Assembly: GCA_019973155.2 (NCBI GenBank)
Contig: BPQB01000052.1
Location: 1-64,000, forward strand
Reading direction: 5' to 3'
Length of the DNA stretch: 64,000 nucleotides
DNA from: Phanerochaete sordida
Taxonomy: Eukaryota > Basidiomycota > Agaricomycetes > Polyporales > Phanerochaetaceae
The translations under genes and the position numbers were made by a program. Under the pieces are notes generated by a model. It saw only the letters and a program-made list of their open reading frames with translations. It did not search any database and had not been told where the DNA came from. Shown in pieces: positions 1 through 64,000 of the stretch. The stretch's first letter is position 1, and every line of letters starts with the position of its first letter.

Positions 1-13
1 GGACATGGCCCAG

Positions 14-1591
14 TCACCTCAGGGTCACGGTGTGACCCAGAGCGACAGCCGGGACACGTGGACGGCAGGGATGGCCGAGACCCCCGGACGGTGGACGGCC
101 GGGACTTCCCGATTTCCGGACATTCTGCCGCCGAGGGATGTTCTCCGGAGCGGGATGTGGCGCGTTCGGCACCGGACGCGGGCGCGCCACCGTGGGCGTT
201 GTCGGTAGCCTCGTCAGAGACCACTCCTGGCTGATGTATGGCCCGTCGGCGCGCAGGCGCGACATGTGTAGCAGGTCGCAATCGCTGCCGTTGGCACATT
301 TGGCGTCCATGACCGTCGGGGGACCGTAGCTGCGGATGGTGCAATAGTCGTACCTGTGCGCGCGCCACGTAAGTCTCAGCCAAGCCCGCAGGTGAAGGGA
401 CGCACCCCGCGGCGCTCCGTGTGGCGTAGAAGGCCCAGTGCTGGTTCGGGCGGCCGTACGCGGAGTGCCCGATGACCTGCGTGCCGGGTTGCTCCTGGCT
501 GCAGAACACGTCCAGGGTCGCGCCGGTGGCGTAGCTGCGGATCGTGTACTCGAGCTCCTTGCCCTCGCGCTTGAAGACCCACCAGAGCTGGTACAGGCTG
601 ATGGTTTGCTGGAAAGGTGCGACGTAGACGTGGGCGTTGCGCTTGCGGGTCCGCAGCCTCGAATGCTCGACTTCAAAGACACGGCCGTCCACGCCACTGC
701 GGATGATGTAGAGGCCTTCTGGTACTCGGAGGGGCGCTGTCGTAACGAGCTCGGAGCGCGCCTACATAAAACGCGTAAGCTAGCGCGAGGCATTGTTTGA
801 GGGATACCCACAGCACTAGGTGCATTCGTAAGCCTCTGTGCCAATTGTTGCTGAGAAATTCGAAGGCTGACGTTGGATTGAATCTGTCGCCAAATAGTCA
901 ACATTACGTGGGAAACGTGTGAGGCTGGTGGTTGCTCACTTCGAAGACTTGAAATGCGTGCGTCAGCTGAGTATCGAGTGCCTTGATTGCGTTCGCGTCT
1001 TCCATCTTGTAGAGCAGTCTCTTGTACCCTGGCCGAGAAGCCATGTCCGATGTGAAGGAAAGGATGTTGTTCATGGTCCTGCACCAGCTATCAGAGCCTC
1101 CTGGACAACCCATACAACGGCACATACCCCGTCAGCTGCTGCAGATCGCTCTCCAACGGAGCAGCCATGTCCTCCTGCGCCCCCTCACACGCCCGAGCGA
1201 CGGCGAGGACCACGTCCCCTGCGCGGATGCTGATGCCACGCACCGCATCCTTGTTGCTTTGCACCTCCTACCGGCACATATAAGCATCGTTCACAGGACA
1301 ATCCAGTCAAGAGCGTACATCTGTGAGGTTAAGGATCTTGACCCCGACGCCGGCGATGTACTTCACACACGGCAGCGTGTCGACGGCCTCGAGGATGTCC
1401 TTCAGCGCGTCTAACGAGAGTTTCGCTGCGGTCGCGAGCCCGGGCGCAGGGGTCTCGCCGATGACATCATGCACGCTCGCGAAGGACCGCGACGCGGGCG
1501 TGTTGCTGGCGGCCGCGACGCTCAGCAGCGGCGAGCTTTTCGACGACAGTCCGGACATTTCTAAGGGAGAGATGGGAAGAACAGGCGGCAA
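14..1591 (-). CDS. MLKL_NTD/HeLo-like domain fused to ricin-B-like lectin domain
   Basis: Six exons: 1591-1319, 1267-1128, 1078-940, 883-808, 736-406 and 353-14. They sum to 1299 nt, giving 432 aa with no internal stop. Residues about 30-190 look like the helical N-terminal domain of agaricomycete MLKL_NTD proteins: an ILEAV helix, then SNKDAVRGI, then a long terminal helix with ALDTQLTHAFQVF. From about residue 210 comes a beta-trefoil-like part with repeated strands (GLYIIRS, YTIRSYATGATLDVF, YCTIRSYG) and a QxW-like NQHWAF. I infer a carbohydrate-binding tail on a membrane-active or signalling helical bundle. The start could also be the Met at 1555. Family assignment is from remembered patterns, not a search. 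The lectin part looks short for a full three-fold trefoil. Confidence 0.65.
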
Positions 1592-1627
1592 ATCAGTGGA
1601 TGAGCTCGCTGGACGTCGCTGAAGGGC

Positions 1628-1638
1628 TCACTATATAG
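1628..1638 (-). promoter_or_regulatory. TATA-like element
   Basis: CTATATAG on the minus strand lies 40-80 bp upstream of the two candidate start codons of the MLKL_NTD/lectin gene. Confidence 0.45.
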
Positions 1639-1639
1639 C

Positions 1640-2190
1640 GTCCGCTTCTGCGCGGAGAAGACACGTATTGAAGCTTATCCACGCACTGGCAGCGGGAGGC
1701 AGTGGTCTGTTGACTGCATCCTCGCGGAGTATCTGTCAAAGAAAGCAGCCCGTGGAGCTAGGAGCGGGACGCGAGAGAAGAGCCTGCTCGCCAGTTCCCT
1801 AAACTTCATCACTACGTCGAAATGAAGCCATCGCCCCTGCACCTGCGTCATGGCCAGAACCATGCTTGGGCGGGGAGCTTTGCAGGACTGGTAGTCGTGA
1901 AACCGTAATTCGCATTTCAAACATTCATAGATGACCGCGTACCGACGCTACATCTAGAATGATTCTGGCTTGGCGAGTCGAGGCATTGAGGCGTGAAATG
2001 AGGTGGATCTGAAGCAAATATGACGACAAAATCATACACTCAACGAGCTGGGTATAGACTGTGTATCGTGGGATGTCAAATGCAGATATTCCGTACAGAT
2101 GCGAGCATAGCAATACAAAAAACACCTATGAGCAGCGTTAGAGCGGAATATATACAGGAAAAATGAAGTCCACACGTCACACTGGGCGGG
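1640..2190. other. Intergenic, no gene seen
   Basis: Between the lectin-fusion promoter and the stop codon of the RTT106 gene. It is AT-richer than its flanks and holds the likely 3' UTR of RTT106. I see no convincing exon. Confidence 0.5.
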
Positions 2191-2191
2191 C

Positions 2192-3940
2192 TCAATCGTC
2201 GAGCTCGTCCTCCTCGTCGCTCTGTGGCTCCGGGGCTTTGCCCTTCCCCTTCCCGCTGCCGCCGACGAAATCGTCCATGACCATGCCGACCGCAGCGTCC
2301 ATCGCCGCCTTGGACATTTTTGGCATTGCGCCTGGCCGCAGAAGCGGGTGCCGCGCGGGGTCCAGTTCTTCGACATCCTCCTCGTCTTCATCCGCGTCTT
2401 CCTCCTCATCCTCATCTTCGTCTTCGCCCTCGTCGCCCTCCGCGTCGTCGCCGCTGCCCTCCTCGCTCTCGCTGGTCGCGGACCCGCCGTCGCTGTCGTC
2501 CTCGTCGACAAAGTCCGAGTCGTCCTCGTCCTCGGAGTCCTCCGCAGGCGGCGCGACGGCCCGGCCCTTGCCCTTGAGGTCAACCTTGCCGTTGACGACG
2601 CCGTAGCCCTCGGCCTGCGGCGCGGGCGGCGGGCGCCCGAAGAGGTGCTTGTGCCGGCGCACCCACGTGCTGATGCCGTCCTGCTCGCGGCCGTCGACCA
2701 TGTTGAAGTCCGTCTCGACACACTCGATCTCCTCGTCGTCCGCCTCGCCCTCGCCATCGTCCCCGGCCTTCGCCTCGCCTACGCGCCGCCGCACGAACAC
2801 GGAGCACGTGCGCCCCGTCGCGCTCACGAGCCGCACGCCGTCGCTCCCGGTGCCCGCCTCGCCCGCCGCGTTCGCGGAGCCGACGAGGTCCGCGCACGCC
2901 CAGAACTCGGCCGGGCGCCCGTCCCAGAGGATGCCGTCGGCGAAGAACCAGAGCGTGCCCTCCTTCGCCGCGCGGTACGCCTGCACGCCCGCGAGCGGCG
3001 TGCCCTGCGCGTCGACGGCGGTTGCGCTGCGGAACACGGAGGCGTCTGGCTCGCGCAGCGGCACGGGGACGTGTGCGAGGAACGCGCGCAGGAAGGGCAG
3101 CACGGGCGTCCCCCGTGCGTGCTGTGCGGGAGCCGAGTCCGTCGCGGTGTGGTCGGTCGTGCTGTACGCGCCCGGCGCGGCGTCGACGCCGAACACGAGC
3201 TGCACGTCCTTCTCGGCTTTGTCCTTCTCTTTGTCCTTCGCGGCGGCCTTGCTGGACGGGGTTGGGGTGTCCGCGGACATGAGGAGCACGGTCCAGTGCG
3301 CGCGCGTCTTGCCGCGTGTGGGGAGGAGGAATGCGCGCCGCAGCGCGGAGAGCGGGATGGTGTGCTCGACGGCCTGTGTGTTGGGGTTCAGAAGGCGCAG
3401 GCTGCGCTCGTGTATGCGGATGTCGAGTTTCTTGCGCAGGGGCGCCGTGACGCTGAGTGCGTGCAGGGTGAACAGCGGCTTGTCCTCGCCCTCATCTCCA
3501 CGATCCTCCTCCGCATCTCCCGCCGACGCTCGCGCTCGCTTCGCCTCCTGTGTCCCCTCGTCGTCCCCTTCATCCTCCCTTGCTCGCTTGCCGTTCGTTT
3601 GCGTGCGCAATCTCTGGAGGGCTTGTGTGGCGGTGGACTGGCGCTCCAACCATTCGCGACGAAGCGCGTCGGGCGCGTCAGATGGGCAAGGTCCACCGAG
3701 CACAAACCTCAGCAGAGTGTCGGTCGTCGCGCGCTGCTCTGCGGAGAGATTTTGGAGGTCGTTGCGCAACGTGGCCGGGAGCGTGTCCAGGACAGCGTCG
3801 AGGTACTGGCGCTCCATCGGGGGGATCTGCACAGGCAATTGGTCAAAGTTAGGGCTAATTTTCAACAACGCTGGTATGCCCCGTTGCGTGTGAGATGTAG
3901 GCAGCGTCGAGGGGTCGAATGAGGGTCGTGGCCGTGGCAA
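2192..3940 (-). CDS. RTT106: Rtt106-like histone chaperone
   Basis: One uninterrupted frame of 582 codons. A short helical N-terminal part is followed by a charged KR-rich stretch. Then comes a tandem PH-like region (about residues 160-440) ending in FNMVDGREQDGISTWVRRH, the Rttp106-like domain pattern. The C-terminal ~130 residues are almost entirely Asp/Glu/Ser, the acidic tail usual in histone chaperones. Rtt106 binds H3-H4 during replication-coupled and heterochromatin assembly in the nucleus. The upstream 40 codons look non-conserved; the Met at about 3820 (MERQYLDAVLDTL) is the more likely start. Expected family length is 400-550 aa. Confidence 0.85.
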   Translation of the reverse strand: MPRPRPSFDPSTLPTSHTQRGIPALLKISPNFDQLPVQIPPMERQYLDAVLDTLPATLRNDLQNLSAEQRATTDTLLRFVLGGPCPSDAPDALRREWLERQSTATQALQRLRTQTNGKRAREDEGDDEGTQEAKRARASAGDAEEDRGDEGEDKPLFTLHALSVTAPLRKKLDIRIHERSLRLLNPNTQAVEHTIPLSALRRAFLLPTRGKTRAHWTVLLMSADTPTPSSKAAAKDKEKDKAEKDVQLVFGVDAAPGAYSTTDHTATDSAPAQHARGTPVLPFLRAFLAHVPVPLREPDASVFRSATAVDAQGTPLAGVQAYRAAKEGTLWFFADGILWDGRPAEFWACADLVGSANAAGEAGTGSDGVRLVSATGRTCSVFVRRRVGEAKAGDDGEGEADDEEIECVETDFNMVDGREQDGISTWVRRHKHLFGRPPPAPQAEGYGVVNGKVDLKGKGRAVAPPAEDSEDEDDSDFVDEDDSDGGSATSESEEGSGDDAEGDEGEDEDEDEEEDADEDEEDVEELDPARHPLLRPGAMPKMSKAAMDAAVGMVMDDFVGGSGKGKGKAPEPQSDEEDELDD

Positions 3941-4487
3941 ATGGGTCAGAGTCCGTGCGCGCTCAGCTCCTGCGAACGCAAGCGATACAAGGTTTAATTC
4001 CGCTGATGCGCCTGATGCGCCTTTTCGGTGATGCGCCCTTCCTCTTTCGTAAACCAGGCCGAGCCTGAGACCCCTTCGTTTTCATGCGGAAGCGGCGAGC
4101 AGCATCGTGAGTGCCTCCTCACCTTTTTCGACGCGTTATCCCATGAGCCTTTCTGTCCGTCTAACGCTCTCTGATAGCAGCTTACTCAAACTTTAGCTCG
4201 CCTCAAGAATCTCACAAGGTGTGTGACCGCCCTGCACACTGCCCGCACCCCGCGGCGCTTGCACTGTGGGCTGCCTGCAGATCCTGCTAATTTATCCCCT
4301 CAACATATTATGTGTGGAATTATGTAGGGCCCAGGGGAGTCCGTGAGCCTCACGGGGATGCCTATACGCAGTCTGAGCACTCCCCGCTTCCCTATCGAGG
4401 GATATTTGAAAAAAGACCCGAGTGCATAAAGGCGAGGTAGACGAAGAAGTGCTCTACTCCCGCAGAACTTTGCTGCACTCCTCAGCG
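3941..4487. other. Divergent intergenic region
   Basis: Lies between the divergently transcribed RTT106 and small secreted protein genes. It contains a CATAAAG element near 4424, about 60 bp before the secreted protein start. No other gene was seen. Confidence 0.4.
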
Positions 4488-4730
4488 ATGCAAGGTCTGA
4501 CCCTCCGAGTCGTTTTCCTCGCTAGCCTCTTCGCTTCCGGCGCCCTCGCCCTCGTAACGCCGCACGTCAACCCCCGGACTCCTGAGTGTAACACCACCTT
4601 ACTATCAGGTTTGTACACTGAAATACTGACTATCCCGCATTTTCAAGCCACTGGTGGCTGCGAACATGGGTCTGGAGGAAGCGGTCTCAATCCCGACTGC
4701 ATCGCGATTGCAAAGCCGACATCCTCCTGA
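4488..4730 (+). CDS. Small secreted protein
   Basis: Met at 4488 begins a clear signal peptide (hydrophobic core VVFLASLFASGALA). A likely 39-nt phase-1 intron at 4609-4647 (GTTTGT...TCAAG) joins it to a Gly/Ser-rich tail with two cysteines. The mature peptide would be about 45 aa with three cysteines. The intron is short and its removal does not change frame, so it may be retained. I recognise no family. A further exon downstream of 4730 cannot be excluded. Confidence 0.45.
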   Translation: MQGLTLRVVFLASLFASGALALVTPHVNPRTPECNTTLLSGLYTEILTIPHFQATGGCEHGSGGSGLNPDCIAIAKPTSS

Positions 4731-5004
4731 ACGTCGAGGGACAAGTGGCCGGTGCGTACAGAGTACGTTTCACACGCAGCGAAACTTTCAACCCTGTAGC
4801 TCACTTATAGATCGTACAGCGTGCAAATGAGTGGCAGGTGACTATGAGCTTCGTCAATGCCGCGTGTCCGAGTCTACGAATAAATCGAGTGCCCTCTGCC
4901 ATCCCTAAGTCATGTTGCCCAATAAATATCAAATGAACAGTATATTACACATTACACGCGTTCCCATGAAGAACCACCTTTCGCCGTCCCAGGACTTTCA
5001 TGCC

Positions 5005-6981
5005 TCAGACGCCACCGTACGGGCGAACATTGCGTACTACTTCGACGTGCTCCAGCCCTCGACAATCGCCACGGCGAAGCACACATTGTGCGACTCGCGC
5101 GCCGATGTCCGCGCCCTCGAAATACGCGCCATGTAGATACCCTGCACCTCCGTCAGCACCCGCGCCATACGAGCACACGCGCCAAAACACGCACCGAAAT
5201 ACCGCAGGCTGCCCGCCTCGCCGGCGAACCACACGCGCCCGGCCTCCTGACCGCGCCCCTGCGCATCCGCACCAGCCACACCCCACGCCCCGACGTCCGC
5301 GCGCAGGTTCACATGGTGCTCCGCGACGAAGCCAGGCGGCCACGTCGCGTACGCGCCGCGGAAGCGCGGGTCCGCGCCCCAGGGCTTGTAGAAGAACGCG
5401 TCGGGCGGCGGGATCGCGCGCCCGGGGAACATCGTGCGCAGCGTGTCGAGCACCTCCTGCAGCACCTGCGCGCGCGGCAGCGCGGCGATGCGCCGCGCGA
5501 ACGCGCCCGTCACGGTGCCGAAGAGGATGCCGGAGCCTGGCAGGAAGTGTGCGTGGTCGAGGCTCTGCCAGACGGGGTACCGGCCGCGCGTGCGCGAGGC
5601 GAAGAGCGCGGTCTGTGGGGTGGGGGTCAGGAGATGGTTTGGCGGATGTGCTGGGAGCGCCGCACCTCCGTGGGGAACCAGAAATTCTCGGGGAATTGCA
5701 GGAAGATCTTGGTGTACTCGCCCTATGCGAGGTGTTGTTCAGAAGACGGAGCATATACAAGGCATTGCACGCACCATCGTCATGCTATGTATCGCCTCGA
5801 CCTTCCAGGAAGGCAGCGCTGGCTCAAATTCGACGTCACCGTGTTGAAGGACCCCCAGACTACCATCGAGTGAGCATGGATATCTGCCAGGAAAATACAG
5901 ACGCACCTGAAGGTGCAGATGACGTATTCTGCAGTCAGTGTAGTGTCGTCGGCGAGAGTAACTTCGACGCCGTGCGCGTCATATTTGATGCGCGTGACGA
6001 CGCTATTCAAGCGTATTTGCGAGGGTTTGAGGAAAGCTGCGGCTTCGGCTTGCACCAGCGTCTTGAAGCCTCGACCGTCCAGGGACATGAGATTGACCTC
6101 GGAGAAGGTGTCGAATGTATGGTTATTATTCTGACAAGAGCGATGAGCTTGCGAAGCTAAGGTTGGATGAGACCAGCCATACCCAGGCGCATGCGAGCCA
6201 GGAGGATTCTTCTGGGCTAGTTGTGAATTCCCAGTCAAACTAGCAGCAATATTTAGCTGACCATAGTTTTCAAGGAAAAGGTAGTGTTCACCTGGTAGTA
6301 TTCTGCTGCCATCTCTTCTGCGGTATGTGGATGTGAGCCGGTTAGAGAGTAGCCTGTACGTGCACTTGCATCGACGAGACCCTCCGGCACGCGCATTCCT
6401 GGCGTCTGTCATCAGAGATGGGATCGTACGCCGTCCGCCAGAGCATACCTGCAGATGCAACGAGCCTGTCGAAGTTCTTGGACGACGCCTTCACATGATG
6501 CCGAAAATCGACCTGCCCAGACTCATTGTACGTCGCTTCACGCGCGCAGCCAGCTTCAACGACACCAACACGGCCAAGCACGCGGCCACGCACTGAGTCC
6601 GTCGAAGTACTTGCTCTTCTGCGTCTTGAGCCCGTGCTTCTTCGCGAGCGTCCACACCGGGTTCTCGGGCCCGTCGCCGCGGCGCGTGCCCTGCACCCAG
6701 TTCGCGCCGAGCTCGACCGTGTACTCGCGCCCCCGCGCGCCAAAGCGGTGGCTCTGCATGCGCCCGCCGAGCTCTGCGCCCGCCTCGACGACGACGACGT
6801 CCGTGACGCCCGCCGCGTGCAGCGCGCGCGCGGCGGTGATGCCGGCCATGCCGCCGCCGAGGACGAGCACTTGCGCGTCCTTGGGCGCGTGCGGGACGGA
6901 CAGTGGGGCCTGTGGTGACGCGGGCAGCGCGAGGGCTCCGGCGCCCAGCAGGAGGAGGGAGAGCGGTGTCGGGAAGTGCAT
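5005..6981 (-). CDS. Secreted flavin amine oxidase (polyamine oxidase-like)
   Basis: Starts with a signal peptide (PLSLLLLGAGALALPAS), then a dinucleotide-binding motif VLGGGMAGITAARAL with VVVEAGAELGGRM, the FAD-binding start of flavin amine oxidases. Downstream exons give ANWVQG, DFRHHVKASSKNF, FDWEFTTSPEESSW, a MSLDGRGFKTLVQ segment, VFTVLADDTTL-like FAD strands, and a C-terminal RVWFAGEAGSLRYF joined across a 53-nt intron (5194-5142) to GYLHGAYFEGADIG, the classic last FAD motif. All these junctions stay in frame, so the gene looks intact. It oxidises a primary or secondary amine with H2O2 release. The substrate cannot be told from sequence; the signal peptide implies secretion or a vesicular location. 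Confidence 0.85.
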
Positions 6982-7046
6982 CGCGGGCGCTCCGGGTGTG
7001 GGGATGCCCGCGGGGAGTGGGAGTGAGATTATGCCGTCTGAGGGTC

Positions 7047-7054
7047 CTTATATG
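7047..7054 (-). promoter_or_regulatory. TATA box of the amine oxidase gene
   Basis: CATATAAGG on the minus strand, about 66 bp upstream of the amine oxidase start codon. Confidence 0.5.
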
Positions 7055-7059
7055 TGGCT

Positions 7060-8443
7060 TCGTCGGGTTCTCAGGGCGAGCGCAGGCTCTGTGAAATGCC
7101 AACGTGATAAGCACGGTAGGAGATAAGTGACGGCATGGCCGACATGATACACCGGAGAGGACAAACTGGAACGCGCCCTACCGCAGCAGGAGGCCCCATT
7201 GGTCGTCGTGGGTTGGCGAAGCCGCGATCAGTGGCCCGCCGAGCGTTGCTGTGGCGAGGAAGTCTCCGGTCCGATGACCATAAGTAGGCACAGACCTTCC
7301 CGAATGTGAGCGCGACCCCCTCGGAGATCCGTTCTCACGGTGCTCGTGCGTGTATCGTGCCGGAGGGTCGCCACAAGGGTCTAGCCCAAATGTGGCCTGC
7401 TCTGTGTTTCTTGCATTATTCTGGCGCGCGACATGGAGCTGCCGTAGCAGGACGCCTGGAATCACGGCCGCGAGGCAAAGATAAGCTCGCGGCGAAGCTT
7501 GGCAGACCACGGACCTTACGTCTGTGACATGCGAAGAGCCAACCCAATCCCACCAAAGGACAGCACATGTACAGCGGATGTATGCGGCACAAAAGGCTGG
7601 AATTAAGATGGTGAGCCGGAGATAGAGATACATGGACTGGTCGAATCAACGACTGTAATTCGACTGTGCCTTGCGGAAAATACCACGCTTCAGGACGCAC
7701 GACGAAGTGGAGACCTCCGGACGCCGGCAAGCTCTAAGCTTACAAGAGTGTCAGCAACCAAGTATAGGACGGGAGCATAGAGCACGACGCACATGTGACG
7801 CCTAAATCATGCCCAGGGCTCGCTCAGAACATGGTTCAGCCCCGCTAAGCTCAAGTAGCTCAGGCTCGTACGGCCGTGCGTCCGCTGTTTTTTTGCAGCA
7901 ACCAGCGCAGGGAATGACGATCTCCATATGTCACATTTCATGAGGAGATATGCCCACATCCCCAGTATCAGCGCAGAGATGTGAGAGATGGTGATTGCAG
8001 AGGTGGAACTCGGAGAGTCGCAGCGGCACGCGAGAGGACGGTCGGACTTTGAACGGTAAACGAATTGTCCCAGATAGGAAGGCATAGTTATTCGAAGCCC
8101 AGCCGTGCAGAAGGGAACAGCGCTTTATATACACGACATTTTGTAGTATCACGTTCGCTAGAAGTACGGTTTCGTTTATATTTAGATTAGTAAGCCCGGA
8201 GAACATCGAACCACCGTAGCAGACCTTGTCAGAGCTTCTGACAATATTCTGCGTCGCCAGGCGCTCAACGCGCTAGACCTGCCCCTACCGTGACAATACC
8301 TTAGGTCAGGAATACCAGCGAAAAACACTGGAAAACGGACCTTAACTTAGGGACAGTCGTTTCTTCGCGCCTTTACATTCGAGCCTGTGGCGCCGATTCT
8401 GTTAGTACGCCACTAACCAGACTTGTAAAGGAATGAGCGCACC
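7060..8443. other. Intergenic, no recognised gene
   Basis: Several overlapping open frames of 60-150 codons occur on both strands. None shows a signal peptide, a recognisable domain or consistent splice sites. I treat the stretch as non-coding or decayed. Confidence 0.4.
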
Positions 8444-8930
8444 TTAGGGCTCGCGCTTGAGCACCACGTCGGGTACGATAGATGCTGTTATGATATTTAT
8501 TTGTCAGCCTTGGATCACTCGTGACCTGCGTATCAGTCAAACGTACCCTCAGGAGCACGCTTGACCACCACATCCGAGATGAGGGACGCTGCGGAGATAG
8601 ATATTTAGAGTCGTACTCGGGCCCCGACATTTGAGCAAGCCGCACGCTCTGGGAGGCGTTTGACTACGACGTCTCCGGCAAGGGACGCTGCAGGAGCAGG
8701 TAAGCACATAATAAAGCCAGTAATAGTGTGGCAGCGGAGGCATACATTCGGGGAGGCGCTTGACTACGACGTCTCCCTTGGGCGGGTCTGTAATTTTGCG
8801 CGACGCATGTCAGCTCGGAGCAGCCTAACCAAGTCGAGGCCTGCGTACCGGTGACGAGTACGACAGGGGAGCCCAGGGTAGACGGTGCAGCCAGGAGGCT
8901 GACCCAAACGAGAAGAGTGGCAAAGCGCAT
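8444..8930 (-). CDS. Secreted Kex2-type repeat peptide precursor, one repeat per micro-exon
   Basis: Five exons: 8930-8849, 8787-8746, 8687-8646, 8588-8547 and 8484-8444. Exon 1 encodes a signal peptide (LLVWVSLLAAPSTLG). Exons 2-4 are each exactly 42 nt, and the last is a matching 41 nt ending in TAA. All introns are phase 1. Each repeat exon encodes one 14-residue unit: DPPKGDVVVKRLPE, SSLAGDVVVKRLPE, PSLISDVVVKRAPE, ASIVPDVVLKREP. Every unit has an intact KR, the recognition site of the Golgi protease Kex2, so cleavage would release short peptides. Exon starts are 100, 99 and 104 bp apart. Total coding length is a whole number of codons. It resembles fungal KEP precursors in design; I know of no named homolog. 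Confidence 0.75.
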
Positions 8931-9006
8931 TGAGCTGTATGTAGCTTGGTATCAGGTAAGGAATGCTGTGGTCCTCGATGCTGTCTCTCTACTGAGATTC
9001 CGTAGG

Positions 9007-9014
9007 CCTTTTAT
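9007..9014 (-). promoter_or_regulatory. TATA box of the repeat-peptide gene
   Basis: GCATAAAAGG on the minus strand, about 80 bp upstream of the start at 8930. This is the same spacing as at the other secreted-peptide genes in the window. Confidence 0.5.
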
Positions 9015-9796
9015 GCAGCCCCAGCGTAGGAGTGTGATGCGGACGAAGGGCCGGAACGACGAGCAGGCTCTCAGCCTCGCCGGACACCGGAGCTTCCCTG
9101 TGTGTCTTTGGCACCTGCATCGGTGCATCTGCGAAGGCAAACAGATGAAGCACGATGTCTCCCTGATGAATCACTTCGCTCGGTGCCAGAACATATCATA
9201 AGACGGCATGTACCTGGCCACATAAGCATGACCATCATAGCACGTCTTCTGTGTGGTAAGATGCGGAAGTCCATACGCCACCGGAGAGCGGCCAGCATGT
9301 GTGCGGGGCGCACCATTGGCTGCGGCAGAGGCGGCGAATGGTTCCCACACGTAGGTGTTGGCGGTAGCCTAACTTTGTACAGAGGGATAGTATCAGACTA
9401 CGAATCAGTCGGCTCCAGTAATGTGTTATCTATGTGCTCATCTAGTGGGTGCGAGGTCTGCGCTTCGACAAGCAATGCGTACTTGCACGTCTCTCTTATG
9501 AACAAGCTCAGCTGTTCAGGAGACCCTGGGCCGCAGCCATAGAATTTCTCCAATTGAGAGCGTGGAATTTGCACAGCTGCGAGAGATAGTAGAGTGAAGG
9601 AAAACTTGGGAGCAGCAGGAGGCAAGAGTAACAGGGCTCCACTGAACGTAGCTGAAAGCGGCGAACTAGGGATATTCGTGGGACGACGAAAATGAGGCGG
9701 TGACCGCGGCGCTTACACCGGAGGCGGGCCCGTACAGCCTTGACATTGTCTGTGACTGCTTGTCCACCGTGTTCTAAAGCGTTTCCCCTTGCCACC
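9015..9796. other. Divergent intergenic region
   Basis: Separates the minus-strand repeat-peptide gene from the plus-strand MLKL_NTD-NADAR gene. The open frames present show no domain or splice logic. Confidence 0.4.
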
Positions 9797-11281
9797 ATGC
9801 GTAGAGTCCGCTCAGCCAGCAACCTCAATGCTATTAATCTGGCCGTCGCTGCGGCCTCCGTCTTCGACCAGGTTTCAACCCTAGTCTCGTTTCCGCCTCT
9901 CAGTGCTGCATCGAGCATATTGCTTGGGATTCTGAAGTGCATCGAGGTATGAACTTGGTGAAAGGACAATATCGATGTTAACCGATTGCTCCAAGACTCT
10001 CCGAGACAACAAGGACAGATGCGCTCGGTTAGCAAGCCGCTGCGCCCTGTTCCTGCGTCTCATTGCGAACAACATGCAAGATCGCATAGAGGCGCCAGAA
10101 TCTCTGTTGAGAAACATCAAAGATTTTGAAGGGTAGCTCAGTTTGTGGAAATAAATCATGAACACACGCTGAATCAGCGCAGGATGTTGACACAGCTCAA
10201 AAATGACATGGAAAGCCTTGCCGCCGGTCGTTTTCACCAACGATTTTTGCGAAACAAGGCCATAGAGGACGCACTTGAAGAATACAACACCATGCTGGAT
10301 GACGCCCTGCAGTCGTTCCATACTGTCAGTCTTATGGAAATCCAGCGCGCGTTAGGGGACCTTCGTGTCCAGGTCAACGGCATAGCTTCCAGCACGGCCG
10401 TCGAGAAGCGCCTCGACGATGTGACGATCCGACCTGCAGCAATCGTCAGTCATGTCGGAGCTTCTGTAGCCCGTCCGACGGAGAATAAGGAGCATCAGCG
10501 GGTGCGTCTCTGATACTTCGCTATACCACATGATCTAATGACGATCGCAGAGGATGTTTCTTGCAGTGCAGAAGCCTGTTTCACGGTCAAGCTCAGCCGA
10601 GCCTATGGGCAAGGCAGCACCTCGGAGAATACACAGTAACAACACGGTACTCCTCTTTTGTGCGCAGGACAGGCCCTACTATGAGTATGTATCATCGCGG
10701 CGCAGAATTTTCTGGACGCACTACTTATAGCTTAGATTTACCAACTCCGCCGTATATGCAATCGAGTATCAAGCGAAGATCTATCCTTCCTCTCAACATC
10801 GTGCGTAACATCACAGTTCTTGTGCGCAGCCAGCTAAAAATTTGATAGTCTACCAAGCTCGAAAATTCATGGATGTGGACTCTGAGCTCGCAGAGCAGAT
10901 CAGGACTATGCCTGATGCTAAGCAAGCTAGGGAACATGCAACTAGATTTCGTTCACTGCAGCGTCATGAATGGACTATCACAGAGAGAATCACCGTAATG
11001 GAAGAAGTCGTGTTGCTGAAGTTCATGCAACATCCGTTTTTGCGCCAACAACTCTTGGGAACAAATGGCCAAACTCTCGTGTTTGATTGTCCTGTGAGCG
11101 ACTTAAACTCCCTTATCTTCAAAAAGCTGCTGACATATTGACCCAGACCGACGCTTTTTGGGGATGTGGACCTGATGGGCAGGGACAAAATGAGCTAGGA
11201 AACATCCTGACGCGCGTCCGAGAACGATTCAGAGCAGACCGTGCGCTATTAGTAAGTTCAGATACAGCGATATCTTGGTGA
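9797..11281 (+). CDS. MLKL_NTD/HeLo-like domain fused to NADAR domain
   Basis: Start chosen for its GCCACCATGC context. Seven exons: 9797-9946, 9996-10132, 10183-10501, 10551-10684, 10736-10800, 10849-11093 and 11147-11281. They total 1185 nt (394 aa) with no stop. Residues about 1-165 match the agaricomycete MLKL_NTD pattern: AINLAVAAASVFDQVSTL, ILLGILKCIETLRDNKDRCARLASR, then a helix ending RFLRNKAIEDALEEYNTML. A serine-rich linker follows. Residues ~225-385 are NADAR: DRPYYEFTNS, YPSSQHLYQARKF, KFMQHPFLRQQLLGTNG, and FWGCGPDGQGQNELG. NADAR enzymes break N-glycosidic bonds to ribose (ADP-ribosyl or riboflavin-pathway substrates). The fusion implies coupling of a death or oligomerisation domain to nucleotide or ADP-ribose chemistry. 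Function is inferred. Confidence 0.75.
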
Positions 11282-11417
11282 TCTACAGTCACAAGGGGTG
11301 TAATATTGACCGTTGGTCCCCCACCTTTGGTGAGTTGTGGGCAACTTACAATACTCAGTATACTAAGCTTATGCATGGCACGCCTCCGTACACGCTCTGT
11401 AGCAGGAGCCTGTTCGC

Positions 11418-12187
11418 ATGCAGCACTCATCCCAGGCACCATCCAGTCCGCCCTCATGTAAGCAAACCGTTCGCCTTGTTGTCAAATCTCTCAGCGAAGC
11501 GACGCCAACGTATCAAGCAGGCGATGGCACTTTGCGTGCCCCTATTCTTTTTACAACGGACCCGGAATATTATGGAGAGTACGTGCTCGTTGTAAGTTAT
11601 ATCATACCGATCTGTGACTTATTGCAACGCCAGATTTCATCCTACATCGCCTCATGCGATAACATATAGAGGAAAGTTTTATTCAACTGCTGAGCATCGT
11701 GAGTATTGATCCCATGCCCATGATTAGGACCACAGTTTACCTGCCCTTTCCAGTTTATCATGCGTGGAAATTTTTCGACACTGAATCTCCCGAGCTGGCG
11801 GATCACATCCGCTATCAGCCCACAGCGGCAGCCGCAGCAAGTGTGGCAGTTTCTCTACAATCTAAGCAACGCGGAGATTGGTTGGGCATACGACTAGCCG
11901 TCATGGAGACGATTCTTGAGGCTAAATTCACTCAGCACTCTGCGCTGCGGGCTCTGTTACTCTCAACACAGGACAGACAGCTGATCTACAACTGGGCGGT
12001 GCGTAGCTGGTCCTCTACAGTCGGACAAGTTTTCTTACAGCCATCCTAACAGGGGCATCCTATATGGGGCGTAGGACCAGATGGAAAAGGGCAAAACGAG
12101 CTGGGTCAAACTCTGATGAGGCTGCGGCAGAGGTTCCGTGCGCCGGAAAAACACGCCATGAATGCGAGGACGGAGAAGCACTCTTAG
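11418..12187 (+). CDS. NADAR domain protein, single domain
   Basis: Four exons: 11418-11578, 11634-11698, 11754-11998 and 12053-12187. They total 606 nt (201 aa). Exons 2-4 have exactly the same lengths (65, 245, 135 nt) and phases as the last three exons of the upstream fusion gene, so the two are tandem paralogs. Motifs seen: PEYYGEFHPTSPHAITY, YSTAEHLYHAWKF, AKFTQHSALRALLLSTQDRQLI, and WGVGPDGKGQNELGQTLMRLR. No MLKL_NTD-like part precedes it; the start Met opens a low-complexity 40-residue leader. Likely cytosolic enzyme of the NADAR fold, substrate unknown. Confidence 0.75.
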
Positions 12188-13244
12188 CTTACTATGACTG
12201 CTGTATATTGTCTGTCAAAATGTGTATCCTGATCTCAAGGTTCTTTGAGTGGACAGACAGAAATGATTTCAAGGAAAAATCCAACCAGGTAAAGTCGCAT
12301 TGAGCGTGTATGCCTTTGTGACATCATAGGGAAAAAAACTAACTCAAAGCTAGGTTGTCCATACCAGGCGGCGCTCGTCTCAAACCTCTTCGCGCCTTCA
12401 GCTGTAAATAGCGAGCTCGATATGAAGTATAGAGTGCGTGGAGGGTGGAGCAGTTCAAGCCAGCTGCTGCGAGAGGGAAGAAAATTGCAAGCGTGCTTCG
12501 CGGAAGTCATCCGGTCGATGAGGTTAAATATTGACATGATGGCCTTCTTCTTTCTAATGTCGCGAAAGTAATCTGCAAATGCGCATTCACGTTACTGTCA
12601 CTGTTGAAATTTGAACCTTTGCAGGCCCACAGACTGTCGCAGATGCACACATAAGAAGGCTTTCACGCAGCATCAACAACCTGCAACCCAACGGGAAATA
12701 AGACCTGCGAGCTCTAGCCTAGGGCGCGGCCATGAGTCGGACCTTTGGCTATTTCTCCGAGATCGGAAGGTGCGAGCTGCATTGCCTTTAGGATGAACAG
12801 TGTGAAAAAGACGCTCCGTGACACACCTTCTCAACTCCCACGAGAGGTCGAGACCGTTTTCCATTGCACCCGCTCGTTGTTTTATGCTGCTCGCAAGTCG
12901 AAACGCTCTTGGAGAGCAGCGACGCGGGCTTCTGCATGCGTCTCATATGATAGGCGCAGGCTACAGCGAGGAAGGTAAATATTTAGTTGATTCGCACGGA
13001 GAATAGTCTGTGTGCAGAGTACCGTAGACAAAATGCACAACATTCCCGCATCTCCGAGCCTTCGGGATTAGGCCACATAAGCCCGCTGCCCCCCTACGAT
13101 GTGCGGGCTACGACTGGCCTAGTTTCGACTGCTAGAGTCTGGGTGCCAACTCGATTATGTATAAAACGACAGTCGAAATGCTGTCCTTGGTCAGCACGTT
13201 CGACATTCGCATTCCTCAACAAGGCATCTAATTTCTCTACGGCC
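12188..13244. other. Intergenic with one possible orphan exon
   Basis: A plus-strand frame at about 12350-12570 reads an uninterrupted basic/serine-rich segment (MKYRVRGGWSSSSQLLREG) after a possible splice acceptor. It may be an exon of an unrecognised gene. The rest shows nothing. A TATAAAA at 13159-13165 belongs to the next gene. Confidence 0.3.
13159..13165 (+). promoter_or_regulatory. TATA box
   Basis: TATAAAA 80 bp upstream of the start codon at 13245. Confidence 0.55.
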
Positions 13245-13756
13245 ATGCAACCTATCGCTAGCCTCGCCATTGTCGCTGCTATCCTCAGTACGACTACAGC
13301 GAGCCCCGTCGCCATCGAGGCAAGTCCCTCTCTTCTCCCGTCTGTGGGTCACGCTCATTCCAGACAGCCCCGCTATGCCTCGCCGCCGAGCGGGTACTTC
13401 ATTGCGTGTACAGGGCTCGGCTTCTCGGGCTTGTGTCGCAATTTCCCCTTCGTTTCGAGCCAGTGCTTCGACTTCCCGCCCGCGTTCAACAAGAGCATCT
13501 CGAGCATCGTGCCTGCGCCGCACTGGGACTGCATCCTGTGGTCGTACGTGCTCCTTTCCCTCTGCTTCGTGGGTCAGACGTTGATTTGCAAGTCCATCAT
13601 GGCAGAGACCCGAATTGCGGCATGGGTGGTACCGTCTACTCCTCCGTCTACCCCGGCGAGCCGTTCATGAACACGACAAACTTTGACAATACCGCGAGCT
13701 CTGTGTATTGCCGTGTCGCCATCGAGGACTGTGATGCCGAGTGCCAGGGGCAATGA
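13245..13756 (+). CDS. Cysteine-rich small secreted protein
   Basis: Signal peptide from the Met at 13245 (IASLAIVAAILSTTTAS), then a ~130-residue mature domain. One 62-nt intron (13544-13605, GTACGT...GGCAG) joins WDCILWS to DPNCGMGGTVYSSVYPG in frame, ending at TGA 13756. Eight or so cysteines (CTGLGFSGLC, QCFDFP, DCILW, PNCG, VYCRVAIEDCDAEC) and few charged residues suggest a compact disulphide-stabilised extracellular fold. The pattern is reminiscent of fungal beta/gamma-crystallin-like secreted proteins, but I cannot confirm this. Possible effector or wall-associated protein. Confidence 0.65.
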
Positions 13757-14818
13757 AAGACTTCGTCGTCCGCTTCTGTCGTCCACGGCGGGAGCGAGAA
13801 CACGAACAGATGAGCCTCGCCGGCCGACCAGACCGACTGAGAATTCTCTCTACCTTTACATGTATTTATTTTTCCTCGTTTGCAGCGTCCCTGCGTATAA
13901 TGGCAGTAATACGTACACGCATATTAATTTATATCATCGCGAGAACGTAGCTCGTTGTGCAAAGTCAGGCTGTCTTTGTAACGTCATGAATGGTGTCAGT
14001 CCGGTTGAGTGCGTGACTCGAGATGGACTCACCTCTGTGGTCATATCTTATACCGACGCCAGCTGCGGCGTGCCACCGCGCTAAATGACACCACGTCTGT
14101 CAGCGTGCTTCATCGAAAGGAAAGTCGACAGGAAGCGTACCTCTGTGTGTAGTGGGGCGGGCTAGCGCCGACGGAGGCGAACCGGGCAGCGGTTAAGACG
14201 AGGGCGGGAAGAGAAGGGGAAGTTGAAGACTGGAGATCTCATCCGATTTTGAGCTGTCTGCCGCCTCCATCCGGCCGATCTTGTTACTGGGGCGAGACGC
14301 TCCGTGCGCAGCCTCAGACAGAAAATGATGACCACTTGGAGGCCAAGCGTTCGTCGGGACACGGTGAACGGGCACTGTGAGGAAAATCCGCCGAAACGGG
14401 GTAAGAGTTCCTCGGGCAGGCTAGTGTACCGACGGAGAGCCCGACGATGCATCATGGGCGACGTGGTTTGCTAGGGCGCATCACATATCTTGGTTCATTT
14501 CCTACGTTCAAGGGCGCCGCATGTTGCTGACATGGCAAATGTGAGGTAAAGGACAATGGAGAGATAGCTCCTTTGCCCGCCCGCGACATCGTGCGTTCCG
14601 AGAAAATGCACTTTGCGTGTAGCGGGCGGACCTGTGGATATTAGTTGCGCGCAATATACAACATCGAGTTTCGGGCAGATGCACGAATTTCGAACTCGCA
14701 GCGGCGGCGTCACATTTATGGCTGGAAGGACATACGAACATTACGTTCCAGACTTGGCAAGCCAGCAAGGATCGTCCCCGAGAGCAGCGTGCCCCTGTAC
14801 CGAGGCTGAACCCTGCCG
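13757..14818. other. Intergenic, no recognised gene
   Basis: Convergent 3' region between two small secreted protein genes. Overlapping frames near 14162-14713 lack domains. A short plus-strand frame near 13986 with two cysteines is too weak to call. Confidence 0.4.
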
Positions 14819-15129
14819 TTACATCGGGGAGCACAGTTCCGCGCATTCGACACGGGCATGATCTGCAGCAGGTACCACTGGTCAGACAGGCCCGACATCG
14901 CAAGGAACGCACTCACCTCCGGGGTCGTACCTACGGTCTGCATTGGGATTACTGCCTGTGATATCCCGTCTGACTGCGTCCTTGTAGACAATACCTGGCG
15001 AAGAACGTGTTAGGCGAACTACAAGTAGACACTGCCAGTGAGAGACGTCATACCCTCAGAAAAGACGGGCGCGGCTGTCGTGCAGGAGGCCAGGGCGGCG
15101 GTCAAGATGAGAGCTGAACGAATGCGCAT
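14819..15129 (-). CDS. Small secreted protein with dibasic sites and C-terminal cysteine pair
   Basis: Three phase-1 exons: 15129-15054, 14994-14917 and 14862-14819. They total 198 nt (65 aa). Exon 1 is a signal peptide (ALILTAALASCTTAAP). Exon 2 carries VRRD and DRRYD dibasic sites. Exon 3 ends RVECAELCSPM. The intron before exon 3 has GTGAGT, a TGTCTGACC branch site and CTGCAG. The same three-exon plan (signal, dibasic middle, C-terminal Cys pair) recurs in genes at 59.5, 60.6 and 62.3 kb. Likely a processed secreted peptide; no known family. Confidence 0.6.
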
Positions 15130-15215
15130 GGGCGATGTTGGGAGAGGATAAACTTGGCAGTGATATGGAGAGAAGGAGTCAGGCTTGAAGCTTCCGACGA
15201 CTTGACGCCCCACTC

Positions 15216-15225
15216 CCTTTATATG
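15216..15225 (-). promoter_or_regulatory. TATA box
   Basis: GCATATAAAGG on the minus strand, about 90 bp upstream of the start at 15129. Confidence 0.5.
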
Positions 15226-15932
15226 CCGAAAATGCGCGTCCGCCATCCACCTACCACGGGGAGAGCGGACAGCACATTTCCTCAATCAGTCGCGCGGACA
15301 TGCTCGCTATCAAATGTTAATCATTACGTGGGCGCAGAAGCAGCACGACACCCACCCTAAGAGCAGGACCGGAAGGGCGCGCAGCGCAGGCGGTGTTGCG
15401 GTACCGGCAGGCGTGATGGTTGGCAAGGCAGAAGGGCAGACGCAGCGGGCTTGAGTACACCGGCGAGCGGGCACTGTGAGCGTCGTGCGGAAGTCGGATC
15501 GACGGGTCGCGCCGGCTCCTAGCCTGGCCCGAGTTTGCTAGCGCCTTTGAACAGAGGCCGAGTCAAAGTGTGATTCTGAGGTTCGCGTCTCGCTCCTGCG
15601 AGTGGACGTGCAAACATCGAGCATGTCGGTGGGCGTTCCTTTGGGCGCAGAGTCTGGCCTACACAATGCCCTTGTGAGGTCAGCTCATGGAGGGACTACC
15701 GAAGCCTACTCACAGCATGGCAATCCACCCACAACCTCTGTAGGAGACGAGGTGCTGCTACGCTGGGCTACACCTTGGTCACAGGTCATGCTTCATAAAC
15801 GGAAGGCGCGCAGGCACGAAACGTATTGGAGGCATCCATACGTGCCATTGTGTATTGTCGCAAGTACATCATGGGAGAGCCGCGTCCGACCGTCTATCCA
15901 ACGTCCACACTTAAAATTCGCCCAAAGAAACC
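15226..15932. other. Intergenic, no gene seen
   Basis: Between the upstream side of the small secreted gene and the 3' end of PCT1. One 143-codon plus-strand frame (15602-16033) overlaps PCT1 coding sequence and looks like chance. Confidence 0.45.
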
Positions 15933-17712
15933 CTAACCCTCCTGCGCAAGCGCGTCAGCACACAAAGCGCACCGCAGCAAATGCGAACTCACCTGCTTCC
16001 CTTGCTCGCCGACCGGGCTGTCCGGGCGGCTGACCGCGCGGCTCGCGGCGGCGCTGGCGTTCGTGCTGGGCGCGCGGCTCTCGTCCCAGTCGGAGCCCTC
16101 GGCCATGAGCGCGTGCATGCCCATCTTCGCGAGCTTCTTGTCGAAGACGCGGTGGCGGTACCCGCTCACGAGGCGCGCGAGGAGGTCCGACGTGCTGATG
16201 CCGGGCGTGCGCCGCGTGGGCAGGAACTTGCCCTGCATCTTGCAGAACGCGTACACGTCGTCGTGTCCCGCGCTGCCGTATGGGTCGACGTCGTGCGCGA
16301 CATAGTCGATGTTGTACTGTGGGCGGGCGTGAGGCGCGAAAGCGGGCCGTGGACACAAAGCGTACTTTTTCGAGGAAGTCAGGGCCGATAACCCATGGTG
16401 CGTCCGGGACCACCTCGTCGACCCAGCGGCAATGCCGTACGGCTTCGCACCTGAATACATCTCAGCGTGAATGATTCGCTGTGATGTGCCAAAGTGCGCA
16501 CCGCTCGGCATGCGTCATAACAGTCCGGTTCTTGTTGCTCTCGCATTGTTCGTCTGAGTTCACGCCGACGAGGAGGTACACGCCAGGGGTCCACTCCCCC
16601 TCTCCACTTTCTGGCGGGACGGAGGGGAACGCTAGCTTGGCTTGCCGGAGTTGGAGGGCATGGCTGTTCGTAAAGAGTTATTCGCTGCAATTGCAAGATT
16701 GGAAATGACACACACCCGAAGTGGAAGAGGTCGTATACACCTGGAAGCGAGGGTCAGCATTCGATACATCCAAGAGACGGGTCCGTCGTTTCCGGAGAGT
16801 AAAGGCTCTGAAGGTTGGAATGCAGCTTCGCAGTCTGATGCTTCGTCTTGCGTAGGGCGAATGGCGGGTATGGGAGTCAGGAAAAGTAGAGCTGGACTCA
16901 CCGTCAGCGTATATTCTGACTGGCCGTTGGTGCGGAGGCTCGTTGATCTTGTAATACTTGTCTCCAACCTTGCATCCGGGGCCATCAATCATCTGAATTC
17001 AAAATGACGGACCCTGTCAATCAGCAGTTTTTCGTGGCAGAACGACGCAGTGACGCACCTGGCGGAACCATGCCTCAATGTCCTCCGGACTCAGCTTCGC
17101 AGGGTCAAACGACAGCGGGTTGCTCAGGAATGAATTGCTCGCTGGCGAGGGCTCGGTAGGTCGGGTCGGATGGCTGGGAGTGGGGCGGTGGAGCGCAGGG
17201 GGTGAGGGAGTGCTCTTGGGAGCGAGGGGCGCGCTGGTGCTGGCAAACGAAGGGCCGGTCGGGGAGGTGGGCGAGAGGGTGGAGGCGACGGAGGACGCGT
17301 AGTGCTCCCTCCGGTGGTTCGCGTGGGACGACTGGTAGGAGGTCTCCGGGCCAGCGGTCGTGCTGCTCTCGATGTCACCGTCATACGTCGGCGAGTCCAC
17401 GCCCTCGTCGGATTCGATCAGGGCAGACGCGAGCACATGCCGCCGCGTCGCGGCGCCAGCGTTGGACTTGTTCGTGGCACTGCGCGAGCGCGACGACGGG
17501 TGTACGGATGAGGCGTGGACGGAGACCGCTGACGCGCCGCTGTCCGTGAGCGGGTCGTTGTCCTCTTCTGAAGCGTCATACGCTGGCGAGTCCATAGGGT
17601 GGCCGGCGTGCATCGGGTGTTTGGTGCCAAAAGAGCGTTTCGCGTGAAGCGAGCGGGACTGGGATAGCTTGTTATTTGTGGTGGTGGTGGTCGTTGGAAT
17701 CGGAGGGTCCAT
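15933..17712 (-). CDS. PCT1: Choline-phosphate cytidylyltransferase
   Basis: Converts phosphocholine and CTP to CDP-choline, the rate-limiting step of the Kennedy pathway for phosphatidylcholine. A low-complexity Ser/Thr-rich N-terminus (~225 aa, exon 17712-17046) precedes the catalytic core: RPVRIYADG, then [17 protein letters not shown] (the HxGH nucleotidyltransferase motif, split by an intron), [45 protein letters not shown], and the [14 protein letters not shown] signature. Introns inside GH and CE codons splice cleanly (for example GAGCG/GTGCGC...TTCAG/G). A last 51-nt intron (GTGAGTTCGC...TTGCGCAG) leaves only two codons before the stop. The long acidic/Ser N-terminus may be phospho-regulated. 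Strong assignment. Confidence 0.9.
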
Positions 17713-20095
17713 CGCAAGAATTTGTTAGTGTCGAATGGGAGGGCGGAAGACGTTGGGGCCAAGGGCACTATTTGCTCTGGAGATCAGATAGAGATGTTCT
17801 CGGCCTTTGCGTGCTTTTGCAAAAACGCGATCTCGACCGCGCAAAAAGGGCGGGAAGAAAGCGTCCGTGGACCGTGTGTCTGCTGGTTGGCTGGCGAGAG
17901 TACAGCGTATGTGCGGGAGCGCAAAGAGTGGAGGAGCCTCGCAGGTCTTCCTGTCTGGGGACCCCTAACATTTGGGCACAATCCCTGGCCGAATCCGGAT
18001 GTTATCGACGTAATCTCAGGGCCAAGGTCTTGCTGTCTTGAAATTTCGAAGTGACACTCGATCCGCACCAGAGAAGGTGTACATGGCTCACTCTCATATC
18101 GTCGTAGGTCAGCGTCGGTCTCACGATGAGGCTGGACGACGCGGAGGGCAGGTGGTTTGGGAAATCGTAGCCCGATACTGAAAGCGCTTGAAGGAGTAAG
18201 TACTCGCGGCTTACTAGAGTAAGACTTCTTAGCTTATCGTATGACAGAGTAAGCTCCAGTTCCCTCTGCATTGTGACACTATATCCTACCCATTCTGGAC
18301 CAGGTCAGCTGCAAGGTATACTCCATAAGCAATTTGCCCTCAAAACAGCTCCAAAATTACCTGAATAGGCATTGCCGGGTTAGGGCCATGACATAATTCA
18401 CGTGCGTTTCGCTATTGGCCTCGTCCTTTTCCCCCGCGCGCAATCTGAATGCGGAAGGCCACCACGTTTGCCTTCCACCGTCGATGTTGCCCGAGGAACA
18501 TGTACAGTGCGTCGTCAATCGCGAGAGGGGAGTTCGCCGCCTAATCACACCCCAGATGAACTATCTCGCGTCTTGAACATGCTGCAGTTTAGGTCGCCAA
18601 GTTGCGCCGGTTTGGCATTGTTCTGGCGCACTCAGTGTCTGTTTACCGCGACAGCCAAGGTTATCCTCTCACGCTATCCCTCTCAGAGAGTCGTGGCACG
18701 TACAATAAACTCATTTTACTTGCCCGACATGTCCATCCCGGCTTCTGCTGGGTCCCCGGAGCAAGCACAGGCACGAACGTCAACTTGCCTTGGTCGTTCT
18801 AAAAGACCGCTCGGACATATGAGGAGCAGGTGAGTCACCATGAGTAAGAAATGGAGCGCATGTGTACTGACGCAGGTGCAGGCGAGTTAGAGCCTCTCTC
18901 CTTATGGTCAAACGCGGATGTCAGATGAATGCTCGGACACGACTGTCTCGGTGTGCTCATGATAAAAGCGACCAACACCAATGGCTTCTATTACGGCCTC
19001 CGTGAACGCCGTGTGTTTACGCAGCGCCGGCTAGATCGAAAGTCAAGGGCAGCCGGTCTACATCTGAAGCCTCTCATTCCGCTCACACAGTGCTGGAATT
19101 GACTCTGTCCTATGCAGCGACGGAGCCGCTCGCATCTCATATATCTCAGTTTTCATCTGAACCAGATTTAATGCAAAGAGAGTGATGCTGTATAGCTAGA
19201 TATGGCGAGCATAGTCTTGTGGTCGGCCTATGGTCCGTCGGGCTGCTGACTACTCGAGGTGCGTCACGCTTCACCGCCTCGCTTCAATTTGTACTGAATT
19301 CTGATGCTTCGTAGCTGCATGTGTCGATATGTCGCTGGGAAAACTACGGCAACGGCGCGCTCATGGCCCGCAAACTCTTCAATCGCGTGCTGCGCGAACT
19401 GTGGTGCGTGGCAGCTCTATATCATATGGGATGACTGGCGAGATGCGGTACCTGGTTCGAGGTTTCATGGCGATGAGCTTTTTCTCAATGACTGATGTGG
19501 ATGCGTGATATCACGAAGAGTGACTGACCATTGCCTGAAGGCACTCTCAAAACACCAGACGATACCAGACGGACCTGGGACATCGGAGCGTCCGGCCTCG
19601 GCACATCTCGCCGCGCTGTCTATCAGTGAAATGCTCGAAATCTTTATGGTCGGGCACCTGGTCAGGTTGGCATAGGTTGGCATCATGCTCAGTTACCATC
19701 ACCTTGAGACGCTGAGCGCTTGGCCCTACAGTCTGTTTTTCCCAGGTCTACCACGTCCGTCCTTACTGTGGATGTCTCGCGCCCTGTTACTTTCTATGTT
19801 TACCTTTGCAGAGTCTACTCTCCTCGGGATGATTCCTTGTAGGCGCACTGACCCTGCATCGTGAGAAAACACCTGTCCAAGCACTGCCCGCGTCAGCGCG
19901 ATGCATAGCCCCACAACATAGCTCCCGACGGCGACGACGGACAAGTTGGCATTGCTCAACTGTCCTGTCGTCTGCCGCGGGACCCCAGCGGGACTATTGA
20001 TGGGGCTACAAAAGGGCGACATGCGCACGGAAAATTACCAACGCTTCCTGTGGAACGTACGAGCAGGCTCTCCTCCCTCAAACTCTCCTTTCAAA
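17713..20095. other. Gene-poor stretch with possible decayed fragments
   Basis: No intact gene is recognised over 2.4 kb. A plus-strand fragment near 18720-18825 reads HPGFCWVPGASTGTNVNLPWSF then a stop and KTARTYEEQ. Another near 19330-19440 reads RWENYGNGALMARKLFNRVLREL. Both look like remnants of coding sequence interrupted by stops, but I cannot name them. A CTACAAAAGG near 20004-20013 may serve the next gene. Confidence 0.35.
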
Positions 20096-20680
20096 ATGTT
20101 CTTCCCTCGTGTGTACATGTGCCTCCTCGCTGTCTCGATGCCGGCCATCGCGGCTACTCTCAAGTATACCCGGGCGTCCCTTGCCGACGCAGGTGTCGTC
20201 CACAGCGGCGACGGTCCGTCTCTTCCGGCTTCCGCATGACCGTACCCATGCTCACTCTTGGATACTCTAGGTACCTTCTTTGACACTGGCCTCGGCGCGT
20301 GTGGTGAAACCAACACCGATGCCGACCTAATCGCCGCCGTCGGCCACGTCCTCTTCGACACCTTCCCGTGAGCGCTCCGTCCGTGTCGCTGGCCGCGCGT
20401 AGGACTGACCGGCCCACAGTGGTTTCAACGGGGCAAACCCCAATGCCAATCCGGTATGTGGCAAGACGATTACCGCCAAGGGTAAGCTCGCTGCCTGAGG
20501 TCGGGCCGGAAAGGTTGCTGATTCACCTACGCGCCAGCCAATGGCAAGTCTGTCACAGTGAAGGTCGTCGACCGCTGCGTGGGGTGCTCGGAGTTCGACC
20601 TCGACTTCTCCCCTGCGGCCTTCCAGCAGCTTGCCGACGAATCCGCAGGACGTATTGCTATCACCTGGAGCTTCGACTAA
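20096..20680 (+). CDS. Secreted double-psi beta-barrel protein (RlpA/expansin-like)
   Basis: Signal peptide from the Met at 20096 (VYMCLLAVSMPAIAA). Three introns split a barwin/RlpA-type domain: GTFFDTGLGACG, DADLIAAVGHVLFDTFP, GFNGANPNANPVCGKTITA, then VTVKVVDRCVGCSEFDLDF and SPAAFQQL. The DRC..C..DLDLS-like motif with paired cysteines is the hallmark of this fold, found in fungal riboflavin-aldehyde-forming-enzyme-like and cerato-platanin-distant wall proteins. It is probably extracellular; the catalytic role, if any, is unknown. A paralog sits at 22977-23593. Confidence 0.8.
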
Positions 20681-22976
20681 GGCCCGGACAGGACGTCCCT
20701 GTGTGCTGATAGGTGAGCAATCTTCTGCTCAATACTGGTTGTACTCACCGAGTCCCAGGGTACATGTACATTACTTTGGGGGAATATGGCGGCTGGGTCC
20801 GCTCAACATGATTGAATCATGACATGAGATCGTTGCCGTGTCGGCCTTGCACCACATGCAAACTCCAGCCTGTTGAACGGCGCGCACGAGGCGACGCACA
20901 AGCGACTCCGCAAAGTTCACGAGCCCGCAGAGAGCCCGAAGCCGCGGCTACGCGAACCTTACATGTGTGCGTGTGGGAACGAGGGCCGGCGTTCCTGCGG
21001 CGCCGGGACAAGCGTAGCGCAGTGTCAGCTACGTCCCTTGACACAGTCCGTCCTAGCAGCCCCTAGGACAAAGGCCTGTACTCTGCATCGGGGCACTCGT
21101 GAGCTGCAGCTCTATCCACATTTAGTAACCGAGCCCTTTTGATCCTAACAACAGCAAACAAGCATTTCCACAGCGCACTGTGCGGGCCCTGTCCACATTC
21201 ACAATTTGGGGACGACGGACTCCTCTTCCGGAGATTACATAAATGGCTGGTTCGTGAGTCTAGCGGGTCCGGCGAGTCATGAAGGACAGCAATGTCGTAG
21301 CGCTGTTGGTGGGTCGCTCGCTCGCCGCTTCACGCTTTCGAAAGCTTACCTGCAACAAATCTTAGGGCTGTCGTGAACTCGGCGGGGTTTGTGCGCGGGC
21401 GAAGATGCCCGGCCGCTACCGCAGCTCTCTCCAAGGCGCCGACGCATGCGCTGATCTCCTCAGCGACCGGACCTCTCTCTGACGATTTGTAGACGTCCAT
21501 TGCGCCATCTACCGCCGACTTGGCATCGTCTCACGGAACCGCAGCTCGCAAACACGAGGCGCGTTTGCAGGGCCAAGATGCTGGCGACCGTGCATCGTTG
21601 CCATCCCGCGACAGTGCTCCATTACCTGAGGTGAGTCATCTAGATAGCCACGCTGCCAATTTCCCGGCTGGTCCAGGCCTTTTGCACTTTCTCATGCGCA
21701 CATGTTCCAGGTCCACGTTCGCGCTTAAAGTTTGCAAGCGCGAGATAGAGTTATGCGCGCGCTGATGAGCCCTGGGCCCGACCCGGGCGGCAAGCTGCGA
21801 AGACGCGGATTTTGGGGAGCAGAGGACGTAACTGTTCCCTTCCTCAGCGTGCATCTTCGCCCCTGTGCCTTGGAGTCGCCTATATCCGCTGCAGTGATCC
21901 TGACTGTGGAGCCCCCGAAGGAAGGACGCTTCTCCGAGTCGAGGTCGGCGTTCCGTCACTACTTCCTCCGACGGCCCCTTCCAGATCGTCCATAATAGCT
22001 TAAGCTTTCGTTAATTACTGAGTATACTGCATCATAGTGCATTTGAAGAGCAGAGACAGGTATGTGGCAATATGCTTCGCAGTCCAGAACGCTACTCACG
22101 ACCACAGAACAGTCAAATGGAACAGCGGCGACTACGCTTCACGGCGTGCCTTTGACCGGTGAAGGTAGCATCCCGACCACCTGTTTGGCAAGAGACAGGC
22201 CTCGAAGTCCAGCGGCAAGTTCCTTCAAGCGTTCACCAGACGGCCATATGGTATCCTTGACATAGGGTGGCCGTATACGCGCGCAAATTTGGGGTCGCCC
22301 TCTGAAGCTGCGGGTCGCCAAAACATTCCTCACGGAGTTTGTATCTCAGTACTTCCCTACTTAGCCAATTTGGACCCGGTTTCTCATCGGCGTTATACCA
22401 GGTTTTCCCTTAGACCTCTCACGGCGCGGCGGTGTACTCGAACGAGACCTGAAGTATCTTATTACTTTCAATATCCATGTTGGGAGAAATACACACAGCT
22501 ATAGAATCTCCGTGCTCACGTGAAATATCGCAGGCACAGTTGGTCACGTCGATTTGTGAAAGCCTCAAGCTGCGCTTCCGATAGCTATTATCGCTTATAA
22601 CCACCTTCCCCTCCGATTCGGTTGGATTCAGTCTGACGCCATGACAGGACCCTCCGCGTATAACGCCGCTACAGGATGCACCACGTAAGATACCGCGCTC
22701 ACAATCGACGTATGGGGCAACGCTTCCGCCGAGCGAGATGACAAGAGATCCAGGAGAGGCGCGAGACCGCATGGTCAGAGGTTTGAGGGTGGCAATAGGT
22801 ACGGTAAACCTACATCTGCCACCTGTTCGGTGCCGCTCATGGACACTGCTCGCCATGAATTTGTCGCCCACAGGACCTATAAGAGTGCACTGTAGGCGAA
22901 GAAGTGACCAGCAACGCCAGAGTTCCCAACTCAAACGTGCACGCAGCCCTCCTTCTCATCTTTTTCACTCGACAAG
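20681..22976. other. Intergenic between the two beta-barrel genes
   Basis: 2.3 kb with many overlapping frames and no recognised domain. CCTATAAGAG at about 22875 is a TATA-like element about 100 bp before the next start. The region may hold decayed sequence. Confidence 0.4.
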
Positions 22977-23593
22977 ATGCTTTCTGCCAAGTTCTGCGCT
23001 TCCCTCCTTCTCGCCATCGCGATGTCTTCGCCTATCCTTGCGGCACCCGCAGAGCCTCGCGCTGCCGATGTCGACCCGAGTGGCACGCACTCCGGAGACG
23101 GTAGGCATCCTCTTCGACGTCGCATTATATTTTGCACGCTGACGGTGCCGGCACGAAATTTAAAGGCACGTGGTTCAACCCCGGACTTGGCGCATGTGGC
23201 TTCATCAACTCCGGTAGCGACTTCATCGTCGCAGTCGGCCACGAGCTCTTCGACACCTACCCGTAAGTGTTCAGCGGTGTCACCGCCAAGCTACCACACT
23301 TACCAAACTCCGATTCGGCAGCGGCTACAGCGGCGGAAACCCTAACAATAACCCGATCTGTGGCAGACGCATTACCGCGAACTGTGAGTCTCGTGGTTCC
23401 TTGCGATTTCGCACGTTCAGCATAGCGCTGACGGGTGTGCATGTCAGACAACGGCGCGAGCGTTACTGTCGAGGTTGTTGATCGCTGCGTCGGCTGCAAC
23501 ACGTTTGACCTCGACTTCTCTCCTTCCGCATTCTCAGTCCTTGCCCCCACGTCTGTTGGCCGCATCCACAATGTTGTCTGGAGTCTGGATTAG
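22977..23593 (+). CDS. Secreted double-psi beta-barrel protein, paralog
   Basis: Signal peptide (FCASLLLAIAMSSPILA), then across three introns: GTWFNPGLGACGFINSGSDF, VAVGHELFDTYP, GYSGGNPNNNPICGRRITA, and VTVEVVDRCVGCNTFDLDF with SPSAFSVL, ending SLD at TAG 23591-23593. Intron positions match the gene at 20096: after the Gly of the SGD motif, inside the DT(F/Y)P block, and after the ITA block. They are therefore a tandem pair, both on the plus strand, and differ mainly in the propeptide. Function as for its paralog. Confidence 0.8.
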
Positions 23594-23855
23594 GTAAACC
23601 GGACCACAATATCTTTGAATCACTAGAAGCCCTAGTTGTACTATGCTAACGGGATCTAACGTAAGAAGCCCGGAGTGTCCTTGTATATCGCCTGTCACAA
23701 TGTGTCCCTTGTACTATAGTAGAGCGTTGGTTTCCTTCGGCGTATAGATTTGGCTCGCATTCGCGAATGTAAACTTGCATCACGGAATGTCTCGCTTCTC
23801 GAAGAACGATGCCAATATTGATTCTAAATTAATTCGTTCGGAGCATTTGACATCG

Positions 23856-24456
23856 CTACCTGATCTGTAGCTTAGCCCTGAGTCTCGTTAGACATTTCCC
23901 AAGCTCATTCCTGCCCTTCCTATCCGAACCGTAGCCCCAAAATGCATCGTTCTGTGGAATCAAGCAATTCTTAGCATTGCACAGATTGGACAACCCGTGA
24001 CTTACAGAGTTTGCATTGACGATATCGCGATCTTTCGTAGCAAGCAAAAGCGTACGTAGGTTCGGATGCTGAGTGAATTTCGCCTCGAGCACGGTCTCCA
24101 TGCAGTCGACGTTCACCTCAAGCCAGTCATTCCGTTGCTGGTTTCGGTGACGCTGGCCTTCGCGTAGAGCCGCCTGTGGCGTGGGCTGCAGTCGTATCTG
24201 CTCTGCCAGGGCAGATGCGTTGGTCAGGAATTTCAGTGCCTGGTATACTGCACAGTCTAGCGTCAGTCATCCTTGATATCCGCTCCTACGGTTCTGTGAC
24301 CCACGGTGCTCAGCGGTTGGGTAAATTCTCCCGTCGTGAAAGACTGAGTAAGACGAGAAATTCGTGAACCTTGCAGTTTGTGAGCGTAGGTTTGTCTTGA
24401 GTGGTAGGTAGGCTTACTCGTAGAAGGGCTTGTCCGGATCGTGAAATAGGATAGCT
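23856..24456 (-). CDS. NADAR domain, probable C-terminal half of a tandem-NADAR gene
   Basis: Minus-strand exons read EAILFHDPDKPFYE / FTNFSSYSVFHDGRIYPTAEH / YQALKFLTNASALAEQIR...AKFTQHPNLRTLLLATKDRDIV / NDAFWGYGSDRKGRNELGK, stop TAG 23856-23858. Intron positions equal those of the other NADAR genes here. No start codon lies in frame upstream. The frame runs instead into the 3' end of the next NADAR unit (24457-25197), separated by a 14-base poly-C (minus strand). Either an unseen start or intron exists, or the two units are one gene whose frame is broken at the homopolymer. Confidence 0.6.
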
Positions 24457-25197
24457 TCACCTGAGGCCCTCCGCTGGGGGGGGGGGGGGTGGACCTTCGG
24501 CTGCAAGCCCATTCCGAAGCCTCTGTCTTAGGCGCATGAGTATCTTCCCGAGCTCATTCCTACCAAGCCCATCCTTCCCTATACCCCAGAAAGCACTCAG
24601 CTGCGGTGTTTGTGAGTAGTACAGCTCTAGATATATGTTCCTTACTCACCGGGCTGGTGTCGATTAGCTCTCTGTCGCCCGTACCCAGGAGAAGGGATCG
24701 AAGGATAGAATGTTGCGTGAATTTTGCCTCAAGGACCTCTTCCATGACAGAGATCTTGATCGATGACCAATCTGCGCGTTGGAATTTCTGCAATCGTATC
24801 GACTCGTCGATCGCCGTGCGTGGGCTGCGCGCATTCCTGATCCTTTCTGCGAGGTTGGGAGCACCGTCGAGGAACTTACGAGCATTGTACACTGTCGTAG
24901 CATCAGTCGGAGATCTTTTTGATCTTAGCGTATGCTCCTCACAATGCTCTGCGGTGGGATAAATCTGTCCTCGGAACGTTATCGGGTACGATGCAGCATT
25001 GGTGAACCTATGGATCGCTCGTAAGACTGACTCGCAGCTATAAACTGAACCACGCACTCGAAGTAGGGCTGATCGCTCCCATAAAACAGGAGAGGCGTTC
25101 CTGTTTGCTGTCTTCGCGCTGGAGATCAGTTTTAGCGTATGCGGCGATCGTGGCTCCTCAATTCGACTGTGCAGCACTTACATAAATCCCTCTGCAT
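24457..25197 (-). CDS. NADAR domain protein, N-terminal unit
   Basis: Start ATG 25197-25195; exon 1 is only 16 nt. A phase-1 intron (GTAAGT...CTCCAG) joins it to a basic leader and TPLLFYGSDQPYFE. Then come FTNAASYPITFRGQIYPTAEH, VYNARKFLDGAPNLAERIR, LEAKFTQHSILRSLLLGTGD, and FWGIGKDGLGRNELGKILMRLR. With 14 C in the tract at 24489-24476 the frame stops at TGA 24459-24457. The complete NADAR domain precedes the tract, so the protein is likely functional alone. Confidence 0.65.
24476..24489. repeat. 14-base G/C homopolymer at the junction of two NADAR units
   Basis: Fourteen consecutive G on the plus strand. Its length modulo 3 sets whether the NADAR unit upstream on the minus strand stops or reads into the second NADAR domain. 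Such tracts are prone to slippage and to sequencing error. Confidence 0.8.
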
Positions 25198-26439
25198 GAT
25201 GTCAACGTTGAACCTTGCAGAATAGTGAGATATCTCTCCAATTCTTATGCTGGAAGAGGTGGTGGTAGAGGAGAGAGGTGAAGTGGCAAGAAACGTGGGG
25301 GCAGCATTGGGATAGCGTTCACGATTGCAACTTCCTTCCGCCTTCCTTCACACTGAAAGACCCGAGATTTCATACCCTCTCATCGATTTCCATTCGTCTA
25401 CGCACACAGCTTAATTCTTGGCAAATACGATGCAACCAGCCTTGAGATGCTTGTTCGGTGCTCTAGGGTCATGCTGAGAGAAAGTGATGGAACTGTATGG
25501 ACAGGACCCCGCCTTATGCCGCCAAAGGTCCGATGCTAAATCCCAAGATTTGGGCCATTTTCGGGCAGGCCCAAATTTCCCGAATCGGACAGGTTTCGGG
25601 CACCCTGCACGACTGCTCGCCCAAAAGTGCCCATTTTCGGGCAGGTTATGGCATGAGACCTCCAATTTTTCTCGCCGCGCGGCGGTTACGATTTCTGAAT
25701 TTATGAAGAAACGTTTATATTCCACCCCCGGCCCTACGGGCAGATTTTGACCTCGTGGACTCCGTCACGAAAAACGAGTGCAAGACCGTGGGAACTGTTT
25801 TTGTATGTCCCATTAGTTGAGCCCATCAAAATGGGGTTAGGGTTCAATACAATCCTTGTAGTCAAACTTGAGTGATTTCTTTGGCTCTTCCCTCTGGACA
25901 AAACTATCTCTCAAGCGGGTGGTAGGTACTCCTATGCGTCCTGTACCCTCACGTATCCTCGATTTTTTAACCGCCCGTTGTTTGCGTCCTCACCGTCGTC
26001 GTCGATGTTGGGGCCCGACGGGCGCTTGTTCACTCCAGGCTGCTGACATCAGTTGACACACTACAGCACATTGCATTTTCTGAGAATGTAGTGTGTAGTA
26101 GTAGCTCCCAGCTGCCTGAATATGTAAAAAATATGCTTGGAATAATTGTACTTTGAGTGCAAACAAACCATGAGCTTGGTACTCTTAGGCGCTTAATTTT
26201 GAAGAACGACGTCGTGTTGTGCGGGGTGCTCGTTCAAACGTTCATCCCTACCACACTCCTCCTCTTTCCCTTCGAAGCTGCTTGCCAACTGACGTTATTG
26301 CTATTGGCGTTCAAATATTCACCACTCACCTCACGCCGGCTGGCTTCACTCACACTCCATCAATACCAACTCGCCTCCACTCCCACTCCCGCTGCCGTAC
26401 CCGCAGCACTATCCAACCACACCTCCCTCAGACAGCAAA
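25198..26439. other. Intergenic containing a dispersed repeat
   Basis: Holds the TTTCGGGCA repeat block at 25503-25640 (see repeat). Frames across it mirror that repeat and are not genes. Nothing else was recognised up to the monooxygenase remnant. Confidence 0.45.
25503..25640. repeat. Dispersed repeat with TTTCGGGCA motifs
   Basis: Positions 25503-25534 are the exact reverse complement of 41248-41279 (32 bp). Both copies are followed by several TTTCGGGCA/GCCCGAAA motifs. Probably a fragment of the same transposable element in opposite orientations. Confidence 0.7.
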
Positions 26440-27810
26440 ATGCGTCCAGCGCGCGTAGGCATCATCGGCGCAGGCATCGCGGGGCCCGTGCTCGCGATGT
26501 TCCTCAAGCAGAAGGGGTACGCCCCGGTGCTCTACGAGCAGCTCGCCGTGCCGTCCGACGCAGGGCTCGGCATCGGGTGCGCCGCTCCTCTCAGCCTCTC
26601 TCCCCGCGCACGCCCTGACACCACGCAGCCCGACTGCGTGGCGTCGTGAAGCCTGCAGCAGAACGGCACGGCAGTGCTCGCGAAGCTCCCGGGCCTCCTC
26701 GAGGCGATCGGCGGGCACCCGACGGACGGATTCCGCTTCTACTCGGTGCTCCCCAGCAACACGGGCCTCCTGCGCCGCCTCCGCAAACACGGGCAGCTCG
26801 CGATGAGCGTGCGCCGGCCGTTGCTGCACGCGTGCGTCGTTGTGCACGCGCAGCAGCTGGGCGTCGAAGTGCGGGTCGGGCACAAGATCGAGGGCTCGCA
26901 CAGAGCGACGAGGGCGTGGAGGTCACGTTTGCGAACGGGGTGAGGGAGACGTGCAATTTCGTCGTCGGGTGCGACGGGCTGCACAGCAACACACGTGTGT
27001 GCCTGTTCGGCGACATGCCCGCGGACTACACGGGCCTGACACATGTACGTGCGCGTGCTCGCATGGAAGACGTGCAGCTCACCTGTGTGCCCTTCCAGTG
27101 CGGCGGGATATCCCCGACGCCCGCGTCCTGAGAGGGCAGGCATGCAGGACAAGACTTCTACGGAGACGGCGCGTACATGCTCGCCGTGACGATGGCGGAC
27201 GCGCAGACGGCCCTGGGCGTGCGTCCACTGCCCCTCGTCCGCCACGCATTCCGCACATTGACGGCCGTTCGCAGCATCAATTAGCGGGAGCCGGAGGCGA
27301 AGGAGGACTGGAAGGCAATAGCCGTGCCGCTGCCGAGCATTTCAAGCAGCACTCGCGGTTCAGCGACGCGTCGTTCGGTGCGGGAGAGATCGTGAGGAGT
27401 AGCCTGAAAATCGTCAAGGTTGGTTCACTTGTATAGCCTGAGTACAGCTGCTCACATTCTTCGTCAGTATGGGATCTACGACCGCGCAGAGCTCAAGACC
27501 TGGCACCAAGGACGCGTTGTCCTCATCGGCGACGCCGCGCACCCCACGAGCCCCGTGAGCGCCCTCGCCGCAGCCAGCGACGTCCCTGACCGCGTCCCAC
27601 AGCACCTCGTCCAGGGCGCCAACCAGGCGTACGAGGACGTGGACCTGCTGGTCGAGCTCCTCGAGAAGCACAACCCCGCGGCGGAGGCGCCATAGACGGC
27701 GACGCTGCAGACGGTCTTCGCGGAGCTCGAGCGCGTGCGCCTGCCGCGCACGGCGGAGATCGTGCGGCAGGCGCGTGCGCAGGGCGACATGCGCGTCGTT
27801 GCGGGCCCTC
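26440..27810 (+). pseudogene. Decayed FAD-dependent monooxygenase (salicylate hydroxylase-like), copy 1
   Basis: Begins with an intact Rossmann motif VGIIGAGIAGPVLAMFLKQKGY. It continues through VRRPLLHACVVVHAQQLG, FVVGCDGLHSNTR, GDGAYMLAVTMADAQT and GRVVLIGDAAHPTSP, all standard for group A FAD hydroxylases. Breaks are visible. The frame shifts by one base between GHKIEG and SDEGVEVTF near 26890. A stop follows PTPAS (27129). A TAG sits after HNPAAEAP (27693). It would have oxidised an aromatic substrate with NAD(P)H. The C-terminus runs directly into a second, N-terminally truncated copy. Confidence 0.75.
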
Positions 27811-27842
27811 ACCCCGCCTCGGCTCCCTCGCTGATGCCTCAT

Positions 27843-29030
27843 AGCCTACAGCACGCCGGACCGGCGGTGCTCGCCCGGATCCCTAGGCTCCTCGAGCACA
27901 TCGACAGCTACGCGGTCGACGAGATCCACTTCTACTCGGTGCTCCCTGAGGACGCGGGCCTCCTCGGCGTGACCGACCACCCGCGCTGCCTGCGCGCCGC
28001 ACACGGCTTCGAGCACGTCAGCGTGCAGCGCCCGCTGCTGCACGCGCCCCTTGTCGAGTACGCGGCGCGGCTCGGCGTGCCCGTCAAGTTCGGGCACAAG
28101 CTCGCGCGGCTTGAGCAGGACGCGGGCGGTGTCACGATGGGGTTCGCGAACGCCGCGGCGGAGACGGCGAGCTTCGTCGTGGGGTGCGACGGGCTGCACA
28201 GCAACACGCGCGGCTGCCTCTTCGGGGAGAGCCCCGCAGACTACACCGGGCTCTCACAGGTGCGCCCGCCGCGCGCCCCGCTACGCACACCGCTGAGTCG
28301 CGCCGCAGTGGGGCGGCATCTCGCCGACGCCCGACTTCTGGAAGGGCAAGCGCGCGATCGCGGACCTGCTCGGGGACGGCACGCACATGATCGCAGTCCC
28401 GATGAGCGACAGGCTGACGATGTGGGCGTACGTCCTCCCGGGCCCTCCGCCCGGCACACACACTAACGCCTCCCCACAGCGTCTCCCAGCGCGAGCCCGA
28501 GTCCAAGGAAGAGTGGCGCGTGCTCGACGCGGCGGCGGCGGACCACTTCAAGCAGCACTCGCCGTACACGCCGTACTGCGCGGGCGAGCTCGTCCGGAGC
28601 AGCCTGAAGGTCATCCGGGTCAGTCTCTCGCCCCCAATCCGCTTCCACCGCTGACGCCTGCGGCAGTACGGCCTGTACAACCGCCCGGCGCTGCCGACCT
28701 GGCACCGCGGCCGCGCCGTGCTCGTCGGCGACGCCGCACACCCCACGAACCCGGTACGCCCAGCCCCTCGCTCCACCGCGCCCCGCTCACACGACCGCAG
28801 CACGTCGGCATGGGCGCGAGCCACGCCTGGGCGGACATCGCGCTGCTCGCGGACCTGCTCGCGACACACAACCCCGGCGCGTTCCCACCGTCTACGGATA
28901 CGCTTGCGACGGTCTTCGGCGCGCTCGAGCGCGAGCGCCTCCCGCGCACGGCGGAGAGCGTGGCGCGTGCGCGCGCACGGCGAGCTGCGCACCGCGGCCG
29001 GCGTCGAGGCGTGTAAGGCGCACAATGAGG
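27843..29030 (+). pseudogene. FAD-dependent monooxygenase, copy 2, lacking the FAD-binding N-terminus
   Basis: Homologous to copy 1 from the SLQHAGPAVLARIP segment onward, but the GxGxxG exon is absent. Retains VSVQRPLLHAPLVEYAARLG, FVVGCDGLHSNTRGC, GGISPTPDFWKGK (the segment damaged in copy 1), DHFKQHSPYTPYCAGELVRS, GRAVLVGDAAHPTNP and GMGASHAWADIALLADLL across plausible introns. A frame change is needed near 28960 to reach the AHGELRTAAGVEACKAHNE tail. Without the dinucleotide-binding region it cannot bind FAD normally. Likely a truncated tandem duplicate. Confidence 0.7.
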
Positions 29031-29199
29031 TGTACCGCGAGATGTGCGCGGATCCCGAGAAGCTGCGCGGCGCGCGCACGAAGGCCAGCGCATATGGAGG
29101 TGTGGCTGTGCATCGGAAGTGTGGAGAACTTCGCGCGCCTGTCGCGCGGAGAATCTCGCACGCCTTGCGAAGGACAGTGCGCCGCGGATCGTCGTGAGG

Positions 29200-30668
29200 A
29201 GAGAGGTGCTGGAGACGGTCGCTGTGGATGACGCACCCGAAGCGCACCCTCACGCGAAGACGTACATTCATATCTTGTGTAGTTCTAATCATAATTCAAT
29301 GTTTGCACAATAAATGAGTGTTTGCCGGCCTGTGCTTCCTGTACATGTGAGCGGCCTTGTAACACGTGAAGAGCACTAATAGCTGCAGCGGTAGATTTGC
29401 CCTTACACATCGTGTCAGGATAGACCTACAGCCGCTGTGCTAGAGTGTTTATGAGGCTGCACAGGCTCCGGCGTTGTGCGCGCGAATACCGTAGTCAAGA
29501 CAGGCCACCCACCAGGGCCTGCAATGCGCGGGGCATACAATCCACGTCAAAGCAGCGGAGGCAAAAGAAGAAAGTGTATAGCATGACGCAACGGCCTGGA
29601 CGAAAAGAAGAAATTCTTTCTTTTCGTCCTGGCCATTGCGTCATGCGGTGGGTTTTCTTCATTTGCTTCCGCCATTGCAGCTCGTCGCGTACAATTCGCG
29701 TGCATGCGACGCGCTCGACGCGTTGGCGCCCAGGGCTCTTGTGCCATACCACGACGGCAATCTATCTTTGACTTCGGTCGCGCCTCTCGACGCCCTTGCT
29801 ACACTCATTCTGTCCTCCAGCTTGGATGGCTGAGCCTGCTTCCACCCGCAGGGATGCCCTCGATATCACTGCTAGTAGGCTGGCGACATCTGACTCATGG
29901 GCTCAAACTACGACCTCCACCATGACTCGTCCGACGTGCACCAATGGCGCGGCGAGCATTGGCGTGAGTGCGCGTGCGAGGATGCGCCCGACGCGACTTG
30001 TCCGCTGCGCGTCGAGCGCGTTAGCGCCCAACGCTCCTCGTCTCGAACCACCACGTCCGCGGACCCTCAAACTCGCCCGCGTCGCCCGTCGCCCTTGCCA
30101 CGCCGTCCACGCCGCCCGACGATGCTGTGCTCGCTGTCTCCGCCGTTCTCCGCGCTCTCCGCGCCTCCCTGCTCACTGTCCCACCCCGGCAACTCGTCGC
30201 CAGCCCCCGCCTCCCTCCGCTGCCCTGCACCCCTCTCGCACTCGCCGCTGCCTTCCTCGGCCTTCCCAAAGGTGGTCAACATGGCCCAAGACCCTTTGTA
30301 CGCCGTCCGCGCGCCTCTGCGCGCTGCGGCGGCTCGCCTTCGCCCTGCCGACCCCCACCCTCCACGCCCTCAACCACGCCTCTCACGACCGTGCTCGCCG
30401 ACTTCGCGCCCCCGGAGACGATGCCTGAGTAGGCGGGAAGTGTGATGCGCCGTCCGTTTTGGTGAGTTTTCGTTCTGGTCGCGCTGCCCCCTCCCGTCGC
30501 TATCCGGCTCTCCCGGCTCATCCGACACCCCAGACACCCCGCTCTCGCACTCTCTCGACCAAATTCGCGCCCTCACAGAAGACCAAGAACGTCCGCGTGA
30601 CGCGGCGCATGCCCTACTTTGGTGCGCCCGCCTTCACTTTACCCTCTGCGCGCGCTGACCGCCTTTTT
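29200..30668. other. GC-rich low-complexity stretch with a fold-back repeat
   Basis: Apart from the palindrome at 29556-29675, the region is Pro/Arg/Ala-rich in all frames. No domain or signal peptide was seen. Confidence 0.4.
29556..29675. repeat. Large imperfect palindrome (fold-back element)
   Basis: Arms of about 58 bp (29556-29613 and 29618-29675) are reverse complements with roughly ten mismatches. The core arms GCATGACGCAA and GGACGAAAAGAA are exact. Both strands therefore encode near-identical open frames. Likely a MITE-like or fold-back remnant. Confidence 0.75.
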
Positions 30669-32350
30669 CTAGTCGCACAGGCTGACCTGTCCCGCACGGA
30701 TCTGGCGGCACCGAGCCGCTTTCGGCAGCCCCACCGTCGAATGGCGGGATTTTTGTGAGTCCAGACTCTGTTCTGGCCGGCCGCCACGCGATCTGAGTCG
30801 CCGAACGCAGCCACCGTTGCCGCACGGCTTGCAAGACGCGCGGGAGGACACCACCGCGGCAGCCCAGCTCTCGCGCTCGACGCGAGCTCGGCCCAGTGCA
30901 AGTCCTTCGCCGCGGAACGAAGGCCCGGCCGCGGACGACGCTAGCGGCACGGTCGCGTCAGCACAACGAGGACGACGCAGACGCGGAGACTCACCAAGTG
31001 GCCGGCCGACTCCAAGTCTCGCCTGAACGACACCAAACGTGCCGCGTGCAGCGCGTCGAACGGCCCGCGCGACCGCGGGTGTGAAGATCTCGCAGGCGCG
31101 AACTCTGCCGCGAGCCAGAGCCGCACACCAGCGCCCTGTCCAGCCAGTCAGCGCGAGGCACGGAGTCAGAAAGGCGGGCCGACGACTCACCGCGAGCGTC
31201 GCGCCCCGCGCCGTACACATTGGCAAGCACGCGGCCTACGCGTGCCGCAGGACATGGCGGCGCACGTCCTGCGATATCAGCGCAATGTCGCTGCCCGCTC
31301 GCCATCTGCGGGCGGCGTACCGGCAGGCACGCGGCCGTCGCGTGCCGTGGGACGCGCCTGCTGGCGTCCTGCGATCCCAGAGCCTGCTCGTCGCCATTTC
31401 CCATCTACGAGACACCGAGCGGCAAGCGCGCGGCCGACGCGCGCCGTAGGGCGCGCTGGCTTGCGCCCTGCGACGTTAGATACATCTCACCGCCTCGCAG
31501 CACGTCTGCACGGCGAACCAGCAGGCACGCGTCCCTCGCGTGCCGTGGGACGCGCCTGCTGGCGTCCCACGATGTCAGAACCTGCCCGCCGCGGTCTACG
31601 ACTTGCGAGCGGGCGAACGGCAGGCGCGGGGCCTTCGCGCGCCGTGGGGCGTGCTCATCTGTGCCCTGCGATATCAGAGACCCGCCGAGCCGCTGCTCCG
31701 CGCGCGAGGCGTAACGAGCGGCGGCGGGCGTGCGCGGCGGGCGAGCACGAGGGCGCCGCCAGGGCACGCGAGGCTGGGAGAAGGCCGCGTCAGCTCACAA
31801 GCAACAAGACGGGACGCGAGCAAGCGCACCGCGCTGCACTTCGCCGGCTGGTGACGACGAAGGGCGGGATATGACGACTCACCGAAGGTCCACGAGCCGC
31901 GGCGGCGCGGTCGCGAAGGCGGACGAGAGCGGGCAGCCTGCGAGCCCTCGCGCTGAGGCGCGAGGGAGGCGAGGCTACGGGTCGACCGAGCGGGCGCGGC
32001 GAGGAACATGCCGACTGCAGAGACGATCAGCAAGGGTCCGTGCCGACTGCAGAGACGATCAGCAAGGGTCCGCGACGCCGCGCGCAGACTCACCGGAGAG
32101 GACGAGAGCAGCGACGACGCCGCCTCGGCGCGAGAGCGCGCGGCCGATGCTTCGGCCAGCAGCGTCAACACGGCCATGTCAGGTCTGTGTACAATGACCA
32201 TGATGTGCGCAGTGAGCACAAGGTTCATGGGGACGCCGCGCACTGGCAGTCGACATCTGCAAACAATATCTGTAACTTCCCCGCCCACGCAGGCAAGATG
32301 GACAACCCCGATGCTGCGCTCTACAAAGAATGCGACGCTAAACGCCATGC
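30669..32350 (-). CDS. Candidate multi-exon gene of unknown function, GC-rich
   Basis: Support comes from splice signals rather than homology. On the minus strand there are introns at 31882-31774 (GTGAGT, GAGCTGACG branch, CTCCCAG), 31190-31136 (GTGAGT, CGCTGACTGG, GGACAG) and 30994-30941 (GTGAGT, GTGCTGACGC, CGCTAG). The exon between the last two is 141 nt, a whole number of codons, and one minus frame runs open from 31226 to the stop at 30669. The middle is a 99-bp tandem array. Ends, frame and product are uncertain; it may be decaying. Confidence 0.35.
31222..31690. repeat. 99-100 bp tandem array, five units
   Basis: Units start at 31222, 31322, 31421, 31520 and 31619, each beginning near GGCA(A/G)GC(A/G)CGCG and ending TGCGATATCAG-like. 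On the minus strand each unit looks like an ATATCGCAG acceptor, a ~48-nt exon-like block ending CTGCCG, and a ~50-nt intron-like spacer. Some units have lost the splice dinucleotides. Confidence 0.7.
32008..32071. repeat. 32-bp direct duplication
   Basis: TGCCGACTGCAGAGACGATC and the following 12 bases occur twice back to back. On the minus strand this duplicates the 3' end of an intron, creating two identical CTGCAG acceptors 32 nt apart. Confidence 0.85.
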
Positions 32351-32658
32351 ACCACGTGAGGCCGTGGTGAGGGCGGAGAAAGGCTTGCCAAGGGTAGTAG
32401 TATTAGTCTGTTGCACAAGCATTGGCATTGAGCGGCGCACACAGTGTGAGGCAAGTATGCTGCTGCAGCAGAGTAGTCTATAGTGCAGCATAAAATAATT
32501 GAACTTAGAAGCTCATGCATGAAACTTACCGAATGAAGAAATCGTGCCCGCCGAGCGCAGCTTCGGCCCGTTTCCAACCTAGTGAACAAAAACGCCCTCG
32601 GGCACTATCATCGACGCAGTAAAGGACATGTATAGCGTACAATACACACAAATAACAT

Positions 32659-35600
32659 CTACTTAACCTTCGCCTTCTTTGACTTTGACCCGCCTGCGCC
32701 GTGAGCATGAGTTTCGGTGGCCGCCTTGCGTTTACCCCTCTTGTTCGCGAGCCGCAAAGACTCCCGGACGACGCGACAGAACTCACTGTGGTACTGGTGT
32801 GAGAGCATACGGAGCGTCGTCAACTGAGGTGTAGGGGAGACCAGTACAAGGCCGGGCCCTGCTGGCAAGACGGTATCATGGAAAAGGGGACCAGGGACGA
32901 GAGGCTCCAACGCCATAATCAAGCACTCCGCGCGGAGGAACAGGTAGGCGCAGGCGGCAGCACCGGTTCGTGGGATATTGACAGCTAGTGGGGATAGATA
33001 GTTGGCGTAGGGAGTGTAAACCTGGGCGACGAGACGCGAAAGGCGGCTGACCGAGACGCAGGCTTCGGTATAATTGTGAGTCGGAGTCTTCCCGCCCCCT
33101 TTCTCGTACACTGTGATGACTGGTAACGCGGTTGCGTTAGTGTTCGTCCGCGAGAACAAAAAGGGAAACTCGCCTAGCGCAAAGAAGACCTGGTCCATAT
33201 GAACAACTAGTACCGGCGATCCGCCGCGCAAGGGGTGATCGGAAGACACGCCTGCGTCATTCCAGCGCCACGGCAGCTGGCGAAGGATGGCGCTGTCACC
33301 GTACAGCGATCGCTCTCCCTTGGCTGCAGGAGAATCCGATACCGCGGGTACACTTGGCGTGCCGCCTTTGAGAGTGGCGCCTGTCTTCCAACGTACGGCT
33401 CGATCCAAGCCCGAGCCGGCTCTCTTCGCCGCCTGTGAGTTGGCCGTCTGGACGCGGACGATCTCATTGACGATCTTCGCCTTGAGCCGGCTGGGGTCTA
33501 GCTCGCGCAAGGGGTCCACCTCAGACCCTGCGTCTGTACTGGCGTCTCGCAAGTCAGCCCGATTCTTGAACCGCCATGTTACAGCAGCACGGGACTCTTC
33601 TGTCTCATGCCGTCGCCGCTCTTCGACTAACATGGCGAGGTTGAGGCCCGTCGTAGGAGTGTACAAGGTCAGCGGGCGTGAACGGGGGTGAGGAAGGACC
33701 GTGGAAAGGGCGGTGGAGTCTGCTGTCGACGCGGGTTGCTGAACGGTGAGTAGCGCCGCTTGCTGCTCAAGGTGTGCCTCCAAAACGCTGAGGCAGTTTT
33801 GCACGGAGTGCCGCCAGTCGGCCAGCTCGTCCTGTCCTGCCTCAGGCAATGTATCACTGTCCATAGGTGAGCCTGTGCGTGCATGGACACAACGCAACAT
33901 GTGCTTACATCGTGGTCGCTTCATAGACCGCATTGGCGCATGCAGCAGTAGCGAGGTTATCGAGGGACTTGTCGGCGTCCTTGCCACGAGAAAGCTCGTG
34001 GCTCTCGGCCAGGAGAAGCCGTCCGAGACGATTTGAATCGTCCTCGTCCTCGCCACCATTCTCGGTGTCTGACGGCAGGTGTGCGTCCGTGACATGGCCC
34101 TCTGTGTCCTCGTAGATGTCGTTGACCTCAGGATCTTCTCCGTAGTCTGCTCCGGTCAGGTCTTCCCTTGTTGCAAGCCGAGATGCAGCCACCATAGCCT
34201 CCTGGAGGCTCGAAGAAGCGGTATGGATTCCCTGTAGGGCTGCGTGCTGTAGGGCGCGCTGAGAGTCTTCGCTCGTGTGCATACCTAGCGCGGAAAGTAG
34301 TTGGATGGCCTCGTCGTAGGCATTTGGCAGGATCTCTGAAGAAATCTCGTCATCGGAGGGAAAGGACACCAAAGCGGCGTACTCGATATGGCGGCTGTCG
34401 AACCACGTATGATGATAACCTTCCTTGTGTGAAGCTGCAGAATGATGTGCTGCCCCCGCGTTCTTGATATCTCGGTCGATCAGCCGCGTTAATTTCGGCA
34501 TCATGTAGATCAACTCTCCGAACGTGAAGTCCTTGACGATCTTGCGAGCGCAGCCGTAGAAGTGTTCGTTGGTTTCCGTTGAGTGTAGCCAGGGCAAGAG
34601 CGGGAACGTGGGATAGAAGTCACGATAGACTAGAATCAGACCGAGGAGGCCGTCCATGATGAGGTTGAAGATGTCGTAGAGCTCGCGGGAGATGAAGTGG
34701 GTTTTTGGTGCATACAGGGGGTGATCGTTGATGAACTGCAACCAGCCGTCCAGGAAGAAGCGAGCGCGCCATATAGCCTTCATGCGCTCCGAATGGGGGG
34801 TCTTCCGGTTCTGCTGCGCGTCGACGAGCTCTCCGATGACAAACAGATAGACTGCGAGGCCAAGTTCAGTCTTCTGCGTCTCCGACAGGTGCTCGATGAC
34901 CGCTGACGAGAACAGCCGCGCCGCAGCGCGGTCATCTTGTTTGTCGCCACCGATAATGTCCGAGTGCAGCAGCGGGCTGTCTGGTGCAAGCGCGATCTTC
35001 CTGAGCTGGCCGATGTGCGCGACGAAATAGCCGGCCCCGATGGTATGCGATCCAGACTGGACGCTGCCGCGCGCGTTCTTTCGGCTATGCTTCATGTCGC
35101 TAGTGACAACGCGAGGCCGGCCATTCTCGAGCAGTGGTACGACAATCTCGACGGGGGCAGCCGACGAGGATATCGGCGATTTGAATGAGTAGCGGCGCAC
35201 TTGATTGGCTGCGACTGCTTTCGTGAGGAGGTCATGCTGGAGGCGGCGCTCGTTCGCAGCGCCGTCAGCGAGGTACGAGACATAGTTGATGCCGAATCGC
35301 TGCATACGGCCCTCAATGTCGTCGTGCCAGGCCCTGAGTTCTTGCTGCGTTGTGGAGGCTTTGATGGGTATAAGGGCGAGTGGAAACGGCGGGACTTCAG
35401 GGTTGCCCACAACGACAAGCCATGCGCGGACCTATTCAGAGCTGGTTAGTCTACAGGGTTCCCTAACGGACGCCCTACGTACCTTATCTGCAAGATCGCC
35501 CTCCAATTCAGACACCAGTTTGCTCAGCTGGTCGTAGTCCTTGAACTCGGGAACCTTGCCGTGCGCGCCAGCAAGCTTCCAACTCGGCGTCCCGTCGCTT

Positions 35601-36890
35601 CCGCAGCTGTCCTTGTAAGGACGTAGCCCAGGATGCAGCTTGGTGTCGTCAACGGCCAAGGTAACGGGCATGTTGCGACACCCAATCGCATCGAGAAACT
35701 GGACAAGGCGCTCGAAGTTGACATCGACAATGCCGGGCTGAAAGCGAGGGAGCGCAGAACGTATCGCTCTATGTATGTCGTCAATATGTCATGACATCGA
35801 GATCTTGGGATACAATGTGACCTACCTCATACTCGATAGCGAGCGTCCTCCAAACTCCGCACGGAAAGATCGGTATGCAGCGGGAGAAACGGCCGCCAGC
35901 GTAGTGCAGAACTCGTCGAAGCTATGGGGATACTTCATGTTCTTGAGACCGACTCCACGGGATTCCCGATCTTCCTGCGCGATGATGACCTCGAGAAGGC
36001 CTTTGAGCGCATCGAAATTGTCGTAGCGTCCAGCAAGACCTCGTTTCGCGAGCGTCCACCATAGATCATGGCCCTAAACATGATGTTAGACCTTGATTTG
36101 ACGACTTGTGTAGCACCCGTACCTTCTCAGATAGCTCTCGCACGTCTACATGGCGAAGGTACGCCTGCCCAGTCAGCTCATTCCGGTATGTCTTCGGGGT
36201 ATATTTCGCATTGTCCGGACTTGGTGGAGGCCGGCGAAGAGCGTTGGTGAATATCTTGACCTTCAGAAGCTTGGCGCAGGTGGTACACGCACGAACAAGC
36301 CCAGACGCGGAGATGAAGGCTGCACCTTCACAGTTCGGCGAGTAGATGGAGGTCGTTAGGGGGCTATTGATCCAGCGTGCCTCCTTACGCTCCTGGGCGA
36401 GGACGAGGTTCGAGAGCTCTTCGGCCCGTTTAGGGTCGCTGAGCGTGGGGTTGCGCTCGAGGAGGTCGGATAGGATGATATGACGCGGACGCGCACCGCC
36501 CACAGGCATCTCGGTGCGCTTGAGATAGACGGTGATTCGAGGGCGGTCGTTGTGAGTAAGGCCGGGACATGGTAGTGGTTGCAATGTCCGCGGGGATGGC
36601 GTGGGCGAAGGGCTCGTCGAGGTCGAAGACAAGCTTGTCTTGGTCGCCTTTGAGACCCGCGAGAACCAGGTGGTTATAACGCGGTTTCCGCCGCTCTTCT
36701 TCTTACATTCCGAGCCAGAGCGGTGCTCCTTGAACCGCTCGACGTCGTACTTCCGGCCCTTCTTGGTTTTGACCCACTTATCGCAGCGAGAGCATTTGAT
36801 TTCAATCGTACGTATGGGGACTGGGACAACACGAAATTCCGCGTTCTTATCGAACTGCGAGCGAATTTTGCGTTGGAAGTTGAGATAGGG
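32659..36890 (-). mobile_element. DNA transposon protein: C2HC-type zinc finger plus RNase H-like transposase region
   Basis: Exons on the minus strand give, in order: a zinc finger CSRCDKWVKTKKGRKYDVER followed by FKEHRSGSEC. Then an Arg/Leu-rich linker and a segment LAVDDTKLHPGL. Then PLALIPIKASTTQQEL, YLADGAANERRL, VVTSDMKHSRKNARG, and a late block LPWLHSTETNEHFYG with RKIVKDFTFGELIYMMPKL. The spaced acidic residues and DMKHxxKN resemble P-element/THAP9-like RNase H transposases; a different superfamily is possible. The C-terminus (frame to 32659) is poorly conserved and ends in a lysine-rich nuclear-type tail. Frames look largely open, so the copy may be young. A Ulp1 protease gene follows upstream, a pairing common in large basidiomycete elements. 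Confidence 0.65.
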
Positions 36891-36933
36891 TTCGCTCTGG
36901 GAACGACAAAGTCAGCGTCCAGAACACACGCGG

Positions 36934-39249
36934 CATCACTGTATGGCGTTCAGTTTGCACATTTATTATCCGCCATCAAAAAGTAAGCAATCGCGGCAAA
37001 CAAAGATAAACCCACCTTCAAACACACACTTACCGCCTTGAAACAGACTTTCATGCGGGCGGCAAAGAGACATGGCTCGCCGGCAAGGAGAGACTTGTTT
37101 GCCGGCAAAGAGACACTTCCAAGCTGCTTCCTGCCACCACACCATACACGACCAGACACTCCCCACAGCATCTCTGGCATGATTTGTGCGTTACTACTGC
37201 TAAGTCAATGCCCTCCGCTCATGCTCTCGGGCAGTCGGTTGGACGAGACATTCACGCAGAATTTGCTCGGAGCAAACTCTGTGTGAACGTCTCGACCGGC
37301 ACCATCCCTGGCGACTGTCCCCAATTCATCTCTACTTCTCGCGCTACGCGGTAGCCTTCTCGGATTACTCCTGTATCGCCCTTTGTCTTCATCTTCGCAG
37401 TTCTGCTTCTTTTCCTACCATCTTCACAGTCACCGCGGCGCAGCCTCTACGCGCGGCGCCCACGCAATAACAGCAAAGCGGACGACTCGATGAGGTGTCG
37501 GCGTCAGCTCAACAATCCTTCGACAGCCCATCATCGAGCTATCGTAGGGCTTGCCGGATCTGAAGCGCACCCAAGCTCGAATACATCGTCGCAGCGCCCA
37601 GGGCCACAGCTCGCATTTAGACCGTTTGAGACGGGATCCTCGAGAGCATCACTGTATGTATTCTCACCTCCCGCAACATTGTCGACTTTACGTGCGTCAG
37701 CGTCATCCGGATGATCACCAAGTCGACAGGCCCCCGGAGCATTGCAGATAAGCTGCGCGCGTGACGAAACAGCCCTCTCATATGGAGTACAAAACGCTGA
37801 CATGTACAGATAGTATACACAGTCTGACAACTGGCTGTGCATGTGGTGCATGCCGCACTGCTCGCACTGGTCTCGCAGGCTGTGCCTGGTGCAGTGGCTC
37901 AATGTCGTACCCGACGTGCCGCACCCATGGACGGAGCGTCCACCGTGCCCCGTAAGCGCACACACGACGTCTTCGGATGCCCACGCATGCGCATCACGAC
38001 GGATGGGATCTCGTCCCAGGGCGGGCACGCGCATAGCCTGGACGCCGCGGCACCATCGGGCTCCACCACCAGTCACACACGCGAGCACGACATCCAGAGC
38101 CCGTGCTGCCTTCCCCGCGCGCTGCGCTTCGACCTTAGCGACGAAGAAGACGATGATACAGTCCTCGTCTACTGCTGGCGTCGCTCGCCGTGGTGCCTGC
38201 ATTCCGTGCCGCAGTCGCTCGCACCCGCCGCGCTGCGCTACGAGCCTGCTCCCACGAGCACGCCTGCCGCCGCGGTGTCGCACCCCGCGCTGGTCACCAC
38301 TAGAACGTAGCCGTCCGGGTGTAGTTTGTGTGCTACCGCGAAGGGCAGCGCGTGGCATGCCTGCGACGTCAACACAGGCGCAGGCAAGGCGCAGGCGGTG
38401 CGTAAGAGTGGGCGGCAGCTGCGCTCGTTAGCAGGGCCGAGCAGGTCCCTATCGCGCGCGACGCCGGTAGCGCAGGTCAAGGTCAGGCGTAGAGACGGGA
38501 CGAGGCAATGCGCCGTCTGGCGACTGACCTGACCGACTAGCATTTATTTACTAGGCCCCTCTGCGAGTTTAATTCAGCGTGCTTAGATATCCTATGTATG
38601 TGCCCTCAATATAATTGATGCGGAATTGCAGTTGTACGGAGACGAATGTCTCTTTGTGCCGGCGAGCAAGTCTCTCTGCCGCCCGCGCAGGAGTCTGTTT
38701 GAAGGTGATCAAAGTGTCTTTGAAGGCTACAGTCATTAGCCGCCATGTGGGACAGGACCGTCCGCTGGGACACCTGCCTTATATGGAAGTCTGGCGCCGG
38801 ATCCCGACGCTGCAGGGAATTTCGTGCATGACGCCCACAAACCCTTGGTTCCGAGGCGCAGATCATGGTAGATCGTAGCCTTGCCTGTGCTATGAGAGCT
38901 TGAGACTCTAATAATACAGAAATTCTGGAAGATGCATGCTACACAGTAGTCAACAGTCACACAGAGCATGTGCAGCATCTAATAAATGGCCAGGAATGCA
39001 GGTAATATTCATTGTACTGACAAACAGTCATTTCAGCTCAAAATCGTGGGTGCAGGTTGCCCTGATACTCCAAGGGCGAGCAGGCTGAGCATCGGGAATG
39101 GGCGCCAGATTGCCGTATAAGGCAGGTGTCCCATCGGACGGTCCTGTCCCACATGGCGGCTAATGACTGTAGCTTGTCTCTGTTTACTGCGATTACTTAC
39201 TTTTTGATGGCGGGTAATAAATGTGCAAACCGAACGCCATATCACTGCG
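36934..39249. repeat. Nested inverted repeats between the two transposon genes
   Basis: 36934-37010 is an inverted copy of 39172-39249 (about 88% by eye). 37012-37110 is an inverted copy of about 38640-38727. 38727-38805 is an inverted copy of 39094-39174. Together they form a nested fold-back of about 2.3 kb, probably terminal or subterminal repeats of the element or a non-autonomous insertion within it. Confidence 0.7.
37927..38310 (+). CDS. Hypothetical open frame inside the inverted-repeat segment
   Basis: 127 codons from an ATG in fair context (GCACCCATGG). It contains a basic PRKRTHD motif and an acidic FDLSDEEDDDTVLVY stretch. Composition is more protein-like than the neighbouring frames, but there is no recognised domain. 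It may belong to the transposon or be chance. Confidence 0.3.
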   Translation: MDGASTVPRKRTHDVFGCPRMRITTDGISSQGGHAHSLDAAAPSGSTTSHTREHDIQSPCCLPRALRFDLSDEEDDDTVLVYCWRRSPWCLHSVPQSLAPAALRYEPAPTSTPAAAVSHPALVTTRT

Positions 39250-40888
39250 TGGTAATATCCCACAACAAACTCAATTGTCTTTTCGGGAAGCGGGTGCTCA
39301 CCTCTCTCATTAAATCCTTCTCGTCCACGTCGTCCGTCTCGCTGCTGGACTCGTGCTCTGTCTCCGCACCCTTCGACTTGGATTTCGACTTCGACGCCTT
39401 CTGCATCTCTGGATCTGGCACCTCAGAACGTTGTCCTCCATTCTCGGCTCGCGGAGTTGGCTCCTCATGGTCCTGGGTCTCGGAATCCGGCTCAGCATTC
39501 CACAAGGCCTCCTCGCCCTCTTCAACCCTTCTATATAGCTCCTCTCGACGTTCTGCTTCGGCCTCTATCACTCCGCGCGCCAGTCCTACAGCCTCGTCCG
39601 GAGAGTCTCCTTTCACAGAGCCGCTGCCAGCGAACGCCGCCTGCACTGTCCCGTCGTCTGCGTTCTAAGATATTCACATGTAAGTATCACATCTTCGTCT
39701 GAATGGACAGCCTGTACTCACTTCGCAGGCGTCGGCATGTGTCGCAGCGGCCGCAGACTGCGCGTGTGACTTGCCGACCGAAACACATCTCTCGAAGTAG
39801 TAGGCCCGCATCCAGCGCGACCGCTCCGAGGACCACCGAGGGGCGACACCGGGGCAAAGGGCGACGTGTATCGCATTGACCGCGGTGACGCCACATGACG
39901 ATTTGTCGCGTTGGAGGGCGACCGTCAGCCCGGTGAGGTTGATCCGCCAGGAGATGTTAGGCAGATGGGCCTCCAGCCACGCTTTGATGTGCTGCAGTAT
40001 GCTCGGTACGTGATCCGCCGTGAACGTGGGCAGAGAGTCGCCAATGCTGATCGTGCAGGTGTCGACATCCACACCGACCGCGATCCAGTGCGCTTCGTCG
40101 ACGTTCACGGGGAAGAAGAGCCGCCGAATGGCGTTCGACGAGAGCTTGCGACCCCACGACTGAGCGGTGTTACTGTTCAGAGTACCGTTCAGGATGGTCT
40201 GTCCAAGGTACGTGCTGGCAATTCCTTCGGCTGGACCATGCGTGCCTAATTGCTGGTAGTCGTAGCGGAGGACGTCCAGCATGCAGTTCAACGTGTCGCA
40301 GCTGAGCCACCTGCGGCTCAGAAGCTCACCAAACGTCGATTCAGCGGCAGCCGCTCCGCGCTGAAGGCCCGGGAGACCTGCGTTGTAAGGACACGCAGCC
40401 AACGCCGCACGGAACGTGGCTGTAGCAGATGGCGACCAAGCTTCGCGCTCAGCAGAGAGCTCAAGCCAATCCAGCCGAGTGTTCCAAGACTCTGCCTTCT
40501 TCAAGACCTCGTACCCGGAGCAGTACGCGCGAGCAACCCAGAGGGGCCACCGGATTCCATGGCGGTAAGGGTGCACAACGGAGTTACATCCTTGCTCGAC
40601 GGCTGTAGTGATCCCGCCCGGAAGGTGTACGCAGGCGCGAGGCTCCGGGAGTGTCAGTTGTGTGACATAGCCCGGGATTTCATTCGGTACTTGACTTGAG
40701 AACCAAAGGGAAGTGTTGAATGCTTTCTGCGAGTCTTTCTGCTGTCTGATGACCGGAGGCGTTTTCAGATGGAACGGCTTCGGTTTCGCCAGAGAAAGAA
40801 ACTCGGCGACGGAAAGGTCCGCAGGGGGCAATAGCGCAGCTCTGATTTTCTTCGGTAGCACCGACGGGTCGTCTTCTGGATGTGTCAT
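39242..40888 (-). CDS. Ulp1-type cysteine protease (C48) of a transposon
   Basis: Catalytic layout of Ulp1/SENP deSUMOylases is visible: EAHWIAVGV (His), ISIGDSL (Asp), VALQRDKSSCGVTAVNAI (oxyanion Gln and nucleophile Cys), in the correct order and spacing. The N-terminal half has no known domain. Start chosen at the Met at 40888 (MTHPEDD); an upstream Met exists at 40975. A phase-0 intron (GTGAGT...CTTAG, about 39720-39668) joins the protease to an acidic Glu/Ser/Lys-rich tail ending at 39242. Ulp1 proteases commonly ride in large fungal DNA transposons. Confidence 0.75.
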
Positions 40889-40975
40889 TGGCAGCTGGCG
40901 ATGCGAGCATGAACGAGGGAAGGGGGCCGTAAAATTATTGCTCGGTCTCTGGCTACTTACTCTGTCACTACGCAT

Positions 40976-41611
40976 ACAACTTGAGCTTAAGTCAGGTACT
41001 TAGTTCGCTAATCGATATTCGAAGCGATAAGAAATTTGTCTGAAGCAAATATTTATCCAGGCAAAGTGTTCGCTCCGTGCGGCGCGGGCGGGCAGCGGGC
41101 GTCGGGCAGCGGGCATTGAACATGCGCGCTCCGACCTCTCTTTCGGGCACCGATGGCACGCAACATGGGGCGACTTCCGGGCGGAGTTTCGGGCACCAGG
41201 CATGCGAGAGCGGCCCTCCGGGGGTCTGAGTTTCGGGCACAAAGGGATCGGACCTTTGGCGGCATAAGGCGGGGTCCTGTATGGACCCCAGACTTCGCCA
41301 CCGTGGACCCCGGACGATACCGCTAAATAGACGCCTAACCACGACAGGCGGCCTGAGTCGTCCCTCCAGGTGACTTCGTCCATCCTTCATACCACCTCGA
41401 AGAATTTCCACAAATTCTCTTGAAACTCACACTGTCATTCCTTCAGATTTTGAAGATACGTGGTGTATGTGTTTTGCTGTTCGTATCGTTGTATGGAATT
41501 AAATAAAACGAAAATTGTACAATAGGTCGTCGCTAAAGCAAGGGGCGATTCTCCTGGCCAGCGTCGTGTCCTCGCTGATGAAGGTGACCTAAGCATGAAG
41601 AAGACTTAAGC
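40976..41611. other. Intergenic, contains the dispersed TTTCGGGCA repeat
   Basis: The block at about 41130-41290 is the second, inverted copy of the repeat at 25503-25640. The remainder shows no gene. Confidence 0.45.
41130..41290. repeat. Dispersed repeat with TTTCGGGCA motifs, second copy
   Basis: Three TTTCGGGCAC motifs, then 41248-41279, which is the reverse complement of 25503-25534. It may mark the outer edge of the transposon block. Confidence 0.65.
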
Positions 41612-43272
41612 TTAAAGATTCCCTATATCTAAGTCGTCTCCGACTGTCGTCCGGTCGTCTTCATCTTCGTCTCGTATTGTGGTCCTCAGCCTCGTGAGAG
41701 CCTTCCCGAGTTCGTTGCGACCCTGGTCATTCGTTCCGCAGCCCCAGAATGTGTCCACCTATGGTATGTCACTGAGACTATGTGTAAAAAGGTCGTACTG
41801 AGAAACTCACAGGATTCGCGTTGATCAGTTCTCGTTCGCCGGTTGACATGAGCAGCTGGCGCAGGTTCTCGTACTGGGCAAATTTCGTCTTGAGAACGAT
41901 ATCCATACATTGAATGTTCACGTCGAACCAATCGTTGCGCTGGTGGAGCCGAAGAAGTGCTGCCTGCTCCCAGGCCGCTCTCGACGAGGTCTGTGTTCGA
42001 ATGTGCTCGGCCAGGTGCGGGGCGTTGCTCAGGAACTTGTGCGCTTGGAACACTGACATCGTACCAAAATGAGTATCTATAAAATCTGCTAGAACAAGAC
42101 GCGGTGCTCACAGTGCTCAGCAGTGGGATATACCTTCCCTTGAAATGACACTGTGTGCGGCGAATTGTTCATGAACCTGTCTCCGCGGTCAGCGACGCTG
42201 ACTCGAACGAACTGCAGACTTACTCGCTATAGGGATCGTCCCTGTCGAAGAAAAAAATGGGCAAATTCGATGATATGTCAACTCGTCTCGCTGTAAACAA
42301 CAAATGTGCCATAAATCCTGTAAGTTGCGTCGTTGGGATTGTGACCATAGCCTCGACTGACCTGCGGGAGGGTTAACGTTCCCAGTATTACTTGGGCCGC
42401 GTGTCACGGGCTTGGGTACCGGCAACGGTCTTCCTGCTTTGCCTCCGCCTGGAGCCGGGACCTGCAGAATATCAAACGCTATAGGTCGCTCGCCAAGACA
42501 TCTGCATGTCGGGTACGCACTGCGGAAGGGCTGGTCGGAGATGTTGGGTCCGGCATGGACCCTGGCATCGAACCTGGCATCGACACCAGCTGTGGAATTT
42601 TTTGTGCCTGTACTTGTGACGAGAAAGAAGCCACTGCAGGCTGCGTGGTCGCGTTATTCCTCAGCCGAGTCCTCACTCGCATCAGCGCCTTCCCGAGCTC
42701 ATTTCGTCCCTGATGGTCCCCTCCACAACCCCAGAACCCGTCATCCTACGGGATGCACAGCGTCAGTGCGCCTCAGTGCGCATCATCGCTGTCCGCACTC
42801 ACAGGACTGTTTTGGACGATATCTACGTCTCCTGTGCTTAGTAGCATGTCGCGCAAGACTGCATGCTTTGTAAACTTCGTCTCTAGTACTTGCTCCATGA
42901 GGCCAAGATTGACATTGAACCAGTCACCGCGCTGATACTGTCGCAGCTTTGTTGCCTCCTCGCGAGCCGCTCGAGCACTCGGTGCATTTCTGATGCGTTC
43001 CGCGAGGTCCGGACGCGCATCGAGAAACTTGTGAGCCTGGAAGACTGCACTCTGGTGAGTCTCACAGCCCGCGGGACCTGTAACGCTACTCACGATGCTC
43101 AGACGTAGGGTAGGACTTCCCCTCGAACTCGACGGGGTACGGCGAGAAGTTCGTGAATCTGTCGCGCGACGATGAGCCCGCGCGTCTATCCGATGATAGC
43201 GCGATGCGCGCACCCGAAGTACGGCTGCCCCTTCTCGTAGAACAGGACCGGCTCGCCCTGTGGACTTTGCAT
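41612..43272 (-). CDS. Tandem (two-domain) NADAR protein
   Basis: Start ATG 43272-43270, 80 bp below a TATATAA at 43351-43357. First unit: GEPVLFYEKGQPYFG, FTNFSPYPVEFEGKSYPTSEH, FQAHKFLDARPDLAERIR, ETKFTKHAVLRDMLLSTGD and DDGFWGCGGDHQGRNELGK. A Met-Pro-Gly repeat linker follows. A phase-0 intron (GTGCGT...TTCTGCAG) then leads in frame through VPAPGGGKAGRP, and a second intron to LPIFFFDRDDPYSE, FMNNSPHTVSFQGKVYPTAEH, AKFAQYENLRQLLMSTGE-like and VDTFWGCGTNDQGRNELGK, with an acidic tail ending TAA 41614-41612. Both domains keep the paired motifs, so both may be active. All junctions stay in frame. Confidence 0.75.
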
Positions 43273-43350
43273 GCTGTAGGAGGTGGAGAACGACAAAGAA
43301 GGCTACCTGGGCGGGGCTGTGGTTGACGGGCACAAGGCCAGTGTCTGCCT

Positions 43351-43357
43351 ATATAAA
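43351..43357 (-). promoter_or_regulatory. TATA box of the tandem NADAR gene
   Basis: GTTTATATAGG on the minus strand, about 80 bp upstream of the start at 43272. Confidence 0.5.
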
Positions 43358-43680
43358 CGCATCATTCCCTCCCACGTCCTGGCAATCAAGCACAAACAGC
43401 ACGCCCCTTGGTCCTGCGTCGCTTATCAGAGCTACGTTGGCGCATCCACGGCACAGGTCATGCCAATCGGATGATCAACCATCGTTGTGCCAGTGCCCGA
43501 TGAATAATACATTGATTGAGTGTTCCTAGGACAAGTACGATACAAACGCAGCGTCGGCAATAATAATCAACACAGTCCGATGGTAAATAACAGAGCTTCA
43601 CACTTCAAGGCCGTCGACAAGACGGGAACCGCGCTGCGATTCTCCGAGTCAGCGGCACACCGGCTCTACGGGCGGCCCCT

Positions 43681-44350
43681 TCAGCGGACAGTGCTTCGGG
43701 AACGTCCACGGCCTACGGGGGCCACCTGTTCCTGTCTCCGCGCATCTTCGACTGCGCGCAGCTGCGCTCTGAGTCTCATGAGGGCCTTCCCCAGCTCGTT
43801 TTTGCCCTTCATGTCCTTGCCATATCCCCAGAAGGGATCCACCTGCCGCGCGATGTCTCAGCGTTGACCCCAGATATGCATGACGAAGGAGCACTTACAG
43901 GGCTCGCCTCGACGAGACCGCGGTCGCCGGTCGACAGGAGCAATTGGTGCAGGCTCGAGTGCTGCGTGAACTTCGCCTCCAGGGCTAGATCCATACACTC
44001 GCGATTGACTCTGAACCAGTCGCTCCGCTGGTGCTCACGGAGACGCTGCGCCTCTGCAAGGGCCAACTTGGATGAAGGCTGTATTCGTATATGCTCCGCT
44101 ATATCGGGCGCGGTTTGCATGAATTTTTGAGCTTGAAACACTGTGTTTTGTGAGCAGACGTGCAGGCTGGATGAAAGAGATCGCGCTTACAATGCTCAGA
44201 GGTAGGATACAATTTTCCGTCATACCAGACTTCATGAGGCGAGAAGTTCGTGAATCTTGTATTATCATTAGCAATATCTTCACCATGATGAGTCTACACT
44301 CACTCGTAGTATGGCTGATCCCTGTCGTAGAAGTAGATTGGCTCCTCCAT
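43681..44350 (-). CDS. NADAR domain protein
   Basis: Four exons. Start ATG 44350 gives a minimal protein that begins directly with the domain: EEPIYFYDRDQPYYE / FTNFSPHEVWYDGKLYPTSEH / LFQAQKFMQTAPDIAEHIR...EAKFTQHSSLHQLLLSTGD / VDPFWGYGKDMKGKNELGK, then an Arg/Glu-rich tail to TGA 43683-43681. Introns use GTGAGT/ATACAAG, GTAAGC/AACACAG and GTAAGT/CGGCAG at the positions shared by the family. A TTATATAG lies ~35 bp upstream. This is the shortest and cleanest family member here. Confidence 0.8.
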
Positions 44351-44582
44351 GACCTCAGGAGTCGAAGAGAAGCGGCCCTTGACTATATAATCGGACGATC
44401 GTTAACCGGCATCGCAACGATGTAGATCTTGGGTCGCTCGCTCACGTTTTTGGTAGGCAGAAGGTGCCCTTGCGCCACGCCTTCGCTTTCCATGTTGTGG
44501 CTCCACGCTAGCCGCTCTTCTCTGTGGGACAATGTCAGGATGTGGCTGCAAGGGTACGGTTGGCAGCGGCTGCGAGGAATCG

Positions 44583-45354
44583 TCAGCGTACGCTGCAGCC
44601 AAAGATGAGTGTACCGACTTTCTCTTCTCCACGGGATTGGCTTCTGCGTCGGGTCTGGTTCGAGAAGACGTGCGCGTTCACGCCAGGAATGACAGCATTA
44701 TTCTCCGCCTCGTATCGTAGATGGTTTCTGAGACGCATGAGAGCCTTGCCTAGCTCGTTTTGCCCCCTACCATTCCTCCCGGTGCCCCAGAAGTCGTCGA
44801 GCTGTCGGGACTTTGGTCATCACCAGCACCATCCGCGGCACTGCTTCGCTTACAGGGCTGTTCTCAATAAGCAACCTGTCTCCTGTTCCGAGCAGCATGT
44901 CACGCAGCGCTGCATGCTGAGTGAACTTGGCATGGAGAGCCCGGTCCATCATGTTGAGGTTGACGTGGAACCAGTCGTTGCGTTGTTTTCGTCGATTGTT
45001 GGTCGCTTCTGTCAGGGCCTGACGAGCACTTGGAGCGTTCCTGACCCGCTCTGCGAGGTCTGGACGGTGGCCAATGAATTTGAGTGCTTGAAATACTGAG
45101 AACGATCAGAATCGCTAGCAGCACCCCGCACAGGTAACGCCACGCACGGTGTTCTGATGTTGGATACAGCCTATCCTCGTAGTACACTGGAAATGCCGCA
45201 AAGTTGGTGAACCTGCAGTCCAACCTCTGGTCATGCACATCCTTCCAGCACCCGACTGGAGAACATACTCATAGTATGGCCTTCCTCTCTCGTAGAAGAG
45301 GATCGGGGTCTTCTTGTTCGTTTTCCAAAACTTCCAGCGACTGGCCGAACTCAT
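44583..45354 (-). CDS. NADAR domain protein
   Basis: Start ATG 45354 opens a basic leader (SRWKFWKTNKK) before TPILFYERGRPYYE. Then come FTNFAAFPVYYEDRLYPTSEH, LFQALKFIGHRPDLAERVR, HAKFTQHAALRDMLLGTGDRLL, and LDDFWGTGRNGRGQNELGKALMRLR. The C-terminal ~45 residues are Arg/Ser/Gln-rich, ending TGA 44585-44583. Intron positions match the other members. The FTQHAALRDMLLGTGD segment is closest to the first unit of the tandem gene next door, supporting local duplication. Confidence 0.75.
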
Positions 45355-45671
45355 GTCGCGCCTCTCGTGACTAGCGTCCCTCGCCGGAGCGACGTCGAAC
45401 CCCCCTTGTGCGGGTCGTGCCATGCTTCTTCCTCGCTCTCCCCCTCGATGTTGTAATTGCATGTCTGTCATATGTGCTAGAGACTTCTCAGTATGAGCGA
45501 ATGGATGTATGACGCAGCAAGCGTTGGGGACCACAGGAGTTATAGGGTACGCGTTGAGGAGCACGGGCGATACAAGGCACCACTCGGCTTCTGGCTCCAT
45601 GCTTGTCCGCGACGATGCCACAGCACGCTATCTTTATGGACAGATGTCTCCCACGGTTTCACAAAACGCAT

Positions 45672-46124
45672 TTACAACACGCCCTTCTTCCCGCCACCTT
45701 GTGCGAACAGCCCGGCACAGCTTTCTGCGGCGCATGTCCGCCTGCTCCCGTCCTCATGCACTCCGTTCCCAGCGCAACAATTGTCAGCATGGCTCTTGAA
45801 GGCTGGGACGCCCAGCTTCAACTGTTGTTGAATGTACGCTGAATGGCTGTCATCGATACGGCATTTGTCCCAAGAACGATTTGACGATCTATCACCGCCA
45901 AAGCCGACAATACGAGCCCTTAAAGGATCAGGAACAGTTATGGGCAGATGATACAATGCGTCAAAAGGTTTGTATGCGCCGCAGGCCGCGTACGCGAGTG
46001 GATTCCGCTGGAGGAGGTTGGACGCTTGGTTGAAGCGGCGCAGACCATCCTCGTCATATATGCTAGGCCAAGGTTTGGACCCTTCCCAGTCACACGCCGT
46101 ATCAGCACGCATGTGGTTTTCCAC
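45672..46124 (-). CDS. Hypothetical protein
   Basis: 150-codon open frame with moderate composition and seven cysteines (YAACGAY, NCCAGNG, RTCAAESCAGLF). No domain, no signal peptide and no obvious introns. It lies between the NADAR cluster and the zinc-finger gene. Could be a real orphan gene or chance. Confidence 0.3.
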   Translation of the reverse strand: MENHMRADTACDWEGSKPWPSIYDEDGLRRFNQASNLLQRNPLAYAACGAYKPFDALYHLPITVPDPLRARIVGFGGDRSSNRSWDKCRIDDSHSAYIQQQLKLGVPAFKSHADNCCAGNGVHEDGSRRTCAAESCAGLFAQGGGKKGVL

Positions 46125-46409
46125 TTATCGTTGGAAGTATACGGGAAAGGCTATGTTGAGGTCCAGACCGTGTAGGGGATGTGTGCCGCAGGACCGGTGC
46201 GACTGCGACTGTGCGTGACTGTAAACGCCAGGATGGCTGTGGGCGCAGGCAGTGATGTCGGTGTGCACGATCCCTCTGGGAGAGCGTCAGCGGAATGCTG
46301 CCGCTGATTGCCCAGATACGACTGGCTGATCTTACCTCTCTAGAACGTTATAAGCCATACAGCAAGGTCGACGATCAGTGTCATCCGCTACTCAACCTTC
46401 ATTACGACG

Positions 46410-46893
46410 ATGGCTAGCGGATGCGCTTACCCAGGCTGCACTACACCGGTCTTCACGGACGGCAAGGGCAAGACGTCGCAGTACTGCTCGCGCAGACACA
46501 TGCAAGCGATGTCGGCCCAGGCACCCGCCGCGCCCAGCATTCCGGGACGGGCCCCAGGAGCCCCGCAAATTCCTGCACTCCCGCCCCTCCCGCCGCTTCC
46601 TGCCCTTCCACAGTTCTCAGCTGTGCCGCAGGCCCCCACCGTGCCACAAGCCGCCACGGTGCCGCTCTGCAAGGCATGCTGTCAACGTCCCTTCAGCTTC
46701 CATTCATCGTTAAGTGCATCTCCCCAGAACTGCAAGTCTAGGCCAGCCTATGTCGATCGTAGCACTGGTAAGTGCCCGTCCCGAACCGCAGGCGGATGTG
46801 ACGTACATGTGCCATACAGTGCCGTTCTCGACACACGACTTTTGTGGTCGCACTTGCGCGAACACGTACATTGTCAGCGGAAAGACTGTATAA
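46410..46893 (+). CDS. Two-zinc-finger protein (type found next to PARP/ART domains in agaricomycetes)
   Basis: 143 aa in two exons (46410-46767, 46820-46893; 52-nt intron GTAAGT...CATACAG). Finger 1: CAYPGCTTPVF with YCSRRH. A Pro/Ala-rich linker follows. Finger 2: CKACCQRP, then PAYVDRSTG and, across the intron, HDFCGRTCANTYI. The paired C-x-GC...FCGxxC pattern recalls fungal proteins in which such fingers precede an ADP-ribosyltransferase (PARP-type) domain; that link is from memory. Here translation stops right after finger 2, so no catalytic domain is present. Position beside NADAR genes is suggestive but unproven. Confidence 0.6.
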
Positions 46894-47342
46894 AAGGTGA
46901 GTATCTCGCGAGCAAAACCGCCAGCATTTGCACCAATGAAAGAGATTTCTAGATAGGCAGACGAGGCGGAAGGGACGGCCTCGACCGAACCTCACCAACG
47001 TGGTGCGGCTTCCACGTCTGCTGCACGCCCAATCTATAGCGGGTGTCGCTCAAGGCGCCGCATGTTCTTCATTATTCTTGACCTTGGTTCCTGGACACGA
47101 GTTTAGCCCGAATAGCACGTCGTACACATACATTGCTATGCATTGAATTGTGAGACTGAGGAGATGAGGAGTAGAGAGAGAAAAGCGCAAACGAATAAGA
47201 GAGGAGAGAGCTATCAAGAGAGACGATGAGACAGATGAGAGGAAAGCGAGCAGCGGTCAAGCACGAGTCACGACTGGAGGACAAGAGAATCTGTTACTGC
47301 GAGTTCCGACAGTGCACCGCCCACGCTCCGCGGGCCACGCGC
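46894..47342. other. Intergenic 3' region
   Basis: Between the convergent 3' ends of the zinc-finger gene and DEF1. Purine-rich (GAGAGA) around 47155-47230, probably in the DEF1 3' UTR. No gene seen. Confidence 0.45.
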
Positions 47343-50300
47343 CTACTGCCAGTAGCCCTGCTGCCTGGGCTGGTACGAGTAGAAGCTGCCGTCCGACGAG
47401 CCCTGCGGGTAGCCGAGGTGTCCCTGGGGGCCCTGGCCCTGCGGCTGGTGCTGCTGGCCCTGCGCGGCCTGGGGGCCCTGGCCGGCGTTGCTGAAGCGCT
47501 GACCGTAGAAACCGCCCTGGGGCTGCTGCGCGCCACGGCCGCCCTGCTGCTGCGCGGTCTGGCCGACGCCGGCGCCGACGTCTTTCGCGTTGCCGCCGTA
47601 CGGCTTGTACGCGGCTTCCGGCGAGCCGCCGGAGCGCTGGCCGAGGGGCGCGGCCGACGAGGGACCGGAGCTCTGGCTGAGACCCATGAAGCCCTGCATG
47701 CCCTGGCCGCTGCCGCCGTACAGCTGCTTGCCGTAGTCGTTCGACGGGAGGCCGCTCACGCCTTGGCCGTGGCCGTGCTGGTAGTCGATGTCACCGTATG
47801 GCGACGACGAGTGCTGCTGGCCGTAAAGACCCTGGCCATACGGCGACTGCGGTTGCACGGAGGTCGGCGCCTGCTTAGTCGCAGGAGAGGGCGCAGACTG
47901 GGGGCCGGGCTGACCCTGGAAGACGGTCGGGTACTTGACGAACGGCTGGGGCACAGAGTAGCCGGAGCTGTAAGGCGAGCCGTAATACTGGTTCTGGGGG
48001 TAAGGGGTGTAGTAGTACGGCAGAGGCGGAGGGTAGCTCTGCGGAGGGCCCTGACCACCGGGCTGGCCCTGGGTAGCGGACTGGCCAGATTGAGGGAGCT
48101 GCTGTGATGGCTGCGCGTTGGAAGGAGGAAGTCCAGGAGCGCCGTGGGGCTGCTGGGGAGCACCAGGGAGACCCTTAAGGTCTTCGTGACCAAGCATGTT
48201 GCGGTTACCAAACCCGGTTTGCGCAGAGTAGGAGTCGTAGAAGTTCTGGAGTGGCATGCGGTGAGTAAAATGTTGAATTGATAGTGCGGACGAAGCATAC
48301 CCTCTGGTTCTCGCCGTACTGGTAATCACCCCCGCTGAATCCACCCAGGTGCGAGCCCTGGCTCTGGTGACCAAGCTGGCCGGAGAGCTGACCGAAGGAG
48401 CCATATGGGCCATCCTGGCTCTGAGAAGCAGACACAGGCGGCGTCGCAGTGTGGAAGTATGGCGGCTCCTGTTGGCGGAAGTACGAAGAATGACCACCGA
48501 TGCTTTGTTGGGGCGCAGGTGCGACGTGCGGCGACTGAGAAGCAGTGTGGTTCTGGTCGAGGTGGCTTTGCAGACCGTGCTGGGAGTACTGCTGTTGCTG
48601 CTGTTGCTGCGAGAGCAGGCCCTGAGACTGCACGGGCTGCTGAGGATGCTGCTGAGACGGGAGCGATGGAGGGGCAGCGGGGATGTTATGCGAGTAGGAC
48701 GTAATGTTGGAAGCGGAGGCGGACGACTGGGGCTGAGCAGAAACTTGCGCAGGGAGGGCAGGCTGCGAGAGAGACGCCTGCAGACCGGCAGACGTTTGGT
48801 GCTGGGCTGAGGGAGGCAGCTGGTTGGTAGGGGAGACTTGAGCAGGTTGCTGCGCCTGCTGAGGAATGCCTTGCTGGAAAAGACCGCCGTTGAGCGATGT
48901 CTGAGCGGAAGGGGAAGTGGGTGCAGGCGCGACTTCCTGAGCCTGGCTGGGGATAGGCAAAGCTGGCGGGTGAGTAGGCTGGACAGTCACGGGCTCCGCG
49001 TTGGCAGCAGGCTCTGCTGCACGCGCAAAAGCTGGTTCCGCAGAGCTGTCTTGCCTGAGAAACAAATCAGATACCACGGCTTACTGTTGACTTTGGTGGC
49101 ACTCACGTCGAGTCAAGGTCATCACCGCCAAGGCTCAAGCTACCGAACTGCATTCCAACCTTCTCCAGAGTGCCGAAGCTTCCACTGGGCATGATGACAG
49201 CTTGATCGGGCTTGAACTTGTGCCTATGTGCCGCGGAAGTGGGCCTAGTGTGCTGAGCAGGGGTCGCCGGCTTCAGCGGGGCCGGGGCTTGCACCGGCTC
49301 TTGCTTCGCTGCTGGCTGGACCTGTGCCGGGAGAGATGGAATCTCAGGCTCTGCAGGAAGCACTACGGTCACCTCCTCCTCCTTGATCTTGATCTCCTCT
49401 AGGACAACGGGCTCCGCGCTCTTCGTTGCAGGTTCGTCGTCCCATGTCGGCGCCTGTACAGTAGTCGGCTCCTCCCAGCCTTGGGCAGCAGGCTCCGGCT
49501 GGGGTTCTTGCTGTGCTGGCTCAGGAGCAGGAGCAGATGGCGGTTGCGACGGCTGAACAGCAGGTGTTGGGGGTGCAGGAGCAGCCACCGGAGCTGGTGC
49601 TGGGGCGGGTGCCGGAGGGGGTGTCGGCTTTTCTTGAGGTCTAGTTCATCGCGTGATGGTCAATACGAGTCGTTGTATAAGCCGTAGACACATACTTAGC
49701 AATTTGTGCCCAAGATAGCTTTGACGTAGCGGGTGTTTTCGTCGGCTTGACAGGAGCAGGAGGAAGAGAGGGTTGGGAGGGGGCGGGAGGTGCGGGAGCA
49801 AGGGCAGAAGCACCGTTCGCGATCGTGTCTCCCCCCCACGTCGCAGGCGTGCTTGTGTTCTCGGAGACGGGCTCAGCAGCAGCAGCATCCTGCACCGGCT
49901 TAGCTCCGTTGACGTCGGCAGCGGCTGAGTCGCCCGCCTGGCCTTCCTCGTCCTTCGGAGCAGCACCATCATCGTTCTTGCTGGGACCAGACTTCACGTG
50001 ACGACCGTTGGCCTCCTGGTGTCCTCCCCGGCCAGTTGCACCGCGCACAGCACCTCCCCGTCCAGGACCGCCCCTTCCACCGCGTCCGCCCCTAGCACCG
50101 CGGAAGTCGCCACGCTCTTGCTTGGCTGTGTAGTCCCTGGACTGGGTCTGAGGAGCGCTAGCAGACGGCTTCTTCTCTTTCTTGCGTTGGACGGCACCCC
50201 ACTGCTCGGCATGGCCTGCGATTGCTACGTGTTGAGCGGGTGACATTTGCAGAAAAGCGGGGGACGCACCTTCGCTGATTCTGACCACTGCAAGTTCAAC

Positions 50301-50512
50301 ATCGCCATTTACATCAAAGAGAAGTGACTGAAGGTCTTATAGGCCCGAGTGAAAAGTCAGGACGTCTGGTCGTATGCCCTCACGACATGGTATTTACCTT
50401 CGTTCGACCATGCCGGGAACATCTCTTGTAGCTGTTGTGCTTGCTTGCGGAACTTTTCAGGAGCCGCCTCTGCAGGGGCCTGGGGCCTGCGGTAGCTGGA
50501 CGAATTGTACAT
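47343..50512 (-). CDS. DEF1: CUE-domain, Gln-rich protein; DEF1-like RNA polymerase II degradation factor
   Basis: Start ATG 50512-50510. N-terminal CUE-type ubiquitin-binding domain: RKQAQQLQEMFPAWSNEG joined across an intron to VNGDVELAVVRISEG. Next is HVAIAGHAEQWGAVQRKKEKK, a block diagnostic of DEF1 homologs, then an RGG stretch (GARGGRGGRGGPGRGG). The remaining ~700 residues are Pro/Gln/Ser/Gly-rich low complexity ending YQPRQQGYWQ, interrupted by short introns (near 50290, 49640, 49080 and 48290). In yeast Def1 couples stalled RNA polymerase II to ubiquitin-dependent degradation. Its Q-rich tail is processed to allow nuclear entry. Length and architecture fit. Confidence 0.8.
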
Positions 50513-50945
50513 TCTGGACGGGACTCGTGTTTTTGCTGTGCAAAACGAGTTTGACGGTGGAAGGAGGAGAGTTTGGAAATCCCACTTGTGACGCAGCCCG
50601 CTAATGAGCCGCCGGCCGGCCGGTAACAAATGGCCGGCCGTCAGTGATATCCTTGCCGGAAGACCTAAGGAGTTACTTACTTTCGGCCGGCCAATGTTTA
50701 TTTAACTTCTCCGTACGCCGGGTTGTCATGCTAAATCACCTCCAAACCATCTACCCTTCCTCCCCCCATGTTTCTGCCGACGTCTCACGCATATATCGCT
50801 TGAGGATCTGCACCGGCTGCTGCTTGGAACCGCCTGTCAACATTTCTCCCCTTTTTCCTCGATCTTCTGTGTCCATATTTATTCCAACGAGCCTGCTTCG
50901 CCCTCGCTTTCGGACGGCCTTTCCTAGATCCTCAGTGCGTTCAAC

Positions 50946-53433
50946 ATGCAGTCCAAACGCCCACCGAACCTCTCGCTGCAGATAGGCGAGAGACCGCCGG
51001 CGAGAACTGTGATAGAACTTCCTACTCCTGTGGAAGAACCGGCTGAGGATCTACACGAGGAGGCATCAAGGTCTTCGTCACCCGCGTCCAGTTCCTCAGA
51101 CTCACAGGAAGCCTTCCTCGAGGAGAACGACGCCATTTCTGATGACTTGTCAAAGGATCTCGCTCTCCTAGAACAGCTACGTCGGAGCGTCCACAAGAAC
51201 CTTCGCTTGCGACCCATTCGCTCAGCTTCAGGGTCCATACGAAGCCAGCACACCCCCGAGCTCGCCACGTCCTCATCGCAGTCTTCAGATTCGCCTTCCG
51301 AGTCTGCGGCAGATGCTGCCCGCCAACGCACACCGAGTCCTGACTCTGCGTTTAGCCCGGCGAGTGCGTACTTCACCCCGCTCACCGAGTTCGGAGCGAC
51401 GCCCATCAGTGCTCTGCACCATTCACGCCACACCTCCCTCGACGTCCAGGTTCTGCAAGCGCAAATGCACGTGCAGCAGCCAGCGAAGCCTCCCGCATCG
51501 GCCCCGGGGCAGGGCGTCAGCCCTGCGCTTCTCCTCGCGCGGCTTTCCACGCCCACTCGCCCGCTGCTCATCGACACTCGACCTGTCGCAGCATTCTCGC
51601 GGTTACACCTGCCACAGAGTGTCAACATCGCCATTCCATCCCTTATCCTTCGCCGGTCACGCAAGCCAGCAAATGCGTTTCACTCCCTCGAGGCCCTGCG
51701 TCAGTACATCACCACCGATGAGAGCAAGCGTGTCTGGGACGACCTGATGGCCGGACACGACTGGGACGGGGACGTGATAGTCTACGACGAAATCATGCTC
51801 CCGAAAGATCGGAACAACCACCAGGCGACAGCCTGGGCGATCATGGAGCTCATCGCACCGCTCCTGGCCCATGGCAGTGTTGATTTCCTCGAGGGCGGCT
51901 TTGCTGCTGCGCGAAAGCACCCGTACCTGTCGGAGCATATGGTGGCGGGCACAGAAGCCTCTGATCCGCCAGACGTTGCACCGGAGCTGAGTTCCGCCCC
52001 AGTGCTGTCCTCGAGCATCGCCAGCACCTCTAAAAAGCAAGCTCCCGTCTCGGGCCTCGCGCAGCTAGACACGCTCATCGCTGCTCGCTCGAAGAAGATG
52101 CCCGAAATCGAGCAGCCCGTCCCGTCCCCGCAACCTCTCATGCCCACCGCTATCAACTCTTGGAACATCGAAGACTTCATGAGCCCGTCTCCCGCTCCCT
52201 CTGCCACCGTATTTTCTCGCCCGCAACCGCCTCGCCGGCCGAGCATACCCACCCTCCGTCGACTCGACACAGAACGAGCGTCACCACTACCCAAGTTGCA
52301 GGTTCCAGCTGGGCAGTCCAAACCACACACTCTCGCGGCTCCTAGCGGCGCCAACAGGAAGGCTCGCTCGCGTTCGCCTTCACATCTCAACCTTGTACAT
52401 TCCAACCACTCGCCGCCACCATCGGCGCTGCTTCTGTCGCCGCCGAACCCCTCACGCGACCTGGTCCCACCCCACTCGCCGGCGTACTCGCTCACGCCGC
52501 GGTCAGCGCACACACCGCTCCCGCGCTCGCCCGCTACCGCGCGTCCGGAGATGGATCAGCCGCCTACGACGGAAGAGCCGTTCCCGGAGTTCTCCGTGTC
52601 GACGATCCTGCCCAACTTTCTCTTCCTCGGTCCCGAGCTCACGCTGGAGGAGCACGTCGAGATGCTGCTCGCGAACGGCGTCAAGCGCATCATCAACATC
52701 GCGGCGGAGTGCGACGACGACCACGGCCTGCGCCTGCGCGACCGCTTCGAGCGCTACGTGCACATCCCGATGCGCGACACGGTCGAGGAGGACAACATCA
52801 CGCGCGGCGTGCGGGAGGTGTGCCAGTTCCTCGGTGAGTGCGCAGGCAAGCTGTCTCGTGCGCTGGCTAACTCGCTGTCCAGACGACGCGCGTCTGCACT
52901 CGGCGCCGACCTACGTCCACTGCAAGGCGGGCAAGTCGCGGTCCGTCACGGCCGTCATGGCGTACCTCATCCACGCGAACCACTGGACGCTCTCGCGCGC
53001 ATACACCTTCGTGCTCGAGCGGCGCAAGGGCATCTCGCCGAACATCGGCTTCGTCTCGGAGCTGATGACGTTCGAGGAGCAGGAGCTCGGCGGGAAGAGC
53101 GTCGGCGTCGTCAAGATGGCGCCGGCCGAGCCCGAGCCCGACGCGGGCGCAGGCGGGCCGACGATGACGGGGAACTACGGTGTCGCGCTCGGCGGGCGGC
53201 GCCCGCAGCACCTGCGCGAGAGCCTGCCGCCCGCGTTCTCCGCGCAGCACTCGCTGAACCTCGTCCCGACGCTGCACGACGCGGCGCAGCTCGGCGACTC
53301 GCAGCAGGAGCTCGAGATCAAGGACGCCGAGGGCCGGTACCGCCATGCGCGGCGCGCGCCCGTCGACGAGACGACGCTGCAGCCGATGCGCCGCGTGAGC
53401 AAGGCGGGGCTCGAGAGCGCCGTGTATTTATGA
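50946..53433 (+). CDS. Rhodanese plus dual-specificity phosphatase (MAP kinase phosphatase type)
   Basis: Two exons (50946-52833, 52883-53433; intron GTGAGT...TGTCCAG), 812 aa. A Ser-rich N-terminus contains a rhodanese/CH2-like domain at about 180-330 (LLIDTRPVAAFSRLHLPQSV, GDVIVYDEI). It is followed by a long Pro/Ser linker and a C-terminal DSP domain: ILPNFLFLGPEL, GVKRIINIAAEC, and YVHCKAGKSRSVTAVMAYL with the HCX5R catalytic loop (HCKAGKSR). This layout is that of MKP-type phosphatases (compare yeast Msg5/Sdp1), dephosphorylating Thr/Tyr in MAP kinase activation loops. The C-terminal 130 residues are extra and low-complexity. Divergently arranged with DEF1. Confidence 0.85.
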
Positions 53434-54125
53434 GCCGGCACGCGCCGCGGCGGCGTGGTGCGCCGGTGTTTCTGCTTCGGGTTCCCCGTGTCTCTCGTTT
53501 ACCTCTGTGTCTGCTTTGCATTGCCACATATACCCTCGCATGTCGTTGTTGTTATTTGCTGCATACGTCACTCCTACTCATCTGCCTGTGTGTGCGCTCT
53601 CCGCATCTCAATCAATGGACTCTCACGGATTGCGTTCGACCACGCTCGGAGCACTCGCATCGGTCCCGCTGACCGTCGTCTTTCCCCGTCTAGGCTGGAG
53701 CCCACGTCTGCTCGCTTGGCCACCGCCGCGCGCACCGGGTCTGGATTGAAGGGCACTATTTGCCTGGTATCGTCTGGGATGACCAGGTACAAATACGGCT
53801 CCGCTGACGGAACGACAGACGGGATGGAGTGTTTGTCTTTGTTAGGAACCCAAGCCTCCGGTTGCTAATTCCAGCATCAGGCAGAAGACGCTTTGACCTT
53901 GCTTTGACCCGAACGCGCGATGTTGAAGATGAGACATGTTTCATGCTATCGTACGCGCGAACCCCACGGCGAACATACATGGTGAGCAATACGATGTGCG
54001 TATCATTGTTCAGTTGGCAGTTGTTGACCATGCTGACGTATGTCGACGGTACATAGGATGAATCGGAAAAGGAGAGCCAGCTGCTAAGGGTCCGCGCAAG
54101 CCCTGCTGAGGCAGCCGCCGTTGAC
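53434..54125. other. Intergenic, no gene seen
   Basis: 3' UTR of the phosphatase, then unremarkable sequence. A minus-strand frame (53756-54190) overlaps the small secreted gene's 3' side and may contain an alternative last exon. Confidence 0.4.
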
Positions 54126-54422
54126 TCAAGCTGCCAGGGGAGCCACAATTCCGAACAGTGAGCGATTGCATGCAGCACTACTTCGCGCATTACGACTCAC
54201 CGTCTACGTCGAGAGCATCCCGCGTCCACATCGTTTCGGTGTTCCGTACCCTTTCGGTTCCTGAAATGGGTGAGTGATCATACAGTATTTGGGACACTCT
54301 TGCGGGGTCGTACCGTAGACACCGCTGAGACCAAACTGGGACCGTGCAATGAGGGGCGCAGCCGCGGCAGCAGCCACGAAAACTCCAACGAGGATAATGG
54401 TGGGACGGAGAGAGAGGTGCAT
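54126..54422 (-). CDS. Small secreted protein
   Basis: Met at 54422 opens a strong signal peptide (IILVGVFVAAAAAAP) followed by LIARS. Two phase-1 introns (GTGTCT...TTTCAG; GTGAGT...CTGGCAG) give 165 coding nt (54 aa) ending TGA 54128-54126. The mature peptide is about 32 aa, charged, without cysteines. The second intron and last codons are tentative; a longer last exon is possible. Confidence 0.4.
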
Positions 54423-55455
54423 CGCGCGTCGGTGCTGGCGACTCTCAAAGGTTCACGTTGGAGCGGAGGGTTCGTGTCAGGTTCGTCGGCCCCCGAAGAA
54501 TTTAAGTCTCAGGTCGCTAATCTGCGATCGGGGGTCGGAACTGTTAGGCGTGGTCCGGTCATACGTGGAAATGACGGGCAACGTCTACCGGGACGTCCGA
54601 CGAGCCGGTCGTGCACATCAGGTAAGTCCCCTGCCTCCTGGATCCTGATGTCCTTTGCGGTGGGTGCAGGGCCCTCTGTCGCTGACGTTAATCTGTGCCG
54701 TCTCAGCCGACTTTCCTCGCGAAGCTTGAAGGCTAGAGTTCTTGCGGGAACGTATCTAGGGCTAACCATTCTTGGTCGTCTATAGCGACGCGCTGTGGCT
54801 TATCTTCGTGAGTGCTATCGGCTGTGCCTCGTAATCAATGGAGAAGGACTGTGGAACGTATGCAAGAGATGTGTCGGGATTACCTACTGAGCCATGCACA
54901 GACAGAACTCGAGTTGTTACTGGTAAGCTCGCCACAATCACCGTCTCCCAATCCATCATTGATGCTCATTTATGACGAAGGCGACGCAAGCCTGTACAGT
55001 CTGTGCCCCGATCACGCACACACCCACACTGTCCGCTCGCCGGCGACCCCAGCTTCTGCTTACCCGATCTGCCGCCACCGCGTCGTTGCCAGCGAGCGGC
55101 GTGCCGCACGTCCGAAGTCTTCCACGTCGGTCGGCCCTGCCTCCACCGCCCTTCGCGCGGCCATCTCTCGCCCGAGCAATGCCGCGGCCCGTGATGCATC
55201 CTGCACACGACGCGCCTCAAATCGCCGTCCAAGCTGGGTCAGCACGCGGTACGTTCCCGCTGCTCATCGAACCTGCGTCGAAGCCTATGGTGCGCAAGGG
55301 CTGGCTCCCCTGCCCTGTGTTTCGTGCTATTTGGGATGCTGGAGTCCTGCTCGACGTGTCCGTACAAAAGACTCGGCGGTCGAGCAGGAAAAGACACGGT
55401 CACATTCAATTTCTTTTCGAACGTTCAAACAGGCCTTTCGAAAAGCAATCGCACA
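54423..55455. other. Intergenic, no gene seen
   Basis: Divergent region between two secreted-peptide genes. Frames at 54800-55450 lack signal peptides or domains. A short stretch at 55000-55060 resembles 57920-57960 (ACACACCCACA...CCGCTCGCCGG), perhaps an old duplication. Confidence 0.35.
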
Positions 55456-56139
55456 ATGATCGCTCCTTTCAGCTTCGTCCTCTTGGCTCTTGCTGCCTCC
55501 ACGCTCGCAGTGCCCATCACGACGAGGGAGGACGTCGTCGTAAAGTGCGTCGTCGCGGGTAGGCCGCCGTGCCCATACCTCAAGCGAAGTTATCGTTGAC
55601 GATCTAGCAGACTTCCGCTTGCCCATCAGCGACGTCACTGTCAAGCGAGCTGCTGAGAGTACGCATGCCCTCACATCATGCTGACGAGCGCCGCTAACCG
55701 CTAACATCAGGCGGCTGGCCCGTCGGCGACGTCGTCGAGGAGCGCGCCACCGGCAGTCCGTGCCTTTCCTCCCCCCTTCCTCGCTCACACTCACCTCGCA
55801 AACCATAGACTGGGAGCCGCCTCATGGCACCGAAATGACAGCGAAAGGCCTTGTCAAAGGTGCGACAACCGAAGGGGGGTCGGCCGGCGGGCGGAGACGA
55901 CTGGTGTATGGCAGGTCTGCTCGTCAAGGACGCATACACCAAGCGTGCGGCTCAAGGTGCGGCCCCGGATCCAGGGTGCCCGCGCTGCTGACGCGCCTGA
56001 TCTGGAATAGCGGGCGTGAGCGGGTATAAGAGGGCCGTTCAGCGCGCGGATCAAGGTCAGTGGGCCCAGACAAACAGGCAGATATGGCTCATTGGTTTGG
56101 TTGGCAGCGGACGTATTTGTTACGAGCGCAATTTGTTGA
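55456..56139 (+). CDS. Secreted exon-repeat peptide precursor, degenerate
   Basis: Seven exons: 55456-55558, 55611-55658, 55711-55755, 55809-55859, 55915-55956, 56011-56055 and 56108-56139. All introns are phase 1; total 366 nt (121 aa). Exon 1 is a signal peptide (FVLLALAASTLAVP) plus a first partial repeat REDVVVK. Repeat exons start every 96-106 bp. They encode units containing SDVTVKRAAE, GDVVEERATG, KDAYTKRAAQ and SGYKRAVQR. Sequence has diverged, but dibasic/KR positions persist in three units, and every exon is in the same phase. Same construction as the genes at 8.4 and 58.3 kb. Confidence 0.65.
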
Positions 56140-56905
56140 AAGTACGAAGATGTTCGAACCTGCGCATTGATTTCATTAGCCGGTGCAGCATGCTCTCCGG
56201 TCAAAATGATGCATATTTCGTGCAGAGAATCGTCGTGCTGACATGCACTGAGCGTGCCATGGGATTTATTACGTCTAGAACGTACCGGTTAGTCTGGAAT
56301 TTGAGCCTGAGATAGGAGCCATCGCAGGCATTCGCTCTCTGTGGCGAGAGGCGGGCTGCAGCGAGAGTGTGTGAACCACTCTCGCTAGCGAGCGACGGCG
56401 GCTTGCTCCAGAAAGCCCCCCGAGCAACGTTGGCGGAAGCTGTTGCACCGCGACCGTCGGCTGTAGCACTGCTGCCGTCTCTCCGCACAGCAAAGACCAG
56501 TAAACGTCTTCCAGATCATGCCAATCACGAGCTTCGACTCGTAGCAGAAGCGGGCTCCACGTACGGTACACTATGAGGCCTCCGCACGGCACAACTTCGC
56601 GACAGTGTGAGTCATGACAAGGTTAGGCCACCTTCGACACCACGGTGTACCATCGTACGCCCACACTTCCCGGTCGCCGCTGCGCGTGTATTGGAGTCGC
56701 ACGCTGCCGACGGCTCCGCCGTCACGCCTGGCGGGGAAATCACGCCGTCGACGCAGGGCGGGGTAGCACGTTCCGCGCTAGCAGAAGCGGAGCTAGCGTC
56801 GCCCCTTGGCCGGCGAGCTATATAGCTGGAAGCATGCCCCACTCAATCCTCAGCGCAACTCCTGCAAAACCTCGCTTTTTGTCTCCTGCGCATACCACAG
56901 CCCAA
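56140..56905. other. Intergenic, no recognised gene
   Basis: Includes a TATATAG (56819-56825) promoter element for the next gene. A minus-strand 105-codon frame (56275-56592) lacks features. Confidence 0.4.
56818..56826 (+). promoter_or_regulatory. TATA element AGCTATATAGCT
   Basis: Palindromic TATA-type element about 85 bp upstream of the start at 56906. The same AGCTATATA core precedes the secreted genes at 60838 and 62544. Confidence 0.55.
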
Positions 56906-57264
56906 ATGCGTCTCTCTACCACTCTAATTATGCTTTCTGTGATGGCATCCGCGGTGCTTGCTGCCCCCGCCACGGCGGATGAGGCTGGTGCGTTTCGCCT
57001 GTTGTCCGCTGTTTTGTGGCCAGACGCTGACACGCATGGTCGTTTGACAGGGCCTTCGGGCCAAGCCAGAGACTTTGTAGCCAGACAGGACCGCGCGGGT
57101 GAGTGGTAGTGGAAGGCGCAGACGACGATGCAGCTAAATGGCTCGGGTCCAGAGGATATCACGTGCCCGAAATGTGGCAAGCATTGACGAGGGATAGTGC
57201 AGGGAAGGATTGCGCACGACTGCAGTTATACGAGATTACGGGGCTCCAGATTGCGTTGCTATAA
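56906..57264 (+). CDS. Small secreted protein of the repeat-peptide type
   Basis: Exon 1 (56906-56987) is a signal peptide (LIMLSVMASAVLAAP). Exon 2 (57051-57098, 48 nt, phase 1 on both sides) encodes GPSGQARDFVARQDRA, a unit like those of the neighbouring repeat precursors but with a degenerate basic site. Exon 3 is less certain: an intron from 57099 ending either at GATGCAG (57133) or at AGTGCAG keeps the same frame to TAA 57262-57264, ending GLQIALL. Possibly a short or eroded family member. Confidence 0.5.
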
Positions 57265-58323
57265 GAGATTGTAGAGGCACCGACGTTATTGCGGACAGGG
57301 CGGGGAGAGGAGATGGCAGTAGCAGCTGGAGTCGCCGCTGGCCCGGGCAAGGCCCGGAGTCCGGACTCCGGAGTCAGGCTGGATCGTGAATGCAGCTGGG
57401 CCTATGTGAATTACACCAAACCCCGAGTCCTACAAATCAATTCTCGCCCTCTAATCGCACATTAGTTCGCCATTATCTCCGTAGTAAAAAGCGCACAGCG
57501 TTGCGTGATGCCCTATATTCTGCTCTGTCCAAACTGTGGTTTCAAGTTGAACGTGGTCCCATACCTAATCGGGACGCAGGTGAAGCGCCGACTCGGAGTA
57601 GGCGCGTTTCGCTCCCGGATTCCCTCTTTCGCTTTCAACCTCTTGCATTAAACCAGCCCGCATCTCTTATCGTCTCCCTCAAGCAGCCTGCCTGGGCCAC
57701 TAAATGCTATGTCTCATCGCCTACCGCTCGCGTGCTGAACTCGAAATCTGTAGCCGTTGCCGCGAGGGCGTGATTTTGCTCACTGGTGGCTAGGGGGCGT
57801 CGTCCGAGAGCGAGCCCTAGTCGTGAGCTGGCTCTATGCTGTACGTTGATGCAGCCGAGCTTGACGATTACCGCGTGGTTGGCGACCCTCGCCTCACTTC
57901 GCTATGCGAGGCATGTTTCCGTTTTTACGACACACACCCACAGTACCCGCTCGCCGGTCTCCAACGCGCCGCTGCGCCCGCTTTGTCGCCTCGTCCACCA
58001 CCAAATATTTGGGGCGCACAGCAACACTTGCGCTACCCTGCTCCACGCTTGACGTCTCCTCTCCGCTGCCAGTGCGCAACTTATACCCTTCGCGGTGAAT
58101 GATCTCAGGTGCGCCACGGGCATACGGGCCTGCGCCTTGAAGATTTGTGGAGGGAGTGCATCGCACCACCGTGGCGCTGTTTTGTCGCAGAAGCACAGGC
58201 TTATGCTGCAAGTATGCCGGCCCTGCGCGGGCTGGCGGATATAAAACCAGGTAGACGCAGGCTGAATGAGGGTAATATTCGCTGTGTCTAGCCGTCACGA
58301 CCATATACCTTGCCTTAATCGCA
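57265..58323. other. Intergenic with a short cysteine motif frame
   Basis: A 50-codon plus-strand frame near 57510 reads PYILLCPNCGFKLNVVPYL, reminiscent of a zinc ribbon, but too short to call. TATAAAA at 58240-58246 is the promoter of the next gene. Confidence 0.35.
58240..58246 (+). promoter_or_regulatory. TATA box of the repeat-peptide gene
   Basis: GGATATAAAACC, about 80 bp upstream of the start codon at 58324. Confidence 0.6.
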
Positions 58324-59024
58324 ATGCGCTTCTCACCTTTCTTCATCCTCTCCTCTGTCTTTGCTTCCTCTGCGCTCGCCGCGCCGAGCGGTCCCTCGTC
58401 CACCGTCTGTACGTTCTCCCGCACCACATCGTGCGCGGCGCAGTTGCTGACACAAACGACAGACCCAATCCAGCCCAAAGTCGACGTCGTCGCGAAGCGC
58501 GCCACTGCTGGTACGCTCAGCTGCCTCGTGCCCGCAAAGAGCTGATGATGACGATCCTACTCGACAGCGCCGCCGCCTGACACCGACGTGATCGCAAAGC
58601 GCGCCACGGCTGGTACATGCGATTCGCCCATTCCTGAAACGTACTGCTGACGAACGTCGCCCGACAGCACTGCCTCCGAAGATCGACGTGGTGGCAAGGG
58701 ATGAGGCTCCCGGTACGTATAGCTATCCGAGTCCCGCTGAATTCCCTTACCGACTGCTGGGTCGCAGCTCTGCCTCCGAAGATTGACGTCGTCGCCAGGC
58801 GCGCCACTGCCGGTATGCATGCCCAGCCCACTCTTGTGGAGCAATGCTGATGTGTCCTGCGTCAGCGCCCCCGCCCGATATTGACGTCGTTGCGAAGCGT
58901 ATCACTGCCGGTACGTGTACGCCTCGTCACAGGCAGACGCTGCCGCGAAGGCGAAGCAACATGCTGACACGCATGATCCTATGCAGGGCCGCCGATCGAT
59001 GTCCCTGAGGACGTGGTTGCTTAG
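58324..59024 (+). CDS. Secreted Kex2-type repeat peptide precursor built of 45-nt exons
   Basis: Seven exons: 58324-58408, 58463-58510, 58568-58612, 58668-58712, 58768-58812, 58866-58910 and 58987-59024. All phase 1, uninterrupted, stop TAG. Exon 1 is a signal peptide (FFILSSVFASSALAAP). Exons 3-6 are each exactly 45 nt and encode one 15-residue unit: APPPDTDVIAKRATA, ALPPKIDVVARDEAP, ALPPKIDVVARRATA, APPPDIDVVAKRITA. Exon 2 carries a similar unit and exon 7 the terminal PPIDVPEDVVA. KR or RR ends each core except one (RD). Exon starts are 105, 100, 100 and 98 bp apart. Kex2 cleavage would give near-identical 13-15-residue acidic, Pro-rich peptides. No cysteines. No known homolog recalled. 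Confidence 0.8.
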
Positions 59025-59444
59025 GACGCCTCTCGTGAAGCTTTGAAGGTTTGTGCCACATCCTATGGATCCTGTAGTGTCGCTGACCAATGCGATGTTA
59101 GGGACGATGCTCCTCGTTATGGGAGCCGAGATGTTGTATGCCGCGTAGCTCGAATAATCCTGCGCATATGTCTATCGAACCGAGCTAGGTTATCTGATCT
59201 GATCCGTGTTACAATATCTCAGGCGGCTGTCGTAGCTGCCAGCGCAGTGTCCTTCAACCTAAGCACCTTGAAGCGAACACAGGAGCAATCTCGTTGGCCA
59301 AAGTCACGGTATATTTCGACAATATCCATTCGTGACCCAAAGAACGCCACTGTTGATGCGCTCAAAAGCAGGTGTACGGTCCGCGGATGCTGGCAGGGAC
59401 GATGTGACGCCGAAGCCACGAACCCGCCAGTTGCTATACTAAGC
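59025..59444. other. Intergenic, no gene seen
   Basis: Convergent 3' region between the repeat-peptide gene and the next minus-strand secreted gene. Confidence 0.45.
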
Positions 59445-59741
59445 TCAGTCTGTGCAAGCCACGCTGTGACAGCCTCGGGCCTCGCCTACATGCTCGAAGA
59501 TCAGCATATACACCGTACACGAATCCAACGACGCGTACCGCCAGGCGCAGCGAGCGGCTCGCGTGCGGAGAACATGTCCGCGTCTCTAGCCTGCGCAATG
59601 CCTGCAGATCGTTATGAGCCGGAGGGATTGTCAGCTGGCGAACTGGCATGGATACGTACCGCGTTCAACGAGCGGCGCAGCAGTCACCGTGGCCGCAAGA
59701 GCGGAGGCGAAGATGAGGTGGACGTAGGCAGCGAAACGCAT
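59445..59741 (-). CDS. Small secreted protein with C-terminal cysteine pair
   Basis: Three phase-1 exons, 186 coding nt (61 aa). Exon 1: signal peptide (VHLIFASALAATVTAAP) with LVERG. Exon 2 (63 nt): an Ala/Arg-rich unit. Exon 3: GCHSVACTD and stop TGA 59447-59445. The second intron has GTACGC, ATGCTGATC and CATGTAG. Architecture equals the genes at 14.8-15.1, 60.5 and 62.2 kb. Confidence 0.55.
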
Positions 59742-59842
59742 TCGGTGAGGCGAGTGGCGAAGACGTAGGAGTCCAAAAGCTTTGCGTCTGTAGGCGAGCT
59801 GGACGCGGCTAAATATGCTGAGACTCCGAGTCGCCCGATCGC

Positions 59843-59851
59843 CTTATATAT
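59843..59851 (-). promoter_or_regulatory. TATA box
   Basis: GATATATAAGG on the minus strand, about 105 bp upstream of the start at 59741. Confidence 0.5.
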
Positions 59852-60500
59852 CCGCCTCGCAAACCGGCACCGGTGTCCACCTGTCCCCGCCGCTTCAGCT
59901 CAAGCGACCCATCGTTGCCAAGGCAGAGCACTTGGCGTCGTCGATGCGCATGCTGCTGGCCGGCGAACGGTCGGTTGTGAGAAAGAGCGGGAGCTTTGAC
60001 AGCTTTGGTGACGGGTACCTCACCTGCACGCGGGTCTCCATCATCACCAGGCTGATAAGCCGCCTCGTCGTGATTTTTGTCGACGAAGCGGCGAGCCGTG
60101 CCTGACCGAGGTCAGCTTTGGTATATTCAGGGCACATAGCGGAGCGTTGCTTACACGGACCTCCACATCTTGCCCGTTAGGACGTGCCTAGAAAAGCGGA
60201 TGAGAGCCGGGGAAGTCGAAGGTGCGAACCGTTTCTTGCACGATGACGGTGGGATAAAGCAAGCGGCGGTATCTGCTTGCCCTCTATAAGACGCAACCAT
60301 TCGCAAATAATGCAAAGTCACATTCGGCTCAATTGACCCGGAAGCGACGAACTCCGCCCTAGCGAGACAGGATACAGCACGTAACATCGACTGAGTGAAT
60401 TACCGATATCATTCCACCTCGAATTCGTAAGGACTTTGAATTGACAGATATCTCCCGCTCTCCCATATCTGTGAGGTATGCACAACGACATCGAGCCTCA
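59852..60500. other. Intergenic, no recognised gene
   Basis: Open frames at 59815-60137 on both strands overlap and lack signal peptides or domains. Confidence 0.35.
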
Positions 60501-60838
60501 CTAGTCCATGTGCGATCCCTCGCAACCATCGCATGCACCTACAGCTGCTCATGTCGCGCATTATCGATGCCATCGGTCAGCACGGCGATGAGAAACAAAA
60601 TCGGGAGGAGTAAATACCAGGGCTGCTTGTGGCGGAGATATCTGGCTTCCGCATCTGCAAAGCCTTGTCTATGAGACGTCCTGGTGTAAGCGTAAGCTAA
60701 TCCAGCGGCGGGTTGGGACTCACCATGACGAGGCTGCACCGGAGACAAGGTTCCATAGCACGCGCTGGCGGGAATCGCGATAGTCGCGAGCAGGAAGATA
60801 GATGCCAGCAGGAAGGACGTGTACGCGGTAGAATACAT
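60501..60838 (-). CDS. Small secreted protein, paralog of the gene at 62.2-62.5 kb
   Basis: Signal peptide (FLLASIFLLATIAIPA). The likely structure is three exons totalling 222 nt (73 aa), ending with exon AVGACDGCEGSHMD (C-x2-C) and TAG 60503-60501. Where the paralog has a GGTACGTGC donor after the signal peptide, this gene reads CGCGTGC, so that splice site is lost. Exon 1 instead runs on to a GTGAGT (after PVQPRH). The last introns of the two paralogs align (GTATTTRCTCCTC... to GAGCAG). Confidence 0.5.
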
Positions 60839-60916
60839 GCTTCTGAGTGGTGTGGTGAATCAACGGTCTGTGGGGTGTCAAATGGAACGATAGCGGTCAC
60901 ACCGTTTCTGTACAAC

Positions 60917-60926
60917 ATTATATAGC
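60917..60926 (-). promoter_or_regulatory. TATA element CCAGCTATATAAT
   Basis: About 80 bp upstream of the start at 60838; shared almost identically with the paralog promoter at 62635-62643. Confidence 0.55.
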
Positions 60927-62203
60927 TGGACGGACGGTCTTTTACGGGTATAGCGAAGCGAAGGTAGCATTCGTGGGTTCCTAAAGCCGGAGACTCAGGG
61001 AGCTGTGGGAGAGCTCTTCACGTCATGTGTCACCGACACTCGTTATCGTACGAGCTCCCTGCTGATGGGGCTCAGTTACTGATCCCTTGAGACAGCTGGA
61101 GAAGTACGTACTGGCTTCCGCGCGGTATATGGCGTACCGTCGTGACCAGTGACCTATGGAGGAGGCTCACATACAGTGAGCCGTTCACGAACGCTGGCAG
61201 CAGCGCCTTTGCATATGCACGCGAGCCCTCGACCCGACGCAGTGAATGATGCTTCCTGTGGCAAACGTCTGATAGCGTGCAAAATAGCTCTGACAGAAGC
61301 ATGTCAGGCCACACAATATTACCCCGCTGTCGCAGAGTGAGGTACTTGCGAACGGTGGCCATGGTGCCTTAGCAGAGCATATTTGACCTAGGTTCTCGAG
61401 GCTTTCAATGCCCCTGTTCGTATGCCCCGCCGACATAATCGTGGGTTGATGTTGGGACTGGAGGTATCCTAGAATCAGATGGAGGCGATGCCACTCATGG
61501 CAGCGCGAGCAGCGAGTGAGAACGCACACGTCTACACGCTTCAGAAGATTCTGTAATTTCCATCTGAATCAGATGGAGTTGCAGGTGGCCGGTACAGGTA
61601 CGATGGCAGACAGCGCAGGCACAAGTGCGACGAAGGCCGCGGCATCAGGTGTGGTCGTATGTCTAGAAGTCGGACCGGGGACAGGCCTCAGGGTCGCCGA
61701 TCATCGAGCGTCATGCCATCCATGCGGGAGACAGTGTGCCGTGCCGTCAGCCCCGCGACGCGCCCGCGAAAGTCGGAAAAACGCGACCCTGCCCAGACGC
61801 GGGGATGCCATCTCCCGCACTTGCCTGCGCGTCCTACGCGATGGATAAAATGAGGCCGACAGCGATAATGGTCGGAAGAGCGGTCGATTGTTGACATTGC
61901 ATGCACTCTGCAGTCCTCAATACCGCACCCGCTATGATAGGCTGCCGAAAAACAGGAAAACAAAGTGCAGTGGTTGAAGGCGAAGGCGCAGGCCGTGTCT
62001 TGCTGATGATGACACAAAATGAGGTGCCTTACGGGCTTCTGGAGCGCCCAGCTATCCGCAAGTAGAACAGGTAGCTTGTGTACAGCGTTCATCTCATCAA
62101 GGGCACTACACATCATCGACGCTCCTGCACATATCCTATGTGATTGTGTATAGCTACTGTTTGCCCGCATTCATGGGACATGCACGATGTCATCTCATTG
62201 AAC
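60927..62203. other. Intergenic, part of a local segmental duplication
   Basis: Contains a segment (61681-61790) that is repeated at about 63262-63370. Open frames on both strands align between copies, but the coding strand is unclear. Confidence 0.4.
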
Positions 62204-62544
62204 TACTGCAGGCCAGCATCACATCCGACGCATCTGTCCGCGGCTGCTCAGGTTGACCATTGAGCATGATGTCAGTCAGCGCTGTACATAGCAAGATTGA
62301 CGAGGAGCAAATACCTGGGCTTCGCGCGACGACGCCGCTGGAGCGCCGCAGGTTTGAGACGTCTTCTGACGGGATGTAGGCTGCAATAGGCTACAGTGTC
62401 AGGGTAGACCTGTATAGCGGCTGACGATTCTCCACTGCCGCGCCCAGGCGGGGCAGTGTTTCAAAGCACGTACCGACAGGGGTAGCGATCGCTCCAAGCA
62501 GGAAGAGCAGTGCTAGAAGGAAGGAAGCGTGGACAATAGAATGC
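62204..62544 (-). CDS. Small secreted protein, paralog of the gene at 60.5-60.8 kb
   Basis: Three phase-1 exons: 62544-62472 (signal peptide ASFLLALLFLLGAIATP), 62380-62315 (LRRSSGVVARSP unit) and a last exon AADRCVGCDAGLQ ending TAG 62206-62204. Total 180 nt, 59 aa. The C-terminal C-x2-C pair matches the paralog (ACDGC). Dibasic LRR and VVAR recall the repeat-peptide precursors. Likely a short processed secreted peptide. Confidence 0.55.
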
Positions 62545-62634
62545 ATTCTTCCGAGTGGTAGTGGAACGAATTCGTCGACAATCCGTCTGCAGGTCTCGAG
62601 TTTGGATAGAGCAAGCAGGGTGCCCTGGCTTGGC

Positions 62635-62643
62635 ATTATATAG
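62635..62643 (-). promoter_or_regulatory. TATA element CCAGCTATATAAT
   Basis: About 90 bp upstream of the start at 62544; same element as upstream of the paralog. Confidence 0.55.
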
Positions 62644-62699
62644 CTGGCTCAGCGGTTCTTTACGGGCACCTGGAACAAAAAGCAGCAACCGTGAGTCAT

Positions 62700-64000
62700 G
62701 AAGCCGCACAGTCAGGGAGCTGTGAGAGAGCGTACCTGGCCATGAATGCCGCGCTCGTTGTCACATGAACAGCTGGCAGAGCTCAGTTTCCCGGTGCCAC
62801 ACGGTAGGCAATACAGCATGTACCCTTTCTTGTGCGGTAGGCGACATGTCATCGTACTCAGCAGCCTATAGGGATAGACGTGTTAAGATTACTTCCCCGA
62901 AAACGCCAGAACAGTGCGCTTGCTGCCGGGTGCGGTACTTCGAACTAGTAAAATGGGCCTATCCGCAGCGTGCGAAGTGTCTGCGAGAGATGCCCTGCAT
63001 TCTGACTGTGATAGACTGAGGGATTTATGAGGATTCCCAACAATTGAAGAAGAACAGGCGAGTGAAGTTGGAGTTGTGCGTACCTCTGAGTTCCAGAGCA
63101 TCCTATACTCGGTAGTTTGTTCACATCGAGCTTCAAACCGTCAATATCACAACAGGCACAATGCGATACAGAGGTTGCCCGTCCACGATGGACGTCCCAT
63201 TCTAGAGAGTAAGATGGCACACGCTCAGGCCATAATTGGGAAGGGCGAGACGTCCTCCCGGGCTGAACCCTCAGGGTCGCCGATCACCGAACGTCGCAAT
63301 TTCCGTGCGGGAGCGACGGCGCCGTGCCGTCAGTCCCGCGATACCTTTGCGGGAGCCCGGAGGAAGACAACCCCGGTGGCTAGACATATGGCGTGCATCG
63401 CCCACTGGCATGTCCTCCCGTAATTTGCGTCTCAACGCGTACTTTCTCTGAGCGAGTCGAGTATTACATAGGCGGATAGGAGAGTCCCTCGTACCAATAG
63501 TCTGGCGGAAGTTCTCGGCGCCAATAGGGATTCCTCTGCGGAAGATCCTGCTTTGAGAATTGTGCTGGACAGGGACTGCTGGCACTGTTCAGTGGTAGGG
63601 CGTTTGTCAAACTGTGAAATGCCTGGGGTACTTCAACCCGTCACTGCACCAGATCAGTGGAGCAGATAATGTCAGCCAAGTATGAGGCTTTGAGGTCGTA
63701 ATATCAGAAATCGTCTTCAGAAAAATGTGAGATTGGCCTTCATCGAGGTTGAGCGGAAAAAGGCCTGCCGCGCCTTGAGGCGTTTCAACGATAAGCTTGC
63801 AGCGCTCAGCCCTTACTAACCTTACTTACCTCCTTCACGATGTAGACGCCCTGTTAAGTAGCGAAAACTTACACGCTTCACTCGCGGGCTTATCACGGCT
63901 ACTTACTCCCGTAGTCCCGGCGCTTGGCAGTTCACTTCACAACGTCAGCGGGTAACCTCTGTCACCACGACGCAGCCACGCGACGGAGACGTGCATGTCC
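62700..64000. other. Intergenic to window end
   Basis: Contains the second copy (63262-63370) of the segment at 61681-61790. No gene could be supported; a secreted gene may start beyond the window. Confidence 0.4.

Follow-up and report, generated by a model that had tools for sequence, protein, structure and literature searches.

A predicted fusion of an MLKL-type helical domain to NADAR domains with replaced catalytic residues in a gene cluster of Phanerochaete sordida

The window, the whole 64,000-nucleotide stretch of DNA analyzed here, covers positions 1–64,000 of contig C52 of Phanerochaete sordida and has a GC content of 58.2%. On its forward strand lies a gene, with its start codon within GCCACCATGC, that the initial annotation described as seven exons encoding 394 amino acids. 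The rebuilt model ran from 9797 to a stop at 11281 with six GT-AG introns of 48–53 bp and gave exactly 394 aa; the stop, however, is intronic. The deposited protein P0001 ('NADAR family protein [Phanerochaete sordida]', 569 aa) was recovered letter for letter from the window DNA, in 12 exons, by spliced alignment with P0001 as template. P0001 and the 394-aa model are identical to residue 385 and diverge at a gtaagt donor at 11252, past which P0001 bypasses the earlier stop and gains a second NADAR domain. The consensus donor and the exact alignment of P0001 indicate that the last residues and the stop of the 394-aa model are part of intron 7. The layout of the focal protein is MLKL_N-NADAR-NADAR (Table 1). 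Deposited paralogues P0002 and P0005 also carry two NADAR domains each and, in a quick tree, the second focal domain (NADAR2) fell together with the NADAR2 domain of P0002 and the two domains of cluster gene G3 (SH-aLRT 92, fork left open), indicating that the two-NADAR layout is common to relatives.

Table 1. Features of the focal gene and of neighboring NADAR genes in the window
Feature	Position	Strand	Basis or remarks
Whole coding region, MLKL_N-NADAR-NADAR	9797..12187	+	12 exons, 569 aa, stop TAG 12185-12187
Exon 1: start codon, N-terminal helix (low confidence), bundle helix 1	9797..9946	+	exon rebuild, spliced alignment, model
Exon 2	9996..10132	+	exon rebuild, spliced alignment
Exon 3: final bundle helices and start of low-confidence linker	10183..10501	+	exon rebuild, spliced alignment, model
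MLKL_N Pfam match, residues 45-145, exons 1-3	9929..10330	+	bundle about residues 32-157 (AlphaFold2)
NADAR domain 1, residues 232-384, exons 4-7	10638..11248	+	Pfam, YbiA fold, residue tally
Exons 4-7	10551-10684, 10736-10800, 10849-11093, 11147-11251	+	
NADAR1 Q267 codon (E43-equivalent)	10794-10796	+	
Intron 7, gtaagt donor, holds stop of 394-aa model (to 11281)	11252..11405	+	
NADAR domain 2, residues 404-560, exons 9-12	11523..12157	+	58.2 bits at 11762-12139
Exons 9-12	11521-11578, 11634-11698, 11754-11998, 12053-12184	+	
G1, two NADAR domains, no adjoining MLKL-like exon found	23859..25119	-	
G2b (deposited P0009), two NADAR domains	41672..43248	-	
G2a (deposited P0007), two NADAR domains	43756..45453	-	

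The proposal that a helical domain of the cell-death executor type opens the protein was borne out. Pfam MLKL_N matched residues 45–145 of the 394-aa protein with 31.7 bits (cut-off 27) and P0001 with 29.9 bits, and a profile of the focal N-domain and its relatives (A5) run against the PDB retrieved as its first six matches MLKL chains (6zvo, 6d74, 6zle, 6ux8, 2msv and 4btf; E 8.6e-5 to 2.8e-4). Seven of the eight members of A5 matched MLKL_N at E<=1. The MLKL_N scores of the fused relatives P0005 (20.4 bits), P0058 (17.2), P0077 (16.4) and P0017 (12.6) lay below the cut-off of 27. AlphaFold2 modeled a four-helix bundle (helices 35–52, 56–79, 85–110 and 116–154; block pLDDT about 50–82) preceded by a low-confidence helix at residues 2–29 (block pLDDT <50) that may correspond to the extra N-terminal helix hG; in P0058 a helix was predicted at residues 6–26 (block pLDDT 47–68). 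Foldseek and VIA-align matched the bundle to generic four-helix bundles, and MLKL was not among the fold matches listed; since four-helix bundles match many unrelated proteins, the MLKL assignment rests on sequence profiles. The initial annotation had named HeLo-like domains alongside MLKL; for HeLo itself, Pfam listed no match to the 394-aa protein (E<=10, with HMMER's filters applied). Pfam likewise listed no NACHT or NB-ARC domain, at E<=10 for the 394-aa protein and E<=0.01 for P0001. A genome-wide search with Pfam MLKL_N, a domain split here over three exons, gave no match even for the controls and is uninformative. On these profile matches, the focal N-domain belongs with the MLKL_N-type domains of basidiomycetes.

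The first NADAR domain (NADAR1) was matched by Pfam at residues 238–379 with 104.2 bits and adopts the YbiA fold in the model. Its residues are numbered below as in the Phytophthora NADAR, mapped by alignment, N25 being a label introduced here. According to the available part of PMC11543638, E43 and E125 of the P. nicotianae NADAR coordinate the distal ribose; in the E. coli C7 NADAR, E88Q (the E43 position) is inactivating and E88A has a minor effect in vitro, cell rescue failing with either, and K95 (equivalent to K50) is essential, K95R being active in vitro without achieving rescue. In focal NADAR1, E43 is replaced by Gln267 and E125 by Phe347, and the pocket residues N25, K50 (Lys274), R79, W89, D130 and W133 are kept. 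Of the 'complete NADAR enzyme' initially proposed, the complete fold stands, but it is doubtful whether NADAR1 should be called an enzyme: judged by its residues, it looks like a dead one. NADAR2 keeps E43 and K50 but has Tyr at E125, His at D130, Ser at R79 and Pro in place of the conserved Asn N25.

The focal gene is part of a cluster. Exon-level NADAR matches in the 40.8 Mb genome numbered 59, of which 53 are on C52, and the region between 9.8 and 147 kb of this contig was modeled as 20 NADAR genes that together hold 32 domains (12 two-domain and 8 one-domain genes), a striking local expansion of the family. MLKL-like exons were found 5' of seven genes, namely the focal gene, G3, P0005, G7, G9 (deposited as P0058), G13 and G15a, or of six if G13, whose fusion is uncertain, is dropped; the models of G3, G7, G13 and G15a are spliced alignments made here. 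At positions E43/K50 the first NADAR domain reads Q/K in the focal gene, E/G in G3, V/M in P0005, A/K in G7, V/K in G9, E/K in G13 and E/R in G15a, so that fused G3 and G15a keep E43, and all 21 domains of the other 13 genes read E/K. One of these 13 is G17/P0077 (about C52:145567-147003), which together with G13 forms the exceptions to residue loss; its MLKL-like part lies 3' of NADAR, and P0077 is either a permuted NADAR-MLKL fusion or two merged genes. Outside the cluster, unfused P0079 on contig C14 has G at K50. Fused and unfused copies, and copies with and without E43, are thus adjacent, providing built-in controls.

As predicted from sequence, MLKL_N and NADAR occupy one protein, a fusion that is not ascribed to chance because the arrangement recurs in paralogues. 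Confusion of neighboring genes in the gene models is a genuine concern with G13 and G17/P0077, whose two parts could each have a start or stop codon of their own. As an account of the focal gene it is very improbable: short introns leave its frame continuous and the gene has a deposited model, G7 and G9 as modeled here join both parts across introns of 53 and 59 bp, respectively, and the deposited entries of P0058 and P0005 are fusions. A stand-alone MLKL-like gene was found at C149:21335-21893, with no NADAR match on that contig; its domain is 61% identical to that of G7, and a gene of this type is a plausible donor. Downstream of it, in the same frame, comes a Ser/Pro-rich and acidic stretch.

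Relatives beyond the genome were collected with one NADAR domain of G8, which retrieved 166 proteins at E<=1e-10, the best 120 of the 166 being examined; two earlier protein searches had given 4 matches each. We take many of the source-named fungi among the G8 matches to be Agaricomycetes, and the others are unnamed metagenome proteins. The only match to our own MLKL profile from outside P. sordida among the 123 returned proteins was the Mycena crocata protein P0017 (27 bits, iE 2.2e-8), and Pfam MLKL_N matched 4 of 122 scanned proteins at E<=0.01. P0017 has the layout MLKL-like-NADAR-NADAR, with D and Q at E43, and brings in a second species with the fusion; as 46 of the 166 matches lie outside the comparison, the fusion may be commoner. 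Position E43 in 146 NADAR domains of the 123 proteins was E in 136, a gap in 4, V in 2, Q in 2, T in 1 and D in 1, and MLKL-fused proteins account for five of the six substitutions (one each in P0001, P0005 and P0058, and both domains of P0017). In a protein of Fomitopsis schrenkii (P0030), Pfam placed NADAR together with RING-finger domains, another effector-type partner for a fungal NADAR.

The association of residue loss with fusion was assessed within the cluster. E43 or K50 was altered in 8 of 11 domains of the seven fused genes versus 0 of 21 in the other 13 (p 1.6e-5), E43 alone in 4/11 versus 0/21 (p 0.009) and, with K-to-R not counted, either residue in 5/11 versus 0/21 (p 0.002), all three p values treating related copies as independent and K50 having joined the count only after the E43 pattern was known. 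By gene, the proportions were 6/7 versus 0/13 (6/6 versus 0/14 with G13 taken as unfused, 6/8 versus 0/12 with G17 taken as fused too), or 5/7 versus 0/13 when K-to-R was not counted; for E43 alone they were 4/7, 4/6 or 4/8, depending on the call for G13 and G17, versus none of the unfused. By contrast, E125 was replaced in 7/11 fused-gene and 12/21 unfused cluster domains, which shows no such difference; E125 was left out of the loss count, and its absence from focal NADAR1 carries little weight by itself.

A wider comparison started from 178 domain rows (32 from the cluster models and 146 from the 123 returned proteins), reduced to a tree set of 155 by removal of 14 repeats from 9 deposited P. 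sordida proteins and of 9 rows shorter than 110 residues; rows gapped at the counted position were excluded. In 154 rows, E43 was lost in 5 of 8 first NADAR domains of fusions versus 2 of 146 other domains, these two being the second NADAR of P0017 and a domain of the metagenome protein P0011, and E43 or K50 was changed in 10 of 13 fused-gene domains versus 3 of 140 others. Among 41 near-invariant positions (>=93% conserved in 142 unfused domains), the E43-specific p was 6.5e-4, or 0.027 after 41-fold correction, the value that applies since E43 was first spotted by eye, before the mutagenesis was read. The test over all 13 domains (p 0.0028, corrected 0.12) and a tree-based test with 5 independent pairs on well supported branches were not significant. 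The number of near-invariant positions changed was 1 in G7 (E43), 3 in G9, 5 in focal NADAR1 and 15 in NADAR1 of P0005, with E43 among them in each.

These counts bear on a rather unlikely reading in which the helical domain only oligomerizes or anchors the protein, NADAR2 does the chemistry and no cell death ensues. It draws on the E43 and K50 kept in NADAR2, on the E125 kept in G7 and G9, and on basidiomycete MLKL-like domains being, in the available parts of the literature, predicted rather than demonstrated killers. Yet the E125, D130, R79 and N25 positions of NADAR2 are all changed, G7 and G9 are single-NADAR fusions devoid of E43, and, inside the cluster, changes of catalytic residues accompany the MLKL part.

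Evolutionary rates were compared by the Nei-Gojobori method. For the MLKL part of the focal gene versus P0005 (145 codons), dN was 0.316 and dS 4.29, which is saturated; for NADAR1 of the focal gene versus P0002, dN was 0.306 and dS beyond estimate. Such dN values with saturated dS argue for a maintained protein. In the quick tree, focal NADAR1 was sister to NADAR1 of P0002 (SH-aLRT 86) with a branch of 0.76 versus 0.036, a length that shows fast change after duplication. That branch, the 15 of 41 near-invariant positions lost in NADAR1 of P0005 and a TGA that interrupts the MLKL frame in the model of G15a (C52:137616-139101), possibly a decaying copy, are what would be expected of chance fusions losing their function in a fast-duplicating cluster. 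As an explanation of the focal gene this is improbable, since its 12 exons are open and spliceable, the protein is conserved while synonymous sites are saturated, and G7, G9 and focal NADAR1 have few changes, E43 being in each set. The long branch relative to the P0002 sister might also mark a diverging decoy, in an unlikely scenario where a dead NADAR, as integrated decoy or scaffold, mimics active paralogues targeted by a parasite or virus, and interference rather than an ADP-ribose ligand releases the bundle. Copies with and without E43 do share one cluster, and viral NADARs have been proposed as counter-defense (PMC9503650, available part). However, E43 aside, several residues of the pocket are retained, and in G7 all other near-invariant positions, which would be needless for a decoy, and no effector is known.

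We tentatively favor, as possible rather than probable, a reading in which the gene product is a killer pseudoenzyme that acts inside the cell as sensor and executor, a dead ADP-ribose pocket controlling a membrane-active bundle. A sensor-executor was the initial suggestion; its domain identities were right and the idea fits, although NADAR1 is doubtful as an enzyme, the protein is longer than described and the suggested antiviral or allorecognition role is hypothetical. The predicted MLKL-like four-helix bundle is joined through a low-confidence linker to the two NADAR domains. With its pocket residues kept and E43 and E125 replaced, NADAR1 should bind a ligand of the ADP-ribose type without cleaving it. 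An example would be a guanine of DNA or RNA that carries ADP-ribose, and the likely candidate is ADP-ribosyl-guanine or a related soluble compound. Binding would free the bundle to oligomerize and damage membranes, so that a hyphal compartment would be killed or sealed off, and unfused paralogues with E43 and K50 would erase the same mark and keep the switch off. By analogy, the logic of MLKL applied to a dead NADAR would explain together the fusion, the higher frequency of E43 or K50 loss among fused copies and the other pocket residues that several of these keep. Against this preferred reading, G7 (A at E43) and G9 (V) keep E125; since E88A is mild in vitro in the available part of PMC11543638, both may be partly active, and activity of K95R in vitro (same source) indicates that G15a, with R at K50, may be active as well. 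Also speaking against it are the residues kept in G13 (of uncertain fusion), G3, G15a, G17/P0077 and focal NADAR2, the K50 loss in unfused P0079, the sub-threshold MLKL_N scores of four fused relatives and the tree-based pairs test.

A source of the ADP-ribose mark was also considered. No ADP-ribosylating partner was found near the focal gene, and a six-frame search of the P. sordida genome, ignoring introns, gave no DarT match. PARP gave two neighboring matches on C12, taken as one gene, and a genome search for Enterotoxin_a, which missed every control too, is uninformative. The writer of the mark could be foreign. It is a doubtful extension of the preferred reading that a killer pseudo-NADAR, parallel to the killer pseudokinase MLKL, senses nucleic-acid ADP-ribosylation in a eukaryote and is wired to death, the fungus dying only when guanine ADP-ribosylation outruns its erasure by about a dozen paralogues that keep E43 and K50. 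If the sensor-death reading were true, loss of catalysis in this one design would be a repeated event, seen in Mycena as well as in P. sordida.

The predicted architecture was compared with known systems. In MLKL, a membrane-breaking bundle is coupled to a pseudokinase that holds it (PMC12881547, available part). Mammalian MLKL and the focal protein share, beyond profile similarity, an N-terminal four-helix bundle and a C-terminal catalytically dead enzyme domain, both predicted in the focal case; however, the latter is a pseudokinase in MLKL and a NADAR here, and the focal protein has no known RIPK3-like activator. The basidiomycete MLKL-like (BaMLKL) domains that occur in fungal NLRs and as stand-alone proteins, as described in the available part of PMC9815663, resemble the focal one in being MLKL_N-type bundles of Agaricomycetes, and their predicted extra N-terminal helix may have a counterpart in the low-confidence helix of the focal model, whereas in the focal protein no NACHT or NB-ARC is listed by Pfam and the sensor part is NADAR. 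HET-S and HELLP, with HeLo and HeLo-like domains, belong to the same proposed class of membrane-active helical executors, but no Pfam HeLo match was listed here. Compared with YbiA-type NADAR hydrolases (E. coli YbiA, 2b3w; Phytophthora nicotianae NADAR, 8bau), NADAR1 has the E43 and E125 equivalents replaced. DarT-NADAR toxin-antitoxin pairs also link NADAR to the control of growth or death, whereas here NADAR is fused to the putative killer and the six-frame genome search gave no DarT.

Among the literature matches listed (titles and abstract starts, with few subscription papers covered), none reported a NADAR joined to a death domain, and the word NADAR is absent from the main texts of a fungal NLR survey (PMC9815663) and a fungal cell-death review (PMC12881547). 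What eukaryotic NADARs do physiologically is described as unclear in the available part of PMC11125620. If borne by a bundle of the MLKL type, a dead NADAR would offer a concrete and testable candidate receptor for ADP-ribosylated nucleic acid, and would suggest that the coupling of a dead enzyme to a four-helix killer arose more than once.

Other features lie in and around the cluster. Three long open frames at C52:117737-128410, inside it, have a retroelement-like look, to judge from the motif YTDASDEALG. In the window, a tandem repeat array with a period of 99/198 bases occupies 31222-31671, and an open frame at 39680-40999 (-), beside cluster genes, matches an Ulp1-type protease (PF02902, 28.3 bits, cut-off 20.7). 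An Rtt106-like histone chaperone domain is found in an open frame before the cluster, at 2198-4081 (-), and a rhodanese domain in one within it, at 50928-53666 (+).
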